A DNA stretch of 64,000 bases from Gymnodinialimonas phycosphaerae (lineage in GTDB: Bacteria; Pseudomonadota; Alphaproteobacteria; Rhodobacterales; Rhodobacteraceae): positions 3,934,001-3,998,000 of the forward strand of contig NZ_JAIMBW010000001.1 in the NCBI RefSeq assembly GCF_019195455.1. The letters run 5' to 3'. Positions 1 to 64,000 of the stretch are shown piece by piece; within the stretch, counting starts at the first letter, position 1; each line of letters starts with the position of its first letter. Made by a program: the position numbers and the translations under genes. Below the pieces are notes generated by a model, which searched no databases, was not told the origin of the DNA, and saw nothing but the letters and a program-made list of their open reading frames with translations.

Positions 1-399
1 CTCGGACGTCGCGTGACGCACCACAACCCGGTACGCGGTGCCAGTGCCACTTGGGGAAAGCGTGACGGTCGCCGTCATGAAGCCGCCCCCGGTGGGGCGA
101 AAGTTTTCGGACAGCGCGTCGGTGAAGGACAGGCTTCGGCCTTCCTCAAGTGTCAGAAAGCAGCCCTCGGACGGCATGTCTTCGCCATCGGGGCCTTGCA
201 TGCGGGTGAAGAAGCGTCCGCCGGGACGGGGGTCGATCACGGCCTCGGCACAACGCCAAGGGGGTGGCGTGAACCAGCGACACAACACGTCCGCATCGGT
301 CCAGCAGCGCCAGACCTTGGCGGGCGGCGCGGTGAGGGTGCGGTCGAGGACAAGGTCGAGGTCTGGGCGAAAATCCGTGGGCAGGTTGGGCGATGTCAC
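1..399 (-). CDS. SRPBCC (AHSA1-like) domain protein, 3' end cut by window edge
   Basis: On the minus strand an open frame of 133 codons runs off the left edge. It begins with a GTG whose last two bases overlap the TGA of the preceding SRPBCC gene (GTGA, 4 bp), which decides the start and implies translational coupling. The readable part looks like an Activator-of-Hsp90-ATPase/START-like fold: an early T-APPAKVWRCWTD stretch, a CRWFTPP motif, and a GGRFFTRM segment before the EGCFL strand. Proteins of this family bind hydrophobic ligands. Specific ligands are rarely known for the ArsR-linked members. The C-terminus is not in the window. Confidence 0.82.
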   Translation of the reverse strand, partial: MTSPNLPTDFRPDLDLVLDRTLTAPPAKVWRCWTDADVLCRWFTPPPWRCAEAVIDPRPGGRFFTRMQGPDGEDMPSEGCFLTLEEGRSLSFTDALSENFRPTGGGFMTATVTLSPSGTGTAYRVVVRHATSE

Positions 400-851
400 G
401 TCGTGACGCCTTCGATGTGACGGGCGAGGTTTTCCAACGCGTGGGTCCAACCGCCTTCGACCTCGGGCAATACTTCCTGGCCCGCAAAGCTGGCAACGAA
501 GATCGTAACGTCCAGGTCGGTGGTCGTGCCTGTCGCAGCCAGATCGAAGATCGCCAGAGACGTCGCGAAAGCCGCGCCCTCGGCCTCCAGCGTCTCGGCG
601 TAGGAGATGCGGTTGGGCGTGATCTCGACCCAGTCGGTGCGCACGGTGACATAGGGGTTGTCCGCTGGCCAGCAGGTGGAAATCTCGCGGACACCGGGGG
701 CGGGGGCAGGCTGGTCCTTGATCAGCACGACCATGTCGGCATCCGGAGTGCCCCAAACCATGCGCGCCTCGGGGCTGGTCAGGGCGGTCGCCACTCGGGC
801 CGGGTCGGCGGGCAGTTTGCGCGTGAATGTGAGCGTCTTGGTGTCAGTCAT
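396..851 (-). CDS. SRPBCC (AHSA1-like) domain protein
   Basis: A 151-residue protein of the SRPBCC/AHSA1 fold. It starts with a strand rich in TFTRKLPADPARVATALTS, carries a central W-ADNPYVTV segment and ends in the usual long C-terminal helix (GGWTHALENLARHIEG). Its ATG overlaps the ArsR stop codon (ATGA at 848-851), and its own stop overlaps the next SRPBCC gene. The three genes therefore form a tightly coupled operon. ArsR-SRPBCC operons are common in proteobacteria. The ArsR protein usually controls the operon and the SRPBCC proteins are presumed to handle a small hydrophobic molecule. The exact substrate cannot be read from sequence. Confidence 0.88.
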   Translation of the reverse strand: MTDTKTLTFTRKLPADPARVATALTSPEARMVWGTPDADMVVLIKDQPAPAPGVREISTCWPADNPYVTVRTDWVEITPNRISYAETLEAEGAAFATSLAIFDLAATGTTTDLDVTIFVASFAGQEVLPEVEGGWTHALENLARHIEGVTT

Positions 852-1168
852 GGGGTGTCCTTTTGCAGGTAGGCTTCAAGCCGGTCCAGTTTCGCAGTCC
901 AGATGGTTCTTTGCTGGTCAATCCAGGTGTCTGCGGCCTCCAGCGCCTCGGGATGGAGGGTGCAGATCCGGGTGCGACCGACTTTGCGGGAGGTCACGAG
1001 GCCCGCACGCTCCAATTGTGCCAAATGCTTGAGGAAGCTGGGAAGCGCCATGGCATGGGGGTGTGCGAGCGCTTTGACGGGCGCCTCGCCCTCGCAGAGT
1101 TGAGCGATGACGGCACGCCTGGTGGGGTCGGCGAGGGCTGCGAAGAGGTGGTCTAGATGGTTAGCCAT
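848..1168 (-). CDS. ArsR-family winged-helix transcriptional regulator
   Basis: A 106-residue small winged-helix repressor. The motif ALADPTRRAVIAQL near the N-terminus and the recognition-helix region FLKHLAQLERAGLV, followed by a KVGRTRIC wing, are classical ArsR signatures. No Cys-Pro-Cys metal-binding motif is visible, so a metal sensor role is not supported. I chose the ATG at 1166-1168. An in-frame ATG at 1181-1183 would add five residues. It heads the ArsR-SRPBCC-SRPBCC operon and is divergent from dnaE. An inverted repeat at 1190-1214 just upstream is a likely autoregulatory operator. Confidence 0.9.
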   Translation of the reverse strand: MANHLDHLFAALADPTRRAVIAQLCEGEAPVKALAHPHAMALPSFLKHLAQLERAGLVTSRKVGRTRICTLHPEALEAADTWIDQQRTIWTAKLDRLEAYLQKDTP

Positions 1169-1189
1169 AGGGATAAGTAACATGGGGTG

Positions 1190-1214
1190 TAGCCAAAAGA
1201 TAGCCGTTTGGCTA
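1190..1214. promoter_or_regulatory. Inverted repeat, candidate ArsR operator
   Basis: TAGCCAAA (1190-1197) and TTTGGCTA (1207-1214) form a perfect 8-bp inverted repeat with a 9-bp spacer. A further TAGCC copy lies inside the spacer and another at 1162-1166. It sits immediately upstream of the ArsR start, between the divergent arsR and dnaE genes. ArsR dimers bind such dyads, so it is an inferred autoregulatory operator that could also touch the dnaE promoter. Confidence 0.55.
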
Positions 1215-1221
1215 AGTTTAT

Positions 1222-1230
1222 TTATCCACA
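1222..1230 (+). promoter_or_regulatory. Perfect DnaA box upstream of dnaE
   Basis: TTATCCACA at 1222-1230 matches the strict DnaA-box consensus. It lies 56 bp upstream of the dnaE start, beside the ArsR inverted repeat. A single perfect 9-mer could occur by chance about once per 130 kb of single strand. Its place in the promoter of the replicative polymerase gene makes a DnaA-responsive promoter worth considering. Confidence 0.4.
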
Positions 1231-1285
1231 AGATCAGGTGGTGGAGCGCTGGCGCGCCGCTAGGGGGTGCGGTAGCGTTGTCGCC

Positions 1286-4200
1286 ATGACCGAAGCACCC
1301 AAGTTCATCCACCTGCGCCTCCATACCGAATACTCGTTGCTGGAAGGCGCGATGAAGGTGAAGAAAATGCCCGGTATGGTGGCCGACGCAGGCATGCCCG
1401 CCGTCGCCGTGACCGACACCAACAACATGTTTTGCGCGCTCGAATTCTCGGAAATGGCGAAGAAAGCGGGGGTACAGCCCATCATTGGCTGCCAGATCGA
1501 TGTTGAGTACGAGGTCGCCGCCCCCGGAGAGAAGCCGCGCCCGCCCGCCGCCATCGTGCTATTGGCCCAGAATCGCAAGGGCTATGAGAACCTGATGAAG
1601 CTGAACTCCGCGCTGTACCTGCGCGGCGACGGCTCTGTCCCCCATGTGACCTTGCCAGAACTGACAGAGCATGCCGACGGCCTGATCTGCCTGTCCGGTG
1701 GCCCCGACGGACCTGTCGGCCAGCATCTGCGCGCGGCGCAATTGCCGAAGGCAGAGGCGATGTTGAAGACGTTGTCGGCGATCTATCCGGACCGTCTATA
1801 TGTGGAATTGCAACGTCACCCCGGCGAAAACGGCCTGCCAGAAGCAGAAAAACTGACGGAGCGCGGCCATGTGGAGTTGGCTTACGCGCTGGGTTTGCCG
1901 CTGGTTGCCACTAACGATGTGTATTTTCCGAAGTCCGAGATCTACGAGGCCCACGACGCGATGCTTTGCGTCGCCCAAGGCGCCTACGTCGACCAGTCCG
2001 AGCCGCGCCGTCGCCTGACGCCGCAGCACTATTTCAAGTCGCCCGAAGAGATGGCCGCCCTGTTCGCGGACCTGCCGGAGGCCTTGGAAAACACGATAGA
2101 AATCGCACAGCGCTGCGCGTTCCGGGCGGAAATGCACGACCCGATTCTGCCGAAGTTCGCCGACGACGAGGTGTCCGAACTGCGCCGCATGGCCAATGAG
2201 GGCTTGCAGGAGCGCCTGCGCGTGATCCCGCATGCAGCATCGGTAGAGGAATACCAGGCGCGGCTCGATTTCGAGTTGGAGATCATCGAAGGCATGGGGT
2301 TTCCCGGCTACTTCCTGATCGTGGCCGACTTCATTCAATGGTCCAAAGATCAGGCGATCCCGGTGGGTCCTGGGCGGGGCTCGGGTGCCGGATCGCTGGT
2401 GGCCTATGCGCTGACCATTACCGACCTTGATCCCCTGCGCTATTCCCTGCTGTTTGAACGCTTCCTGAACCCTGAACGTGTCTCGATGCCCGATTTCGAC
2501 ATCGACTTCTGCATGGATCGCCGGGAAGAGGTGATCCGTTATGTGCAGGAGAAATATGGCCGTGACCGGGTGGGGCAGATCATCACCTTCGGCGCGTTGC
2601 TTTCAAAGGCCGCCGTGCGTGACGTGGGCCGGGTGTTGCAGATGCCGTTCGGGCAGGTGGACCGGTTGTCGAAGATGATCCCGGTGGAGGGCGTGAAGCC
2701 CGTGAGCATCGCCCAAGCCATCAAGGATGAGCCGCGCTTCATCGAGGAAATGCGCGAGTCCGAGCAGGATAAGCGCGATGGCCGCGTGAACCCGACGCGT
2801 CGTCTGATGGATTATGCCGAGAAGATCGAGGGGCTCTTGCGCAACGCCTCCACCCACGCGGCGGGTGTGGTGATCGGGGACCGTCCGCTGGACGAGTTGG
2901 TGCCGCTGTATCGCGACCCACGCTCGGACATGCCCGCGACGCAGTTCAACATGAAATGGGTGGAGCCTGCCGGGCTGGTGAAGTTCGACTTTCTGGGCCT
3001 TAAGACCCTGACGGTGATTCAGAACGCGATTGACTTGATCCACGCCTCGGGTCGTCAGTTGCACGAAGGGCCAGACGGGACACGGCTTTATGAGCCGCCC
3101 GAGGGGGCGGAAAACCAGATCAACTTGATCCCGCTGGACGACAAGGCGTCCTACGACCTTTACGCCAGTGCCAAGACGGTCGCGGTGTTCCAGGTGGAAT
3201 CCAGCGGCATGATGGATGCGCTCCGGCGCATGAAGCCCGACTGTATCGAGGATATCATCGCGCTGGTTGCGCTCTATCGCCCCGGCCCGATGGAGAACAT
3301 CCCGAAGTTCTGCGAGGTGAAGAACGGGCTGTCAAAGCGCGACACGCTGCACCCTACTGTGGACCACCTGCTGGATGAGACGCAGGGCATCATCGTCTAT
3401 CAGGAACAGGTGATGCAGATCGCACAGGAAATGGCGGGATACTCCCTTGGCGGGGCCGACATGCTGCGCCGCGCCATGGGCAAGAAGATCCAGGAAGCGA
3501 TGGACGCGGAGCGGCCGAAGTTCCTGAAGGGGGCCGCTGAAAACGGTGTGGATGAGTCCAAGGCGCTGGAGACCTGGGCGCTTCTGGACAAGTTCGCCAA
3601 CTACGGTTTCAACAAGTCCCACGCCGCCGCCTACGCCGTGGTGTCCTACCAAACGGCATGGCTCAAGGCCAACCACCCCGTGGAATTCATGGCCGCCGTG
3701 ATGAACTGCGACATCCATCTGACCGACAAACTCGCCGTCTACAAGCAAGAGGTCGACCGGATGGGGATCGAGACTGTTGCGCCTTGCGTTAACCGGTCGG
3801 CGGCGACGTTCACGGTGGAAGATGGCAAGATCCTCTATGCCTTGGGGGCGCTCAAGAACGTGGGCGTCGAGGCGATGAAGATGATCGTGGAGGGGCGCAA
3901 AACCGATCAGGGGGTGAAGCCCTACGCGACGCTATTTGATCTGGCGCGTCGGGTGGACCTGAAGCGTGTTGGCAAGCGGTCCTTGGAAATGCTGTGCCGC
4001 GCAGGGGCGTTCGATGCGCTGGACCGCAACCGCCGCCGCATCCTCGACAGCCTTGACGGGCTGACCGCCTATTCCGCCGCGATCCATGATCAGGCGAACT
4101 CCAATCAGGTGTCGCTGTTTGGTGATGCGGGCGAGGATTTGCCCGAGCCGCGCCTGAGTGCCGCCCCGGATTGGTTGCCCAACGAACGGCTTGCCGCCGA

Positions 4201-4819
4201 ACACCAAGCGGTGGGCTTCTACTTCTCGGGCCACCCGCTGGACGACTACATGCCTGCCTTGAAACGCCGCAAGGTGATGACCTTGAAAGAGGTGGAGGAC
4301 CGGGTGCAGCAAGGCCCCTTCGTGGCCAAGATGGCAGGCGCCGTCTCCGTCAAGCAAGAGCGCAAGTCGCAGAAGGGCAACCGCTTTGCCTTCGTGTCGC
4401 TGAGCGACCCAACGGGCCTCTACGAGATCACGATTTTCTCGGACACACTGGAGGCGTCCCGCGAATTCCTGGAGACCGGCAACAACGTGATCATCCAGGC
4501 CGAGGCGACGCTGGAGGCGGATCAACTGAAGTTACTGGGCCGCTCCATCCAACCGGTCGATGGCGCGATTGCGGGCGAAGCCAACGGCCTGCGGGTCTTC
4601 ATCGAGGACGAGGCGGGCATCGTGTCCGTGGAATCCCTGATGGAGCGTACGGCTGCGGAGGGGGCGAAAGCCGCCAAAGGTCCGATCCATCTGTGCCTGA
4701 TAGCCCCCGATCTGCCGGGGGAGGTGGAGGTGATCCTGGGCGAGAACTTCCCGGTGTCACCCCAGATCAAGGGGGCCTTGCGGTCGTTGGAAGGCGTGGT
4801 GATGGTGGAGGAGGTTTGA
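1286..4819 (+). CDS. dnaE: DNA polymerase III subunit alpha
   Basis: A 1177-residue replicative polymerase, normal DnaE1 length. An N-terminal PHP domain begins FIHLRLHTEYSLLEG. The palm domain carries PDFDIDF with acidic residues near 403, 405 and 407 and the upstream GPGRGSGAGSLVAYA motif. The fingers/tau-binding region contains LYRPGPMENIP. The C-terminus has a helix-hairpin-helix segment and an OB-fold (about residues 1010-1090). The ATG at 1286 gives the conserved MTEAPKF start. An upstream TTG at 1208 would add non-conserved residues. The gene stands alone, divergent from arsR, and synthesises the chromosome within the Pol III holoenzyme. Confidence 0.97.
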   Translation: MTEAPKFIHLRLHTEYSLLEGAMKVKKMPGMVADAGMPAVAVTDTNNMFCALEFSEMAKKAGVQPIIGCQIDVEYEVAAPGEKPRPPAAIVLLAQNRKGYENLMKLNSALYLRGDGSVPHVTLPELTEHADGLICLSGGPDGPVGQHLRAAQLPKAEAMLKTLSAIYPDRLYVELQRHPGENGLPEAEKLTERGHVELAYALGLPLVATNDVYFPKSEIYEAHDAMLCVAQGAYVDQSEPRRRLTPQHYFKSPEEMAALFADLPEALENTIEIAQRCAFRAEMHDPILPKFADDEVSELRRMANEGLQERLRVIPHAASVEEYQARLDFELEIIEGMGFPGYFLIVADFIQWSKDQAIPVGPGRGSGAGSLVAYALTITDLDPLRYSLLFERFLNPERVSMPDFDIDFCMDRREEVIRYVQEKYGRDRVGQIITFGALLSKAAVRDVGRVLQMPFGQVDRLSKMIPVEGVKPVSIAQAIKDEPRFIEEMRESEQDKRDGRVNPTRRLMDYAEKIEGLLRNASTHAAGVVIGDRPLDELVPLYRDPRSDMPATQFNMKWVEPAGLVKFDFLGLKTLTVIQNAIDLIHASGRQLHEGPDGTRLYEPPEGAENQINLIPLDDKASYDLYASAKTVAVFQVESSGMMDALRRMKPDCIEDIIALVALYRPGPMENIPKFCEVKNGLSKRDTLHPTVDHLLDETQGIIVYQEQVMQIAQEMAGYSLGGADMLRRAMGKKIQEAMDAERPKFLKGAAENGVDESKALETWALLDKFANYGFNKSHAAAYAVVSYQTAWLKANHPVEFMAAVMNCDIHLTDKLAVYKQEVDRMGIETVAPCVNRSAATFTVEDGKILYALGALKNVGVEAMKMIVEGRKTDQGVKPYATLFDLARRVDLKRVGKRSLEMLCRAGAFDALDRNRRRILDSLDGLTAYSAAIHDQANSNQVSLFGDAGEDLPEPRLSAAPDWLPNERLAAEHQAVGFYFSGHPLDDYMPALKRRKVMTLKEVEDRVQQGPFVAKMAGAVSVKQERKSQKGNRFAFVSLSDPTGLYEITIFSDTLEASREFLETGNNVIIQAEATLEADQLKLLGRSIQPVDGAIAGEANGLRVFIEDEAGIVSVESLMERTAAEGAKAAKGPIHLCLIAPDLPGEVEVILGENFPVSPQIKGALRSLEGVVMVEEV

Positions 4820-5063
4820 AGCGTTAGGACTAAGAACGCACGCGCTATAACCTCTGTCTAAAGACCGTCTAAGCAAGTCGATGGAATCAGCTTCTCCTAC
4901 TCGAAGGGTCTCGCGCCCGAAGATATTCACGGAACCGTGACCACCTGACCTATCCTTTTGGACAGGTTTTGAGCCCATTGACGGGGACAGTCTGTTTCTT
5001 TCCGGGCGAGGCGGTTGACGATGTAAAACGTCATAATTTAAAGAGAATTGTATGTATTTATTT

Positions 5064-5083
5064 GGCACCAATGTTTTGGTGTC
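5064..5083 (+). promoter_or_regulatory. Hairpin in the 5' leader of the VPLPA-CTERM gene
   Basis: CACCAA (5066-5071) pairs with TTGGTG (5076-5081) across a TGTT loop. The stem extends by a G-T and a G-C pair to 5064-5083. It ends about 8 bp before the GGGGAT Shine-Dalgarno-like sequence of the gene at 5100. The stretch 4820-5099 is otherwise empty of genes and lower in GC than its surroundings from about 5020. A translational control role is a guess. Confidence 0.35.
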
Positions 5084-5099
5084 TATCTGGGGATAACCA

Positions 5100-5795
5100 A
5101 TGTTTAAGCAATTCTTTGCGGTAGCAGCGCTTGCAACGCTGCCAATGGCCGCCCAAGCGACGACGCTTGATTTTGATGGGCCTAACGATACCGCGATTTT
5201 CTCGGGACCCAATGTGCTTGTAGGCTACATCGTAGGCGATCGCGAATTCTCTTTCTCGCAAATTACGACAAGTGGCCAGGTATCCAGCGGTGCGAACTTG
5301 TTCGACTCGCTGGCATGCACCAACAACACCACTCCTTTGGTCGCCGCTTGTGGCGGCAACGACGACGGCGATCTGGTACCGCAGGTTCAGGGCGAAAACG
5401 GCGTCTACGGCAATATCCTGATCCGCCAGCAAGCTTCGGCCACGCTGGATGACGATGCCGCCGGTAATGGCAGTTTGTTGATGACACTGACGTCCGGCCC
5501 GGCCTTCACGTTGGAGGGGTTCTCGGCCATCGACGGGTCGATCATTTCGCTGTTCCACAACAACGTTCAGTTTTTCGGGCCTGTGAATGATCGGGGCAAC
5601 CGCGAGACGGCACAGTACAATACGCTATCGGTTTCGCCGATCTTCAACGTGGGTGACACGCTTCGGGTCCAACTGCTCGGGTCCGGCGGCGTCGACTCTT
5701 TCCAGCTTGCGGCAATTCCCCTGCCCGCCGGTGGTTTGCTGCTTGCGGCAGCCTTTGGTGGTCTGGCGTTCGTGCGGCGTCGCAAGACCGCTTGA
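5100..5795 (+). CDS. VPLPA-CTERM sorting-domain secreted protein
   Basis: A 231-residue exported protein. Residues 1-20 form a Sec signal peptide (MFKQFFAVAALATLPMAAQA). The mature part is rich in Asn, Gly and Ser with no recognised catalytic motif. Residues 206-229 form the VPLPA-CTERM signal: IPLPAGG, a hydrophobic helix and a terminal RRRK cluster. In Rhodobacterales this tripartite tail is the PEP-CTERM-like tag read by an exosortase/archaeosortase-family enzyme, so the protein is probably processed and delivered to the cell surface or matrix. No sortase gene is in the window. A strong bidirectional terminator follows. Confidence 0.85.
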   Translation: MFKQFFAVAALATLPMAAQATTLDFDGPNDTAIFSGPNVLVGYIVGDREFSFSQITTSGQVSSGANLFDSLACTNNTTPLVAACGGNDDGDLVPQVQGENGVYGNILIRQQASATLDDDAAGNGSLLMTLTSGPAFTLEGFSAIDGSIISLFHNNVQFFGPVNDRGNRETAQYNTLSVSPIFNVGDTLRVQLLGSGGVDSFQLAAIPLPAGGLLLAAAFGGLAFVRRRKTA

Positions 5796-5838
5796 TCGCA
5801 TCGTTTCATGATCTGTCGGTGCGTCTGGCTGATCGACC

Positions 5839-5878
5839 AACAAAGAAGGCCCCGCAAACCAGCGGGGCCTTCTTTGTT
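5839..5878. terminator. Bidirectional rho-independent terminator
   Basis: A perfect 17-bp stem (5839-5855 with 5862-5878) and a 6-nt loop, core GGCCCCGC/GCGGGGCC flanked by AAAGAA/TTCTTT, lies between the convergent genes ending at 5795 (+) and 5893 (-). The A/T flanks would give a U-rich tail in both directions. Confidence 0.9.
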
Positions 5879-5892
5879 GATCGCGTCTCTGT

Positions 5893-6321
5893 TTACTGCA
5901 ACGTCGGTGCCTGAGGCTCCCATGCCTCGAACCGGATGATGCCAGCCTCGGTTTGCGGTGCGGCGGCGAAGGCGGCGGCGACCACGTCGGCGGCCGCGCA
6001 GGAGAACCATTCGACGCCTTGGGTATTCGTCAGCGACACGCAGATGCCGGGGTAGACGGCGTCGATCTCGCCGGAGAACAGCGACCAGGTGGCGAAGAAG
6101 TCAGCGCCCTCGGTCAGCAGGTTGCAGACCTCGACCAGACGGCCGCCACCGTCCCAGGCGTATTGGGTCGACGTTTCGATGTCACCAATTTCAGGGGCCG
6201 GCACGACAAGCGCGTCGGCGGCGTAGCCACCGCCCGAGCAATCGGGCTCGGCCATTGCGGGGGCCGCAAGGCAAAGGGCAAGGGGAAGGGCGAAGGCGGG
6301 GGTAATGCGTTTGATTTTCAT
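5893..6321 (-). CDS. Secreted hypothetical protein
   Basis: A 142-residue protein with a clear Sec signal peptide (residues 1-24, MKIKRITP then a hydrophobic core ending APAMA). The mature part has several cysteines (EPDCSG, EVCNLL, GICVSL, FSCAAAD) that could form two disulfides in the periplasm. No catalytic motif is recognised. I chose the ATG at 6319-6321 because it places the signal peptide at the N-terminus. An upstream GTG/ATG-type start would add about 40 unrelated residues. It is transcribed alone, towards the bidirectional terminator at 5839-5878. Confidence 0.7.
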   Translation of the reverse strand: MKIKRITPAFALPLALCLAAPAMAEPDCSGGGYAADALVVPAPEIGDIETSTQYAWDGGGRLVEVCNLLTEGADFFATWSLFSGEIDAVYPGICVSLTNTQGVEWFSCAAADVVAAAFAAAPQTEAGIIRFEAWEPQAPTLQ

Positions 6322-6493
6322 GGGCGCTTTTTGAGCGCGGCATTCGTTCCGTGTCAATTCTCGATTTCGGGCCGCGTGCTTCGGGCCGGAAACCTGCCGA
6401 GACGTTTTGCCCCTAGCGGGGTCGAGGGTGGCCGTTTTCAAGGGGATAGGAATTGCAGTTTCCCCGCCCGTGCGGGCGCTCTAGGGTCGCGCC

Positions 6494-7717
6494 ATGACTG
6501 GATCAAGCATCCTTGATACCCGCGCGTCCTGGGGACGCTTGGCGCTGGCGCTGCTGGTGTCGCTGATCGGCAATGCGGGGATGTGGGCGATCATCCTGAT
6601 CCTGCCTGATGTGCAGGCCGAGTTCGAGGTGGGGCGCGCGAGCGCGTCTTTGCCTTACACCGTCACGATGATCGGCTTTGCGCTGGGGAATTTCCTGATC
6701 GGGCGGGCGGTGGACCGCTACGGCTTGGCATGGTCGCTGGCGGGTTCGGCCGTGCTGATGGGCGTGGGCTATGGGACCGCATTCTTGGCGCCGTCCCTGG
6801 CGCTTCTGGCCTTGGCGCAGTTCTTCATCGGCTTCGGGTCGGCGGCCAGTTTCGGGCCGCTGATCGCCGATGTCTCGCAGTGGTTCTTGAAGCGACGGGG
6901 TCTGGCGGTCGCGATTGCGGCGTCGGGGAACTACCTTTCTGGGGCGCTCTGGCCAATGCTGCTGGCGGGCACGCTGGCGGCGGACGGGTGGCGCGCGAGC
7001 TATGTTATCCTGGCCGTGAGTTGCCTCGTGGTGATGTTGCCCGCCACCTGGCTACTGCGCCGCCGCCTGCCCGAAAGCGCGATGGCGATGTCGGAAGCGG
7101 CGGCTGCGGCGCGTGCAAGGACCACCGGGCTGAGCCCAAGGGCGTTGACGGCGCTGCTGGCGGTGGCGGGTATCGGGTGCTGCGTGGCGATGGCGATGCC
7201 GCAGGTTCATATCGTCGCCTATTGCGTCGACCTTGGGTACGGGCCGGCGGTGGGGGCCGAGATGCTGTCGCTGATGCTGTTGTTTGGTGTCGCGTCCCGG
7301 CTGGTGTCCGGCGTGATGGCCGACAAATTGGGCGGTGTGGCGACACTGTTGATTGGCTCTACCCTGCAAATGCTGGCGCTGTTTCTCTACCTGCCGACCT
7401 CAGGGCTGACGTCGCTGTACCTGGTGTCGATGATCTTCGGGCTCAGCCAGGGCGGTATCGTGCCTTCCTATGCGGTGATCGTGCGGGAATATCTTCCGGC
7501 GCGGGAGGCCGGCGCAAGGGTCGGGTTCGTGATCATGTCGACGATTGTCGGTATGGCCGTCGGGGGATGGCTTTCGGGCGTCATTTATGACGTCACGGGG
7601 TCGTATCAATGGGCGTTCCTGAACGGAATTGCCTTCAATGCGCTTAACGTGGCGGTGATGATCTACATCCTGACACGATCTCGGCCACGCGCGCCTGCAA
7701 TGCCTGCACCAGCCTAG
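6494..7717 (+). CDS. MFS transporter (12 TM)
   Basis: A 407-residue membrane protein with about 12 hydrophobic helices in two halves. The loop after helix 2 has the MFS signature (GRAVDRYG, near residue 75) and helix 4-5 shows the GFGSAASFGPL pattern of the monocarboxylate/oxalate-formate (OFA) type group. The second half repeats a loop signature, VSGVMADKLGG. It is therefore a proton-linked secondary transporter of small organic acids or related compounds. The substrate is not deducible. It is preceded by the divergent secreted-protein gene and followed, 11 bp after its stop, by a tandem palindrome array. Confidence 0.85.
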   Translation: MTGSSILDTRASWGRLALALLVSLIGNAGMWAIILILPDVQAEFEVGRASASLPYTVTMIGFALGNFLIGRAVDRYGLAWSLAGSAVLMGVGYGTAFLAPSLALLALAQFFIGFGSAASFGPLIADVSQWFLKRRGLAVAIAASGNYLSGALWPMLLAGTLAADGWRASYVILAVSCLVVMLPATWLLRRRLPESAMAMSEAAAAARARTTGLSPRALTALLAVAGIGCCVAMAMPQVHIVAYCVDLGYGPAVGAEMLSLMLLFGVASRLVSGVMADKLGGVATLLIGSTLQMLALFLYLPTSGLTSLYLVSMIFGLSQGGIVPSYAVIVREYLPAREAGARVGFVIMSTIVGMAVGGWLSGVIYDVTGSYQWAFLNGIAFNALNVAVMIYILTRSRPRAPAMPAPA

Positions 7718-7728
7718 GCGGCCGCGCA

Positions 7729-7792
7729 AAAACTCTTGCAAGAGTTTTGACAATCCCTTGCGAGGGATTGGACAGATCCTTGCAAGGATCTG
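7729..7792. repeat. Three tandem 20-bp palindromes with a 22-bp period
   Basis: Palindromes lie at 7729-7748, 7751-7770 and 7773-7792, each separated by the dinucleotide GA, so the period is exactly 22 bp. All share a central CTTGCAAG-like core (the middle one has TTGCGA). The outer arms differ from unit to unit but stay self-complementary: AAAACT/AGTTTT, CAATCC/GGATTG, CAGATC/GATCTG. The same design recurs at 30069-30110. The array lies just after the MFS stop codon and before the end of slyX. As RNA it would form three consecutive hairpins. Confidence 0.85.
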
Positions 7793-7799
7793 GGGCGCT

Positions 7800-8006
7800 T
7801 CACCAGTGTGGCGGCTTCTGGTCGGCCAAGGGGATGGAGCCGCTGTTGCCGGCGACTTCCCGTTCTGCCTCACGGGACATCAGCATTTCGACACGGCGGG
7901 TCAGAATGGCGATTTCAACGTCCTGGCGGGCGACAACGTCGGACAGATCATCCACGGCCTTGGCCAGGTGGGCCAGTTGCTCTTCCATCTCTACGGTCTT
8001 TGACAT
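7800..8006 (-). CDS. slyX: SlyX family protein
   Basis: A 68-residue protein that is one coiled coil followed by a proline-containing tail. It contains the SlyX hallmarks: EQLAHLAKAVDDLSD with heptad spacing, a QDVEIAILTRRVEML segment and a C-terminal PPHW (the family usually ends PPHY). Of two close ATGs, the one at 8004-8006 has better spacing (about 9 nt) from the GGAGG sequence, while the one at 8010-8012 is only 3 nt from it. The cellular role of SlyX is not established. It is transcribed leftward from the short region upstream of hisS. Confidence 0.82.
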   Translation of the reverse strand: MSKTVEMEEQLAHLAKAVDDLSDVVARQDVEIAILTRRVEMLMSREAEREVAGNSGSIPLADQKPPHW

Positions 8007-8081
8007 GTCCATCGGCCTCCTTGCCCCGGCGCACCCCACCCGTTAGACGGTGCGCGACGCGATTTGAAGGCATCCTAGCCC

Positions 8082-9557
8082 ATGGCCAAGCAGAAAAAAC
8101 AGCCCCGCCCCAAGGCCGAGACGCCTAAGGGCTTCCGTGACTATTTCGGCGCGGAGGTCGTGGAGCGGCAGGCGATGCTGTCGAAGATCGCCGAAGTCTA
8201 TCACCGCTATGGCTTCGACCCGCTGGAAACAAGCGCCGTGGAGACGGTGGAGGCGCTTGGCAAATTCCTCCCCGACGTGGACCGCCCGAATGAAGGCGTC
8301 TTTGCGTTCGAGGAAGACGACAAGTGGCTGGCGCTCCGCTACGATATGACAGCGCCTCTGGCCCGTGTCGCGGCGCAGTACCGAAATGATCTGCCCTCGC
8401 CCTACCGGCGCTACACCATGGGGCCCGTCTGGCGGAACGAAAAGCCCGGCCCGGGGCGCTTTCGGCAGTTCTACCAGTGCGATGCCGACACCGTGGGTGC
8501 GGGGTCCGTGGCCGCAGATGCCGAGATTTGCGCGATGTTGTCCGATTGCCTGGAGGCCGTGGGCATCGAGCGCGGCGATTACGTGGTGCGCGTTAATAAC
8601 CGCAAGGTGTTGGACGGTGTGTTGCAGGCCTTGGGGCTTGAAGATGATGATGAAATCACGCGAGCAGCGGTCCTGCGGACGATCGATAAGTTCGACAAGG
8701 TAGGAATTGAGGGTGTTTGGCAGCTGCTAACCAAGGGTCGACTTGATGAATCTGGGGCCTTTATTGATGGCGTTGGCTTAACGATTGAGCAAGCTCAGAT
8801 CATTGGGCAGTTCTTGCAATCTAAAGGTGATGATGCCCAGGAGACTTTTGGTCTACTGTCGCAATTAATTGGTGAGTCAGTCAGAGGCGCGGCTGGTATC
8901 GAAGAACTCGAACAAATAGCCGACCTCCTCGCCGCCCAAGGTTATGGCCCCGACCGCATCGTCATCGACCCCTCGGTCGTGCGCGGCCTCGGGTACTACA
9001 CCGGCCCCGTCTATGAGGCAGAGCTGACTTTTGACGTCCAAAACGAGAAGGGCCAGACGGTGCAGTTCGGCTCGGTCGCCGGCGGTGGGCGTTATGACGA
9101 TTTGGTCAAGCGCTTCACAGGGCAGGAGGTTCCGGCGACGGGCGTCTCCATCGGCGTTGATCGCTTGCTGGCCGCTCTGCATGCGACGGGGAAACTCAAG
9201 GGCGAGGATCCTGGCCCGGTGATCGTGACCGTGATGGATCGTGATCGGATGGCGGAGTATCAGGCCATGGCCGCGACCCTGCGTAACGCGGGCATCCGGG
9301 CGGAGGTCTACCTTGGCAATCCGAAGAACTTCGGCAACCAGTTGAAGTACGCGGACAAGCGGCGCAGCCCGGTGGCGATCATCCAGGGCTCGGACGAGGC
9401 CGCGCGCGGTGTCGTGCAGTTGAAGGACTTGGTGCTTGGCGCGAAGCTGGCCCAAGACGCCACTTTGGAGGAGTGGAAATCCCAACCCGCCCAGACCGAA
9501 GTCGCGACAGCAGACCTTGTGGCCGAGGTTCAAGCCATCATCGCGCGCCACCAGTGA
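8082..9557 (+). CDS. hisS: Histidine--tRNA ligase
   Basis: A 491-residue class II aminoacyl-tRNA synthetase that charges tRNA-His. Motif 1 region: PKGFRDYFG and [13 protein letters not shown]. Motif 2: [23 protein letters not shown]. Histidine-binding signature: [16 protein letters not shown]. Motif 3: [15 protein letters not shown]-terminal anticodon-binding domain starts near residue 380. Codons for residues about 186-276 (nt 8640-8910) are markedly AT-richer (about 47% GC over 8701-8880) than either side, although the protein stays family-like, suggesting a mosaic recombinant segment. Its TGA overlaps the GTG of hisZ, so hisS-hisZ-hisG is one coupled operon. Confidence 0.96.
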
Positions 9558-10666
9558 CGGACAAAGCCGCCATACGGGCCGAGGCCGAGGCGCTTCAGGC
9601 CACTTTCAAAGGTGCCGTCCCGGTGGACGCGCCGATGTTGGTGAGCGCGGACACGCTGCTTGACCTTTATGGCGAGGACATCCGCGCGCGCGCCTACACG
9701 ACCCATGACCCGGACCGGGGCGAGATGATGCTGCGCCCTGACTTCACCGTGCCGGTGGTCGAAATGCACATGCGCGATGGGGCGGAGCCTGCGCGCTACA
9801 CCTACCTTGGCGAAGTCTTTCGGATGCAAAGCGTGGGCGCGGGTCTGCCGTCGGAGTATTTGCAGGTGGGGTATGAGGTCTTCGATCGCACCGCGCCCTT
9901 GCAAGCCGATGCGGAAGTGTTCGCGCTGTTCTCCAAGGCACTGGCCGATGTGCCGACGCGTGCAGTCACCGGCGATATCGGCGTGCTCCTGGCGGCCATC
10001 GAGGCACTGTCCACGACCGAGGCCCGCAAGGCGGCCCTGCGCCGCCACGTCTGGCGTCCGCGCCGATTCCGCGCGCTGCTGGATCGCTATACCGGCGCGG
10101 CACCTGCGCCCCATGGCCGGGAGGCCTACCTGGCGGCCGCGCGTGCGCAAGGCCTCGCGGCGATGATCGCGCAGGCGGGCCCACCGATTGGTCTGCGCAC
10201 GACCGATGAAATCAACGCGCGGCTTGCGCGTCTGGAGGCCGAAGCCGAGGCGCCGATGATCGATGCGATGGAAGCCGAGGTGCTGACCGAGCTTCTGGCC
10301 CTGAAAGCCCCCTTGGTGCAGGCCACCAATATTCTGTCGAACTACGCGGTGGACTTGCCGGGATTGCAGGGCGCGGTCGACCGTTTTGCGGCCCGGGTCG
10401 AGGCGCTGGCCGCCGCGGGTGTCGCCGTCGATACCCTCCCGTTCGAGGCCTCATACGGGCGCACGCAGATGGAATATTATGACGGGTTCGTCTTCGGCAT
10501 CCTTTCGGCCACGCCCGGCCAGCCGCCGCTCGCCACCGGGGGGCGCTATGACGCGCTGACCCGCGTATTGGGAGCCCGACAAGGAGAAGACCCCCGGGAA
10601 ATCCCCGCCGTCGGCGGGGTGATCCGGCCTGAACTGGTGCTTGCCGCACGGGAGGCCGCGCAATGA
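9554..10666 (+). CDS. hisZ: ATP phosphoribosyltransferase regulatory subunit
   Basis: A 370-residue HisS paralogue without aminoacylation function. It retains the catalytic-core fold ([44 protein letters not shown]) but lacks the anticodon-binding domain and the synthetase histidine signature. HisZ pairs with short-form HisG to make a hetero-octameric ATP phosphoribosyltransferase sensitive to histidine, the first step of histidine biosynthesis. The start is the GTG at 9554, overlapping the hisS stop by 4 bp (GTGA). Its own stop overlaps hisG (ATGA). The placement next to hisS suggests origin by tandem duplication. Confidence 0.92.
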
Positions 10667-11349
10667 TCACGTTGGGGGTGCCCTCCAAGGGGCGGTTGAT
10701 GGAGAAGACGTTCCAGTGGTTCGCCGACCGCGGGATCGAGATGCGCCGCACCGGGTCGGACCGTGACTATGGCGCGGAGATTGCCGATCTGCCCGTGGAG
10801 CTGCGCCTGCTCGCGGCGGGAGAAATCCCGCGTGAGCTGGCCGCCGGGCGCATCCATTTGGGCGTTACCGGAAGTGATCTTGTGCAGGAGCGAATCCCCG
10901 CCTGGGATCAAGCCGTCGAGGTTGTGGCCGAGATGGGATTCGGCCACGCCGATCTGATCATCGCCGTGCCCGCATGGTGGGTGGATGTCACCAGCCTGGA
11001 TGATCTGGACGCAGTGGCGGCAGATTTTCGCAAACTCCACGGTCATCGCTTGCGGATCGCCACGAAATATCATCGGCTCGTGCGGGATTTTCTGCGCGAC
11101 AAGGGCGTCGCCGACTACCGGCTTGTCGACAGCCAAGGTGCCACCGAAGGCACCGTGGCCCATGGCACCGCCGAGGCGATTGCCGACATTACCTCTACCG
11201 GAGAAACATTGCGGGCCAATCACTTGGCCATTCTGGGCGACGGGTTGATCCATCGCTCTGAGGCGACGCTGTTCCGGTCCCGGACCGCCCCTTGGGGCGA
11301 CGCCGAGCGCGCAAGCCTTGCGGCAATTTCCGCGCGGCTTGACGGATAA
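10663..11349 (+). CDS. hisG: ATP phosphoribosyltransferase, short form
   Basis: A 228-residue catalytic subunit of ATP phosphoribosyltransferase, which joins ATP and PRPP to start histidine synthesis. It starts [15 protein letters not shown] and carries the family motif GVTGSDLVQE. The phosphate-binding stretch is SQGATEGTVAHGTAEAIADIT. Its length is that of the short HisG(S) type without the C-terminal ACT-like regulatory domain, which agrees with the adjacent hisZ. The ATG overlaps the hisZ stop by 4 bp. Confidence 0.94.
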   Translation: MITLGVPSKGRLMEKTFQWFADRGIEMRRTGSDRDYGAEIADLPVELRLLAAGEIPRELAAGRIHLGVTGSDLVQERIPAWDQAVEVVAEMGFGHADLIIAVPAWWVDVTSLDDLDAVAADFRKLHGHRLRIATKYHRLVRDFLRDKGVADYRLVDSQGATEGTVAHGTAEAIADITSTGETLRANHLAILGDGLIHRSEATLFRSRTAPWGDAERASLAAISARLDG

Positions 11350-11444
11350 TCCGCCACCTAGGCCAGGTTCCGCCGTTGTGGCAAGGCGGTCACGGCGCAA
11401 GACAAACCGCCTAAGACGCAGGTCCGGAATCCCGCACTTGAGGC

Positions 11445-11460
11445 TTAACCATTCGTTAAC
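11445..11460. promoter_or_regulatory. CtrA-type binding site
   Basis: TTAA-CCATTCG-TTAAC at 11445-11460 matches the full CtrA consensus TTAA-N7-TTAAC of alphaproteobacteria. Further TTAA half-sites follow at about 11465 and 11482. It lies about 90-105 bp upstream of the porin-like gene at 11552. A GATTTTT-looped CGGG/CCCG hairpin and a T-rich run (11485-11518) follow and may end hisG transcription. CtrA control of the porin-like gene is an inference. Confidence 0.55.
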
Positions 11461-11551
11461 CTAAGTTAAGCCCACACATGCTTAACGGGGATTTTTCCCG
11501 AAAATTTCTTTTTTTTCATCAGACCGGTTTTTCGGTCAAAGGACGTATAAA

Positions 11552-12535
11552 ATGATCAGACCTGCCATTTTTGTGGGGGTGCTGGCAGCACTCCCTTCCG
11601 TTTCACTTGCACAAGGCATCACGTTCGACGGCGCAGCCACCCTGGGGTACAGCTTCACCACCGTCAATGACCTCGGCACCGACATCTCCCTGAACGGTGC
11701 CTCGCTTGATTTCGACGGTGACCTTGGCTTCAGCGATGAATTCAGCGTTGGCCTTGGGTTCAGCTTCGGGTCCAGCAACCTGGAAGTGACCGGGCTGCCC
11801 AATGACATCAACATCGATCTGCTGAGCCTTTCGATCGAGCCCGAGTACCGCTTCAGCAACGGCGCCTATGTCGGCGCCTACTACCGCATGGGCGACCTTG
11901 ACGTTGCACTTGTGGGGCCGCTGACGATTGGCCTTGATACCTCGCAATACGGGATCTTCGGTGGCTATGATTTCGGTCAGGGCCACGTGGAGGTTTTCTA
12001 CGGCCAGTCCCAGTTCACCGACAATGCGCTTCTGGGGGCCTTGGGCAATACCGATGTCACCGATTACGGCATCTCGGCCTCCTACCAGGCGATGCCTGAG
12101 TTGGACATCTTCGGCAGCGTCCTGCGCACGGACGTCGACCTGGGCGGCACGGATCTGCACTTCACCGCGTTTTCCATCGGCGCGGAATATGACGTGACGC
12201 CCGAACTTGCCGTCTATGGGTCCGTCGGTCAGACGATCATCGACCTGAGCGCCCTTGGCGCCCCCGATGACATCACGGCGACGGGCCTGACGATTGGCGC
12301 CTCTTACGACCTGACCAGCGCGGCGTCGATCCCGATGTACGTGAGTGCCGAGTACTCGCATACCAATCTGGACCTATCTGTACTTGGGCTCACCACTGAT
12401 CCGACCGTGGACCGGTTCGCCGTGGGTCTGACGATCCCGATCGGCAACGGCTCTGGTGCGGCGCTGAACTCCAACACGCGGACAGCACGGGGCGAGTACC
12501 GCTCGGCCGTGGCGGCGGTGTTCAACTCGTTCTAA
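11552..12535 (+). CDS. Porin-like outer membrane beta-barrel protein
   Basis: A 327-residue protein with a Sec signal peptide (residues 1-21, ending VSLAQ). It is composed of alternating short amphipathic strands with aromatic girdle residues and Gly/Asp-rich turns (TLGYSFTTV, FSVGLGFSFGSS, YVGAYYRMG, YGIFGGYDFG). It ends with Phe (AAVFNSF), the usual BAM-recognised C-terminus. The pattern fits a beta-barrel of roughly 14-16 strands, likely a general diffusion porin. No ligand-specific motif is visible. The AT-rich upstream region holds a CtrA-type site, and a good terminator follows at 12556-12587. Confidence 0.75.
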   Translation: MIRPAIFVGVLAALPSVSLAQGITFDGAATLGYSFTTVNDLGTDISLNGASLDFDGDLGFSDEFSVGLGFSFGSSNLEVTGLPNDINIDLLSLSIEPEYRFSNGAYVGAYYRMGDLDVALVGPLTIGLDTSQYGIFGGYDFGQGHVEVFYGQSQFTDNALLGALGNTDVTDYGISASYQAMPELDIFGSVLRTDVDLGGTDLHFTAFSIGAEYDVTPELAVYGSVGQTIIDLSALGAPDDITATGLTIGASYDLTSAASIPMYVSAEYSHTNLDLSVLGLTTDPTVDRFAVGLTIPIGNGSGAALNSNTRTARGEYRSAVAAVFNSF

Positions 12536-12555
12536 GGTGATGCAATACGATTTTG

Positions 12556-12587
12556 AGGCCGGACATCGTGGGGTGCCCGGCCTTTTT
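12556..12587 (+). terminator. Rho-independent terminator
   Basis: AGGCCGG (12556-12562) pairs with CCGGCCT (12577-12583), followed by TTTTT. It lies 20 bp after the porin-like gene and before the convergent DUF1489 gene. Confidence 0.8.
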
Positions 12588-12594
12588 CATGCAG

Positions 12595-13026
12595 CTAAAG
12601 CACGCCGATCTCGGCCAGGGCGCTTTCCAGTTGCGGCGGCAGTGCCTCTTCCTGCTTTGAGCCCGCCCGCAGGTCGCGCGGAGCATCGGTGGGCGAGAGG
12701 TAACGCCAGCCCTGGAAAGCCCGCTTGGGCGTGGCGGCGACGCGCGTCACGTTGGGGTCCAACACGATGCCGCAACGGTTTATGCCATCGCCGCGATCCA
12801 CCGGATCGAAGCGCACGATGGGTTGGCGTGCAAGGATCACACCCTTGAACACCCAATACAAAGAGCCGCCGTTCAGCACCTCATCGGCGCGTTTGGGCCA
12901 CATCCGTGTGACGTGGCGCGGCAGTCCATCGGGCCCCTTGGCGCGGGGGGTGGTTTGCCACTCCAGAAGATCCTCTACGCAGGTCGCACCGACGCAGAGC
13001 TTCAGAATATGTGTGGTAGTGCTCAC
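12595..13026 (-). CDS. DUF1489 family protein
   Basis: A 143-residue cytosolic protein. The opening HILKLCVGATCVEDLLEWQ, the HVTRMWPKRADEVL stretch, the GGSLYWVFKGVILARQPIVRF core and the WRYL-DAPRDL tail match what I know of DUF1489, a small family widespread in Alphaproteobacteria. No biochemical function is established. The gene is transcribed leftward, alone, between the porin terminator and the dioxygenase gene, with which it shares orientation (61-bp gap, so possibly cotranscribed). Confidence 0.8.
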   Translation of the reverse strand: MSTTTHILKLCVGATCVEDLLEWQTTPRAKGPDGLPRHVTRMWPKRADEVLNGGSLYWVFKGVILARQPIVRFDPVDRGDGINRCGIVLDPNVTRVAATPKRAFQGWRYLSPTDAPRDLRAGSKQEEALPPQLESALAEIGVL

Positions 13027-13087
13027 GGCTCATCCCCCAAGATGATGTGCGCGGTAAGCTAACACGTGGCGCACTGTGGGCAAGGGC

Positions 13088-13780
13088 TCAGGCCAGGGGT
13101 TTGGCGAAGTTGCGCGGATTACCTGTGGATGGATCAAGGATCGGGCCATCGGAATACTGCGCAAGGTAGGCGCGGCGGGGACGCTCGGTAGTATTCGCGC
13201 CTGACCGGTGCAGGGTAAGGGACGAGAAGATCACGATGCTGCCAGCGGGGCAGGGCAGGGCTTCCCCCGCGTCGGGGCCGTCGTAACCGACCTTCTCCTT
13301 GCCGATGTCGTCCCAATGGTGCGGGTCAATGTGGCCCTCGCGGTTCAGGTCCCGGGGAAGACATGACAGCGACCCATTCTCCAACGTCGCGTCGTCCAGG
13401 GCGATCCAGACCGACAGGTACGGCTTATGGGGGAAAGGCACGTAAGCTCCGTCCTGGTGCCATGCGAAAGAGGCCCCGGTGCGTGGGCCCTTGACGACGA
13501 ATTGTTCGTTGAACAGATGCGGGTCTTGCAGGGCCATGGCCGTCACGGCGCGCATCTGGTCGCCGAACAGGAAGGCTTCAACGTCCGGGAAGTCTTCGTG
13601 GCGTTTGTGCAGGAACAGCCGATCCGCGCCGCGATTGATGTCGTGGTTGCCGCCGTCCGCCGCAGAAGGCTCTGCAATCAGGGCGTCGGACGCTGTGCGC
13701 AGGGCGGCCAGGGCGTCACCCCCTACGCGATTGGGCCAGATTGCATAGCCCTTGCGTTGAAATTCAGCTTTGATACTCAC
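13088..13780 (-). CDS. Phytanoyl-CoA dioxygenase family protein
   Basis: A 230-residue Fe(II)/2-oxoglutarate-dependent oxygenase. The facial triad is visible as WHQDG (His108, Asp110) and LTLHRSG (His191), and the 2-oxoglutarate-binding Arg is probably in ERPRRAYLAQYS (202/203). The fold is of the PhyH type, and members hydroxylate acyl-CoAs, ectoine, phosphonates or other small molecules. I chose the GTG at 13778-13780, which follows a GAGGAAA ribosome-binding site and begins the conserved SIKAEFQRKGYAIWP. A long antisense frame extending to 14770 is a shadow of nrdJ. The gene is divergent from nrdJ. Confidence 0.85.
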   Translation of the reverse strand: MSIKAEFQRKGYAIWPNRVGGDALAALRTASDALIAEPSAADGGNHDINRGADRLFLHKRHEDFPDVEAFLFGDQMRAVTAMALQDPHLFNEQFVVKGPRTGASFAWHQDGAYVPFPHKPYLSVWIALDDATLENGSLSCLPRDLNREGHIDPHHWDDIGKEKVGYDGPDAGEALPCPAGSIVIFSSLTLHRSGANTTERPRRAYLAQYSDGPILDPSTGNPRNFAKPLA

Positions 13781-13906
13781 AGTGCTTTCCTCACGGTAGG
13801 GCCCATTTGACACGGGTTCGGTGACGACGTCTGGTCTAGGGGCGACATTTATGGCATACGGTTTATGTTGACGCCCCCCGCTCAAATTGATCAAGGACTG
13901 GTGCCC

Positions 13907-16408
13907 GTGACCCGTTTCTCCGCCCCCATTGCCGAACAGATTTGGGATATGAAGTACCGCCTGAAAGAGGCTGACGGCACGCCGATCGATTCCTCGGTCG
14001 AAGATACCTGGCGCCGTATCGCGCGGGCCCTGGCGGCAGTGGAAGAGGACGCGTCGACGTGGGAAGACCGTTTTTACACCGCCCTGGAGGACTTCAAGTA
14101 TCTGCCTGCGGGCCGCATCGTCGCTGGTGCGGGCACGGGGCGCAGTGTGACGCTGTTCAACTGCTTCGTGATGGGCACGGTGCCGGATTCCATGGGCGGT
14201 ATCTTCGACATGCTCAAAGAGGCCGCCTTGACGATGCAGCAGGGGGGCGGGATCGGCTACGATTTCTCGACCATCCGGCCCAAGGGGGCGGACGTGAAGG
14301 GCGTGGCGGCGGATGCGTCCGGCCCGCTCAGCTTCATGGACGTCTGGGACGCGATGTGCCGCACGATCATGTCGGCGGGTTCGCGGCGCGGCGCGATGAT
14401 GGCCACGATGCGCTGCGACCACCCCGATATCGAGGATTTCATCGCCGCAAAGCAGGACCCCGCCCGTCTGCGCATGTTCAACATGAGCGTTTTGGCGACA
14501 GACCCCTTCATGGAAGCCGTAGAGGCGGACGGCTCGTGGGACCTGGTCTTTGGCGATCGCGTCTACCGCACCGTGCAGGCGCGGGATCTGTGGAACAGGA
14601 TCATGCGCGCGACCTATGACTACGCCGAACCTGGCGTGATTTTCATCGACCGGATCAACGCCGAGAACAACCTGAACTACGCCGAGACCATCTGTGCAAC
14701 GAACCCCTGCGGCGAGCAGCCTTTGCCGCCCTATGGTGCTTGTTTGCTTGGGTCCGTAAACCTCGCGCAACTGGTGGAGCGGCCCTTCGAGGCCGACGCG
14801 GATCTGGATTCAGACGCCTTGGGCGATATCGCCGCCACGGCGATCCGCATGATGGACAACGTCGTGGACGCCTCTCGTTTCCCGCTGGAGGCGCAGGCGC
14901 AAGAGGCCGCCGCGAAGCGTCGGATTGGCCTGGGTGTCACGGGGCTGGCCGACGCGCTTGCCATGTGCGGCTTGCGCTATGGCGCGCCGGAGGCGGCAGC
15001 CAAGACCGAGGAATGGATGGCCCTGATCGCCAACGCCTCTTACCGGGCGTCGGCATTGCTGGCCGCAGAAAAGGGCGCGTTCCCGCTGTTTGACGCAGCC
15101 GAATACGCCAAGGCCCCGATGGTGAAACGGTTGGACGCCGACGTGCAGGCGCTGATCGCGAAGCACGGGTTGCGCAACGCGCTTTTGACCTCGATCGCGC
15201 CCACGGGCACAATTTCGCTGTTTGCGGGCAATGTCTCGTCGGGGATCGAGCCGATCTTCGCCAACGCCTACACTCGCAAGGTGCTGCAAACAGATGGCAC
15301 GCGGACGGAAGAGGAGGTCGTGGACTTCGCCGTCGCCGCCTGGCGCGATTTGCACGGTGACACGCCGCTGCCGGACTATTTTGTCAACGCCCAGACGCTG
15401 GCGCCGCTGGATCATGTTCGTATGCAAGCCGCCGCACAGCCGTGGGTGGACAGCAGCATCTCCAAGACGATCAACGTGCCCGAGGATATCAGCTTCGAGG
15501 CCTTCAAGGACGTCTACGCCGAGGCCTATGCGACTGGCTGCAAGGGCTGCACCACCTACCGCCCCAACGACGTTACGGGGAGTGTGTTGAGTGTGACGGA
15601 GGAGAAAGCAGAAGCTGCGATGCATGCAACATTCGGGGACGCCCTACTTTTCCATCTCGCAGATTCAGGAAAAAAGGGCACCGACGTGGTGCGCGAGTCT
15701 GGTGTTTCACATGATGTAGTGAAGAAATTGATGACCCGAAAATCATCTTCGACAAGTGCGGAAAACGCCGTGCTGATCGCCAAAGCCTTCGGCATGGATC
15801 TGGAATACTTCATGCAAAAGACTGACGCCCCCGAAGTCGTCGCCCAAACCGACGCCGAACCGCTCCAACCCCATGGCGACGTCATCTACATGTCCGAGCC
15901 GCTCGACCGGCCTCAGGCGCTGGAGGGCAACACCTACAAGGTCAAATGGCCCGACAGCGAGCATGCGCTTTATATCACCATCAACGACATCGTCCTGCAG
16001 GGTCACCGCCGTCCGTTCGAGGTCTTTATCAACTCCAAGAACATGGAGCATTTCGCCTGGACCGTGGCGCTGACCCGGATGATTTCCGCCGTGTTCCGGC
16101 GCGGGGGCGACGTGTCCTTCGTGGTGGAAGAGCTCAAGGCGGTCTTCGACCCGCGGGGCGGGGCGTGGATGAACGGCAAATACGTGCCTTCGATCCTGGC
16201 GGCGATTGGCGGCGTGATCGAAAAACACATGATCCATACCGGCTTTCTGGCGGGGGAGGGGATGGGCCTGAAGTCCGATCCGCAGGCCGAGGTCGTGAAC
16301 CTGGGCCTGCGTCCTGGCCCGGCCTGTCCCGCCTGCGGGCAGCATGATCTGCGGATGGTCGAGGGGTGCCTGACCTGCGGCAGTTGCGGCCATTCCAAGT
16401 GTGGCTGA
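13907..16408 (+). CDS. nrdJ: Class II (adenosylcobalamin-dependent) ribonucleotide reductase with an HTH-like insertion
   Basis: An 833-residue enzyme reducing ribonucleotides with a B12-generated thiyl radical. It has LFNCF (Cys86), the active-site loop NPCGEQPLPPYGACLLGS (Cys268, Glu270) and APTGTISLFAGNVSSGIEP. A C-terminal TSCPD domain (about residues 660-770) follows, then a Cys-rich redox tail (CPACGQ, CLTCGSCGHSKCG). The GTG at 13907 follows AAGGA and starts the conserved TRFSAPIAEQIWDMKYR; an ATG at 13865 is less likely. Residues about 572-638, in the linker before TSCPD, resemble a Cro/C1-type helix-turn-helix encoded in lower-GC DNA (see 15620-15820). No NrdR box or cobalamin riboswitch was seen upstream. 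Confidence 0.95.
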   Translation: MTRFSAPIAEQIWDMKYRLKEADGTPIDSSVEDTWRRIARALAAVEEDASTWEDRFYTALEDFKYLPAGRIVAGAGTGRSVTLFNCFVMGTVPDSMGGIFDMLKEAALTMQQGGGIGYDFSTIRPKGADVKGVAADASGPLSFMDVWDAMCRTIMSAGSRRGAMMATMRCDHPDIEDFIAAKQDPARLRMFNMSVLATDPFMEAVEADGSWDLVFGDRVYRTVQARDLWNRIMRATYDYAEPGVIFIDRINAENNLNYAETICATNPCGEQPLPPYGACLLGSVNLAQLVERPFEADADLDSDALGDIAATAIRMMDNVVDASRFPLEAQAQEAAAKRRIGLGVTGLADALAMCGLRYGAPEAAAKTEEWMALIANASYRASALLAAEKGAFPLFDAAEYAKAPMVKRLDADVQALIAKHGLRNALLTSIAPTGTISLFAGNVSSGIEPIFANAYTRKVLQTDGTRTEEEVVDFAVAAWRDLHGDTPLPDYFVNAQTLAPLDHVRMQAAAQPWVDSSISKTINVPEDISFEAFKDVYAEAYATGCKGCTTYRPNDVTGSVLSVTEEKAEAAMHATFGDALLFHLADSGKKGTDVVRESGVSHDVVKKLMTRKSSSTSAENAVLIAKAFGMDLEYFMQKTDAPEVVAQTDAEPLQPHGDVIYMSEPLDRPQALEGNTYKVKWPDSEHALYITINDIVLQGHRRPFEVFINSKNMEHFAWTVALTRMISAVFRRGGDVSFVVEELKAVFDPRGGAWMNGKYVPSILAAIGGVIEKHMIHTGFLAGEGMGLKSDPQAEVVNLGLRPGPACPACGQHDLRMVEGCLTCGSCGHSKCG
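15620..15820 (+). other. HTH_XRE-like domain inserted in the NrdJ linker
   Basis: Codons 572-638 of nrdJ. The segment reads as a five-helix Cro/C1-like fold: FGDALLFHLADSGKKGTDVV, then the turn ESGVSHDVVKKLM, then KSSSTSAENAVLIAKAFGM and DLEYFM. The pattern GVS-x6-L-x3-K followed by ENA-x2-IAKAFGM is what one sees in XRE-family repressors. GC over 15601-15780 is about 51%, against a flank well above 60%, with AAA, GCA, TCA and GGA codons that the flanks avoid. The flanks (YRPNDVTGSVLSV before, DVIYMSEPLDRP after) are ordinary alphaproteobacterial NrdJ linker ends. No intein splice motifs are present. Confidence 0.7.
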
Positions 16409-16409
16409 C

Positions 16410-16544
16410 ATGCGGTTCCGACGGGTGGAGGATCATCTGATCACGCTTCCCTCGGGACGCTTGCTCTGGCGCCGTGGCCATTGGGCCCGGATCCCCGAGC
16501 CGCTTGAGCGAGAGGCCGCGGCCCTCCGCGATCTGTTCGACTAG
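16410..16544 (+). CDS. Small ORF translationally close to nrdJ
   Basis: A 44-codon frame starting at the ATG one base after the nrdJ stop. It is strongly charged and begins MRFRRVEDHLITLPSGRLL, then a Trp-rich WRRGHWARIPEP stretch and an acidic tail ending DLFD. Its codon choice follows the high-GC3 pattern of real genes here. The immediate adjacency implies coupling by termination-reinitiation. No family is recognised. It could assist the reductase or be a chance frame. Confidence 0.5.
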   Translation: MRFRRVEDHLITLPSGRLLWRRGHWARIPEPLEREAAALRDLFD

Positions 16545-16649
16545 CGCCCTTTGGGTGTCACCCCGATGCCTCAGCCCGAAACGTTCCGGGGCGTTTGGGC
16601 CGATTTCATGCAAGTTGCCCACAATCGGTGCTAAAAACGCCACAAATCA

Positions 16650-16665
16650 CCGGCATCGATGCCGG
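16650..16665. repeat. Perfect 16-bp palindrome in the lpxR-like leader
   Basis: CCGGCATCGATGCCGG is a perfect dyad, 27 bp before the ATG of the LpxR-like gene and followed by A-rich sequence (AACCA8). It lacks a downstream T-run on the plus strand. A short-lived mRNA hairpin near the start, or an operator, are both possible. Confidence 0.4.
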
Positions 16666-16692
16666 AACCAAAAAAAAGTACGGGCAGTAGCA

Positions 16693-17628
16693 ATGGCATT
16701 CTTGAAACGTGGGGCGCTGGCCCTTTCCCTATTGTTGGCGTCCTTGGCCGGGCCGGGGCTGGCGCAAGACAGTGGCATGACGCGCCTTGGGGTCACGCAA
16801 ATTTTTTCCAACGATTGGTTCGGCATGCCCATCGGCGACCGCTTTGATCGGTGGCGCACCGGGGCCTACCAGGTCAGCGGTTTCTGGGGCCGCGATGAGT
16901 GGGACGGCGCCTTGCCTTACACGCCATTCGCCCTGATCGAGTTCCGCTTTCGCGGCGAGATCATCGCCCCCGACAACCTTGCCGTCCCCGCGGCCGACGA
17001 CCGCCGCTATGCGCCCGCGCTCTATTTCGGGGCCGCAACCCATTTCGATTATCAGGGGCTGGAAGTTTCTGCCGGGGCAGACCTGGTGCTGACCGGCGAT
17101 CAAACCGGTCTGATGAACCTGCACGATGGCATTCACCGCACTTTTGGCGGGTCCGACGTGGATCTGCGAAACTTCATGATCGAAGACGGCACCTACCTGA
17201 ACGCGACGGTCGAGGCCGGACGCTCGTTCCATCTGGGTGCCAGCAGCCTGCGCCCCTTCGTGGAAGCGCAGGCCGGGGTGGAAAACCTGTTGCGTGTCGG
17301 CGCCGATGTTCGGTTTGGCAACTATGATCCAGAGGCGCTGTTGATCCGCGACGCGACCACGGGCCAGCGCATTGTGGGCATTCCCGGCGGTGGCGTCGGT
17401 GGATGGAGCTTTTCGCTTGGCGCAGACGCGGCCTATGTCGAAAGCTCGGTCCTGTTGCCGTCCAATGGCCCAGACGCCGAAAACCTGCGCTATCGTCTGC
17501 GCGGCGGCGTGGGCCGAGGCTATGGTCCGGCGGATTTCTTCTATGGCGTGACGTATCTGTCCGAGGAATTCGAGGGTCAATACGAGGGGCAACTGGTGGG
17601 CACCCTGTCGCTGATGCTGCAATTCTGA
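16693..17628 (+). CDS. LpxR-like (DUF2219) outer membrane lipid A deacylase family protein
   Basis: A 311-residue protein with a Sec signal peptide (residues 1-25, ending GLAQ). The mature start holds FSNDWFG and DRFDRWRTG, which resemble the N-D and TDR-YT-G signatures of LpxR/DUF2219 barrels, and a later GIHRTFGG stretch carries a candidate active-site His. Alternating beta-strands continue to the C-terminal LSLMLQF, a typical outer-membrane end. LpxR removes the 3'-acyloxyacyl group of lipid A with calcium. I infer a related outer-membrane acylhydrolase. The enzymatic assignment is moderate because I cannot align the catalytic residues fully. Confidence 0.65.
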   Translation: MAFLKRGALALSLLLASLAGPGLAQDSGMTRLGVTQIFSNDWFGMPIGDRFDRWRTGAYQVSGFWGRDEWDGALPYTPFALIEFRFRGEIIAPDNLAVPAADDRRYAPALYFGAATHFDYQGLEVSAGADLVLTGDQTGLMNLHDGIHRTFGGSDVDLRNFMIEDGTYLNATVEAGRSFHLGASSLRPFVEAQAGVENLLRVGADVRFGNYDPEALLIRDATTGQRIVGIPGGGVGGWSFSLGADAAYVESSVLLPSNGPDAENLRYRLRGGVGRGYGPADFFYGVTYLSEEFEGQYEGQLVGTLSLMLQF

Positions 17629-17778
17629 GTATCCCCCTGCGTCCTTGGGGACTCACCCCGTCACAGTTTTGCGAATCACCCTCTTCCCAGAGCGAATCAC
17701 CTCTGCTAGCGTCCTTTCCAAGGCCCGGGGATAAACCACCGGGTTACGCCAAAAACCGGCGAGGCAAGGGCATACACT

Positions 17779-18873
17779 ATGGGTACGGGCTTTCAGGGCG
17801 CGTTCGTGATTGCATGGGCGCAGACCTGTATTGAGGGATTTCCGGCAGAACCAGAAATAGAACTGGTTGAAGGGATGAGTTGGAGCTGGCATGGCCAGCT
17901 GATGCCGTTGGAGGGTGATCCATCGGCCCTTCTCCTGACAGCCAGCCGGGATCAGGATGAGCTTCGTGCCCGAGCGGCGCGGGTGGTGCGCAAACTCTTG
18001 CAGCACCCCGCGCCGGGCCCCGCAGAATTCGCCGCGTCCGACGCCGATCCCCTGTTTCGTGGGGCGTTTATCGTCAGCGATGGCGCGAAGTTTCATACCG
18101 TCGTTCCGATCTTGCTGGAAGATGGCGCCGCGCCGCTGCTGTTGTTTGCAGGCAATCCGCCACCCTCAGGGCGCGAGTTGACGGTCGTGCACCGCAACGA
18201 GGAAACCCTCACACCGACCCCGTCTGATGCGCCCTCGGTGATCTGTTTCACGCCGGGCACACGCATTCGCACGGAAGACGGCGACGTCGCGATTGAAGAG
18301 CTCGGCACCGGCGATCGTGTCTTGACCCGCGACAATGGCCCGCAAGAGGTTCTGTGGTCCGGCCACCGCCGCATGTCCGGCGCGCGCCTGTTCGCGATGC
18401 CTGATCAACGACCGATCCGGATGCGCGCGGGCGCGTTGGGGATCGACCGGCCCGACGATGATCTGATCGTCTCGCCCGAACATCGGGTACTTGTCACCGG
18501 ACGCGCCGCGATGGACCTCTGGGGTGAGCATGAGGTTTTGGTGCGCGCCGCCGATCTGGTGGGCGACAGCCGCATCACCGTCGACCATTCCCTGCGCGAG
18601 ACGTTCTATATCCACCTTATGCTGGACCGGCACGAGGTCGTCTGGGCCAATGGCATGGCGGTGGAATCGTTCCACCCCGGCTTCATGGGTCTCGATCATC
18701 TGACCAACCTGCAACGCAATTCAATGCTCGAGATGCGGCCTGAACTGGCCGACAACCCCCACGCCTACGGCGCGCCCGTGCGGCGCATGTTGAGCCGGGC
18801 CGAGGCAGCGATCCTGATCCATGGCGCGCCCACCAAGCCGATTGCCGAAAGATCCGCCTTCACCGCGCATTGA
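17779..18873 (+). CDS. Hint (Hedgehog/intein) domain protein
   Basis: A 364-residue protein. Residues 1-150 are an unassigned N-terminal region (MGTGFQGAFVIAWAQTC...). The Hint domain starts at Cys156 in CFTPGTRIRTEDGDVAIEELGTGDRVLTRDNG, followed by LVSPEHRVLV-type block residues (IVSPEHRVLVTG) and a HPGFMGLDHL end. Such stand-alone Hint proteins are numerous in Rhodobacteraceae and are thought to cleave or modify themselves like Hedgehog. There is no C-extein or homing endonuclease, so this is not an intein. No signal peptide is obvious. It is monocistronic with a terminator at 18909-18932. Confidence 0.85.
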   Translation: MGTGFQGAFVIAWAQTCIEGFPAEPEIELVEGMSWSWHGQLMPLEGDPSALLLTASRDQDELRARAARVVRKLLQHPAPGPAEFAASDADPLFRGAFIVSDGAKFHTVVPILLEDGAAPLLLFAGNPPPSGRELTVVHRNEETLTPTPSDAPSVICFTPGTRIRTEDGDVAIEELGTGDRVLTRDNGPQEVLWSGHRRMSGARLFAMPDQRPIRMRAGALGIDRPDDDLIVSPEHRVLVTGRAAMDLWGEHEVLVRAADLVGDSRITVDHSLRETFYIHLMLDRHEVVWANGMAVESFHPGFMGLDHLTNLQRNSMLEMRPELADNPHAYGAPVRRMLSRAEAAILIHGAPTKPIAERSAFTAH

Positions 18874-18908
18874 CAGCCCCCTGAACCCGCTTTAGAGACC
18901 GCCCAGGT

Positions 18909-18932
18909 CCCGGCAGAGATGCCGGGGTTTTT
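18909..18932 (+). terminator. Rho-independent terminator
   Basis: CCCGGC (18909-18914) pairs with GCCGGG (18921-18926) around AGAGAT, followed by GTTTTT. It lies 36 bp after the Hint gene. Confidence 0.85.
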
Positions 18933-19061
18933 ATTGGTGTTGGTGGCCCCCGCAAGGGGAGCCCTGTCGCAGTGCAAGCTGAGAGGACAACGCCCTTTTC
19001 CCTGGCCCCATGGCGAGGTTCGAATTGAGACCCACGGTTGCCGGGCGCATGCGTCCACGAC

Positions 19062-19086
19062 CCGAAAAGTGGGAACCGGTTTTCGG
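19062..19086. repeat. Interspersed palindromic repeat resembling rhizobial intergenic repeats
   Basis: CCGAAAA (19062-19068) and TTTTCGG (19080-19086) flank GTGGGAACCGG. Nearby are GCATGCG (19047-19053) and GATCAAG (19086-19092). From memory, this string with its flanking ATGC/GATC elements is close to a very abundant intergenic palindrome of Rhizobiales genomes. It sits 37 bp upstream of rpsD. The rest of 18933-19122 shows no gene or tRNA. Confidence 0.6.
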
Positions 19087-19122
19087 ATCAAGTTGTGGAG
19101 CCATAATAAAAGGAGATCAGCC

Positions 19123-19743
19123 GTGACCAAACGCACGTCTGCCAAGTACAAGATTGACCGCCGGATGGGTGAAAACATCTGGGGCCGTCCGAAATCCCCC
19201 GTCAACCGTCGTGAGTACGGCCCCGGCCAGCACGGTCAGCGCCGCAAGGGCAAGCTGTCCGACTTCGGTCTTCAGCTGCGCGCCAAGCAGAAGCTGAAGG
19301 GCTACTACGGCGACCTGACCGAGAAGCAGTTCCGCCGCATCTATGCCGAAGCCGAGCGTCTGCGCGGGGATACCGGTGAATTCCTGATCGGCCTGCTGGA
19401 GCGTCGCCTCGACGCCGTCATCTATCGTGCCAAGTTCGTGCCGACCGTGTTTGCCGCGCGTCAGTTCGTGAACCACGGCCACGTCACCGTGAATGGCCAG
19501 AGGGTCAACATCCCCTCCTACCGTGTGAAAGAGGGCGACGTGATCGCCGTGCGCGACAAGTCCAAGCAACTCGCCGTTGTTCTGGAAGCCGTGCAACTGG
19601 CCGAGCGTGATGTGCCTGACTACATCGACGCCGACCACAACAAGATGACCGCCACGTTCGTGCGCACCCCCGGTCTCGGCGATGTGCCGTACCCGGTCGT
19701 GATGGAACCGAACCTGGTTGTGGAATTCTACGCGAAGAACTGA
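19123..19743 (+). CDS. rpsD: 30S ribosomal protein S4
   Basis: A 206-residue primary 16S rRNA-binding protein of the small subunit. It starts [20 protein letters not shown] with the [22 protein letters not shown] stretch typical of alphaproteobacterial S4, and has a central S4 RNA-binding domain ([33 protein letters not shown]). The GTG at 19123 follows an AAAAGGAG ribosome-binding site. The longer frame from 18919 is not conserved. It is monocistronic, with an interspersed palindrome upstream and a strong terminator downstream. Confidence 0.97.
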
Positions 19744-19768
19744 TCTTCGCATCCCATGCAGAATTCAG

Positions 19769-19796
19769 AAGGCCGCCCCATCCGGGCGGCCTTTTT
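19769..19796 (+). terminator. Rho-independent terminator of rpsD
   Basis: GGCCGCCC (19771-19778) pairs with GGGCGGCC (19784-19791) over CATCC, with AA before and TTTTT after. Confidence 0.9.
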
Positions 19797-19870
19797 CGTG
19801 GGGCGCACATGGAACCCCTTCGATGCAATAGCCGTTGTCTTGCCGAGACTTGTTCAAAAGGAGGCATACA

Positions 19871-20350
19871 ATGGCCGATCTGAAGCACGAATTCTGGGAC
19901 CGCATTGAAGACATCCGCTCGGGCATGTTGGGGATCAAGGGGCAGGGCCGTCTGGTGCCCATGTCGCCGCAGGTCGACGACGATGTCCCCGGCGCTATCT
20001 GGTTCATCACCGCCAAGGGGACGGGCCTTGCCAACGGCGTGGCCGCTGGCCCGCAGCCCGCGCAATTCGTGGTCTCCGATGATGGAGAGGGGCTCTACGC
20101 CGATATCGACGGCATGCTGGAGCATTCCACTGACCGCGAGGCGCTGGACGAGGTCTGGAGCTTCGTAGCCGATGCGTGGTTCGACGGTGGCAAGCACGAC
20201 TCGGACGTCTGCCTGCTGAAGTTCACGCCCGCCTCGGGTGAAGTGTCCATCACCGACGGCGGCGGCGCTAAATTCCTTTACGAAATCGCCAAGGCCCATC
20301 TCAAGGGCGAGACGCCGGATTCCGGTCATCAGGGCGACGTGGTCTTCTAA
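19871..20350 (+). CDS. Pyridoxamine 5'-phosphate oxidase-like general stress protein
   Basis: A 159-residue protein of the split-barrel FMN-binding fold, similar to general stress protein 26. It begins ADLKHEFWDRIEDIRSGMLG and has the core IWFITAKGTGLANGV. A second strand set carries AQFVVSDDGEGLYADIDGML, with later SDVCLLKFTPASGEV. The ATG at 19871 follows AAAGGAGG with 6-nt spacing; an upstream frame start at 19835 has no such site. Relatives bind flavin and influence stress tolerance, but the substrate is unknown. It lies between rpsD and the convergent sterol-desaturase-like gene. Confidence 0.82.
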   Translation: MADLKHEFWDRIEDIRSGMLGIKGQGRLVPMSPQVDDDVPGAIWFITAKGTGLANGVAAGPQPAQFVVSDDGEGLYADIDGMLEHSTDREALDEVWSFVADAWFDGGKHDSDVCLLKFTPASGEVSITDGGGAKFLYEIAKAHLKGETPDSGHQGDVVF

Positions 20351-20394
20351 TCGCCCCACCTGCGCGGCATGTACCAAGCGGATCGCATGCTGCC

Positions 20395-21375
20395 TCAGCG
20401 CCCGTGCATCCGCTTTCTCCGCGCAGCAATCCGGGCCTGCGCGGCCTGTGTGCCGTCATGGAACGACCCGAAAAGCTTGTCCCAGGGGATCTCCAGGCTG
20501 CCGTAATTACACTCGAAATAGCGGTGGTGCATTTGGTGATGGAACGTCCCCAGTCTCAGCCTGTTACGGTCGCGGATCACCATCCCCTCGAACCCGGTGT
20601 GGGTCGTGGCGGCAGTCAGGGCGTAGTACTGTAAATGGAACAGGATGTGCACCGGATGGGCCGCCACGATGAAGTGGATCAGCACCGAGCCCAGGAAAAT
20701 AACATGCTCCACCGGGTGCATCGACAGGCCCGACCAAGGGCCAACGTTGATGTTGCGATGGTGCAAGGCGTGGACGTGTTTGTAGAGGAACGGCACGTGC
20801 AGAAGACGGTGGATCCAGTAGAAATAGAAGCTCTCCCAAATCGGGATCAGGAAAAAGAGCGCGATGAACCAGACGGGGTTCGCCGCCCAGGTCAGCCACG
20901 GCGCATAGCCGTTGGCCATCGCCCAGAGCAACAGGACCTCATAGGCCGTCCAGATCGTCACGCCCGACGCGAGCGTCCAGAACATGTTATCGCGGATCTG
21001 GCCGCCCAACGTGAACTGCCGCCCGTTCACCATCAGCGGGCGCGGGTCGTATTTGAGGCGCTGGCCCTGCTTGGTGAAGGTGTAGAACCACAAGTGCAAC
21101 CCGCCCGCCACAAGGGTCATCAGGGCCAAGTTGCGCAGCAGCATCAGCGCGATCGCGCCGGGTTGCAGCGTTGCCATGGCCTCCATCGGCGGTTGCAGCC
21201 ATGTCCATGAGATGAACGCCACCGCCACGAGGATCAACCGTTCCGAGATCAGAAACCACGAATCCCAAAACCAGCGCAGCACCTCCCACGGGCGCAGAGG
21301 CCAGCGGAAAAGGGGCGAGACCTGAAGCGGCACGTCCGGCGAATGGTGCCACCCTTTGAGCGGAGTTTCAGTCAT
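20395..21375 (-). CDS. Sterol desaturase / fatty acid hydroxylase family membrane protein
   Basis: A 326-residue integral membrane protein with several hydrophobic helices and the three histidine boxes of the di-iron hydroxylase superfamily: HRLLH (His189, His193), HALHH (His202, 205, 206) and HHQMHH (279-284), with YFECNYG after the last. These boxes hold two irons that activate oxygen for hydroxylation or desaturation of a lipid. The ATG at 21373-21375 gives MTETPLKGW. The gene is divergent from homospermidine synthase with a 271-bp region between them. The lipid substrate is not predictable. Confidence 0.85.
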   Translation of the reverse strand: MTETPLKGWHHSPDVPLQVSPLFRWPLRPWEVLRWFWDSWFLISERLILVAVAFISWTWLQPPMEAMATLQPGAIALMLLRNLALMTLVAGGLHLWFYTFTKQGQRLKYDPRPLMVNGRQFTLGGQIRDNMFWTLASGVTIWTAYEVLLLWAMANGYAPWLTWAANPVWFIALFFLIPIWESFYFYWIHRLLHVPFLYKHVHALHHRNINVGPWSGLSMHPVEHVIFLGSVLIHFIVAAHPVHILFHLQYYALTAATTHTGFEGMVIRDRNRLRLGTFHHQMHHRYFECNYGSLEIPWDKLFGSFHDGTQAAQARIAARRKRMHGR

Positions 21376-21646
21376 CGTAGATCCTTGCACCTGTAGCATC
21401 AGATACCAAACCCGGACGATTTGAAACCGTAAAGATGGATCGCTTCGGTTTGGGGTCCCCTGATCGCGCCGTCTTTTCGGGCCCCCGTCGCGTGGGGCAG
21501 GGGGCCAGATACTGGGCCTTGGTTGCGTTGCGCCACCCCAAAAGCGTCGCCGCCGAGGCGGAATACCCGGTAGACCCGAACCCCGCTTGGTTTTCTTTTC
21601 CGTGCCCGCGTCTTAAGACATGAACAGGTTCTTGAGAGGAGAGATG

Positions 21647-23068
21647 ATGGCGCAGGCGCATCCGGTTTACGCGAAGATTGACGGCCCGATCGTGATGATC
21701 GGCTTCGGCTCCATTGGCAAAGGCACGTGGCCACTGATCGAGCGGCACTTTGAGTATGACCGCACGCGGTTCACGGTGATCGAACCGGACGCCCGCCAGC
21801 ACGACTTCCTGCGCGACAATGATCTTGCCTTCGTGGACACCGCCCTGACGCCCGAAAACTACCGCGACGTGCTGGGAGGTCTTCTGGCGCCCGGCAAGGG
21901 GTTCTGCGTGAACCTGAGCGTGGATACGTCCTCACTCGATCTGATGCGGTTCTGCCGGGAAATCGAGGTGCCCTATATCGACACGGTGGTGGAGCCCTGG
22001 GCCGGCTACTACTTTGGCACCACCGATAATGCCGCGCGCACGAACTATGCGCTTCGCCAGGCGGTGCGCGATGAGAAGGCGGCCAATCCCGGCGGCTCGA
22101 CGGCTGTATCGTGCTGCGGCGCGAACCCCGGCATGGTGTCGTGGTTCGTGAAAGAGGGACTTTTGACCCTTGCCAAGGATCTGGGCCGCGCGGACGCTGC
22201 CCCAACCGACCGGGCCGGATGGGCGAAGCTTATGCAATCGCTTGGCGTCAAGGGCGTTCACATCGCCGAACGTGACACGCAGGTGCGGCTGGAGCCACGC
22301 CCGCGCGATGTCTTCGTGAACACGTGGTCGGTGGAGGGCTTCATCTCGGAAGGGTTCCAACCGGCGGAACTGGGGTGGGGCACCTTCGAGCCGTGGTTCC
22401 CGCCAAACGGCCACCGGCAAGAGACAGGCTGCCAAGCCGCGATCTGGATGGAGCGCCCCGGCGCCGTCACCCGCGTCCACACCTGGTGTCCGACGCCGGG
22501 CGCACAGTTCGGCTACCTGGTGACCCATAATGAGGCCGTGTCGATCAGTGACTACTACACCGTGGGCGAGGGGCAGACGCCCGAATTCCGGCCCACCTGC
22601 CACTATGCCTACCATCCTTGCGATGACGCGGTTCTCAGCCTCCATGAAATGTTTGGCGGCGGCATCACGCAGACCGAGCATCACATTCTGGGCGAGGACG
22701 AGATCGTGGCGGGTATCGACGAGTTGGGCGTGCTTTTGTACGGCCACGCTAAGAACGCGCTGTGGTTCGGATCTCGCCTGTCGAATGAGGAGGCGAAATC
22801 GCTCGCGCCGTATCAGAACGCCACCGGCTTGCAGGTCACCTCTGCGGTGCTGGCGGGCATGGTCTGGGCGTTGGAAAATCCGGGTGCGGGGATCGTGGAG
22901 AGCGACGAGATGGACCACGCCCGCTGCCTGGAAGTTCAACGTCCGTACCTGGGGCCGGTGGAGGCCCATTATACCGATTGGACGCCGCTTGATGATCGCT
23001 GGTCGTTGTTTGATGAAGACCTGGATTTCAACGAGCCGTGGGCGTTCCGGAACGTGCTGGCCACATGA
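21647..23068 (+). CDS. hss: Homospermidine synthase
   Basis: A 473-residue NAD-dependent enzyme making sym-homospermidine from putrescine (or putrescine and spermidine). The Rossmann motif GFGSIG is at residues 19-24 and the catalytic region around VDTSSLDLMRFC, VEPWAGYY and NPGMVSW is typical of bacterial Hss. Of two adjacent ATGs, 21647 has 5-nt spacing to AGGAG, while 21644 is too close. The 271-bp upstream region (21376-21646) shared with the divergent desaturase gene holds no recognised riboswitch or gene. A 16-bp palindrome follows the stop. Confidence 0.93.
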   Translation: MAQAHPVYAKIDGPIVMIGFGSIGKGTWPLIERHFEYDRTRFTVIEPDARQHDFLRDNDLAFVDTALTPENYRDVLGGLLAPGKGFCVNLSVDTSSLDLMRFCREIEVPYIDTVVEPWAGYYFGTTDNAARTNYALRQAVRDEKAANPGGSTAVSCCGANPGMVSWFVKEGLLTLAKDLGRADAAPTDRAGWAKLMQSLGVKGVHIAERDTQVRLEPRPRDVFVNTWSVEGFISEGFQPAELGWGTFEPWFPPNGHRQETGCQAAIWMERPGAVTRVHTWCPTPGAQFGYLVTHNEAVSISDYYTVGEGQTPEFRPTCHYAYHPCDDAVLSLHEMFGGGITQTEHHILGEDEIVAGIDELGVLLYGHAKNALWFGSRLSNEEAKSLAPYQNATGLQVTSAVLAGMVWALENPGAGIVESDEMDHARCLEVQRPYLGPVEAHYTDWTPLDDRWSLFDEDLDFNEPWAFRNVLAT

Positions 23069-23080
23069 GATATGCGCGGG

Positions 23081-23096
23081 TGCTCAAGCTTGAGCA
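23081..23096. repeat. Perfect 16-bp palindrome after hss
   Basis: TGCTCAAGCTTGAGCA is a perfect dyad 13 bp after the hss stop. No U-tract follows, so it is not a standard terminator. The remainder of 23097-23334 shows no gene. It includes a TTAACGGTTTGTAAA stretch that only loosely resembles a CtrA site. Confidence 0.4.
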
Positions 23097-23334
23097 TCTT
23101 GGTAAGGCATTGAATTCATGAGATGTTAGATTTGATCTTAACGGTTTGTAAAGGGTTTGAGAGGGGGGGCACCCACCCTGCGGCGGACTGCGGGTAAATT
23201 GCGCGCTGCGTGTAGGCGGGCCGCAGGCGGCGGTCTTTACGCTTCGAGTGCGATGCACCCGCTTACGCCGTAAACGTCGGCTTTGCGGACGAAGCCAACT
23301 TTCGCAGCAGTTGCGCCATTGGCGGCTTTCGCGA

Positions 23335-24690
23335 TTATATGGCTTCCGGCAATTCGTCTGATGGTAGTACTATGCCCTTCAACGCCTCTTTGCGTCGGGA
23401 AAGGGTTTCGTGCCATTCCTGCGCTTCACGGTCTGAGAAGAAGCTGGCGGACGGGGCAATGCGTTTCACAGCTTCCTCGACCTCCTCTAACCCGACTCGG
23501 AAAAACTCTTTACGCAAGTTGGAGGCGTTCACGCGTTGGTCTGAGAACTCTTTATGAAGAGCGCTTTCGAGGGCGGGAGCTTCATCCGAGTAGATCATGG
23601 CGTGGGTGTCGAAGCCAAAAGGGACGCTTGCGTCGCCAAGCTCTTTCACACGGTCATCGGGTTCAAGCCGTCGAGTGAGACCGATCTTCACCACATCCTC
23701 GCCGAAGGAACCGATATTCGAGATGATGTAGACGTAGCCGGATTTGGTCATCTCAGCCATTGCGCGGGCGCGTTCGCTTGTGGCGTGTGCTTCTGCCAAA
23801 GCGACTTCCAGCTCCGCGATGCGACCTTGATCTACCCCGACCTCAGAGCGCGCCTTGTCCAAGAGCTTCTGATATCGTTCCTCCTCCCGTTCTGCTGCTG
23901 CGGCTTCGGCCAACAGCTTTTTCTCTTCGCGTTCCGCGCGTGCCATCTCTGAGCGTTCTTGCTTCTCGATTTTAATGCGCTCACGATATTCATGGGTTGC
24001 GTGCAATTCGTCCAGCTTGAGGCTGACATACTGCTCACTGATACGCAGGCTCATGGACTCATTTGCTTTGTCGATTTGCGTGGCCGCGTTGACGATACGC
24101 TTCTCCATCGCGTTGACGTTGTTCCAGCGCGTGTTTGCGATTGAGGCTTCGCATTCGTTATTGAAGGCGCGCATGGTCAGACGGGTCTGGCGGTTAATCA
24201 TCGTCTGACCTTTAGCGCGGCTTCCGTCCACCTGCCAGTCAGTCGGACAGAGGGTTGAGGTCTTGGCCGAGACCATTGCTTTCTGGCGATCACGGATGCG
24301 TTTGATCTCTTGCTTATACTCGTCAGCGTCGTTGAACTCGAAATGGGGCTCGTAGATGCCCAGCTCTGCGAAAGAGAGCTTTTCGTCATAAATTGCGACT
24401 TGTTGCTCTAGCTTTTTCAGCGTGGCGCGCTTCTCAGAATAAGAGCTACGTGTCTCGTCGATTTGCTTTTGTATCTCTGTTGCCGTTTCTGCTAGCGCCG
24501 AGACTTCTTCTTCGACAGACGTAATTGGCGCATATTTTTCCTTGAGCGATTCCGCGATCGCTTCCGCTTCCATAATCCGCTTTTCGCCGAGGTTCTTTGC
24601 GCCACGAGCGCGAAGCCAGAGGATCAAAAGGAGCACGGGTAAGAGCAACCAAGCGATTGCAAAAATTGTAATGGGGTCCACTTTCTGCAA
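23335..24690 (-). CDS. DUF4041 / GIY-YIG (T5orf172, MUG113-like) coiled-coil protein
   Basis: A 451-residue protein. An N-terminal membrane segment (about 7-26) is followed by coiled coil (35-105) and a DUF4041-like core (about 110-235, with LCPTDWQVDGSRAKGQTMINRQ). A long charged coiled coil (235-315) follows, then a GIY-YIG-type domain: GYVYIISN (318-325), VKIG (334-337), Arg347 and Glu381. That domain is the T5orf172/MUG113 variant found in phage and mobile-element proteins. The gene is lower in GC (near 52% by eye) than its neighbours and stands alone between hss and an MFS gene, with no phage genes around. Function unknown, with a nuclease-based defence or stress role possible. Confidence 0.8.
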   Translation of the reverse strand: MQKVDPITIFAIAWLLLPVLLLILWLRARGAKNLGEKRIMEAEAIAESLKEKYAPITSVEEEVSALAETATEIQKQIDETRSSYSEKRATLKKLEQQVAIYDEKLSFAELGIYEPHFEFNDADEYKQEIKRIRDRQKAMVSAKTSTLCPTDWQVDGSRAKGQTMINRQTRLTMRAFNNECEASIANTRWNNVNAMEKRIVNAATQIDKANESMSLRISEQYVSLKLDELHATHEYRERIKIEKQERSEMARAEREEKKLLAEAAAAEREEERYQKLLDKARSEVGVDQGRIAELEVALAEAHATSERARAMAEMTKSGYVYIISNIGSFGEDVVKIGLTRRLEPDDRVKELGDASVPFGFDTHAMIYSDEAPALESALHKEFSDQRVNASNLRKEFFRVGLEEVEEAVKRIAPSASFFSDREAQEWHETLSRRKEALKGIVLPSDELPEAI

Positions 24691-24878
24691 CCTTCCAATT
24701 TATTTCTGTCAAATTGACTAGTGCGGAAGAGACGACCAAGTAAATGGTTTTCAGGTCTTTGCTGCTCTATGACGAATGAGTAGTTTGGGCCTCACTCCCG
24801 CCCTTCGCTGCGGTGTGCGCATTCCTCTCTCCTCCCTCCCCCCTCGCCATCCCCGCGCGATGGGCGTAAAGCGGTTTC

Positions 24879-26126
24879 ATGGCTCTTGGAGACTCCCTGA
24901 ACACGATGACCCTGAAAGAGGGGCAGGACCTGCCGCTTTGGCGCAGGCCTGTCGCGCTGTTGGCGGTGATGTCCTTCGCCATGCCGATTGCCTTCGCCAC
25001 CTGGTCCGCGCTTCTGAACAACTTCGTGGTCGAGGTCGCGTCCTTCGACGGGTCGGACATCGGGTGGTTGCACACGGTGCGCGAGATTCCGGGCTTCCTT
25101 GCCATCGGGGTGATCTTCCTGATCATCTTCATCCGCGAGCAAGTGCTGGGCCTTGTCGCCTTGATCCTGATGGGTACGGCGACCGCGATGACGGCGCAGT
25201 TCCCATCGCTGGGGGGGCTGTTGTTCGTGACGCTCTTCAGTTCCATCGGGTTCCACTACTACGAGACGGTGAACCAATCCCTGCAATTGCAATGGATCGA
25301 CAAGAAACGCGCGCCGCAGGTCCTGGGATGGCTGATGAGCATCGGGTCAGGGGCCACGTTGCTGACCTATCTGCTGATTGTCGTCACGTGGCGCGCGTAT
25401 GACCTGAGCTATGATTTCGTCTACTGGATCTCGGGCGGGGTGACGGCGGTGCTGGCGCTGGTGTCGCTGCTTTTGTATCCGCAGTTCGAGAGCCCCACGC
25501 CGCAGACCAAGAAGATGGTCCTGCGCCGCCGCTATTGGCTATATTATGCGCTACAGTTCATGTCCGGCGCGCGGCGGCAGATCTTCATGGTCTTCGCGGG
25601 CTTCATGATGGTCGAGCGCTACGGGTTCGAGGTGCACCAGATCACCGCGCTTTACATGGTGACGCTGTTGGCCAACATGGTCGCCGCGCCGTTTCTGGGG
25701 GGCCTCGTGGCCCGGTTCGGAGAGCGTCTGGCCTTGATCATCGAATACACCGGCCTTGCGATGATTTTCGTGCTGTATGCGGGGCTATACGTCTTTGACT
25801 GGGGATCTGGGCTGGCGGCGGCCTTGTATATCCTGAACCACATCTTCTTCGCCCTCGCGCTTGCGATCAAAACCTACTTCCAGAAAATCGCCGCCCCCGA
25901 GGATATCGCGCCAACGGCAGCCGTGGCCTTCACGATCAACCATATCGCCGCGGTGTTCCTGCCGGCGGGGTTGGGGTACCTGTGGCTGTCATCGCCCACG
26001 TCGGTGTTCGTGGCGGCCGCTGGCATGGCGCTGGTGTCGCTGGGGCTGTCGTTCCTTGTGCCGCGTCACCCTGAGGCGGGCTTCGAGACGACGGTCGCCC
26101 GCCTGAACGTGCATCCGGCAGAGTAG
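24879..26126 (+). CDS. MFS transporter-like membrane protein
   Basis: A 415-residue protein with about 12 hydrophobic helices in two halves. It has short cytoplasmic loops and a loop signature in the second half (GGLVARFGERLAL near 285-297); the first-half MFS signature is weak. It starts MALGDSLNTMTLKEG, and the internal ATG ten codons in is an alternative start. The predicted role is secondary transport, with substrate unknown. It is transcribed away from the DUF4041 gene and runs towards a convergent small membrane protein gene only 12 bp beyond its stop. Confidence 0.78.
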   Translation: MALGDSLNTMTLKEGQDLPLWRRPVALLAVMSFAMPIAFATWSALLNNFVVEVASFDGSDIGWLHTVREIPGFLAIGVIFLIIFIREQVLGLVALILMGTATAMTAQFPSLGGLLFVTLFSSIGFHYYETVNQSLQLQWIDKKRAPQVLGWLMSIGSGATLLTYLLIVVTWRAYDLSYDFVYWISGGVTAVLALVSLLLYPQFESPTPQTKKMVLRRRYWLYYALQFMSGARRQIFMVFAGFMMVERYGFEVHQITALYMVTLLANMVAAPFLGGLVARFGERLALIIEYTGLAMIFVLYAGLYVFDWGSGLAAALYILNHIFFALALAIKTYFQKIAAPEDIAPTAAVAFTINHIAAVFLPAGLGYLWLSSPTSVFVAAAGMALVSLGLSFLVPRHPEAGFETTVARLNVHPAE

Positions 26127-26138
26127 GCGACGCCGCGC

Positions 26139-26558
26139 TCAGGCATCGGTGGCACCGTCCCGGCACAGGGGGGCGATGTCGAAGAAGGTGATCTCTCCGT
26201 TCAGCAGATTGAACTGTAGCGCGCTTTCGCAACCGCTGTCGGTGGTGCCGGTACCGAGCAACGCGGCCGTGCGCTGGCCGTTGGTGGTGGAAAAGCTGAA
26301 GGTCGGGAAGTTGATCTGGGTATAGGGCTCCATCCCGGTCAGCATCGCGGCGAGGTCTTCGACGCTGTGACGCTCGGCGATCGAGGCGTGCAAAAGGGCG
26401 TGGGCCTCGGCGGTTTCACCGGCGGCGGCGTGGGTCATGAACAGGCGCGCGGTTTCGGCATCGCCTTTCTGGTCCTGAAAGCCGAAATAGATGGCACCCG
26501 CGACGACGATTGCGGCGCCCAGAAGGGTGACCAGAAGGCCGCGGGGTCCTTTGAGCAT
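26139..26558 (-). CDS. Membrane-anchored hypothetical protein
   Basis: A 139-residue protein with one N-terminal membrane segment (about residues 7-27, LLVTLLGAAIVVAGAIYFGF) and a small extracytoplasmic domain with two cysteines (SGCESAL, PLCRDG), probably a disulfide. The region AAGETAEAHALLHASIAERHSVEDL suggests a helical fold like small DUF4019/DUF3828-type accessory domains, but I cannot assign a family. It is monocistronic and divergent from prmA with a 147-bp gap. Confidence 0.65.
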   Translation of the reverse strand: MLKGPRGLLVTLLGAAIVVAGAIYFGFQDQKGDAETARLFMTHAAAGETAEAHALLHASIAERHSVEDLAAMLTGMEPYTQINFPTFSFSTTNGQRTAALLGTGTTDSGCESALQFNLLNGEITFFDIAPLCRDGATDA

Positions 26559-26705
26559 GATGTGTCCTCACTATGGTTGGGTGCAACGACCATGGCAGAT
26601 CGGCGACAATCCGGCGATGTGGGGAAAACCTGCGGTGCTTTCTCGGGTTTGCCAAGGCGTCCAGAAGCGGATACCGACAGGCGAAACATCGCAGCCGGAG
26701 TTCTC

Positions 26706-27578
26706 ATGCCCACTTGGACCGCCCTCACCACCTTGCCGAAAAAGCCCCCCGCCGAGGCGTTGGGCGAGGCCCTGGAGCAGTTGGACCCGACCCCCACCGG
26801 CGTGGGCGTCTTCGAGATGGAGGACGGATCGGGCCTTTTCGAGGTCGGGGCCTATTTCGTGGAGCCGCCCGACGAGGTGGCGCTGGCGATCCTTGCGGCG
26901 GCCTATGGTGCCAATGATTTCGCCGTCTCCGAGGTGCCCGATACCGATTGGGTCGCCCATGTGCGCCGAGAGCTGCACCCGGTCGAGGCCGGGCGCTTCT
27001 TCCTTTATGGCAGCCATGACGCGGACAAGGTTCCAGAGGGGTCCGTTCCGCTGCTGATCGAGGCTGCCATGGCGTTCGGGACAGGGCATCATGGGACGAC
27101 AAAGGGCTGTCTCGAAGCCGTGGACAAACTGTTTACGTCCGGATTTTCGCCACAATCTGTGGCTGATATCGGCTGCGGTACGGCGGTGCTGGCGATCGCT
27201 GCGGCAAAGGTCTTGCGCCTTCCCGTCATGGCCTCGGACATCGATCCGCAGGCCGTCGATGTGGCCCTTGCCAATGCGGCGGCCAACGATGTGTCCGAGC
27301 TGGTTTCCTGCGTTGAGGCGGCCGGGTTCGATCATCCGGCCATTGCGGAAATCGGGCCCTATGATCTTGTTTTCGCTAATATTTTGAAGGGTCCGCTGGT
27401 GGAATTGGCGCCGGACGTCGCCACCCATACCAAGGCCGGGGGCTATGTCATCCTATCGGGTATTCTGAACCCCCAGGCCGACGACGTGATCGCCGCCTAC
27501 AAGGCGCAGGGCCTTGAGCTTCACAGTCACGATCAGATCGGCGAATGGACGACGTTGACCCTGCGGAAGGCTCATTAA
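26706..27578 (+). CDS. prmA: Ribosomal protein L11 methyltransferase
   Basis: A 290-residue SAM-dependent methyltransferase that trimethylates ribosomal protein L11. An N-terminal substrate-recognition domain of about 95 residues precedes the Rossmann core: AFGTGHHGTTKGCLEA, motif I VADIGCGTAVLAIAA, motif II SDIDPQAVDVA and the PrmA-specific FANILKGPLVELAPD. The ATG at 26706 gives the expected length. The longer frame from 26367 overlaps the divergent gene and is rejected. It stands alone. Confidence 0.94.
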   Translation: MPTWTALTTLPKKPPAEALGEALEQLDPTPTGVGVFEMEDGSGLFEVGAYFVEPPDEVALAILAAAYGANDFAVSEVPDTDWVAHVRRELHPVEAGRFFLYGSHDADKVPEGSVPLLIEAAMAFGTGHHGTTKGCLEAVDKLFTSGFSPQSVADIGCGTAVLAIAAAKVLRLPVMASDIDPQAVDVALANAAANDVSELVSCVEAAGFDHPAIAEIGPYDLVFANILKGPLVELAPDVATHTKAGGYVILSGILNPQADDVIAAYKAQGLELHSHDQIGEWTTLTLRKAH

Positions 27579-27685
27579 CCGGTTCGGCTCTTGGTGACGT
27601 GAATTCGCCTAAAACTTGTCGCATTTGCGTTCGATATTCATTACAGTGAACCTCGGTGGGGGCAGTTTATGAGTAGAGCTGCCCA

Positions 27686-28075
27686 ATGGTAAACGAAACT
27701 GAACACTTCAACGATCGCTTGAATCGGATCCAGCGGGTCCGTCGACGGAATCGTGGCGGCATGGGCTTTGTCGTGCATCCGGACGGCATCGTGGCACCCA
27801 TCGGAAAACCCTCTTCGCGATTGCGCTTCGGCTTCCCCCTGAAAGGGGTGCTGGCGGGATTTGCGATTGCGGTGGCTGTGAAGGCCTACCTGATCTGGTT
27901 CCTTGGCGCCGACATCTATGCCCTCGAAGTTCAAGCCCTGCTGAATGGCGCACCCTTCGAGCAAATCGCAGCCATGGTTCTGATGCCTGACGCGCTGTCG
28001 GCCTGGTTGGTCGAGCGCTACGATGCGATCAATATCTTTATCCAAGCTGGACTGGCAGCGGGCGAGCCTGCCTGA
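27686..28075 (+). CDS. Small hypothetical membrane protein
   Basis: A 129-residue protein with a basic N-terminus (NRIQRVRRRNRGG), one probable membrane helix (about residues 50-72, GVLAGFAIAVAVKAYLIWF) and an amphipathic C-terminal part. No domain is recognised. Codon use is ordinary. It lies between prmA and a terminator and is followed by a 9-bp GC hairpin at 28097-28119. Confidence 0.6.
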   Translation: MVNETEHFNDRLNRIQRVRRRNRGGMGFVVHPDGIVAPIGKPSSRLRFGFPLKGVLAGFAIAVAVKAYLIWFLGADIYALEVQALLNGAPFEQIAAMVLMPDALSAWLVERYDAINIFIQAGLAAGEPA

Positions 28076-28198
28076 CAGCTGAAGCTTTTGCAGCCTGGGC
28101 CCGCCGTACGGGTGGGCCCGGCGCATCTGGCCTGCAAGGGGCGGGGATGGCCCGGGCAGGTCCATACTGGCACCTTGAAGGCGCAGCGCGCGCAAACG

Positions 28199-28235
28199 AA
28201 AAAGCGGCCGGGGAGCAATCCCCGGCCGCTTTTTT
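28199..28235. terminator. Bidirectional rho-independent terminator
   Basis: A 10-bp GCGGCCGGGG/CCCCGGCCGC stem capped by an A-T pair and a GCAA tetraloop, flanked by A5 and T6. It lies between the plus-strand gene ending at 28075 and the minus-strand DUF1127 gene ending at 28257, and can serve both. Confidence 0.92.
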
Positions 28236-28256
28236 CGACTGATTTTCGGTTTCGCC

Positions 28257-28460
28257 TTAGCGGTAGTTGCGACCGGCCGCGATGTCATCGATATCGCCGC
28301 GGCACAGGCCAAGGTCATCGAGTTCGCGGTTGGACAGTGACGACAGGGCTTTGCGTGTCACACGCGCGTCATTCCAGGCGGCAACCTGGGCAACCAGATT
28401 GGAGAGCGCGCGCACGACATTGAAGCCTGCACCGAGGGGGCGGTTGGTGATCGAGGCCAT
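28257..28460 (-). CDS. DUF1127 (YjiS-like) small protein
   Basis: A 67-residue protein. The C-terminal half carries the DUF1127 signature: KALSSLSNRELDDLGLCRGDIDDIAAG. Such Arg/Leu-rich small proteins are abundant in alphaproteobacteria, often stress-induced and involved in RNA turnover or metabolite adaptation. The ATG at 28458-28460 follows AAGGA with 8-nt spacing. An ATG three codons upstream is less well placed. No CCUCCUCCC-type sRNA motif (as in the Rhodobacter CcaF1 locus) is seen between its stop and the terminator. Confidence 0.85.
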   Translation of the reverse strand: MASITNRPLGAGFNVVRALSNLVAQVAAWNDARVTRKALSSLSNRELDDLGLCRGDIDDIAAGRNYR

Positions 28461-28842
28461 TGGTCTCATCCTTTCCAGTTAGTGTTTCATCAGGTCTGAC
28501 GGGGGCTTTTTGCCGTTCCGCGATGGACGGCAGGTAGTTGGGGAAATGCATCGAAACAAGCCGCTATTTTTGCATGGGTTCCATGTGTTTTTCGCATAGC
28601 TGCGATTTCGGTTAACATACCGTAAATACTACAAAAATCCGTGTTCCGACGTGTCGCGAACAGGCCTTGAAATGTCGACTTTGTCCCGTGTGCGCCGCGC
28701 TTGTCGAAAACGGATCGGCAAGTGTCGGCTTTGGAGGTCAGTCGCAGGATGCTTGGCGATGTTCGCGTTTCGTGCTAATGCGATAAAAAGGCCGAATAAC
28801 GGGCTTGAATAACGGCCACGAACCATGGGCGGACAGGCGAGC
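28461..28842. other. 382-bp intergenic region between a DUF1127 gene and ruvC
   Basis: No gene is seen here. It holds divergent promoter space. The section near 28560-28640 is AT-rich and contains TTAACATACCGTAAA, a loose CtrA-like spacing. Near 28643-28661 an imperfect dyad GTTC-N11-GAAC occurs. At 28761-28775 GTTC-N7-GTGC is one base off the alphaproteobacterial LexA consensus (GTTC-N7-GTTC), in front of ruvC. None is strong enough to call a site. Confidence 0.4.
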
Positions 28843-29346
28843 ATGCGCATAATTGGAATCGATCCGGGGCTCAGATCCCTCGGATGGGGGGTGATCGAGG
28901 CTCGGAACGGGCGCCTCAGTCACGTAGCCAACGGTCAATGCAAGACCGAAGGACGCGATCTGGCGATGCGGTTGCTATCGCTTCACACACAGTTGAGCGC
29001 CGTCATGGCCCACTATGCGCCGGATGCGGCGGCGGTGGAGCAGACGTTCGTGAACCGTGATGGGGCGGGGACGCTGAAACTGGGGCAAGCGCGCGGGATC
29101 GCGCTGCTGGTGCCAGCCCAGGCGGGCCTGAGCGTTGGGGAATATGCCCCAAATGCGGTAAAGAAGGCCGTCGTTGGCGTCGGCCACGCGGACAAGAAAC
29201 AGGTAGAGCATATGGTAAAGCTGCAATTGCCCGGCTGTGCGCCGGCAGGCCCCGATGCGGCCGACGCGCTGGCGATTGCGATTTGTCATTCGTTTCACAC
29301 CGCGACGGCCAATCGGTTGGCGGCTGCGATCGGAGCAGGCCGATGA
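28843..29346 (+). CDS. ruvC: Holliday junction endonuclease RuvC
   Basis: A 167-residue RNase H-fold resolvase. It opens [16 protein letters not shown] with catalytic Asp7. Further acidic residues are in [10 protein letters not shown] (Glu) and the C-terminal [14 protein letters not shown] (two Asp). It cleaves Holliday junctions after RuvAB branch migration. I start at the ATG 28843, which gives the standard N-terminus; an ATG six codons earlier (28825) is possible. Its stop overlaps the ruvA start (ATGA). Confidence 0.96.
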
Positions 29347-30038
29347 TTGGCAAGCTGACGGGGCGGCTGGATTATCGCGGCACTGACCACGCGTTGATTG
29401 ACGTGGGTGGCGTGGGATATGTCGTCCATTGCTCGGACCGGACGCTGGCGGCCCTGCCGGGGCGCGGCGACGTCGTATCGCTTTATACCGAGCTTCTGGT
29501 GCGGGAAGACCTGTTGCAACTGTTCGGTTTCCTGACGCCCTACGAGAAGGAATGGCACCGGTTGTTGACGTCTGTTCAAGGCGTTGGCGCGAAGGCCTCG
29601 ATGGCGATCCTGGGCACCCTTGGGGCAGAGGGGGCAGGCCGCGCGATCACGCTGGGGGATGCCACGGCGATCAAGGCGGCACCCGGCGTGGGGCCGAAAT
29701 TGGCGCAGCGCGTGGTGATGGAGTTGAAAGACAAGGCCCCGGCCGTGATGGCGATGGGGGGGACGCTGAACGACGCGCTGGACGCGGTTGTCGAGGACGA
29801 TGCGCCGGGGGCGGCTGCCGCTGCGGCTGTGGCCACCGCGCCGACCGCCGCGCCGACGCGCGCGCGATCCGCGTCCAATGCCCAGGCCGAGGCGCTTTCG
29901 GCGCTTCAGAACCTGGGCTACGGTCCCTCGGACGCGGCGCGGGCGGTGGCGCAGGCCGCCGATGAGGCCGCCGATCAGGCCTCTGAGACGCCCGACCTGA
30001 TCCGCGCCGCCCTGCGGCTTCTGGCCCCCAGGGATTGA
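29343..30038 (+). CDS. ruvA: Holliday junction DNA helicase RuvA
   Basis: A 231-residue subunit that binds the four-way junction and loads RuvB. The N-terminal OB-fold begins [13 protein letters not shown]. Two helix-hairpin-helix motifs lie at [17 protein letters not shown] and [16 protein letters not shown]. An Ala-rich linker (about 152-178) precedes the C-terminal RuvB-binding domain [21 protein letters not shown]. The ATG overlaps the ruvC stop by 4 bp. The gap to ruvB (119 bp) is unusual for its size and contains a palindrome pair. Confidence 0.96.
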
Positions 30039-30068
30039 GCCCGATGCGCCCGCCCCCCGCGCCGCACC

Positions 30069-30110
30069 CAAAGCCTTGCAAGGCTTTGTACAAACCCTTG
30101 CAAGGGTTTG
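30069..30110. repeat. Two tandem 20-bp palindromes with a 22-bp period in the ruvA-ruvB gap
   Basis: Perfect palindromes at 30069-30088 and 30091-30110 are separated by TA. Both have the CTTGCAAG core, with arms CAAAGC/GCTTTG and CAAACC/GGTTTG. Unit length, period and core match the array at 7729-7792, so they belong to one repeat family. The position is 30 bp after ruvA and 48 bp before ruvB. Confidence 0.85.
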
Positions 30111-30157
30111 CTGCGCCCCATGGCAATCGGCACGTCCGGTTGCCATAAGGGGGCACC

Positions 30158-31168
30158 ATGACCGAGCCCGACCCCACCTTGCGCCCCGACCGTCTTCCCG
30201 AAGATGATCGCGCGTTGCGCCCGCAATCGCTGGACGATTTCACCGGCCAGGAAGAGGCGCGCGCCAATCTGCGCGTTTTCATCGAAAGCGCGCGCAGGCG
30301 CGGTGAGTCGATGGATCACGTGCTGTTCCACGGCCCACCGGGGTTGGGGAAAACGACGCTGGCGCAGATCATGGCGAAGGAACTGGGTGTCGGGTTTCGG
30401 ATGACCTCGGGGCCGGTCCTGGCCAAGGCGGGTGACCTGGCGGCCATTCTGACCAACCTTGAGGCGAAAGACGTACTATTCATAGACGAGATACACCGCC
30501 TGAACCCGGCGGTCGAAGAGGTACTCTACCCCGCCCTCGAAGACTTCGAGCTTGATCTGGTGATCGGTGAGGGGCCCGCGGCGCGGACCGTGCGGATCGA
30601 ATTGCAGCCGTTCACGCTGGTCGGCGCAACCACGCGGCTGGGGCTTCTGACGACGCCGTTGCGGGACCGTTTCGGCATCCCGACCCGACTGAATTTCTAT
30701 ACAATTGAAGAGCTTGATCTGATCGTTGCCCGGGGCGCACGGTTGGCCGGGATTTCGGCAGACCCCAAGGGCACGGCGGAAATCGCAAAGCGCGCGCGTG
30801 GCACGCCGCGCATCGCGGGGCGGCTGTTGCGCCGCGTGATCGACTTTGCCGTCGTCGAAGGCGACGGGCGCCTGACACAGGAGATCGCGGATTCGGCGCT
30901 GACGCGGCTGGGGGTGGATGCCCTGGGCCTCGATGGGGCGGACAGGCGCTATCTCACCTTGATTGCCGAGAATTATCACGGTGGCCCTGTCGGGATCGAA
31001 ACCGTCGCCGCCGCCCTGGCCGAGCCGCGCGATGCCTTGGAAGAGGTGATCGAGCCGTTCCTGCTGCAACAGGGCCTGATCGCGCGCACGCCGCGCGGGC
31101 GGATGCTGGCGCACAAGGGCTGGACACATCTGGGCTTGGCCCCGCCGCCCAGAGATCGTTTCATCTGA
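30158..31168 (+). CDS. ruvB: Holliday junction DNA helicase RuvB
   Basis: A 336-residue AAA+ motor that drives branch migration with RuvA. N-terminal [16 protein letters not shown], Walker [13 protein letters not shown], Walker [17 protein letters not shown], sensor [20 protein letters not shown] and the arginine-bearing [16 protein letters not shown] are all intact. A C-terminal winged-helix domain ends [16 protein letters not shown]. The ATG at 30158 gives the normal length. It follows ruvA after a 119-bp palindrome-bearing gap. Confidence 0.97.
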
Positions 31169-31245
31169 GGCGCAACTCATTGCATATGGCACTACAGGTC
31201 CGGGAGATGCCGTCCGAGGGCCATCGACCGAGGAGACCCGAAAAG

Positions 31246-32082
31246 ATGCGATGGATGCTGCTTTTGCTGAGCCTGATGCTGCCCCTGACCCTGACGCTGC
31301 CCGTTGCGGCGCAAGTCACGTTGATCTCGGTCGATGCGATGGACACGCGGTTTGGACGCGTGGCGGTCGTCGGGCCGATCGGGGCGAACCGGTTGACGTT
31401 GGACGGCGTGCCTATCGAGGGGGTCGAGAACTGGGGGCTTCGTATTCTGGGCAGTTTCGCGCTGGCTGATGAGCCGTTTGACTACCTTTTGGTCAGCGAC
31501 CACGGCGGGGGCAACGCCTGCGATCCGCCGATCCGGCTGCTGCGCATCACGCAAAGTGGCCCGATTGTGGGGCCGCTGGTGGGCGGCTGCGTCTACCCGA
31601 TGGCGCTGGACGTGCGGCTTTTCCCCGGCCGGATCGAGATCGACACCCCCCACCGCGATCTGGGCATCGCGCGGGAGGTTTTCAGCTGGGATGGCACAGC
31701 GCTGCAAAGCCGAGAGGTCGCCGAGGCAGCGGCCACGGTCGCGCCCGGCGATCCACGGCAATGGGTGGGGCAGCACCCCTACGCGGCGCTGGACGACGCG
31801 GCCGAGCGTGTGCGCTTTGGACAGATCATGCGGGAGTGGCAGATCGAAGAGCTGGCCACGCGCATCGGTCCGGCCAATTCGGTGATTGAGCGCGACGGCT
31901 GGGTTCTGGGGGCAGGGTGCATGGCCCACAATTGCAACACGCGCCGGGGGGTGTGGGGCATCCGCATCGCCGATGGCGTCCCGGCGGCGGCGACGATGGA
32001 CGTGGGACTAAGCGCGCGCAGCTACGGCACCGCCGCGAACGACCCGGTGTTCCGGGCCTGGATCGAAGAGAATATGCCATGA
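31246..32082 (+). CDS. Secreted hypothetical protein
   Basis: A 278-residue protein with a Sec signal peptide (residues 1-22, LLLLSLMLPLTLTLPVAA). The mature region has WGLRILGSFALADEPFDYLLVSDHGGGNACDPP, a cysteine pair NACDPP/GGCVYP, and a later GAGCMAHNCNTRRGVWGI motif that looks like a small structural Cys site. I do not recognise a catalytic family. The ATG at 31246 places the signal peptide at the N-terminus. Its stop overlaps the next gene (ATGA), and that gene overlaps ybgC, so it heads a run into the Tol-Pal cluster. Confidence 0.68.
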   Translation: MRWMLLLLSLMLPLTLTLPVAAQVTLISVDAMDTRFGRVAVVGPIGANRLTLDGVPIEGVENWGLRILGSFALADEPFDYLLVSDHGGGNACDPPIRLLRITQSGPIVGPLVGGCVYPMALDVRLFPGRIEIDTPHRDLGIAREVFSWDGTALQSREVAEAAATVAPGDPRQWVGQHPYAALDDAAERVRFGQIMREWQIEELATRIGPANSVIERDGWVLGAGCMAHNCNTRRGVWGIRIADGVPAAATMDVGLSARSYGTAANDPVFRAWIEENMP

Positions 32083-32708
32083 CCCCAGAAGCCGTTGAAC
32101 AGTTCTTCACCCGCGCCGATGGGCAGTTCCTGTTTGCCCGTTGGGGGCGGCCCATCGTGCCGATCGTTTTTGGGGTCGAAGATTCCACGATCAGCGTCTT
32201 CAAGGGCGCGATCGAGGCCGTCGTGGCCTTGGCCGACCACAAGATGGCCGAGCATGATCCCGAACTGGGCGCCAACCTGATGGTGTTCTTCATCCGCGAT
32301 TGGGCGGAATTGACCGCGACGCCGAACCTTGACCGTTTGATCCCCGACCTTGCGCCCTTGGTCACGCGGCTGGAGCAGGCGCAGGCGAACCAGTACCGCA
32401 GTTTCCGCTTTGACGCGGAGGGCGGCATCAAGGCGGCCTTCGTGTTCATCCGCATGGATGACGCAATGGCGCAGGCCAGCGCCGACACGATTGCCCTGTC
32501 GCAGATCGTCCAGACGATCCTGTTGTGGAGCGACACGGCGTTTCTGGGCACGTCGCCCCTGGCCATCTTGAAAGACGACGGGCCCGCTGTCCTCAAGCCC
32601 GAGATCGCCGACATCATCCGCGCCGCCTACGATCCGGTCTTGCCCGTGGCAGCGACGGATGCGTCGTTGGCCCTGCGGTTGTCTGCCCGGATCGGAGGCC
32701 TCCAATGA
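32079..32708 (+). CDS. Hypothetical cytosolic protein, ybgC-linked
   Basis: A 209-residue protein without signal peptide or membrane helix. The pattern TPEAVEQFFTRADGQFLFARWGRPIVPIVFGV, then a DLAPLVTRLEQAQANQYRSFRF stretch, occurs in a small family seen upstream of ybgC in related genomes, as far as I recall. No catalytic residues are recognised. Start and stop both overlap neighbours by 4 bp (ATGA), so it is translated with the upstream secreted protein and downstream ybgC. Confidence 0.65.
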   Translation: MTPEAVEQFFTRADGQFLFARWGRPIVPIVFGVEDSTISVFKGAIEAVVALADHKMAEHDPELGANLMVFFIRDWAELTATPNLDRLIPDLAPLVTRLEQAQANQYRSFRFDAEGGIKAAFVFIRMDDAMAQASADTIALSQIVQTILLWSDTAFLGTSPLAILKDDGPAVLKPEIADIIRAAYDPVLPVAATDASLALRLSARIGGLQ

Positions 32709-33112
32709 TCCACCTTTGGCCCCTGCGCGTGTATTATGAAGATGTCGATCTGGCAGGCATCGTCTACTACGCCAATTACCTGAAGTACCTGGAACGGGGG
32801 CGCTCGGAGATGGTGCGCGAGGCCGGGATCAGCCAGCTGGAGATGAAAGCGGCGGGGCTGGTTTTTGCCGTCCGGAGGGTGGAGGCCGATTACCTGAAAC
32901 CCGCCAACTACGATGACGAACTGGTGGTGGAAACCCGTCTGGATCGCCTGAAAGGGGCCAGTTTCGACATGCCCCAGCGCGTTTTGAGGGGCGATGACGT
33001 GCTGCTGGCGGCGCGGATCAAGGTCGTGATCATCGACTCACAAGGCCGTGCAGCCAGACTTCCGGCGGATATTCGCGCAAAAGTCACAGCGATCACGGCA
33101 AGTGACAGCTAG
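32705..33112 (+). CDS. ybgC: Tol-Pal-associated acyl-CoA thioesterase
   Basis: A 135-residue hotdog-fold thioesterase. The signature VYYEDVDLAGIVYYANYLKYLERGR contains the catalytic Asp. The later VRRVEADYLKPANYDDELVVETRLDRLKG is typical of YbgC/4-hydroxybenzoyl-CoA thioesterase-like enzymes acting on short acyl-CoAs. ybgC is the usual first gene of tol-pal operons, and here it precedes tolQ by 124 bp. It overlaps the upstream gene by 4 bp. Confidence 0.92.
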   Translation: MIHLWPLRVYYEDVDLAGIVYYANYLKYLERGRSEMVREAGISQLEMKAAGLVFAVRRVEADYLKPANYDDELVVETRLDRLKGASFDMPQRVLRGDDVLLAARIKVVIIDSQGRAARLPADIRAKVTAITASDS

Positions 33113-33236
33113 TTACGCAGAAGTGTTCGCCATGGGGCTTCCCACCTGCTAAACTAAGGCACAAATGAGGCGCGAAAATAGCGCCCGCACGTTGACATAC
33201 GGTGTTGAGGCCGGGGCAGAGGACAGCAGAAGACTT

Positions 33237-33929
33237 ATGGAAACTGAAACGCTCGCGTTGGCGAATGAGGCGGATTTTACCCTCATCGCTCTTTTCTTTC
33301 GTGCAAGCCTGATCGTTCAGTTGGTGATGATCGCGTTGATCATCGCCTCTGTCTGGGTTTGGGCGATTGCCTTCTCGAAATTTGCCATGTTCCGCCGCTC
33401 GCGCGCGAATGCGGCGGTGTTCGATGCGGCGTTCTGGTCCGGTGAGCCGCTGGATGAGTATTATGACAAGGTTGCCGATGCGCCGAGGTCGGCGTCCGAG
33501 CGGGTCTTCGTGGCGGGCATGACGGAATGGCGGCGCAGCTTGCGCGATGACGGGGCGTTGATCCCGGGCGTGCAGCAGCGGGTCGACCGGTCGATGGATG
33601 TGGCGATTGCGCGGGAATCCGCGCGCATGACCAACGGGTTGACCTTCCTTGCCACCACCGGCGCGACTGCGCCGTTCGTGGGCCTGTTCGGCACGGTCTG
33701 GGGCATCATGCGGTCATTCCAGGAAATCGCGATCAGTGGCCAGACGTCCCTGGCCGTGGTCGCCCCCGGTATCGCCGAGGCGCTGTTGGCGACGGGTCTG
33801 GGCCTGTTGGCGGCGATCCCGGCGGTTATCCTTTACAACAAGCTGTCGAATGACGCCGATGGGATCATCGGGACGTACGAGAGCTTTGCGGACGAATTCT
33901 CGACCCTTCTCAGCCGGCAGCTTGACTGA
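33237..33929 (+). CDS. tolQ: Tol-Pal system proton-channel subunit TolQ
   Basis: A 230-residue inner-membrane protein of the MotA/TolQ/ExbB family. Helix 1 lies near residues 20-42 (ASLIVQLVMIALIIASVWVWAIAF), with helices 2-3 near 135-195, including the conserved TGATAPFVGLFGTVWGIMRSF and GIAEALLATGLGLLAAIPAV. It forms the proton channel with TolR that energises TolA during outer-membrane invagination. I start at the ATG 33237; the longer frame from 33165 adds non-conserved residues. Its TGA overlaps the tolR ATG (TGATG). Confidence 0.94.
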   Translation: METETLALANEADFTLIALFFRASLIVQLVMIALIIASVWVWAIAFSKFAMFRRSRANAAVFDAAFWSGEPLDEYYDKVADAPRSASERVFVAGMTEWRRSLRDDGALIPGVQQRVDRSMDVAIARESARMTNGLTFLATTGATAPFVGLFGTVWGIMRSFQEIAISGQTSLAVVAPGIAEALLATGLGLLAAIPAVILYNKLSNDADGIIGTYESFADEFSTLLSRQLD

Positions 33930-34426
33930 TGGGCGCGTCGGTCGCACAGCGCGGCGGCGGTGGCCGTCGCAGGGGCAGGGGGCGGCGCGGTGGCGCGCAG
34001 CCGATGGCCGAGATCAACGTCACGCCCTTCGTGGACGTGATGTTGTGCCTGTTGATCATCTTCATGGTGGCGGCTCCGCTGATGACGGTGGGGGTTCCGA
34101 TCGATCTGCCCGATACCTCTGCCGAGGCCTTGCCGTCCGAGCAGGAAGAACCGCTGACGGTGACGCTTGCCGCCGACGGGCGGGTGATGTTGCAGACCAC
34201 GGAGATCGCGCGAGACGAGATCATTCCCCGCCTGCAAGCCATTGCAGCAGAACGCGATAGCCCGCGCATCTTTGTGCGCGCAGATGGCGGCATCCCCTAT
34301 GCGGAGGTGATGGAGGTCATGGGCGCGTTGAACGCCGGTGGTTTCCGCGAAATCGGCTTGGTGACGGACGCGGGTGGCCCCAGACTTGACGGCGGTCTGG
34401 ATGGCACCGCCGGAACAGGGGAGTGA
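33929..34426 (+). CDS. tolR: Tol-Pal system subunit TolR
   Basis: A 165-residue ExbD/TolR protein. An unusually Gly/Arg-rich N-terminal tail (residues 5-22) precedes MAEINVTPFVDVMLCLLIIFMVAAPL, whose membrane helix carries the proton-relay Asp (VDVML). The periplasmic domain (about 55-155) contains VTLAADGRVMLQ and PRIFVRADGGIPYAEVMEVMGALNAGGF. It works with TolQ. It overlaps tolQ by one base and is followed 8 bp later by tolA. Confidence 0.94.
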   Translation: MGASVAQRGGGGRRRGRGRRGGAQPMAEINVTPFVDVMLCLLIIFMVAAPLMTVGVPIDLPDTSAEALPSEQEEPLTVTLAADGRVMLQTTEIARDEIIPRLQAIAAERDSPRIFVRADGGIPYAEVMEVMGALNAGGFREIGLVTDAGGPRLDGGLDGTAGTGE

Positions 34427-34433
34427 CAGGGCA

Positions 34434-35624
34434 ATGCCCCAGGACATGCGTCTCTCTCTTTACGCCTCTGGAACGTTGCACGTGGGTCTTTTGGCCTGGG
34501 TGGCGTTTGGCGGGTTGCTGTTTGACCGCAGCCCGGAGGTTGAGTTCGAGGTGACCGGCGTGACGCTGATGTCCGTGTCTGAATTCGAGGCCCTGACAAG
34601 GGCTGTGCCAACGCCTTTGGTCGATCCGGCCCCGGCGGCGTTGGCGCAGCCCGCCTTGCCCGAGGATGTCGCCGCCCCCACGGCCGAGGCCCCGCCCCCC
34701 GCGCAGGACGCGCCGGCTGAAACGCAAGCCCCCCCGCCAGAGCAGACCCCCGTACCGGTCGAGCCTGTCCCCGACACGCAGGTGACCGACGAGGTCGCAA
34801 CGCTCGCCCCCCCGCCCGGCGCGCCCGATGCCGCCGTGGCACCGACGCCGCGCCCGGATCAGGCGCCGCGTGTGGCGCCCGTGGCCGCGCCGCTGCCAGC
34901 ACCCGACGTGGAAACCGCGCCGGATGTGTTGGAGCAGACGACCGAGCCTGAAGTGGCCGATGACATGCCGGTGGAAGAGGCGCCCGAGACCGCCCCCGAG
35001 CAGGCCACGACTGAAATCGTGACCGAGGCGGAAGAGCCCGCAGCAGCACCCTTGGGCCCGACGTCGTCCGTGCGCCCCACGGCCCGGCCCGCGCGACCTG
35101 CCCCGGTAGAAGAGCCCGTGGAAGTCGCGGCTGCCGTTGAACCCGCTGCGGAGGCGCCCGTGGAGACGCCTGCGGAGACCCCAACGGAAACCCCTTCCGA
35201 AGCGCCGGAGGCAGAGGTTGACCCGCTTGCCGCCGCCATCGCCTCGGCGGTTGCGGATGCCGTGGAAACACCGACCCCGACACCCGCCGCGCCGTCCGGT
35301 CCGCCGCTGAGCCAAGGGGTGCGCGATGGCTTCCGGGTCGCGGTGCAGGCCTGCTGGAATGTCGGTGCGCTGTCGACCGAGGCGTTGGGCACCACCGTTG
35401 TGGTGGCCTTCGACATGGCCCGTGACGCGCGGCCCGATGCGGGCACGATCCGAATGATCGAGTTCTCTGGCGGCACCCAGGCGGCGGCCAACCAGGCCTA
35501 TGAAGCGGCGCGGCGGGCGATCATTCGCTGCGGCGCGAACGGGTTTGACCTGCCGTTGGAAAGCTATGACCGTTGGAGCCAGATCGAGCTAGTCTTCAAC
35601 CCGGAAGGGATGCGCCTGCGATGA
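34434..35624 (+). CDS. tolA: TolA-like energy transducer
   Basis: A 396-residue protein. One N-terminal membrane anchor (about residues 13-33) is followed by a long Pro/Ala/Glu-rich periplasmic linker (about 60-290) and a TolA-III type C-terminal domain of about 100 residues. That domain holds ACWNVGALSTEALGTTVV, the EFSGGTQAAANQAYEAARRAIIRCG segment and two cysteines likely to be bridged. TolA carries force from TolQR to TolB-Pal. The linker is compositionally simple, so its length will vary between strains. The stop overlaps the next gene by 4 bp. Confidence 0.88.
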   Translation: MPQDMRLSLYASGTLHVGLLAWVAFGGLLFDRSPEVEFEVTGVTLMSVSEFEALTRAVPTPLVDPAPAALAQPALPEDVAAPTAEAPPPAQDAPAETQAPPPEQTPVPVEPVPDTQVTDEVATLAPPPGAPDAAVAPTPRPDQAPRVAPVAAPLPAPDVETAPDVLEQTTEPEVADDMPVEEAPETAPEQATTEIVTEAEEPAAAPLGPTSSVRPTARPARPAPVEEPVEVAAAVEPAAEAPVETPAETPTETPSEAPEAEVDPLAAAIASAVADAVETPTPTPAAPSGPPLSQGVRDGFRVAVQACWNVGALSTEALGTTVVVAFDMARDARPDAGTIRMIEFSGGTQAAANQAYEAARRAIIRCGANGFDLPLESYDRWSQIELVFNPEGMRLR

Positions 35625-36115
35625 TCCGTCTTGCCTTGATCCTGAGCCTCATTGCCACGCCCGTTCTGGCCGACACGGTGCCAATGCCACGCCCCGACGG
35701 CTTGGTGGAGCGCGCGCGCGCAGCGGCTCAGGCGGCAGCCGAGGCAGAGGCCGAGGCCGAGGCAGGGGGGACGATGGTGGCGCAGGCGGCACCCCCCGAT
35801 CGCGCGGCGATTGCGGCGCAGATCAGCGAGGCCATTCGGGCCTGCTGGAACGTCGGCGCATTGTCGGAAGAGGCCATGGCCGTCAGCATCCGTCTTGGGT
35901 TTGACACCACGCCCGAGGGCGAAGTCATACGCGAGAGTATCGAGATGCTCGAGTTCTCGAACGGCACCCAGGATGCCGCAGAAGAGGCTCTTGTGCAGGC
36001 GTTTGCCGCGATCATGCGCTGCGGCAACGACGGCCTTGATCTGCCGTCCGAGACTCATCCGATCTGGCAACGGATCGAAATGACGTTTGACGCGGGGAGT
36101 GTTGCAACGCGATGA
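35621..36115 (+). CDS. Secreted single-domain TolA-C-terminal-like protein
   Basis: A 164-residue protein with a Sec signal peptide (MIRLALILSLIATPVLADT), a short Ala/Glu-rich helix (about 30-50), and a C-terminal domain closely resembling the end of TolA: ACWNVGALSEEAMAVSIRLGF, then EFSNGTQDAAEEALVQAFAAIMRCG, with the same Cys pair. It has no membrane anchor and so is free in the periplasm, uncoupled from TolQR. It overlaps tolA and the next gene by 4 bp each. It could bind TolB, Pal or outer-membrane proteins in place of TolA. The function is not known to me. Confidence 0.8.
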   Translation: MIRLALILSLIATPVLADTVPMPRPDGLVERARAAAQAAAEAEAEAEAGGTMVAQAAPPDRAAIAAQISEAIRACWNVGALSEEAMAVSIRLGFDTTPEGEVIRESIEMLEFSNGTQDAAEEALVQAFAAIMRCGNDGLDLPSETHPIWQRIEMTFDAGSVATR

Positions 36116-37623
36116 TCCGCCTGGCCCTCCTTTTCAGTGTACTGGCTACCCCGTTGGCGCATGTTGCAGCGGCCCAGACGGCGTTGAGCGACCGTCCGGG
36201 GATGTGGATATCCGTTCCCGGCACCTCGGCGTCCGTCGTGCAAGCGCCCGCAGGCGAGGCGGTTATCCTTGAACCGCCCTCATCCGGCCCGCTGATTACC
36301 GGCACTTCCGGCCCCGGCGTGGTCCTGACGGCGCCGGAACCAGCGGCGCTGATCGCGCCGCCTGTGGTACCCGAGACACGGCCCGTGCCGCGCCCTAGGG
36401 AAAGGGTCGCGGTCGGTGAGGTTGACCCCGCCGCGGTAGCGACAGAAACCCCCGTCGCGGTGGTGACAGAAACTACCGTCGTGAGTGCCGAGGTCCCCAC
36501 GCCACCCGCCCCGGCGATGCCAGCGCCAGAAACGCGCCCGCTGCCACGGCCCGAGACGGCGATGACTGCGGCCTTGGCCGAGGCCCTGGCCGCACAGATC
36601 GCGGCAGAGGCCCAGGCGATCATGGTTGCCGCCCCGCGCACCTTGCCCCTTGTGGCAGAGATCGCGCCCTACGACGCACTGGCGCCCGCCCATCCCCAGA
36701 TCCCCCCCCAGATGACCCTCGAGATCGTTCCCGAGGCGGCGGTACGCGGGCCCGCCCCGGTGCGGGTGCTGACCCCACCCAGTGTCGCCCCGATGTTGAC
36801 GATGGCCTTCGCGCCGGTCGCGCGGGCCGAGGCGCCTGCGCCTATGTCGGCGGTCATGTTGCCGGTTCAAGGCCCCGCAACGCGCCCCGTCGTGCAGCCA
36901 GTGGCCTTCATCATGCCGCCACTGGAATCCTCGCCGATTCTGCCGCGCCTGCATCCCTCGGGGCCGGCTGCACAGGACGCGGTCGCGCAACTGGCATCGG
37001 CGCGCACGGCCCCGCTGTCGGCGGTTCTGTTGCCGTCCCCGGCAGGCCAGGCCGCGCCCGTGCTGCGCCTTGCGCGGACGGCGCCACCGGCCCGCGATCC
37101 GTTCCCGTTTTCGGCGCTGCCACCCTCGGAATTGCCTGTGGGCCCGGAAAGCCTGACGCGTGCGATCCAGCCGCCGCCCCCCTTTGTGGAGGCCAATGCC
37201 GCCGTTTTGGCCGGGCAGCCATCGGTGATCCCGGTACGGATGCCCGCGATAGTACCCTCGGCCACGCCAAGCTTCGATGTTCCGGTCGCGGACCCGGACG
37301 CCGCCGTGGAATTGCCCGCGCCGGATCCGGGCGCCGTGGCGCGGATGGTCGATGACGTCACGATTTGCTGGCGCCTGGCAGAGATGGGCATGGAAGCGCA
37401 ATGGGCGCGGCTGTCGGTCGACGTGGCGCTTGACGAAACCAACATGCCCTCGGCGGAGTCGATCCGGCTGACGGGCTTTGCCCGCGTCCTTTCGGGCGCG
37501 GCGGAAGAAGCGTACCGCGCCGCCCATGCGGCGCTGATGGGATGCGCGGCGGCGACGCCTGCGGCACCCGCGACCACATCCACGACCCTTGTCTTTGATC
37601 GCAGCGGGGTGCGTTTGCAATGA
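36112..37623 (+). CDS. Secreted large protein with a divergent TolA-C-like domain
   Basis: A 503-residue protein. The signal peptide MIRLALLFSVLATPLAHVAAAQ resembles that of the preceding gene. A Pro/Ala/Val-rich region follows (about 40-400) containing the repeated motif PETRPxPRPE. The C-terminal domain (about 405-503) reads as a third, more diverged TolA-III copy: ICWRLAEMGMEAQW, then GAAEEAYRAAHAALMGCA, with the Cys pair retained. It lies between the TolA-like genes and tolB and overlaps its upstream neighbour by 4 bp. It may act as a long periplasmic spacer. The role is unknown. Confidence 0.72.
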   Translation: MIRLALLFSVLATPLAHVAAAQTALSDRPGMWISVPGTSASVVQAPAGEAVILEPPSSGPLITGTSGPGVVLTAPEPAALIAPPVVPETRPVPRPRERVAVGEVDPAAVATETPVAVVTETTVVSAEVPTPPAPAMPAPETRPLPRPETAMTAALAEALAAQIAAEAQAIMVAAPRTLPLVAEIAPYDALAPAHPQIPPQMTLEIVPEAAVRGPAPVRVLTPPSVAPMLTMAFAPVARAEAPAPMSAVMLPVQGPATRPVVQPVAFIMPPLESSPILPRLHPSGPAAQDAVAQLASARTAPLSAVLLPSPAGQAAPVLRLARTAPPARDPFPFSALPPSELPVGPESLTRAIQPPPPFVEANAAVLAGQPSVIPVRMPAIVPSATPSFDVPVADPDAAVELPAPDPGAVARMVDDVTICWRLAEMGMEAQWARLSVDVALDETNMPSAESIRLTGFARVLSGAAEEAYRAAHAALMGCAAATPAAPATTSTTLVFDRSGVRLQ

Positions 37624-37661
37624 TGCGCCAGCTTTGTGCCTATTTTTAAAGGAGGTCTCAC

Positions 37662-38999
37662 ATGTTGAACCGCCGCATGTTTATCCATTCTACCTCGGCC
37701 TTGGCCACGTCCACGGTGCTGCCGGGGTTTGCCCTCGCACAGTCCGGCCCGCTGCGGTTGGAAATCACCGAAGGCGTGATCGAGCCGTTGCCCTTTGCCT
37801 TGCCGACATTCCTGGCCGAGGGCGGCACAGATGATGTCGCCGCCGACGTCAGCCGCGTGATCGCGGCGGATCTGCGCGGGACCGGGTTGTTTCGGCAGAT
37901 CCCACCCGATGCCTACATCAGCCAGGTGACCAACTTCAGCGCCCCCGTGGCCTATCCCGATTGGCAGGCGATCAACGCCCAGGCGCTGATCACGGGCCAG
38001 GTCGAGCAACGCGCCGACGGTCAGTTGGTCGTGCGGTTCCGCCTGTTCGATGTCTTCAGCCAGGCCCCCCTGGGCGAGGGGCTGCAATTCGTCGGCCCGG
38101 CGGATTCGTGGCGGCGCATGGCCCATACGGTGGCCGATCAGGTCTATTCGCGCATCACCGGGGAAGGCGGCTACTTCGACACCCGCGTGGCCTTCATCGC
38201 CGAAGAGGGGCCGAAGAACGCCCGCCTGAAGCGTCTGGCGATCATGGATTACGATGGCGCGAATGTGCAGTACCTGACCGACAGCCGCGCGATTGTGCTG
38301 GCGCCGCGCTTCTCGCCGCAAGGGGACCGGATCCTTTACACCAGCTACGAATCCGGCTTCCCGCAGGTCTACATCATGGATGTGGCCACCGTTCAGCGCC
38401 GCCCGCTGGAGGCGATCCCGGCCGAGACGATGACCTTCTCGCCGCGCTTCAGTCCTTCGGGGCAATCGGTGGTGTTCAGCCTCGTGGATGGATCGAACAC
38501 GGACATCTATTCGCTGGATCTTGCGACGGGGACGCGCACGCGCCTGACGCAGGCGCCTTCGATCGAGACGGCGCCGTCGTTCTCACCGGATGGCACTGAG
38601 ATCACCTTCGAGAGCGACCGTTCGGGAGGGCAGCAAATCTACATTATGTCCGCGAGCGGTGGTGAGGCGCGGCGCGTGTCCGCAGGCACCGGGCGCTATG
38701 GCACTCCGGTCTGGTCGCCGAGGGGCGACTACATCGCCTTCACCAAGCAGGAAAACGGGCGCTTCCACATCGGCGTGATGCGCACCGACGGCTCGGAAGA
38801 GCGGTTGCTGACGTCGTCGTTCCTGGATGAGGGGCCAACATGGGCACCCAACGGCAGGGTCATCATGTTCACCCGCGAAACGCCCGGCGATGACGGCGCG
38901 CCAGCGGTCTATTCGGTCGATATCTCGGGGCGGAACCTGCAACGGGTGGCGACGCCCGGCATGGCATCGGACCCGGCATGGTCGCCGCTTCAAACGTAA
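37662..38999 (+). CDS. tolB: Tol-Pal system beta-propeller protein TolB
   Basis: A 445-residue periplasmic protein. A signal peptide (about residues 1-27) is followed by a TolB N-terminal domain (about 28-165) and a six-bladed beta-propeller with repeated [41 protein letters not shown] and [12 protein letters not shown] motifs. It relays TolA force to Pal. A strong AAAGGAGG site precedes the ATG at 37662. It is followed by pal after 62 bp. Confidence 0.96.
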
Positions 39000-39061
39000 T
39001 TGGCCTGGGTGCAACGCCCATGCTATACCGGTAAAAACTTAAGATCCGAGGATCAGAGCAC

Positions 39062-39577
39062 ATGACATTTTCTTTCCTGAAACCAGTCCTTCTGGTGACG
39101 ACCCTGGCCCTTGCGGCCTGTTCCCAAGGGGGCCTGAACGGCGATGACGCAGGCGGGGCCGGCGGCATCGGTGCAGGCGGCATCGGGGCGGGCGGCGTGG
39201 GTGATCCCACAAGCCCGGCCTATTTCAACGAGGTCGTGGGCGACCGTGTCCTTTTCGCCGTCGATCAATCCACCCTGTCGTCCGAGGCGCAGGGCGTCCT
39301 GGCGGGGCAGGCCCAATGGCTGTTGTCCAACCCCGAGTTCACCGCCCTGATCGAGGGTCACGCGGATGAGCAGGGTACGCGGGAATACAACCTTGCGCTT
39401 GGCGCGCGCCGCGCCGCCGCAGTGCGGGAATACCTGGTGAGCCAAGGCGTGCCCGATAGCCGCCTGCGCACCATCTCCTACGGCAAGGAGCGTCCATTGC
39501 AGATCTGCTCGTCCGAGGCGTGCTACAGCCAGAACCGCCGTGCCGTCACGGTGATCTCTGCCGGTCTGGGGGCGTAA
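39062..39577 (+). CDS. pal: Peptidoglycan-associated lipoprotein Pal
   Basis: A 171-residue lipoprotein. The lipobox LAAC sets Cys20 as the lipid-modified residue. A Gly-rich linker (GGAGGIGAGGIGAGGVG) precedes the OmpA-like domain with GHADEQGTREYNLALGARRAAAVREYLVSQGV and a C-terminal Cys pair (ICSSEACYSQNRR). It anchors the outer membrane to peptidoglycan and binds TolB/TolA. cpoB starts one base after its stop. Confidence 0.96.
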   Translation: MTFSFLKPVLLVTTLALAACSQGGLNGDDAGGAGGIGAGGIGAGGVGDPTSPAYFNEVVGDRVLFAVDQSTLSSEAQGVLAGQAQWLLSNPEFTALIEGHADEQGTREYNLALGARRAAAVREYLVSQGVPDSRLRTISYGKERPLQICSSEACYSQNRRAVTVISAGLGA

Positions 39578-39578
39578 G

Positions 39579-40415
39579 ATGCGTCTGGCCCTGGCAGTTT
39601 GTTGCGCGCTGATCGCGGGGCCCGCGGTCGCCCAGGACAACGCGCAGACCTTGGCGGATATCCGGCAGGAACTGTCGGTGCTTTACGTCGAAATCCAACG
39701 TCTTCGCGGGGAGTTGAACACCACCGGCGGGGCGTCTGGATCAGGCGCAAGTGGCTCCATGTTGGACCGGGTGAATGCCATTGAGGCGGAGGTCACGCGG
39801 CTGACGTCCCTGACCGAGCGGTTGCAATTGGACGTGGACAACGTCGTGCGCGATGGCACAAACCGGATCGGTGATCTGGAGTTCCGCCTGTGTGAGTTGG
39901 AGCCGTCCTGCGATATCGCGTCGCTTGGCGAAACGCCGTCGCTGGGGGGCGTTGTGCCGACGTCCAATGGCACCGCCGGTACCCTCCCACAGGTCCCTGC
40001 GGGGCCGTCCACGCCGGCACCCACCGGCCTGGCGGTGGCGGAACAGGCCGACTTCGACCGCGCCAATGCGGCGTTCGAGGCAGGCGACTTCGCCGATGCC
40101 GTTACCGGATTCCAGACCTTCGTGGATACCTATCCCGGCTCGCCCCTGTCCGCCGATGCCCACTACCTGCGCGGAGAGGCCGAGGCCAACCTGGGCCGAT
40201 GGAACCCCGCTGCGCGGGCTTTCCTTGCGGCGTTCTCGGCGGGACCAGACGGGCCCCGTGCGCCGATCGCGCTGACCTCGCTTGGGGTCGCTCTTGCGCA
40301 GATCGGTCAGCCGGAAGAGGCCTGCCTGACGTTGGCCGAGGTCGCCGTGCGCTTCCCTGGCAGCGCGTCCGTTGCGGAAGCGCAATCCGAAATGGGGCGT
40401 TTGGGCTGCCAGTGA
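39579..40415 (+). CDS. cpoB: Tol-Pal cell-division coordinator CpoB (YbgF)
   Basis: A 278-residue periplasmic protein with a Sec signal peptide (residues 1-18), an N-terminal coiled-coil trimerisation segment (about 25-105), a disordered linker and a C-terminal TPR region (about 150-275: DFADAVTGFQTFVDTYPGSPLSADAHYLRGE, then PRAPIALTSLGVALAQIGQPEEACLTL). CpoB links PBP1B activity to Tol function. It ends with an overlap (GTGA) onto tilS. Confidence 0.92.
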   Translation: MRLALAVCCALIAGPAVAQDNAQTLADIRQELSVLYVEIQRLRGELNTTGGASGSGASGSMLDRVNAIEAEVTRLTSLTERLQLDVDNVVRDGTNRIGDLEFRLCELEPSCDIASLGETPSLGGVVPTSNGTAGTLPQVPAGPSTPAPTGLAVAEQADFDRANAAFEAGDFADAVTGFQTFVDTYPGSPLSADAHYLRGEAEANLGRWNPAARAFLAAFSAGPDGPRAPIALTSLGVALAQIGQPEEACLTLAEVAVRFPGSASVAEAQSEMGRLGCQ

Positions 40416-41686
40416 CGGCAGGGGCCGCACCCCCAGGCCTGCCCCACCGCTTTGCTGCGCAGATGGGGCGGCTGTTGGGGCCTGATTTTCCGACCCGGAT
40501 CGCGCTGGCCGTCAGCGGTGGCGGCGACAGCATGGCGATGCTGGCGCTGGCCCACGACTGGGCGCGGGTTTTTGGCGTTGGCCTTCATGTGGTCACAGTC
40601 GATCATGGCCTGCGGGCGGAAAGCTGCGAGGAGGCCACTCAAGTGGCCGAGGAGTGCGCCGCCCTTGGCCACCCCCACACCACGCTGCGCTGGCACTGGG
40701 ACGGCACCGGCAACCTCCAAGACGCGGCGCGCCGTGCGCGGCTGCGGCTGATCGGCGATTGGCGCGGGGATATCGCCCATGTTCTTTTCGCCCACACCCA
40801 AGATGATCAGGCCGAAACCCTGCTTATGCGGCTGGCCCGCGGCTCGGGCGTTGAGGGGCTGTCGGCCATGGCCGAGACCCGCGACATGGGCGGCTGGCAG
40901 ATCGTCCGGCCCCTGTTGTCCGAGACCCGCGCCGCGTTGCGTCACTACGCGGATGTCTTGCGCCTTCCTTACGTCGATGACCCTTCCAACGAGGATACCA
41001 CCTACGACCGCGTGCGCATGCGCCGTGCGATTGCCGCCGTGGATCTTGACGTCGGCACCCTGGCCGAGACCGCCACGCGCATGGCCCGGGCGCGAGAGGC
41101 GTTGGAAGCCCGTGCCGGGGACGTGGCGCGCGTCTGTATTGCCGAGGATGTGGTCCAGGGCGCAGCCACCGGTGACCTCCTTATTGACCGCGACGCCTTC
41201 GCCCCGGTGGAGCGGGACACGCAATTGCGCCTGCTGGCGGCGGCGCTGCGGTGGGTGGCGCAGGCCCCCTACCGTCCCCGCGCCCGTGCGCTTGACGGGT
41301 TGCTGGACCGCATGCTGGGGGGCGGTGGCGGCACGTTGCATGGCGCGCAAGTCATCGTGACGCCGACCCACGTGCGGGTGTGCCGTGAATTTGCGGCCGT
41401 GCGGGACCTGCGCGTCACTCTTCAGCACGAGGCGATCTGGGACAGCCGCTGGCATATCTGCACCGACACGCCCGGCTTGACCCTGCGCGCGCTGGGGCCC
41501 GACGGCTGGCAGCAACTGCCGGCGCGGCCGGGTGACGGCGCGCCCCATGATGCGGCGATCGCGCGTCCGGCGTTGTTCGACGGCGCCCGTCTGGTGGCCT
41601 GCGCTGCGACCACGCACGGACCGAAATTCAAGGCGACGTTGCGCGCAAAACCGGAGTCTTTCGTCGCATCGCTGCTTTCGCGTTGA
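40412..41686 (+). CDS. tilS: tRNA(Ile)-lysidine synthase
   Basis: A 424-residue N-type ATP pyrophosphatase that converts C34 of tRNA-Ile(CAU) to lysidine. The PP-loop SGGGDS is at residues 35-40, with VDHGLRAES, HTQDDQAETLLMRLARGSG and RPLLSETRAALRHYA motifs and a C-terminal TilS domain. The GTG at 40412 overlaps the cpoB stop by 4 bp; an in-frame ATG at 40463 would remove 17 residues. An upstream extension in the same frame overlaps cpoB and is rejected. It is followed by ftsH 75 bp later. Confidence 0.94.
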   Translation: MTAGAAPPGLPHRFAAQMGRLLGPDFPTRIALAVSGGGDSMAMLALAHDWARVFGVGLHVVTVDHGLRAESCEEATQVAEECAALGHPHTTLRWHWDGTGNLQDAARRARLRLIGDWRGDIAHVLFAHTQDDQAETLLMRLARGSGVEGLSAMAETRDMGGWQIVRPLLSETRAALRHYADVLRLPYVDDPSNEDTTYDRVRMRRAIAAVDLDVGTLAETATRMARAREALEARAGDVARVCIAEDVVQGAATGDLLIDRDAFAPVERDTQLRLLAAALRWVAQAPYRPRARALDGLLDRMLGGGGGTLHGAQVIVTPTHVRVCREFAAVRDLRVTLQHEAIWDSRWHICTDTPGLTLRALGPDGWQQLPARPGDGAPHDAAIARPALFDGARLVACAATTHGPKFKATLRAKPESFVASLLSR

Positions 41687-41761
41687 ACTCAGTGCGGCAA
41701 GGCTTATCTTACTGGTAACACGCGGGCACGGTCCGCGCTTTCCCGGTTGAGGAGATTTGCC

Positions 41762-43675
41762 TTGGGCAACGCGAGAAATATCGCATTTTGGGTCATCTTA
41801 TTCTTGTTGATCCTGGCGCTGTTCAATCTGTTTTCAGGCGGACAGACGCAAGTGAATAGCCGCACCGTGGCCTATTCGGATTTCGTGCAGCAGGTTGAAA
41901 ACGGTAGCGTTATCTCGGCCACGCTGGACGGAGAGAACGTGCAGTTCACCACCGGTGAGGGGGCATTCTCGACCATCGCCCCGGCGGATGCCGAGACCAC
42001 GAATACGCTTCTGACCAACGACGTCCGCATCGAGGCGCGCGCGCAGCAGCAGTCAGGCTTCCTGAGTGTGCTGTCGCTGTGGCTGCCGGTTCTGGTGCTG
42101 ATCGGCATCTGGATTTTCTTCATGAACCGGATGCAGGGCGGCGGCAAAGGCGGGGCCATGGGCTTCGGCAAGTCCAAGGCGAAGCTGCTGACCGAAAAGC
42201 ACGGTCGCGTGACGTTCGATGACGTGGCGGGCATCGACGAGGCCAAGGAAGAGCTGGAAGAGATCGTGGAATTCCTGCGCAATCCGCAGAAGTTCTCGCG
42301 CTTGGGTGGTAAAATTCCCAAGGGCGCGCTGCTGGTGGGCCCTCCGGGTACTGGTAAGACGCTTCTGGCGCGTGCGATTGCGGGCGAGGCGGGCGTGCCG
42401 TTCTTCACCATCTCGGGCTCTGACTTCGTGGAGATGTTCGTGGGCGTGGGTGCAAGCCGCGTGCGCGACATGTTCGAGCAGGCGAAAAAGAACGCGCCCT
42501 GCATCGTGTTCATCGACGAAATCGACGCCGTGGGCCGCTCGCGCGGTGCCGGCTACGGCGGCGGTAACGACGAGCGGGAACAGACGCTGAACCAGTTGCT
42601 GGTTGAGATGGACGGTTTCGAGGCCAATGAGGGCATCATCATCGTCGCCGCCACCAACCGCCCCGACGTGTTGGACCCTGCGCTGCTGCGTCCGGGTCGG
42701 TTCGACCGTCAGGTTCAGGTGCCCAACCCTGACATCAAGGGCCGCGAGCGTATCTTGGGCGTTCATGCCCGCAAGGTGCCGTTGGGTCCCGACGTGGATT
42801 TGCGCATCATCGCGCGCGGTACGCCGGGTTTCTCGGGTGCCGATCTGGCGAACCTGGTGAACGAATCCGCCCTTACGGCGGCGCGCATCGGGCGTCGCTT
42901 CGTGACGATGGACGACTTTGAGTCCGCGAAGGACAAGGTCATGATGGGCTCCGAGCGGCGCTCCATGGTGATGACCGAGGATGAGAAAAAGCTGACCGCT
43001 TACCATGAGGCAGGCCACGCCGTTGTGGGTCTGAACGTGCCGGATCATGACCCGATCCACAAAGCCACGATCATCCCCCGGGGCCGTGCGTTGGGTCTTG
43101 TGCTGTCGCTGCCAGAGCGGGATCAACTCAGCGTTTCGTACCGCAAATACACATCGAAAATCGCTATGGCGATGGGCGGTCGCGTGGCAGAGGAATTGGT
43201 GTTCGGCAAAGAGCATATCACCTCGGGCGCGTCGTCGGACATCCAGCAGGTCACGCGGATCGCCCGCGCGATGGTCACGCAATTCGGCTATGCTGAAGAA
43301 CTTGGCTACGTGGATTACGCCAACGAGCAGCAGTCGCATCTGGGGCCCTATGGGGGTGGAACGACGCACTCGGCTGACACGCAGAAGATCATCGACGACA
43401 AGGTTAAGGAGCTGGTGGAAGAGGGATACCAAACCGCCAAACGCATCCTGACCGAGAAGCGCGAAGATCTGGAGCGGCTGGCGCAGGGACTGTTGGAATA
43501 TGAGACCCTGACTGGCAAAGAGATCACCCGCGTGATTGCCGGAGAGGCGCTCAATCGCGGCGACGACGATGATGAGGCGCCGACGTCGGGTGGCACCCCT
43601 TCCGTCACCGCGATCCCGAAGTTGAAGCCCAAGTCCAAGCCCTCGGGCGACATGGAGCCTGAACCGTCGGCGTAA
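41762..43675 (+). CDS. ftsH: ATP-dependent zinc metalloprotease FtsH (TTG start)
   Basis: A 637-residue inner-membrane AAA+ protease that degrades unneeded or misfolded membrane proteins and LpxC/regulators. Two membrane helices (about 8-25 and 100-122) precede Walker A GPPGTGKT (193-200), Walker [13 protein letters not shown], an SRH region ([21 protein letters not shown]) and the zinc site HEAGH (415-419). The start is TTG at 41762: GAGGAG ends 7 nt before it and the protein then begins with the conserved [13 protein letters not shown] five codons earlier would lie on the ribosome-binding site. Confidence 0.95.
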
Positions 43676-43726
43676 ATGCCAAGGGCCTGATTGGGTGATG
43701 AAGATTTCTGGCAGAGGCCCCGGCCC

Positions 43727-44357
43727 ATGAACGCTATGTATCGGGTCGGGCCTTTGGTTGTTAGCGCAACGCTTGTTGTTCTTGCGGTGATCACCTTTTT
43801 GCGTAGGTGTGGACCGGACGTTGCTTCATGAAGGCGGCGCGTTCGAAGTCGCCTCAGCCGCACTTTGGCTTTTCACCTCGGCCTACGCGGTCTTGGGCCA
43901 GGTTCCGGATCGTCGTCTTGCGGGCTGGCTGGCTGGATTGTTCAACGTTTTTTTCCTGCGCGAGTTGGATTTCCACGACTGGTGGTTCGATCCGGGTCTG
44001 TTGCATGTGAAGGTCCTGACCGGCGCCGCGCCGCTGTGGCAAAAGGCGGTCAGTCTGGGCGCGATGGTTGGTATTCTCGCGGTGGTGTTCGCTGTCGGTT
44101 GGTTGGGCATTGGCCGCTTCGTCCGTGCGCTCCGCGCCCGGGATACGCCGGCATGGCTCTTGTTGGTCGCGATGGGATGTGCGGCGACCAGTTCTCAACT
44201 CGATGGGTTGGGACGCACGCTTGAGCCCTACGGTATCCAGATCGATGCGGCTGTCTAGGATGCCGCCATTTTCTTGGAAGAAACATTGGAAATCGCCTTC
44301 CCAATGCTAATCATTCTGGCTCTGTCGCTGGCCCTCAAACGCAAACGGGTGGGGTAG
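43727..44357 (+). pseudogene. Broken multi-spanning membrane protein (frameshift plus in-frame TAG)
   Basis: An ATG at 43727 opens a frame encoding a signal-like membrane segment (MNAMYRVGPLVVSATLVVLA). It leaves the frame that continues downstream at a TTTTT run near 43796-43800. Dropping one T joins it smoothly (VITFCVGVDRTLLHEGG). The second part (43809-44258) has several membrane helices and a TAG at 44256-44258. After the TAG the same frame continues 32 codons with LEETLEIAFPMLIILALSLAL and a basic end, up to 44357. Total length is 210 codons plus one base, as expected for a single insertion. Sequencing error cannot be excluded for the T-run. Confidence 0.72.
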
Positions 44358-44389
44358 ACCGCCAAGGTGGTGCCACCCCACACGGGGGC

Positions 44390-44680
44390 TTAGCCCATCA
44401 TCTTTTTGCGCGCCTCTTCCATCTGCGCTTCCATATCTTTCCAAGCCTTCTGCATGCTGGCTTGAACGTCTTTTGCGGCCTCCATGTTGGCTTTTCCAAG
44501 CTCTTCCATGTGCTTTTCGGCCTGCTTGCGCTGCTCGTTCAGCGCTTCCATCTGCTTGACCATCTGCGCTTGGCCCGCTTCACCGGCCTCCTGCATCTTG
44601 GCTTGCATTTTCGTCATCTCGGCGCCCCAGGCATCCATCTGCGCCTTGGCCTGAGCCATGAAGTCTTTTGGGTCTGTCAT
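44390..44680 (-). CDS. Small coiled-coil protein, phasin-like
   Basis: A 96-residue, highly charged, Met/Gln/Glu-rich protein that is one long amphipathic coiled coil after the opening TDPKDFMAQAKAQMDAWG (AEMTKMQAKMQEAG..., then MEALNEQRKQAEKHMEELG). It has no Cys, no signal peptide and no membrane segment. The composition recalls small phasins or apolipoprotein-like helices, but no granule gene is nearby. It could organise a surface or a chaperone. The gene is transcribed leftward, after a putative 28-codon membrane peptide gene (44742-44828). Confidence 0.68.
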   Translation of the reverse strand: MTDPKDFMAQAKAQMDAWGAEMTKMQAKMQEAGEAGQAQMVKQMEALNEQRKQAEKHMEELGKANMEAAKDVQASMQKAWKDMEAQMEEARKKMMG

Positions 44681-44741
44681 CAGTCAATCTCCTTTATACA
44701 AGGAGAGCTTAACACAGATCGGAAAAGAAAGGCGCTGCGGT

Positions 44742-44828
44742 CTATACGCCCGCGACGACGGCGATCCCGGCGGTCATACCCAAGACGAGGCCGGTGTAAA
44801 TCATCAAGCTGATCGTGTGGATGCGCAT
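44742..44828 (-). CDS. Putative 28-residue membrane peptide
   Basis: A short frame on the minus strand starting at ATG 44826-44828 after a GGGGGA site (6-nt spacing). It encodes MRIHTISLMIYTGLVLGM followed by TAGIAVVAGV, which is a single hydrophobic helix. It is divergent from fhs and upstream of the coiled-coil gene. Codon use is GC-rich at third positions. No family is known to me. Small size makes chance possible. Confidence 0.45.
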   Translation of the reverse strand: MRIHTISLMIYTGLVLGMTAGIAVVAGV

Positions 44829-45052
44829 GGTTTTTCCCCCAGTGTTCTGTCCGCCCACTGTCGTGGGGTTCCCTTAAAAAACGGTTTAAGCGGTAAGATT
44901 GTTCCATCGGCGTCCGCGTTTTCCTTTCGGAAACGGCGGGTGCGTTCGATGGCGTGATGCCCTGCGAAAATGTCGGAATTGGCCCTATCCCCCACCTCTG
45001 CGCCCGGTATAGCCGAGTGAGGCACCGCAATTTCGCGACTGGAGACCGCACC

Positions 45053-46729
45053 ATGGGCTACAAATCTGACATTGAAATCGCTCGTGAGGCGCGCAAGCGG
45101 CCGATCCAGGAGGTTGGCGCGAAGATCGGTATCGAGAGTGCGGATCTGCTTCCCTACGGCCACGATAAGGCCAAGGTTAGCCAATCGTTCATCAATTCCG
45201 TGCAGGATCGCGACAACGGCCACCTGATTCTGGTGACCGCGATCAATCCGACGCCCGCTGGAGAGGGCAAGACAACGACCACGGTGGGTCTGGGCGACGG
45301 CCTGAACCGCATCGGCAAGAACGCGATGGTGTGTATTCGCGAGGCGTCCCTTGGGCCGAACTTCGGGATGAAGGGTGGCGCTGCGGGCGGCGGCTACGCG
45401 CAGGTTGTCCCGATGGAGGATATGAACCTCCACTTCACCGGGGATTTCCACGCGATCACCTCGGCCCACTCGTTGCTGTCGGCGATGATCGACAACCACA
45501 TCTATTGGGGCAATGAGCTGGAAATCGACACCCGCCGCGTCGTCTGGCGCCGCGTGGTGGACATGAACGACCGTGCGCTGCGGCAGATCACGACGTCCCT
45601 TGGCGGCGTGGCCAACGGTTTCCCGCGGGAGGCCGGCTTTGACATCACCGTCGCATCGGAGGTGATGGCGATCCTGTGCCTGGCCAAGGACCTCAAGGAC
45701 CTGCAGGAAAAACTGGGGGCGATGATCGTGGCCTACCGCCGCGACCGCAGCCCGGTTTATGCGCGCGACATCAAGGCCGACGGCGCGATGACGGTGCTGT
45801 TGAAGGATGCGATGCAGCCCAACCTGGTGCAGACGTTGGAGAACAACCCGGCCTTCGTGCACGGTGGCCCCTTCGCCAACATCGCCCACGGCTGCAACTC
45901 GGTCATTGCGACGTCCACGGCGTTGAAACTGTGTGACTACGTGGTGACGGAAGCGGGCTTTGGCGCGGACCTTGGGGCTGAAAAGTTCATGAATATCAAG
46001 TGCCGCAAGGCGGGCCTGGCGCCCTCTGTGGTGGTCGTGGTGGCCACCGTGCGCGCGATGAAGATGAACGGCGGCGTCGCGAAAGCGGACCTGGGCGCGG
46101 AGAACGTGGAGGCGGTCAACAGCGGCTGCGCTAACCTTGGGCGCCACATCGAGAACGTCAAATCCTTTGGCGTGCCGGTGGTCGTGGCGATCAACCACTT
46201 CGTCACCGACACCGACGCCGAAGTGCAGGCGGTGAAGGATTACGTCGCCTCCCAAGGGGCCGAGGCGGTGCTGTCGCGGCACTGGGAACTGGGCGGCGAG
46301 GGCTCGGCGCCGCTGGCCGAAAAGGTCGTCGAAGTGATCGAAAAGGGCGAGGCGGATTTCCACACGCTCTACCCCGACGACATGCCCCTGGCCGAGAAGA
46401 TCCAGGCCGTCTGCAAAGGCATCTACCGCGCCGATGAGGCGGTGATGGACAAGAAAACCCTCGATCAGTTGAAGCTGTGGGAGGATCAGGGCTATGGCAA
46501 CCTGCCCGTCTGCATGGCGAAAACCCAGTACTCCTTCACCACCGACCCGAACGAGCGGGGCGCGCCGACGGGCTTCACCATCCCCGTCCGCGAAGTGCGC
46601 CTGAGCGCGGGCGCCGGCTTCATCGTCGCGGTCTGCGGCGAGATCATGACCATGCCGGGCCTGCCCCGCAAACCCTCGGCCGAGGCCATCCACCTCAACA
46701 ACGCGGGCGAGATCGAGGGGCTGTTCTGA
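45053..46729 (+). CDS. fhs: Formate--tetrahydrofolate ligase
   Basis: A 558-residue enzyme making 10-formyl-tetrahydrofolate from formate, THF and ATP. The N-terminal [19 protein letters not shown] forms the ATP-binding loop (about residues 64-80). Conserved blocks are [52 protein letters not shown] and [12 protein letters not shown]. The ATG at 45053 follows CTGGAGA. It forms an operon with the OsmC-like gene and folD, the other C1-folate enzyme. In roseobacters it supports C1 oxidation of methylated compounds. The 224-bp upstream region holds no recognised riboswitch. Confidence 0.97.
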
Positions 46730-46731
46730 AC

Positions 46732-47187
46732 ATGCATGAAGCCCGCGTGATCTGGCAGTCGAGCGGCGATTTTGCCGCCAATCGCTATACGCGCGGGCAC
46801 ATGTGGCGCTTTGATGGGGGGGCGGAGGTCGCGGCCTCCGCCTCGCCGTCGGTGGTGCCGGAGCCCATGTCAAACGCCGCTGCCGTGGACCCGGAAGAGG
46901 CGTTCATCGCTTCCATTTCATCTTGTCACATGCTGTGGTTTCTGGACTTCGCCCGGCAAGCGGGCTTCGAGCCACGCCGCTATGAGGACCGCGCCACAGG
47001 CGCTCTGGTGCGCAAGGATGGCACGACGTGGATTCCCCGCGTCGACCTGAACATTCTCGTCACATGGGCGGTCGCCCCCGACGCCGACACCCACACAGCG
47101 CTGCACGATCAAGCGCATCACGCCTGTTTCATCGCGAATTCTGTCAAGACAGAGATCGTGGTCAATCTACTGGAGGACGCCCCATGA
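46732..47187 (+). CDS. OsmC-like peroxiredoxin family protein
   Basis: A 151-residue protein with the two conserved cysteines of the OsmC/Ohr fold: Cys65 in [16 protein letters not shown] and Cys132 in [14 protein letters not shown]. Length and pattern fit thiol-dependent peroxidases that reduce organic hydroperoxides. An early [14 protein letters not shown] strand and an acidic loop follow family form. It starts 2 bp after fhs, and its stop overlaps folD by 4 bp, so it is cotranscribed with one-carbon folate genes. The biological link is unclear. Confidence 0.9.
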
Positions 47188-48110
47188 CGGACGTTTCAAA
47201 TGATCGCACCTCGGGTGCGAAAATTATCGACGGAAAGGCCTTTGCTGCGACTGTGCGCGCACAGGTGGCCGAGCATGTGGCGCGCCTGAAGGCGGATCAC
47301 GGGATCACGCCGGGCTTGGCGGTGGTGCTGGTCGGCGAGGACCCCGCCAGCGAGGTCTATGTGAGTCACAAGCACAAGGCGACGGTCGAGGTCGGTATGG
47401 CATCGTTCGAGCACAAGCTGCCTGCCGATGCATCGGAAGAAGAGCTGTTCGCGCTGATCGACAAGTTGAATGCGGACCCGAATGTCCACGGTGTCCTTTG
47501 TCAGTTCCCCGTCCCCGACCATCTGGATGAGCGCCGCACAGTCGCGCGCATCGACCCTGCCAAGGACGTCGACGGGTTGAGCGTGACCAATGCGGGCCTT
47601 CTGTCGACCGGCGGGAAAGCCCTGGTCAGCTGCACGCCCCTGGGGTGCCTGATGCTTTTGCGTGCCGAATTTGACAGCTTGTCTGGCAAAGAGGCCGTGG
47701 TGGTGGGGCGTTCGAACCTTTTCGGCAAACCCATGGCACAACTGTTGCTTGGCGATAATTGCACCGTGACCATCGCCCATTCGCGCACGAAGGACCTGGC
47801 CGAAGTCTGCCGCCGCGCCGACATTCTGGTGGCCGCCGTGGGCCGCGCCGAGATGGTCCGGGGCGATTGGGTCAAGCCAGGCGCAACCGTGATCGATGTA
47901 GGCATCAGCCGCGTGCCGCACCCCGACAAGCCGGGCAAGACGAAACTGATCGGAGACGTGAACTTCGCGGAAGCGGTAGAGGTTGCGGGCGCGATCACGC
48001 CCGTGCCGGGGGGCGTCGGGCCCATGACCATTGCCTGCCTGCTGGCCAACACCATCACGGCCTGTTGCCGGGCCAATGGGTTGGAAGAGCCTGAGGGGTT
48101 GACCGCCTAG
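47184..48110 (+). CDS. folD: Methylenetetrahydrofolate dehydrogenase/cyclohydrolase
   Basis: A 308-residue bifunctional enzyme interconverting 5,10-methylene-THF, methenyl-THF and 10-formyl-THF. It shows [19 protein letters not shown] with the catalytic Lys, [10 protein letters not shown] and [15 protein letters not shown], the NADP-binding [18 protein letters not shown], and the closing [19 protein letters not shown]. It overlaps the OsmC-like gene by 4 bp and directly complements fhs, which makes its substrate. Confidence 0.97.
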
Positions 48111-48150
48111 GTCGGGACGTCAGCCTAGGATCAACACCGCCAAAGGGGCG

Positions 48151-48567
48151 TCATACCGGGATCATCGTGCCCTGTAGCAAGGCCACGTCGTGGAGGCTGC
48201 CATCATCGGCCTCCGCCTGAACGGTGCAGCGGGTGATGACCAGCCTGCGGCCCGCTTTCACGACTTCGCCAGTGGCCAAAAGCCGCCTACCGGCTGCCGG
48301 TGCTACCAGATTGATCTTCATTTCCACCGTCATCACCTCTGCGTCCGCCGCCATGACGCTTAGCGCCGCGTAGCCCGAGGCGCTGTCGCCCAAGGCAAAG
48401 CTCGCGCCCGCATGGGCCACGCCGTGCTGTTGAGAGACTTCACGCGTTATTGGCAACTCAAGCACCACGCGACCTTCTTCTATATGATTAATCCTGCACC
48501 CGAGTGTTTGCATCAATCCTTGGCGGGCAAAGCTTTCCCTAATGCGGAGGTCTTTCGTTTCATCCAT
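48151..48567 (-). CDS. PaaI-type hotdog thioesterase
   Basis: A 138-residue hotdog-fold protein of the PaaI/YiiD group. The core QQHGVAHAGASFALGDSASGYAALSVM carries the catalytic-loop HG and the acidic residue of the long helix, and VTVEMKINLVAPAAG matches the second strand block. It probably hydrolyses acyl- or aryl-CoA thioesters. I take the ATG at 48565-48567 rather than the TTG five codons upstream. It is convergent with folD and divergent from the LytTR gene. Confidence 0.85.
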   Translation of the reverse strand: MDETKDLRIRESFARQGLMQTLGCRINHIEEGRVVLELPITREVSQQHGVAHAGASFALGDSASGYAALSVMAADAEVMTVEMKINLVAPAAGRRLLATGEVVKAGRRLVITRCTVQAEADDGSLHDVALLQGTMIPV

Positions 48568-48659
48568 CGGTGATAAGTCCAATTTTCATTCAGAACGCGC
48601 TTGATCATGATCGTTTCAGCCGCATATCCTCAAAGACCATCCTTTGGCTGAGGCCATAA

Positions 48660-49466
48660 ATGCGAATGAAAACAAATGCATCAGGATCTCTTGCTGGAAA
48701 GAGGCAAGACTGGGTCATTCGCCTTGCTGTTGCGATTTTCGCCAGCCTGGTTGCAGCTATGCTAGGCCCATTTGCGACCTATGAGCATTATTCATTTATT
48801 GAACGCCTTCTCTATTGGGGCGGATTGATCATGGTGCTCCTTTTTCCCGCGCAAATCGTTCGCGACACCGTTTATCGAATTTCTCCCGGCTCTCCCCTGA
48901 AGCGCGATCTCCTTGCGGCTGGGGCTGTCTCGATCATGGTCGGCTCCGTGGTCTGGGCATTCAACCATTTTTTCATGTCTTTCGACGTCGCCACAGGGCT
49001 CTTCTATTTGGAGCATATCGTGATCGTCCTATTGGTCTGCCTGGTGCCGGTGTCTGTCCGCGTCTACTTGCGCATGAGCCTTCATGATATCCAATCGCAA
49101 TCTGTGGCCAATGATGTCGATCAGCCGATCATGACCGAAGCGCAGGCGGCCTTCGTGCGACGGCTGAAGCCCGAGAAACGTGGCGTCGTCATTCGGGTCT
49201 CGGCCGATGACCATCAGGTGGAGGTCTGGACCGATCAGGGGGGCTCGAAGTTGCGGCTGCGCTTCGGCGATGCCCTGGAGGAACTGACAGCTTTCGATGG
49301 CACGCGTATCCATCGATCCCATTGGGTGGCCTATAGCGCGATTGTCGCCGTCGTGCCCGACGGCCGCCGTCACACAGCAAAACTCGACTGCGGGATGCAG
49401 TTGCCGGTCAGTCCAAGCGGCCTGAAAGCCTTGAAAGAGGCGGGTATCGCCGTTCAGGACCGGTAG
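48660..49466 (+). CDS. Membrane-anchored LytTR DNA-binding regulator
   Basis: A 268-residue protein. Four hydrophobic helices (about residues 20-40, 50-70, 85-103, 112-132) precede a LytTR DNA-binding domain (about 165-262) with VIRVSADDHQVEVWTDQGGSKLRLRFGDALEEL and GTRIHRSHWVAYSAIVAV, the typical RIHRS-W motif. There is no receiver domain, so a membrane signal may act directly on the DNA-binding part. The gene stands alone, slightly AT-richer at its 5' end. The target genes are unknown. pdeM converges from the right. Confidence 0.82.
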   Translation: MRMKTNASGSLAGKRQDWVIRLAVAIFASLVAAMLGPFATYEHYSFIERLLYWGGLIMVLLFPAQIVRDTVYRISPGSPLKRDLLAAGAVSIMVGSVVWAFNHFFMSFDVATGLFYLEHIVIVLLVCLVPVSVRVYLRMSLHDIQSQSVANDVDQPIMTEAQAAFVRRLKPEKRGVVIRVSADDHQVEVWTDQGGSKLRLRFGDALEELTAFDGTRIHRSHWVAYSAIVAVVPDGRRHTAKLDCGMQLPVSPSGLKALKEAGIAVQDR

Positions 49467-49484
49467 GAAGGTGGCGGCGCCGTC

Positions 49485-50147
49485 CTAGCGCGGCATGGGC
49501 AGGGCGGTCGGAGACGGCCCCATCAGGATCGCTTTGGCGTTGGTGGCCATCAGGTCGGACAACACCGGTTCATGGCTGAAAAGGCCGCCCGTATAGGTGC
49601 CGTAGGCGGGCAGGATCAGCCGGTTATCATCGATCAGCATGCAGCGTCGGGTTATGTTGCGTCCCTTCGTGCGTACGCGGGCCTTTGGGTGGTAGTGCCC
49701 AGAAACCTCCCCGGGCGCCGTCGGCTGCGCGATGTGTCGAAAGGTGAGGGGGCCGAGTGTGAGGTCGCGCAAGTGCTCGCCGCCCAAGTCGACAGGGCCG
49801 GGGTCGTGGTTGCCTTCGATCCAGACCCAGCGCCGCCCGGCAAGGGCTGGGGCCAGACGCTCGGATACCGCGCCTTGGGTGGCGCGGGCGGCAGTGAGGT
49901 CATCGAAGCTGTCGCCCAGGCAAATGACGGTACGGGGCTGCGTCGTGGCGATGTCGTGCAGCAGGCGATCCAGCGTCTCGATCACCTCGTAGGGCGGCAG
50001 GATCGGCCCGCCGCGCCGGGCAGTGCGTTCGGTCTTTCCCAGATGCAGGTCACTGACAACTAGCGTGGCCTGCCCTGGCCAATGAAGCGCCCCGGACGGC
50101 AGGGCACGCAGGGGGGCACCGCAGAAGGTAAAGGCCAAGGCGTTCAT
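49485..50147 (-). CDS. pdeM: Ligase-associated DNA-damage-response metallophosphoesterase PdeM
   Basis: A 220-residue calcineurin-like phosphoesterase. It carries all metal-binding motifs: SDLHLGK, CLGDSFDD, EGNHD and SGHYHPKARV. PdeM-type enzymes pair with the Lhr-like helicase and often with an ATP-dependent DNA ligase and exonuclease in a DNA-end processing set. Here the helicase gene is immediately upstream (39 bp), in the same orientation, so the pair is probably an operon. I start at ATG 50145-50147, skipping twelve upstream codons. No ligase gene is nearby in the window. Confidence 0.88.
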   Translation of the reverse strand: MNALAFTFCGAPLRALPSGALHWPGQATLVVSDLHLGKTERTARRGGPILPPYEVIETLDRLLHDIATTQPRTVICLGDSFDDLTAARATQGAVSERLAPALAGRRWVWIEGNHDPGPVDLGGEHLRDLTLGPLTFRHIAQPTAPGEVSGHYHPKARVRTKGRNITRRCMLIDDNRLILPAYGTYTGGLFSHEPVLSDLMATNAKAILMGPSPTALPMPR

Positions 50148-50186
50148 GGTTCGTTCATAGCTGCGCCGGACTGTTGGGCGCAAGCG

Positions 50187-52622
50187 TCATTGGCCCGGTC
50201 CGAAATCCAGCCCCGCCGTTTGCATCAGGCGCTGCGTCTCTTCTTCCAACAACCGCTCGTTGGCGAGGCCCTGGACGGGAACGCGTCCGGCTTCAAGGAA
50301 CAGCGGCGCGGCCAGCGGGCTGACGCGGGACAGGGGCCGATGGTCGATCCGGTCGGCGATGCGTGCCAGCATTTCCTCGATCCGGCCGAAATCCACGAGA
50401 CCGCGCATCGCCTCTTGGCGCGTGATCTCCATCATCACATGGTCGGGGTCATACTTGCGCAGGGTGTCATAGAGAATGTCGGTCGAGAACGTCGCCTGCC
50501 GCCCCGTCTTCCGCTTGCCGCCGGGCAATGCGCGATCGACAAGCCCCGCGATAATCGCGCTGCCCTTGAAGGTCTTCTTCATCACCGCATTGTCGGCGAG
50601 CCAGGTTTCCATCGTCTCCAGCAGGTTGTCGCGCGTGAAAAGAGGTTGTGGATCAGTAACTTGGTCCAGGCCCCAGATCATCGTCGCGTAGTCGGTCGAG
50701 ACAAACCCCAAGGGGTTCAGGCCTTGGCTCTCCATCCGCTGGGTCAGAAGCAGGCCAAGGGTCTGCTGCGCATTCTTGCCCGCGAACCCGTAGGCGACAA
50801 GGTGTTCGCGCCCGTCGTGGGGGAAGGTTTCGACCAACAGGCGGTCACGCTCGGGCAGCTGCGACACCGCGCGTTGCAGGTGCAGCCAATCGCGGGTGTG
50901 GTGTGGCAGCTCGGGCCAATCCTCTTGTTGGAACATGCTCAGGATGCGGTCCGAGAGCTGTGTGGAGGTTGCGAATTTCGTGCCCATGAAGGTGGCGATC
51001 TTGGGCTTTTTGTGGGCGGTGCGAGAGACCTCGACCGTCATCTCTCGCATGCCCTCGTAGCGCACGATCTTGCCGCCGATCAGGAAGGTATCGCCCTTGC
51101 GCAGGGTGGAGGCGAAATACTCCTCCACCTCACCCAAGGGCTTGCCGCCACGGGTTTTTTGCATCCGTACGGGCATCTTGTCGGCGTCGACGATGGTGCC
51201 GATGTTCATGCGAATGCGTGTCGTCGCGCGGGGGTCGCGAAGGCGGTATTCCTGGCCGATCTGGATCAGGCGCTGCCATTGATCATAGGCCCGCAGCGCG
51301 TAGCCGCCGGTGGCGACGAAATCGAGACACCGATCGAACGTGGCGCGCGGCAGATCGGTATAGGCGCCAGCGGTCTTGACCTCGGCGTAGAGGTCATCGG
51401 CGGTGAAGGGCCCCGCGCAGGCGCGGATCGCGATGTGCTGGCACAGCACGTCGAGGGGGCCCGTATGGTCGGTATCGCCATCCAGGGTGCGGTCACGCAC
51501 TGCTTGCAGGGCGGCGACGCATTCGATGACCTCGAACCGATTTGCCGGTACAATCAAGGCCTTGGAGGGCGCGTTGTAGCGGTGATTGGCCCGCCCGATC
51601 CGTTGAACAAGGCGTTTGACGTTCTTTGGTGCGCCGACCTGGATCACGAGATCCACGTCGCCCCAGTCGATCCCGAGATCAAGGGAGCCGGTGCAGACGA
51701 TGGCCTTTAACGCGCCCGCGACCATGGCCTGCTCCACCCGCTCGCGCTGCTCGCGCGACAGGGCACCGTGGTGGATGCCGATAGGGATTTGATCGTCATT
51801 GGCAAGCCAGAGATTGTGAAAGAAAATCTCGGCCTGGGCGCGGGTGTTGTGGAAAATAAGCGTTGTATTATGGGCCTTTACCTGTGCGAGAACCGCTTCC
51901 ATCGCGTATTTTCCGCCGCCGCCGGACCAGGGCGGGGGCGTGTCGGTCGTCAGCATGGCGATATCGGGATCAGGGCCGGGGTCGGCCTGCAGAATGGCGC
52001 AGGGATCGGGGTTGCGGGCAAGGATGCGGGCGATGGCGGTGGGGTCTTCGACCGTGGCCGACAGGCCCACGCGACGCAAGCCAGGGGCGAGGGTGCTGAG
52101 GCGCGATAGCGCCAGCATAAGCTGGTCGCCGCGTTTGGATTCGCTAAGGGCGTGAATTTCGTCAACAATTACTCGCTTCAGGCCTTTGAAGGTGCGCGCG
52201 GCATCCTCATAAGACGTCAGCAACGCCAGCGATTCCGGGGTGGTCAGGAGGATATGGGGCGGGTCGGCGCGCTGGCGGCGTTTGCGCGAGGACGGGGTGT
52301 CGCCGGTGCGATCCTCGATACGAATGGGCAGGCCCATCTCGGCCACGGGACCCGAAAGGTTACGCTTGATATCGGCGGCTAACGCCTTGAGGGGACTGAT
52401 ATAAAGCGTGTGCAGCCCCTCATGGGTGCCGTCTGCCAGTTCGGCCAGAGTGGGCAAAAACCCCGCCATCGTCTTGCCACCGCCAGTGGGGGCGATCAGC
52501 AGTTGGCAGGGCTGATCCGCCAGCGCGAGCATGTCGCGTTGGTGGGGGTGGATCGACCAGCCCCGGGCCGTGAACCAGTCTTCGATCTGAGGCGGGAGGG
52601 GCCGGGGGGCGCAGGTGTCCAT
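50187..52622 (-). CDS. Ligase-associated Lhr-type DEXH helicase
   Basis: An 811-residue superfamily 2 helicase of the Lhr family. It has the Q-motif-like SIHPHQRDML, Walker A APTGGGKT (44-51), DEIH Walker B, and VGLSATVEDP. The second RecA domain has IGIHHGALSREQRERVEQAM and VQRIGRANHRY. A C-terminal Lhr core follows. Homologues unwind DNA/RNA hybrids and are implicated in DNA-crosslink or end-repair responses. The ATG at 52620-52622 gives the conserved start; the longer frame is rejected. It is followed by pdeM. Confidence 0.9.
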   Translation of the reverse strand: MDTCAPRPLPPQIEDWFTARGWSIHPHQRDMLALADQPCQLLIAPTGGGKTMAGFLPTLAELADGTHEGLHTLYISPLKALAADIKRNLSGPVAEMGLPIRIEDRTGDTPSSRKRRQRADPPHILLTTPESLALLTSYEDAARTFKGLKRVIVDEIHALSESKRGDQLMLALSRLSTLAPGLRRVGLSATVEDPTAIARILARNPDPCAILQADPGPDPDIAMLTTDTPPPWSGGGGKYAMEAVLAQVKAHNTTLIFHNTRAQAEIFFHNLWLANDDQIPIGIHHGALSREQRERVEQAMVAGALKAIVCTGSLDLGIDWGDVDLVIQVGAPKNVKRLVQRIGRANHRYNAPSKALIVPANRFEVIECVAALQAVRDRTLDGDTDHTGPLDVLCQHIAIRACAGPFTADDLYAEVKTAGAYTDLPRATFDRCLDFVATGGYALRAYDQWQRLIQIGQEYRLRDPRATTRIRMNIGTIVDADKMPVRMQKTRGGKPLGEVEEYFASTLRKGDTFLIGGKIVRYEGMREMTVEVSRTAHKKPKIATFMGTKFATSTQLSDRILSMFQQEDWPELPHHTRDWLHLQRAVSQLPERDRLLVETFPHDGREHLVAYGFAGKNAQQTLGLLLTQRMESQGLNPLGFVSTDYATMIWGLDQVTDPQPLFTRDNLLETMETWLADNAVMKKTFKGSAIIAGLVDRALPGGKRKTGRQATFSTDILYDTLRKYDPDHVMMEITRQEAMRGLVDFGRIEEMLARIADRIDHRPLSRVSPLAAPLFLEAGRVPVQGLANERLLEEETQRLMQTAGLDFGPGQ

Positions 52623-52795
52623 GCCGCTAAGATAGGTCGAAAATCGGCGTAATGAACCCGTAGTTATTCTGTAGTTATTTCGTGACGACACCGCGCCTTA
52701 CGGTTTGCAGGACGGGGCGACGCTGTTTGGCCGTTGGCCAAAGGCGCCCCGCCCCCCGTCCCGTAAAGGCGTGCCGTAACTTGTCGAGCTGGCTT

Positions 52796-54121
52796 TTAGT
52801 GCACGATCGTCTCTTCGCGGACGTAGAGGTTCTCCCACGCGCGGTCGATGTATTCGGGGGTCATGTGATAAGGCTGCCCCTCAAAATCGCAGATTGCCTT
52901 GATCTGGTCGCACAGGAACACCGGGTGGTAGTTGGCGTAGACGTTGTCGATCGTGGGATAGCGGACCTTCAGCATGTGGATAAGCGATTTCTCATCCAGC
53001 GGAATACCCTTTTTCTTGGCGACCATGGCGAAGATCTTCAGGAATTGTTCCTGGTTCGGCCCGTCGATCTTCACCTTGAAGAAGATCCGCCGCAGGGCGG
53101 CTTGGTCGAAGATCTCATTCGGGTGAAAGTTGGTGGAGAACACCACGAGCGTGTCGAAGGGCACCTCGAACTTCTCACCAGATTGCAGGGCGAGGATGTC
53201 GTAGTTGACCTCCATCGGAACAATCCAGCGGTTGATCAGGGTCTGGGGCGGTTCAGCCTGACGGCCAAGGTCGTCGACGATGAACACGCCGCCGGTGGAT
53301 TTCAACTGCATGGAGGCCTGATAGGTGCGCGAGACGGCATTGTAGTTCAGATCCAGCATGGACAACTTCAATTCACCGCCCGTCATCACGGTGGGGCGGG
53401 TGCACAGCAGGTAGCGCGTGTCGAAACGGGCGGCGTTCTTGCGCAGGGGGCTTTGGCCTTCCGTTTCCGTGGCGGCGGTCACGGGGGTGTGGACGATCGG
53501 GTCAAACAGCGTGATCACCTGGCCCGCATAGGACAGCGCGTGGGGGATGTAGATATTGTCACCCATGGCGGCGCGGATGCCCTCCGCGATGGAAGATTTA
53601 CCGTTTCCGGGAGGGCCGTACATCAGGACCGAGCGGCCAGAGCCAACGGCGGGTCCAAGCTGATCGATCAGGCCATCGGGCAAGATCAGATGGCCCATGG
53701 AGGCCTCCAGCATCGGGCGGGTCAGCTTGATATCACGGATCGACTGGCGCTTCACTTGCACCTTGTAGTCTTCCAGCGGCACCGGCATGGCGCCGTAGTA
53801 TTCGGACTGCGATAGCGCATCGAGGGCGCGCGCCTTGCCCGCATCGGTCAACTGAAAGCCCATCTCGCTACTGGAGGTGGCGTGCATCGTGCCGGTCGCC
53901 TGCAGGAAGTTCATATCCCGCAACATATCAATGAGTTGCGTGGTCAGTGGGATCGGCAAGCAAATCGCCTTCGCGATGTCCGAGGCCTGTTCAACGTTCT
54001 TGCGGAAGATGGTCTTCAGCAGGATGTCGCGCATCATCACAGGTGTCAGCCCGGTGTCGGCCAGCGTGCGCAGGGCAGGCGGGGCGAAGCCGGGCTCAGC
54101 GGGGGGGGCTTGCATGTTCAT
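52796..54121 (-). CDS. AAA family ATPase at the end of the Tad pilus cluster
   Basis: A 441-residue cytosolic AAA ATPase. Residues 1-155 form an unassigned region with helices (VMMRDILLKTIFRKNVEQA, then YYGAMPVPLEDYKVQ). Walker A GPPGNGKS is at 169-176. The ATPase core has VFIVDDLGRQ (Walker B) and VVFSTNFHPNEIFDQAALRRIFFKV. The ATG at 54121 follows AAGGGT. It sits just downstream of the prepilin-peptidase gene and the Tad genes, which hints at a role in Flp pilus assembly or regulation. No partner is proven. Confidence 0.78.
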   Translation of the reverse strand: MNMQAPPAEPGFAPPALRTLADTGLTPVMMRDILLKTIFRKNVEQASDIAKAICLPIPLTTQLIDMLRDMNFLQATGTMHATSSSEMGFQLTDAGKARALDALSQSEYYGAMPVPLEDYKVQVKRQSIRDIKLTRPMLEASMGHLILPDGLIDQLGPAVGSGRSVLMYGPPGNGKSSIAEGIRAAMGDNIYIPHALSYAGQVITLFDPIVHTPVTAATETEGQSPLRKNAARFDTRYLLCTRPTVMTGGELKLSMLDLNYNAVSRTYQASMQLKSTGGVFIVDDLGRQAEPPQTLINRWIVPMEVNYDILALQSGEKFEVPFDTLVVFSTNFHPNEIFDQAALRRIFFKVKIDGPNQEQFLKIFAMVAKKKGIPLDEKSLIHMLKVRYPTIDNVYANYHPVFLCDQIKAICDFEGQPYHMTPEYIDRAWENLYVREETIVH

Positions 54122-54187
54122 CGGTTGACCCTTGGAGAATCTTTCAAGCAATACCTGCCCCAGAAATGGGGCAGGAGAGTGGCGATG

Positions 54188-54691
54188 TCAGACGCCGGCG
54201 GTGAAGCCCATGGCAAGGTAGATGACCAAGGCACCGGCCAGAGCCACCCCCATGGGGAAGAGCTTGCCCTGTTCCCAGCTGGACCAATGGGCCGTCGCAC
54301 GGCGCACGGCGGGCACGCGGCCCGCAGAGCGGTGGGTGATCCATGAGCCGATCAGCACCAGGCTGAAAAGAGCCAGGAAAAACAGGTAGTCACCGGGCGC
54401 GATGAAGGGCGCCATGGCGGCGGCGAACTTGCTGTCGCCCGCACCCACAAGGCCGAGGGAGGTGATGACGAAGCCCGCCACGAGCACGATGCCCAGGGCC
54501 GCAAGACGCCAGAGGTAGGCGTCCATCGGCAGGGCGAAAAGCCCCGTGACAAGGAACACACCCGTCAGCGCCAGCACCGCTACGTTCGGGATGCGCATCT
54601 GGCGCAGGTCCGAAAGGGCGACCCAGATACAGATCGGCAAGGCGAGGGGGAGGAACCACATGGATTCCAGCGTCGTCAGGGTGAGGGTCAT
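54188..54691 (-). CDS. tadV: Prepilin peptidase of the Tad system
   Basis: A 167-residue A24-family aspartic peptidase of the short TadV/CpaA type, with about six hydrophobic helices. The catalytic acids are Asp28 (SDLRQMRIPN) and Asp86 in the GAGD motif (LVGAGDSKFAAA). It cleaves the leader of Flp pilins. No flp pilin gene is visible in the window, so it may lie beyond the right edge. It overlaps no neighbour and precedes the AAA ATPase. Confidence 0.9.
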   Translation of the reverse strand: MTLTLTTLESMWFLPLALPICIWVALSDLRQMRIPNVAVLALTGVFLVTGLFALPMDAYLWRLAALGIVLVAGFVITSLGLVGAGDSKFAAAMAPFIAPGDYLFFLALFSLVLIGSWITHRSAGRVPAVRRATAHWSSWEQGKLFPMGVALAGALVIYLAMGFTAGV

Positions 54692-54704
54692 GGGGACCTC
54701 CGGT

Positions 54705-55547
54705 TCAAGCGTTCAAAGCGCGGAGCGCCTCAACGGCAGCTTCAAAGTGCTGCGGGTGTGTATCAATCGCCTCGTTCAGAAGGCCGCGTCCTTCGTCGAT
54801 ATCACCGCGACGGATCGCGGATAGGGCAGCAGTGTGGAGCAATTGTGCCCGCTCGACCTGGTTCATGTTGATCAAGGGCAGGGTGTAGTTGCCCTGGGCT
54901 GCCCGGGCGAGGACGAGGTTGTTCTTGGCGGTGAACAACTCCGGATCATAAGAGATCGCACGCACGAAAAGTTCTTCCGCGCCGGGATAGTCGCCGCGGG
55001 TCAGGTGCGAATAGCCCCAGTTGTTGTAGACGTTGGCGGGCCGGGTGGTAAGGCCTGCGGCGGTCTCGTAGAAGCTGTCGGCGCGGTCCCAATCTTCTTC
55101 ACTGTCGGCGATCATCGCCTCCAGCCGGTAGCGTTCATAGGTCTCGAACGTCGGCGGCGTGGCATCAAGCTGCGCCTGCGCCCCGTCCCAATCGCCGGTG
55201 CGGATCAAGGCATCGGCATAATCAACGCGGTCCTGGTCCATGGCGCCATCATGGTCGATAACTCCTTGCCAAATCGTCAACGCCTCGGCCGCGCGGCCCG
55301 CCCGTACCAGGCTTGTGGCCAATCCGCGCTGCAGATCGATGCGGGTCGGGTCCTCTTGCGCGGCGCGACGGAAGTAATCGACGGCTTCGTTCGGGGAGGC
55401 CGCGCTGAGCATGATGTCGGCGAGGTTGGTTTCATCGATGACATTGAGCGGGTCTAGCGCCCGTTCGACATCGGCATCGGTGGTGTTACACGCAGCGACG
55501 GCCGCGACGGCGACAGCCGCCGGGATTAACCGGAGGATTCGGATCAT
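54705..55547 (-). CDS. tadD: TadD-like TPR lipoprotein
   Basis: A 280-residue protein. The signal peptide ends in a lipobox VAAC (Cys20). The rest is tetratricopeptide repeats (about 50-260: PNEAVDYFRRAAQEDPTRIDLQRGLATSLVRAGRAAEAL, later NVYNNWGYSHLTRGDYPGAEELFVRAISYDPE). It probably helps assemble or localise the pilus apparatus at the outer membrane. The ATG at 55545-55547 follows GAGGCAGAG. An ATG-like start four codons earlier is rejected. Confidence 0.82.
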   Translation of the reverse strand: MIRILRLIPAAVAVAAVAACNTTDADVERALDPLNVIDETNLADIMLSAASPNEAVDYFRRAAQEDPTRIDLQRGLATSLVRAGRAAEALTIWQGVIDHDGAMDQDRVDYADALIRTGDWDGAQAQLDATPPTFETYERYRLEAMIADSEEDWDRADSFYETAAGLTTRPANVYNNWGYSHLTRGDYPGAEELFVRAISYDPELFTAKNNLVLARAAQGNYTLPLINMNQVERAQLLHTAALSAIRRGDIDEGRGLLNEAIDTHPQHFEAAVEALRALNA

Positions 55548-55611
55548 GCTCTGCCTCATTCAATGGACGCAGGTCTATCGCCGCGCCTTCATTCTTCGTT
55601 GACCGTGCACC

Positions 55612-56172
55612 TCAAAGCGAGGATTGGAGGGTGTAGCGCCCACCGCCCCGCCGGATCAGCGTCGGCCTTTCTTGCTCGTCGTCAGTGTATACCTGATTTT
55701 CCATTCGCGCTATCGCGAGGCGCAGGTTGTCACGAATCGTTTCCGAACTGCCACTATCGAGCGCGAATGCTTGTTCCAGAAGGCGCCGCGCCTCCCCATA
55801 TTCGCCCTGTTCGATAAGGACTGCCCCCAAGTTGTTGAGGGCAGGCACAAAATCATTTTGTCGTTGAAGCGCGGCGCGGAATTGTTCTTCCGCCTGCCCC
55901 AAACGACCCAAAGCGAGGTTCGCGGCCCCAATCGCGGTGATCACATCGACGCTGAGACCGTCTTCAACGCCCGCGCGGTAGTAGGCGCGCAGGGCCAGCT
56001 CATACTCTCCGGCCTCCATCAGCCGATCGCCGGTGATCAGGCTGGCCTGGCTGTCGTCCAACTGCCCGACACTGGCAGGCGCGTTGACGCCATCGCCCAC
56101 GTCGAGGCGCGGGGTGAGGGTGCACGCGGTCAGCGTGATCATCAGAAGGATGAGGGGCGCGTGCTTAAGCAC
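55612..56172 (-). CDS. Second TPR lipoprotein of the Tad cluster
   Basis: A 186-residue lipoprotein. A short signal (LKHAPLILLMITL) ends in the lipobox LTAC (Cys17). Tetratricopeptide repeats follow (about 45-150: GEYELALRAYYRAGVEDG, LGRLGQAEEQFRAALQRQNDFVPALNNLGAVLIEQGEYGEARRLLEQA). I choose the GTG at 56170-56172, which follows a GAGG sequence with 6-nt spacing. An ATG at 56211 would add 13 residues before the signal. It pairs with the next TPR gene and lies directly after tadC. Confidence 0.75.
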   Translation of the reverse strand: MLKHAPLILLMITLTACTLTPRLDVGDGVNAPASVGQLDDSQASLITGDRLMEAGEYELALRAYYRAGVEDGLSVDVITAIGAANLALGRLGQAEEQFRAALQRQNDFVPALNNLGAVLIEQGEYGEARRLLEQAFALDSGSSETIRDNLRLAIARMENQVYTDDEQERPTLIRRGGGRYTLQSSL

Positions 56173-56285
56173 TGTCTGCCTCGTGGAAAAAAACTGCTCA
56201 GGCGTCACCATAGGGATGGCGGCGCCTGTTGGCTAAGAGTTTTTTTCAAACGCGGTCGCCCGCGGGTCCGGGCTGGGATGCCGCG

Positions 56286-57260
56286 TCAGCGCGACAAGTC
56301 CGTGGCGATGGCGTAGATCGACGGGCCGATAAGGATGACCAGAAGCGGCGGCACACAGAACAGCATGGTGAACAGCGTCAGCTTGGTGGGCAGCTTGTTG
56401 GCCTTTTCTTCGGCACGGCTGATGCGTTTGTCGCGCATCTCATCGGAATAGACCCGCAGGGCCTCGGCCATGGAGGTACCGAAGGTGGCGGATTGGATCA
56501 ACGTGGTGATGAAGGAGTTCACGTCCTGAATGCCGACCCGTTCGCCCATGTCGCGCAGGACCTTGGTCTTGTCCTTGCCGGCCTTCATTTCGTAGGAGAC
56601 AATCTCGAATTCTTCGGCCAGCGGCGGGTAGGAGGCCTTGATCTCGGTCGCGACCTTGATGATCGCCTGATCGAGGGATTGACCGGCCTCCACGCAGACC
56701 AGCATCAGGTCGAGCGCATCGGGAAAGCCCGAGTTGATCTGTTCTTCACGCGTTTGCATGCGCTTGGTGATCCAGTACTTCGGCGCGTAATAGCCCACGA
56801 CACCGGGGATCAGCACGATAAAAATGGAGTTCTGGGCAGAGCCGCCACCGCCGGAGATCAACACATAAAGCGTGCCCAGCAGCAGGCCGCCCAGACCAAG
56901 GGCCAGCTTGGCGAAGTTGAACATCTGGATCGAGGATTTCGCGCGGTAGCCTGCGCGGATCATCTGCAACTGGGTGGCTGACAGTTCCTGCTCATCCTGG
57001 GGTTCAAGATACTGGGCGAACCTTTCCAGCTTCTGGTTCTTGCCGCCCAGGCGCAGGCCGCCGGTTTTGGCCGATTTCGCCTCGGTGCGCGTATCGCGCA
57101 GCTTCTTGTAGGGATCTTTCTGCTTCTTCATCAGGGTCGGCAGCGCCACGAGGCACAGCAACACCCCAAGCCCTCCGACGGCGATCAGGGGGCCGAGTTC
57201 GCCCAACTGATCCACCAGGAAGGCGTTGGCTTCGTTGAAGAGGTTCTTGAAGAATTCCAT
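56286..57260 (-). CDS. tadC: Tad inner-membrane platform protein TadC
   Basis: A 324-residue type II secretion system F-domain protein with helices near residues 23-43, 120-155 and 295-320. The F-domain segment is GFPDALDLMLVCVEAGQSLDQAIIKVATE and ATFGTSMAEALRVYSDEMRDKR. It forms the membrane platform with TadB on which the TadA motor acts. The spacing to tadB is 57 bp. It starts at ATG 57258-57260. Confidence 0.93.
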   Translation of the reverse strand: MEFFKNLFNEANAFLVDQLGELGPLIAVGGLGVLLCLVALPTLMKKQKDPYKKLRDTRTEAKSAKTGGLRLGGKNQKLERFAQYLEPQDEQELSATQLQMIRAGYRAKSSIQMFNFAKLALGLGGLLLGTLYVLISGGGGSAQNSIFIVLIPGVVGYYAPKYWITKRMQTREEQINSGFPDALDLMLVCVEAGQSLDQAIIKVATEIKASYPPLAEEFEIVSYEMKAGKDKTKVLRDMGERVGIQDVNSFITTLIQSATFGTSMAEALRVYSDEMRDKRISRAEEKANKLPTKLTLFTMLFCVPPLLVILIGPSIYAIATDLSR

Positions 57261-57317
57261 CGGACTGCTCTTTCACGGTTGGGGCGTTGGTTGCAGATCG
57301 CCCCTTTTTGGGCTTGT

Positions 57318-58286
57318 TCAGACTTTGATGTTCACGAGAAGACGCATGATGACCCAGTTCAGACCAAGCGCCACGGCCACACCGGCACAGGCCGGGATGA
57401 AGACGGGGGTGTCGACGACGTCGGCGTAGTAATCGGGCTGGGCCACGTTGATGCCGATCAGCGCAAGGATCGGGAACACCGACAGGAAGTTGCCGGAGCC
57501 GCGCGCTTCGGCGGTGATCACGCGGACCTTGCGGAACAGTTTGAATCGCGCCCGCATCACATCGGCGAGACCCGAGAGGATTTCGGCGAGGTTACCGCCA
57601 GAGGTTTGCTGGATGCCCACGGCGACGGCGAGGAAGCGCAAATCCTGGATATCGAGGCGGTCGGCCATGGCGCGGATCGATTCGCCGATGTCGCGGCCAT
57701 AGGCGGCCTCGTCCGCGATCACGCCAAGCTCGGACGCGATGGGGTCGGACATCTCACGGCTTACGGTGTTGATCGAGGACACGAAGGGGTGGCCCACACG
57801 AAGCGAGCGGACCATCAGTTCAACCGCGTCGGGAAGCTGTTCTTCCAACAGGGCGATGCGCTTCTTGGCGGTCTTGCTGACCCAGAAGAACACGCCGCCC
57901 ACGCCCATGCCCACGGACGCCAAAAGGCTGATCGGAAGCGAGGCGGTCGTCAGAATCTGGAGCAACAGGAACGCCACCACGGCCGCACCCACCATCACCA
58001 GCATCAGTTGTGGCGGGGTGAAGGCGATATTCGCCTTCTGCGCCTTGTCGGCGATCAACGTGTAGAACGGCAGTTTGATGCCGCCCCGGTGCTGGTCCAT
58101 CTCCTTGCGGAGCTTGTCGAGAACATCCTCGCGAGAGGTGCCCTTTTCCAGCAGTGTCAGGCGGCGGTTTACCCGTGCGTTCAGGCTGATCGACTTGCCG
58201 AAAATCGCCAGGTAGATGCCGTTCACCAACATGATCACACCGACGAAGATGCCGATATAGATGAGTGGCTCGATTGAAAGTTCCAT
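57318..58286 (-). CDS. tadB: Tad inner-membrane platform protein TadB
   Basis: A 322-residue type II secretion F-domain protein. N-terminal membrane helices (about residues 7-27) and two central ones (90-135) flank a T2SF region: QLPDAVELMVRSLRVGHPFVSSINTVSREMSDP and QQTSGGNLAEILSGLADVMRARFKLFRKV. The C-terminal hydrophobic stretch lies near 265-318. It pairs with TadC, whose gene starts 57 bp later. The tadA stop is 12 bp upstream. Confidence 0.93.
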   Translation of the reverse strand: MELSIEPLIYIGIFVGVIMLVNGIYLAIFGKSISLNARVNRRLTLLEKGTSREDVLDKLRKEMDQHRGGIKLPFYTLIADKAQKANIAFTPPQLMLVMVGAAVVAFLLLQILTTASLPISLLASVGMGVGGVFFWVSKTAKKRIALLEEQLPDAVELMVRSLRVGHPFVSSINTVSREMSDPIASELGVIADEAAYGRDIGESIRAMADRLDIQDLRFLAVAVGIQQTSGGNLAEILSGLADVMRARFKLFRKVRVITAEARGSGNFLSVFPILALIGINVAQPDYYADVVDTPVFIPACAGVAVALGLNWVIMRLLVNIKV

Positions 58287-58298
58287 TGCGCGGGCTCC

Positions 58299-59786
58299 TT
58301 ACTGGGCTGCCATGGGTTCGTAGATCGACGCGGGCAAATCATAGCCCCACTGCCGGAACCGCTCGGAATAATGGGACCGCACACCGCAGGCGGTGAAGTG
58401 GCCGATGATCTTGCCGTCGGGCTGAAGGCCCGTGCGCTGGAAGCGGAACACTTCCTGCATGGAGATCACCTCGCCTTCCATCCCCGTCACCTCGGTGATG
58501 GAGACCATGCGGCGCGAGCCGTCTTGCAGGCGCGAGGCCTGGACGATCAGGTGCACAGCCGCCGAGATCTGGGCGCGCACGGCCTTCAGCGGCATTTCGA
58601 TACCTGCCATGGCGACCATGTTTTCAAGGCGCGAACAGGCGTCGCGGGCGTTGTTGGCGTGGATCGTGGTCATCGATCCGTCGTGGCCGGTGTTCATGGC
58701 CTGCAACATGTCGATGACTTCTTCGCCACGGGTCTCACCCACGATGATCCGGTCCGGACGCATCCGCAGTGCGTTGCGCAGACAGTCGCGCTGGGTCACG
58801 GCGCCTTTGCCTTCCACGTTCGGGGGGCGGGATTCCATCCGGCCCACGTGGACCTGCTGGAGTTGAAGTTCTGCCGTATCCTCGATCGTCAGGATGCGTT
58901 CGCTATTGTCGATGAAAGACGACAGCGCGTTGAGCGTGGTCGTTTTACCCGAACCCGTACCACCCGAAACGATGACGTTCAGGCGGCAAGCCACGGCGGC
59001 CTGGATGTAGGCGGCCATTTCTTCCGAGAAAGCGCCGAATCTCACCAGGTCATCGATGCCCAGCTTCTCTTTCTTGAACTTACGAATGGAGACGAGGCTG
59101 CCGTCCACGGCAACCGGCGGTACCATCGCGTTGAAACGCGAGCCGTCTTTCAGGCGGGCGTCGACATAGGGGTTGGATTCGTCGACGCGGCGACCCACAG
59201 CAGAGACGATCTTGTCGATGATCCGCAGCAGGTGGCGTTCGTCCTTGAAGCGGACGTCCGACAGCTCCAGCTTACCGGCGCGTTCCACGAAGACGCGGTT
59301 GGGGCCGTTGACGAGAATATCGTTGACGGTGTCGTCTTTCAGCAGCGGCTCCAGCGGGCCGAGGCCGGTGACTTCGTCAAACAGCTCGACGTTGAGGGTC
59401 TGGCGATCTTCGCGGTTCAGGACAACGCCCATCTCGCCCAGTTGTTCGCTGGTGATGGCGGTGATCTCTGCGCGCAGCTCGGACTCCTTGGCGTTTTCCA
59501 GCGCCGAGAGGTTGAGGTTGTCGAGCAGACGGTGATGCATCTCCGTCTTGACTTCATCCAGGCGAAGGCGGCGCTTGCGGTCCTTGTCCTCGCCCGAGAC
59601 GGCCTCAGCCGTGGGGGCAACGGCCACGGGACCGGGCTTGCGCGCGATCTTGGGGGCGGGTGCTGCCGGGGCCCCGGAAGGTGCCGAGGGCGCAGCCGCG
59701 GGGGCTGCCGCCTCGGGGGCGGTGTCCGCCTTGGCCTCAGGGGCGGGACTGCCGCCCGTGCCTGCTTTTTTGTATTTGGAGAACAT
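58299..59786 (-). CDS. tadA: Tad secretion ATPase TadA/CpaF
   Basis: A 495-residue hexameric ATPase that powers Flp pilus extension and retraction. A Pro/Ala-rich N-terminal tail (about 1-60) precedes the N-domain. Walker A ([10 protein letters not shown]) is near residue 275, followed by [28 protein letters not shown], Walker B-like [39 protein letters not shown] and the AIHLIVQ-type His box. I start at ATG 59784-59786; the seventeen upstream codons in frame are not conserved. It lies 4 bp after cpaE. Confidence 0.95.
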
Positions 59787-59790
59787 GATG

Positions 59791-61050
59791 TTAGCCCTTC
59801 GCTCTCGCTTCAGACGCCATGGCTTTGTACAGGCCATCGCTGAGTTTCATGATTTCCTTGCGCAGCGGGTTCTTCTTGGCCGCTTCCGCCAGCGTTTCCC
59901 CGTTGTCACCGGCTTGCATGACGGGCTTGCCGCCGTCCGGCAGTTGGGTGGAGAAGGACACGCCAAGGCTGTCGGCCATCTTCTTCATCCGGTTCTTGCC
60001 GTTCAGGTCGGTCAGACCCGGCGCGCGGTTGAGCACGTAGTGCATCTTTTCCAGCGGAAGATCCTCGGACCGGCAGGCCTTGATGAAACGCATCGCGTTC
60101 TGGGCCGAGCGCAGGTCAAGTTCCAGCGTGGTGAAGAACACGTCGGCACGGGTCAGAACCGTATCCGTCCACATCACCATGGTGCGCGGCATGTCGATGA
60201 CGACGATGTCGAAACACTGTGATGCAAGATCGATCAAGGCGTTCACCTCATCGGGGCCCACCAGGTCGAGCGGCACGATTTCGGCGGGCGTCGTGAACAC
60301 GGACAGCTTGTCACCATAGTGGACGAGGGCTTGTTTGAACCCATCGGTGTCCATGGTGGTGGCGTCCTGCAACAGCTCCAACACGATATCGCGGCGCGGC
60401 AGGTCCAGGTAGGTCGCGACCGAGCCATGTTGCAGATCGAGATCCAGAACACAGACGGACGGCGGATTTTTCTTGTCGGCGTGGGCCAGTTCCCAGGCGA
60501 GGTTCACGGCCAACGTCGTGGCCCCGGTGCCGCCAGCAAGGTTTTGCACCGCGAAGATTGCGGAATTGCCGTCCATGCGGTGGCCCGTGGCGGGCGCGTC
60601 GGAGACGGGCAGGGGGGTCACTTCGGCGGGGGGCGGCTGTTTGGCACGGGCGATCTTTTCGATCGCGTCATGCAGCGCGCCTTCGGCGAGGGGGTAGGGG
60701 ACAAAATCATCGGCGCCCAGGCGCAACAATTCACGCAGACCCGCCGTGGAAAGATTCTCGGGGATGAGAATCACGGCGACTTCCTTGGCGTGGGCGGCGT
60801 TGATAACCTCGCCGACGCGGCCAAGATCTGCCTCATCCTCTTCACGCACAGCCAGCGCGATGAATTCCAGGGTGCCCACGTCGAGCGCGTTGATGAATTC
60901 GCGCGCCTCGTCAAAGCCCAGGTCGCCCCAGGCTTCGCCGACTTCCGTTTCCATATCCTCGATCAAGAGGCCGAAGTGATGTACTTTGCTCGACACTGTG
61001 CAGGCCACAATCGGGGCCGGTTCAGAGTGTAATGCCAATCCGCTGCTCAT
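59791..61050 (-). CDS. cpaE: CpaE/TadZ-like pilus localisation ATPase
   Basis: A 419-residue protein. An N-terminal receiver-like domain (about 22-145) precedes a ParA/MinD fold (about 160-400) with a deviant Walker A, AGGTGATTLA, in which the usual Lys is replaced, as in CpaE/TadZ. The later DIVVIDMPRTMVMWTD fits the switch region and DVFFTTLELDLRSAQNAMR the ParA-like C-terminus. These proteins place the Tad machine at a cell pole. The start at 61050 gives MSSGLALHSEPAPI. A 305-bp gap with a terminator separates it from the upstream lipoprotein gene. Confidence 0.92.
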   Translation of the reverse strand: MSSGLALHSEPAPIVACTVSSKVHHFGLLIEDMETEVGEAWGDLGFDEAREFINALDVGTLEFIALAVREEDEADLGRVGEVINAAHAKEVAVILIPENLSTAGLRELLRLGADDFVPYPLAEGALHDAIEKIARAKQPPPAEVTPLPVSDAPATGHRMDGNSAIFAVQNLAGGTGATTLAVNLAWELAHADKKNPPSVCVLDLDLQHGSVATYLDLPRRDIVLELLQDATTMDTDGFKQALVHYGDKLSVFTTPAEIVPLDLVGPDEVNALIDLASQCFDIVVIDMPRTMVMWTDTVLTRADVFFTTLELDLRSAQNAMRFIKACRSEDLPLEKMHYVLNRAPGLTDLNGKNRMKKMADSLGVSFSTQLPDGGKPVMQAGDNGETLAEAAKKNPLRKEIMKLSDGLYKAMASEARAKG

Positions 61051-61355
61051 TCCTCAATTCCCACATCCGCCCGGACTTCCCGGATCATTAATGACGACGG
61101 CGGCATAAAATGGTCTGTTCGACCTGGCCTGCCGTAACTTCAATCAGACCCCGTCGCACTGTCGCGCATGGGACCTTCTCAAAGATGAACTTGACGTCAG
61201 AAAAAGGCAGGAATTGGACACAAATGAGGGAATACGTTTACAATTCACGGGCTTTCATGGGTTTGTCGCCAAACGGAAAACCGCGCCAAGCGGGCGGGCT
61301 TGACGCGGTTTTGTTTATATCTCTGGCGTTTGGGCCGTCGGTTTGTCCGGTGGGA
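61051..61355. other. 305-bp gap between cpaE and the OmpA-like gene
   Basis: No gene is seen. It contains the hairpin terminator at 61277-61312, and towards cpaE a probable promoter region (AT-rich runs near 61200-61245). This suggests that cpaE and the pilus motor genes have a promoter separate from cpaB-secretin-OmpA. Confidence 0.5.
61277..61312 (-). terminator. Hairpin terminator after the OmpA-like gene
   Basis: AAAACCGCG (61277-61285) pairs with CGCGGTTTT (61304-61312). Inside, CAAGC and GCTTG extend the stem past one mismatch. On the minus strand a TTTT run follows. It lies 43 bp beyond the stop of the lipoprotein gene (61356) and upstream of cpaE. Confidence 0.75.
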
Positions 61356-61997
61356 TCACCCGCCGCCGCCACCCTCGCCACCACCACTGCTGATGTAGCT
61401 GCGGTAGATGATTTCGGCATAGCGCCCGTCGAGGACCAGGGGGTTGTTTTCCAGGAACCCGGTCACTTCCGTGACGGTCCGCCGGTTGCGACGTTCCTCG
61501 CCGTCGGTGGCCACGACAGGCTGGGTTTCACCCAGGGACACGAGGGCTTGCAGACGGTGCTGGTTAATCCCTTGCGACACCAGGTAGTTCACCGCCGCGC
61601 GGGCGCGACGACGTCCCAGCCGCTGGTTGTAGGCGTTGGAACCCACGGCGTCGGTGTGACCGTAGACCGAGAAGCGCACCTCGGGGAAATTGCGGATGAA
61701 GGCGGCCTGCTGGTTGAGGATATTGCGCGCCTCGGCGTCCAACTCGGCCGAGTTGAAGGCGAAGTTGATCGTTGTGGGGACGGTATTGGCGAAACGCTCG
61801 CCCAGGATCGCCGCCCATTGGATATCGCCGTTATGCACGCCGATATTGTTGCGCGTCGGTGCACCCAGATTGCCTTCGTCCAGATGCGCACCAAGGGGAC
61901 GCCCGGTTTCAACGAAGGTGGTGCCGCAGGCGCTAAGCGCGAGGGTTGAACCCAGGCCGGCCAGTACGGTGCGGCGCGAATGGCGTTGATTGGTCAT
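61356..61997 (-). CDS. OmpA-family lipoprotein of the Tad cluster
   Basis: A 213-residue protein. The N-terminus carries a twin-arginine motif (HSRRTVLAG, Arg8-Arg9) directly before a lipobox LSAC (Cys24), so it may use the Tat route. A C-terminal OmpA-like peptidoglycan-binding domain (about 75-185) holds INFAFNSAELDAEARNILNQQAAFIRNFPEVRFSVYGHTDAVGSNAYNQRLGRRRARAAVNYL. A Gly-rich tail follows. The ATG at 61995-61997 has 8-nt spacing to AGAGG. It starts 14 bp after the secretin stop. It probably ties the pilus secretin to the cell wall. Confidence 0.85.
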   Translation of the reverse strand: MTNQRHSRRTVLAGLGSTLALSACGTTFVETGRPLGAHLDEGNLGAPTRNNIGVHNGDIQWAAILGERFANTVPTTINFAFNSAELDAEARNILNQQAAFIRNFPEVRFSVYGHTDAVGSNAYNQRLGRRRARAAVNYLVSQGINQHRLQALVSLGETQPVVATDGEERRNRRTVTEVTGFLENNPLVLDGRYAEIIYRSYISSGGGEGGGGG

Positions 61998-62011
61998 TGT
62001 CATGTCCTCTC

Positions 62012-63415
62012 TCAATCCAGCACGTAGCCGTAGGACCCCGAGAAGTCCTGTTGTGCTACTTCTCCAGCCCCGGTGCCTGCTGCGGGCGCGCTGCCTTCAA
62101 GCTGACCCTGGAAGAACAATTCGGTCTCGGTCGGGATGCGGACGCGATCGGTCGGCAGCGCCAGGGCCTCGCCGTTGACCGGGCTGACCAGGTGGGCCGT
62201 GATGATGATCACCAGTTCCGACTGGGATCGGCTGTAAGACGCCGAGCGGAAGAGCGCGCCCAGCACCGGCAGATCGCCCAGCCACGGCACTTCGGCCACG
62301 GAGTTCTGGAAGTCGTCCTGCAAAAGGCCCGCGATGGCGAAGCTGTCTCCGTCACGCATTTCCACGACCGTAGAGGCCTGGCGGGTGTTGATCGCCGGGG
62401 CGCCGGTGGTGGCGATGATCTCACCGATGGACGAAATCTCGGCCTCAAGCGACAGGTTGATGATGGAATCGCCAACAACCGTTGGTGTGAAGTCCAGTTG
62501 CACGCCGAAATCGACGAAGTCGATGGTCGTGCCGCCGCTTTCCGATTCGGTGGGGACGGGGAACTGGCCGCCCGCAAGGAACGAAGCCGTGGCCCCCGAA
62601 AGCGCGGTCAGGTTCGGTTCCGCCAGGGTGCGGACCATCCCGTTGGCTTCCAGTGCTTCCAGAAGGACCGAAAGCTGCAAGCCCCCGGCGGCGAAGCTGA
62701 CGCCCAGACCGCCGTTGCGACCGTCAAGGCCGGCGGGGACGTTCACACCATTGCCAAGGGCAAGGCCCCCGCTGAGGTTGCCAGCACCCGCGCTGGAGCC
62801 GAAGTTGCCGCTTGTCGCGCCGATCCCGAGGGATGTGGAAAGTTCCTGGCGCACGGTGCGCTGCATCTCGGCGAAGCGCACTTGCAACATGACCTGTTGC
62901 TGGCCACCGACCATCATCAGGTTGGAAACGCGACCCGGCGCGTAACGCTCGGCCAGTTCAAGGGCGCGGTCGATGGCGATGGACGACCCGACGGTGCCCG
63001 ACAAGACGATACCATCGTTGGCCGTGCGCACTTCGACGCCCTCACCGGGGATGATCTCGCGAAGGCGTTCACGCAGTTCGGCCACATCGGGGACGACCTG
63101 GATCTCGACGTTGGCGATCAGGGAGCCGTCGGCCCCCAGAAGCGTCATCGTGGTGCGCCCGGGCGCGCGGCCCAAGACGTAGATGGAGCGCTCGGAAAGT
63201 GTTGCGATATCCGCGATGGCGGGGTTGGCGACGGAAAGCTCTGCAAAGAGCATCTCTGCCTCCACCACCACGGCGCGGTTCATGGGAACACGCAATGTGC
63301 CGGTGCTTTCGCCTTCGACCACACGCAAGCCTTGGGCATGCGCCACGGAAATCGGTTGTATAAGAAGTGTAGCGGCGCCCAGAAGGCACGCGCGTAAAAT
63401 ACCAGTCATGCTCAT
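62012..63415 (-). CDS. rcpA: Tad secretin RcpA/CpaC
   Basis: A 467-residue outer-membrane secretin. It has a Sec signal peptide (residues 1-27), a pilus-assembly N-domain (about 33-105) and a BON-like segment (RLREIIPGEGVEVRTANDGIVLSG). The secretin core has VMLQVRFAEMQR, LLEALEANGMVRTLAEPNLTALSGATASFLAGGQFPVP and VPWLGDLPVLGALFRS. It forms the channel through which Flp fibres leave the cell. The ATG at 63413-63415 gives MSMTGILRAC. The 226-bp gap to cpaB is larger than elsewhere in the cluster. Confidence 0.94.
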   Translation of the reverse strand: MSMTGILRACLLGAATLLIQPISVAHAQGLRVVEGESTGTLRVPMNRAVVVEAEMLFAELSVANPAIADIATLSERSIYVLGRAPGRTTMTLLGADGSLIANVEIQVVPDVAELRERLREIIPGEGVEVRTANDGIVLSGTVGSSIAIDRALELAERYAPGRVSNLMMVGGQQQVMLQVRFAEMQRTVRQELSTSLGIGATSGNFGSSAGAGNLSGGLALGNGVNVPAGLDGRNGGLGVSFAAGGLQLSVLLEALEANGMVRTLAEPNLTALSGATASFLAGGQFPVPTESESGGTTIDFVDFGVQLDFTPTVVGDSIINLSLEAEISSIGEIIATTGAPAINTRQASTVVEMRDGDSFAIAGLLQDDFQNSVAEVPWLGDLPVLGALFRSASYSRSQSELVIIITAHLVSPVNGEALALPTDRVRIPTETELFFQGQLEGSAPAAGTGAGEVAQQDFSGSYGYVLD

Positions 63416-63570
63416 TGTGACCTGCCTCTATGCCACGGTTTGTAGGCGTCTTTTTTTATCGCCCTTTGGGGAAAGATGCCCTACTTCGGCTTTTTACGCA
63501 ATAATCATGGTGTTGCGGGGCGTTCTTCATGTGCCATATCGACAACGGTCTAAATTTTCATCCACAAGAA

Positions 63571-63602
63571 CAAGGCGCCCGCGGGGGTTCCGGGGCGCCT
63601 TG
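63571..63602. repeat. Hairpin in the cpaB-rcpA gap
   Basis: CAAGGCGCCC (63571-63580) pairs with GGGCGCCTTG (63593-63602) across 12 nt, a 10-bp stem. It lacks a T-run on the minus strand, so it would be a weak terminator or an attenuating/stabilising hairpin between cpaB and the secretin gene. Confidence 0.6.
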
Positions 63603-63609
63603 GAAAAGC

Positions 63610-63618
63610 TGTGGATAA
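63610..63618 (-). promoter_or_regulatory. Perfect DnaA box in the cpaB-rcpA gap
   Basis: TGTGGATAA (63610-63618) is the reverse complement of TTATCCACA. A near match (TTCATCCACA) lies about 50 bp away at 63557-63566, beyond the hairpin. The proximity of a strict box and a near-match in a promoter-like gap is notable, but one perfect 9-mer can be chance. Confidence 0.35.
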
Positions 63619-63641
63619 GTCTGTGAGCCGTTTGACGGGGC

Positions 63642-64000
63642 CTAGTTCACGCAGGGCACTTGCGTGATCACGACGTCGGCGCCGCGGCGGTTGCGCACGG
63701 TGCAGACCTGCGGACCTTCGGTTGCGACTTCTTGCACTTCACCCAGCAGTTGCGAGGTCGAAACCTCCACTTCGCCCTGCTCGGTCATGTCGCCGACGCC
63801 CACAAGGGCCAGCGTCAGAGAGCCAGAGCCCTGGGCCTGGGTCAGTGCGGCGACATCTTCGGGACGCGCGGTCACGGTGATGGTGCGCGCAATGGTCGGG
63901 TTGCTGCGCTGTTCGTCCGCGATCTGGTCGATTGCGATCAGCTGCACGTTGGCCCGGATCAGGCGGGTGACGGTGTCACCGCTGCGTCCTGTGCCTGTCC
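63642..64000 (-). CDS. cpaB: Tad pilus protein CpaB/RcpC, 5' end outside window
   Basis: A partial minus-strand frame whose start lies beyond the right edge. Visible are the end of the SAF-like/RcpC domain (SGDTVTRLIRANVQLIAIDQIADEQ), then ARTITVTARPEDVAALTQAQGSGSLTLALVG, typical for CpaB proteins that stabilise the secretin. The C-terminus has a Cys pair (VCTVRNRRGADVVITQVPC). It is the upstream neighbour of the secretin gene in the usual cpaB-cpaC order. Confidence 0.85.
   Translation of the reverse strand, partial: TGTGRSGDTVTRLIRANVQLIAIDQIADEQRSNPTIARTITVTARPEDVAALTQAQGSGSLTLALVGVGDMTEQGEVEVSTSQLLGEVQEVATEGPQVCTVRNRRGADVVITQVPCVN

Follow-up and report, generated by a model that had tools for sequence, protein, structure and literature searches.

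Recurrent and hypervariable insertion of predicted Cro/CI-type helix-turn-helix domains in the class II ribonucleotide reductase NrdJ of Rhodobacteraceae

The window, the whole stretch of 64,000 nucleotides of Gymnodinialimonas phycosphaerae DNA analyzed here, harbors the ribonucleotide reductase gene nrdJ on its forward strand. Its product carries a segment with a predicted helix-turn-helix (HTH) fold between the catalytic barrel and the TSCPD domain. The gene and its parts are arranged as follows:

13865..16408, + strand: nrdJ, adenosylcobalamin-dependent (class II) ribonucleotide reductase, 847 aa (open frame; NCBIfam NrdJ_Z; Pfam barrel, all-alpha and TSCPD domains)
14159..15559, + strand: catalytic barrel, aa 99-565, with C100, C282 and C293 invariant (PF02867, E 2.3e-126; columns of 56 NrdJs)
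15530..15949, + strand: putative imported tract, about aa 556-695, comprising the cassette and its own flanks (identity windows; edges approximate)
15566..15631, + strand: left tether, aa 568-589, mostly predicted disordered (pLDDT <50 for 568-584)
15632..15814, + strand: predicted Cro/CI-type helix-turn-helix domain, aa 590-650 (predicted fold; profile matches of the insert group)
15710..15736, + strand: predicted recognition helix, aa 616-624, HDVVKKLMT (structure model and alignment of the type)
15815..15925, + strand: right tether, aa 651-687, mostly predicted disordered (pLDDT <50 for 654-682)
15935..16231, + strand: TSCPD domain, aa 691-789 (PF12637, E 1.3e-10)
16325..16402, + strand: C-terminal cysteine-rich tail, aa 821-846, with invariant Cys 821, 824, 835, 838, 841 and 846

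The nrdJ product is, by its profile matches, a class II ribonucleotide reductase: it scores 585 bits against NrdJ_Z (TIGR02504; curated NCBIfam cut-off 400), and T. maritima NrdJ is the top PDB match of its full-length model. C100, C282 and C293 of the barrel and the tail cysteines do not vary across 56 aligned NrdJs, and we presume for them the radical and redox roles of their T. maritima counterparts. Frame and catalytic cysteines are hence intact, as a first-pass annotation of this DNA had stated. A Pfam scan of the protein identified neither a Peptidase_S24 or other repressor C-terminal domain nor a splicing or homing domain indicative of an intein or homing insertion. The neighborhood of the gene can be aligned with that of genus-mates, which argues against a prophage-encoded nrdJ. 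A second large-subunit gene was present in all ten genomes checked, with frames of 1223-1329 aa; the one in the window genome encodes a class II reductase of 1241 aa (PRK07562).

Pfam places the end of the barrel at aa 565 and the start of TSCPD at aa 691, leaving the HTH segment between the two. Codons for aa 590-650 (15632-15814) have a GC content of 50.3% compared with 63.7% on each side, and a third-position GC of 57% compared with 82% (5') and 85% (3'). Likewise, third-position GC averages 0.62 in the HTHs and 0.83 in the core over 51 NrdJ rows, in which genome G021 counts twice. Taken singly, the window domain stays below the curated Pfam cut-offs: a 113-aa piece yields 15.5 bits for HTH_3 and 16.3 bits for HTH_26, the whole protein 12.1 bits for each, and different pieces range from 15.5 to 16.6 (HTH_3, cut-off 23) and from 16.3 to 17.5 (HTH_26, cut-off 22). 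Its PHROGs match is the transcriptional repressor family phrog_4 (E 5.6e-6). Among 49 HTH pieces, derived from 47 of 48 carrier genomes and from two genus-mates of the window genome (G005 and G012), 46 match HTH_3 at E <=0.01 (best 9.4e-17) and 45 match phrog_8. An AlphaFold2 model of the window domain comprises five helices with pLDDT values of 83-91 on disordered tethers, and 434 Cro, P22 c2, SinR and DdrO are among the structural matches listed, so that a five-helix Cro/CI fold is predicted. As the insert group matches HTH_3 and the predicted fold is of Cro/CI type, most doubt on the identity of the domain is removed; a PDB sequence search with an 81-aa piece returned designed proteins and serpins only. 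The first-pass annotation had placed an HTH-like domain in a low-GC patch with distinct codons between catalytic core and TSCPD, and had suggested a structure prediction. Pfam borders, insert-group matches, base composition and the five-helix model, obtained for the window HTH region, all agree with that description.

Position 616 is the most variable one in the predicted recognition helix, with six different residues among 11 NrdJ HTHs of the type, compared with two or three at each of the other helix positions; residues beyond the helix are just as variable. By analogy with the 434 repressor, we take residue 616 to contact bases. The window genome contains no second protein with this HTH type (next match E 0.19). 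Elsewhere, one NrdJ (L078) carries two tandem HTHs, and 8 of 62 HTHs are acidic, with a net charge of -3 or less in a rough 66-aa window. The tail of the right tether, PEVV..DAEP..PHGDV, recurs in NrdJs of other genera, in many that bear an HTH and in some plain ones. A separate HTH protein made from an internal start was considered and rejected: GAGGAG precedes many of the HTHs, but inspection by eye revealed no consistent start codon.

Ten of 12 genomes of the same genus have a plain linker at this place, in line with the short linker that the first-pass annotation had ascribed to related proteins, and the remaining two (G005 and G012) carry other, quite different HTHs. Four such linkers were built into a profile, with which 394 Rhodobacteraceae genomes (393 genera, about one genome per genus) were searched. 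The profile matched in 372 genomes, and in at least 48 the match ran through the HTH with at least 76 bits, flank-only matches reaching at most 64 bits among those listed. HTH-bearing NrdJs therefore occur in about 12% of the Rhodobacteraceae genera sampled (at least 48/394 genomes). All 48 linkers, when inspected, display an HTH-like stretch after a GSVL motif; in G021 the frame changes after the HTH, and in a further genome, the 49th (G220), the sequence ends inside the HTH. Among the carriers that have a name in the genome collection are Antarcticimicrobium sediminis, Puniceibacterium confluentis, Roseovarius nubinhibens ISM, Pseudooceanicola batsensis HTCC2597 and Sulfitobacter sp. HI0040; short linkers are found in Puniceibacterium sediminis and Antarcticimicrobium luteum. 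Among the matches listed from a class-wide search of 385 genomes, five of them seen to be Rhodobacteraceae, only the window's own spans an HTH, the flank profile used being tuned to Rhodobacteraceae. No HTH was detected in linkers of at least 75 aa among 29 loci from this search (L124-L152, 28 parsed), and the other linkers were shorter. The recent insertion postulated by the first-pass annotation, taken as a strain-specific event, is thereby not supported, as at least 48 of 394 genomes carry HTHs of many kinds at this site. The alignment of related nrdJ genes that it had proposed bears out that most relatives lack the domain, and reveals an insertion that is recurrent and hypervariable instead of a single event.

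We compared HTH and enzyme core in 62 distinct HTH-bearing NrdJs (1891 pairs), using HTH segments that include some tether. Identities of the two parts are poorly correlated (Spearman 0.20). For the 25 pairs with a core identity of at least 90%, the median HTH identity is 0.27 (0.12-0.46), and the closest HTH pair shares 0.72 identity at a core identity of 0.86. Mapping the presence of the domain on a 176-row core tree, a quick tree with some long branches and a sample enriched for carriers, requires 42 changes, at least 16 of which are forced by well-supported branches; sisters L003, lacking the HTH, and L006, harboring one, have very similar cores. These comparisons bear on the possibility that the HTH fold has been reused as a protein-protein or oligomerization module that would act in reductase assembly or contact a partner, for instance a phage antirepressor, but would not bind DNA. 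A module of this kind would be expected to be conserved, yet enzymes that are almost identical carry widely differing HTHs, most relatives have none, and predicted disordered tethers flank the domain on both sides. We consider this reading rather unlikely.

The sequence right of the insert points to exchange between genera. A 20-residue segment from aa 659 reaches 0.88 identity at best with HTH carriers of other genera (six NrdJs compared), against 0.67 at best with plain genus-mates (nine of the ten). At aa 679 the two groups are nearly level (0.92 for HTH carriers of other genera and 0.88 for genus-mates), genus-mates lead from about aa 699, and segments farther out favor them or are level. 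Such genus-crossing identity is as expected from a recombined cassette. Codon usage immediately left of the insert is unusual in carriers: the second Ser codon of GSVLS is AGT in 31 of 64 carriers and in 21 of 104 plain genes, compared with 3% among core Ser codons. From these patterns we infer that cassettes apparently move between NrdJs by homologous recombination through conserved flanks.

To place the domain among known regulators, its type was followed outside NrdJ. In 30 of 198 Rhodobacteraceae genomes the window HTH type is matched at E <=0.001, NrdJ included. Ten stand-alone loci were fetched, with a readable protein in nine; in two of the ten the HTH is fused to Peptidase_S24, one of these having a phage terminase gene at a distance of about 6.6 kb, and a serine recombinase gene is located about 3.4 kb away from another stand-alone regulator. 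The regulator of genome G124 (L273) has seven relatives in IMG/VR contigs, at 44-70% identity, and all eight loci have GVSRDVINK in common; the six scan words included GVSRDVIN, so that the shared helix, but not the operator, is partly selected. A candidate operator, GTGCCANNTGGCAC, read off L273, recurs at two to six sites around each of the eight VSRDVINK repressor genes (at most two mismatches, within 300 bp to each side; shuffles average at most 0.075), with an upstream pair spaced by 26 bp in seven loci and by 24 bp in one. On visual inspection, palindromes of different sequence but equal layout accompany regulators whose helices differ (L276, L278, L279, L281 and L282), and none was seen at L274. 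The NrdJ of P. confluentis (L154) possesses the helix of these phage repressors, GVSRDVINKL, and the NrdJs of G083 and G067 deviate from it by one residue (VSRDVLNKL), while the window helix, VSHDVVKKL, differs from the one with a predicted operator.

By sequence, the window HTH type is thus akin to repressor domains of prophages and phages. In a tree of the type, 10 of 11 NrdJ HTHs stand apart from phage HTHs, and one (L064) joins them with two changes and weak support. Given this largely separate placement, entry from phages would have been rare and old, or transfer may have run in the reverse direction. The nearest relatives of HTH types II, III and V are other NrdJ HTHs, not phage repressors. 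Phage and viral searches yielded no phage match to the window HTH, and tblastn with the 113-aa linker detected no phage-borne NrdJ with an insert in 50,697 phage and 72,556 plasmid records. Close donors were sought in annotated phages for three HTHs, giving weak matches under 60% identity; viral relatives of single NrdJ HTHs were absent for the window HTH, L039 and L163 and amounted to two weak ones for L041, and tandem-operator patterns had no exact match in viral contigs. Of the first-pass proposal that a domain of a regulator or phage repressor had been inserted, the foreign composition and the phage-repressor kinship stand, while the recent single event does not.

A domain on a metabolic enzyme that is predicted to have a DNA-binding type of fold could be directed at the host itself, NrdJ acting as a trigger enzyme on its own promoter or on host genes, or being tethered to the chromosome near replication. 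There is precedent in PutA, BirA and NadR, trigger enzymes whose DNA-binding domains are conserved and self-regulatory. We scanned 200 bp upstream of nrdJ for palindromes with 8-bp arms, using letter shuffles as control and small numbers of loci. Seven of eight paired bases were reached in 41% of 27 HTH-bearing nrdJ promoters, 42% of shuffled sequences and 44% of 98 plain nrdJ loci, which include duplicates and some other families, compared with seven of nine prophage repressor promoters (shuffled 39%) in the same scan. Perfect 8-bp arms occur in 3 of 27 HTH-bearing promoters (11%), 5% of shuffled sequences and 2% of the plain loci, a small excess in favor of self-binding. The operator GTGCCANNTGGCAC is absent at the nrdJ loci of NrdJs with a matching or near-matching helix. 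Searched with 0 mismatches, it is absent from eight HTH-NrdJ genomes, that of P. confluentis not among them, and present in four copies in G124, three of which lie at its prophage regulator. With flanks and one mismatch allowed, 9 of 11 genomes lack it, G083 and G067 included, whereas G084 has one site and G124 four. A reversed control pattern gives 0 to 2 matches per genome, so that finding roughly one site by chance in a genome is unsurprising, and because the helix differs in six of the eight genomes, only G083 and G067 provide a direct test. A scan with an assumed NrdR-box motif was not decisive, a best site of at most four mismatches being obtained in 1 of 27 HTH loci and 11 of 98 plain loci. 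Collectively, the missing palindrome excess at seven of eight pairs and the absent operator argue against the autoregulation suggested in the first-pass annotation, the test being a weak one, in particular for the window helix; a non-palindromic or more distant site may have escaped it. The variability of the HTHs furthermore fits poorly with host targets that stay fixed, unless the operators evolve along with them, and we regard self-directed binding as unlikely.

Selection on the domain can be judged from 16 close HTH pairs: pN is lower than pS in each of them, with dS saturated in nine, and HTH substitutions look to be under purifying selection. The least probable reading is that of a passenger, in which a permissive linker would pick up phage or regulator fragments through illegitimate recombination, which would then drift and serve no function. 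In its favor, a tail present in some of these linkers recurs elsewhere in the genome, the NrdJ of one relative (L081) has an intein-like insertion and two HTH-bearing frames are broken (L017/L082 and L080), but the other HTH-bearing genes inspected, contig ends aside, are in frame with a complete HTH, nearly all inserts belong to one fold class (46/49 matching HTH_3), and pN lies below pS throughout, though this purifying selection could partly predate insertion.

We favor, with a probability of roughly 0.4, a reading in which the swappable Cro/CI domain on NrdJ would serve to recognize phage operators, making the enzyme a repressor-like immunity module. The HTH would be a captured specificity domain of a phage repressor, and the dimer formed by NrdJ itself would provide the Cro/CI domain with the two-fold symmetry on which such domains depend. 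HTH-bearing NrdJ would then bind operators of incoming temperate phages and block their early promoters, leading to silencing. According to PMC5704485, dNTPs convert monomeric NrdJ of another species into dimers or tetramers; oligomerization driven in this way might tune phage silencing. As a second large-subunit gene exists in the ten genomes checked, the HTH-bearing NrdJ could be free for a second job. Frequency-dependent selection by phages would account for variability, patchiness and exchange of the HTHs, and with captured specificity the HTH of P. confluentis NrdJ should bind GTGCCAATTGGCAC like the phage repressor domain. Several observations count against the immunity reading, namely the acidic HTHs (8/62), the NrdJ-centered relatives of types II, III and V and the promoters with perfect arms, as well as the lack of a phage match to the window HTH, the difference between the window helix and the phage helix with a predicted operator, the largely separate placement of NrdJ and phage HTHs in the tree of the type, and the occurrence of the same fold in the enzymes HEPD and MPnS. 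That the reductase would constitute a modular anti-phage platform, with exchangeable repressor specificity domains traded between genera and silencing tied to dNTP supply, is a tentative and somewhat doubtful extension.

The window protein shares barrel, catalytic cysteines, TSCPD region and Cys-rich tail with class II NrdJ (NrdJ_Z), most members of which lack the additional Cro/CI domain between barrel and TSCPD. Its HTH type is that of CI/Cro-type repressors (phrog_4 and phrog_8; HTH with Peptidase_S24; regulators of about 113 aa such as L273, L274 and L323-L329). Recognition helices of three NrdJs are identical to, or one residue off, that of phage and prophage repressors for which operators are predicted, but NrdJ lacks the S24 domain and the repressor-class operator was not found at nrdJ. 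With the trigger enzymes PutA, BirA and NadR, HTH-bearing NrdJ would have in common a DNA-binding domain on a metabolic enzyme; unlike theirs, its HTH varies between relatives and is optional, and no self-operator was detected for it. Structural comparison identifies an XRE-like fold within the phosphonate enzymes HEPD and MPnS as well, where it is part of the solved enzyme chain, whereas the NrdJ HTH sits on predicted disordered tethers and is exchanged. In type I restriction systems, target-recognition domains of HsdS are swapped on a constant enzyme. The likeness to NrdJ is confined to swapped specificity domains, with no homology claimed, and the NrdJ case involves neither methylation nor cleavage. 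The first-pass annotation had known of no described case, and we likewise found no report of a ribonucleotide reductase with an HTH in the open-access literature. The terms "helix-turn-helix", "HTH" and "DNA-binding" do not occur in the main text of PMC9669993, which covers insertions and extensions of these reductases, nor do "helix-turn-helix", "DNA-binding" or "DNA binding" in that of PMC5704485.

Even without immunity, Rhodobacteraceae provide a natural series of about 60 different HTHs on one constant enzyme, and as an operator can be predicted for one class, the target of the HTH is directly testable. Were immunity proven, it would represent a new kind of defense: a core enzyme of DNA-precursor synthesis would double as a sequence-specific phage-immunity factor evolving by domain exchange, and this defense would have been overlooked by gene-name searches, since nrdJ carries a housekeeping annotation.

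A short run of codons stands at the left edge of the HTH insert in the window's nrdJ:

window 15578-15595: GGG-AGT-GTG-TTG-AGT-GTG

At this edge, GGG, TTG and AGT codons are enriched in HTH-bearing nrdJ genes from many genera. The NrdJ linker of locus L078 (genome G154, contig C21) harbors an HTH of the window's type followed in tandem by a second, different one. The HTH-bearing nrdJ frames of L017 and L082 (both G021) and L080 (G220) are disrupted within the HTH or directly downstream of it. The 1140 aa frame of L081 (G383, contig C13) contains a LAGLIDADG-like stretch (LLGLLIGDG) within the NrdJ core, taken to be an intein, and its linker carries the PHGDV tail without an HTH.

NrdJs of L065, L017 and L209 display the linker tail PGGTAGQPPxAPxGGGFTPT. 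This tail recurs elsewhere in genome G266 (11 matches at an E threshold of 1, counting its own copy; one of them contains a stop), and a single match was also identified in the window's genome (G000:C1:406589). The DNA of the tail contains the palindrome TGCCCGGCGG; the tail may therefore be an in-frame repeat element.

Two further frames were identified, one in the window and one elsewhere in its genome:

window 17779-18873: frame whose translation contains CFTPGTRIRTEDG
G000:C1:1231863-1235588, minus strand: second class II reductase (L315), PRK07562 type, 1241 aa

Judged by its translation, the former looks like a Hint-type domain protein. An additional NrdJ-like match (55% identity, one in-frame TGA) is present on contig C2 of both G009 and G010.

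Stand-alone regulators with the window's HTH type (L273, L276, L278, L279, L281, L282 and the IMG/VR relatives of L273, L323-L329) lie in prophage immunity regions, are ~113 aa long or of S24 type, and are accompanied there by paired palindromes ~26 bp apart. Across these regions, helix and operator seem to co-vary, and the regulator/palindrome loci constitute a ready set for deciphering a recognition code.
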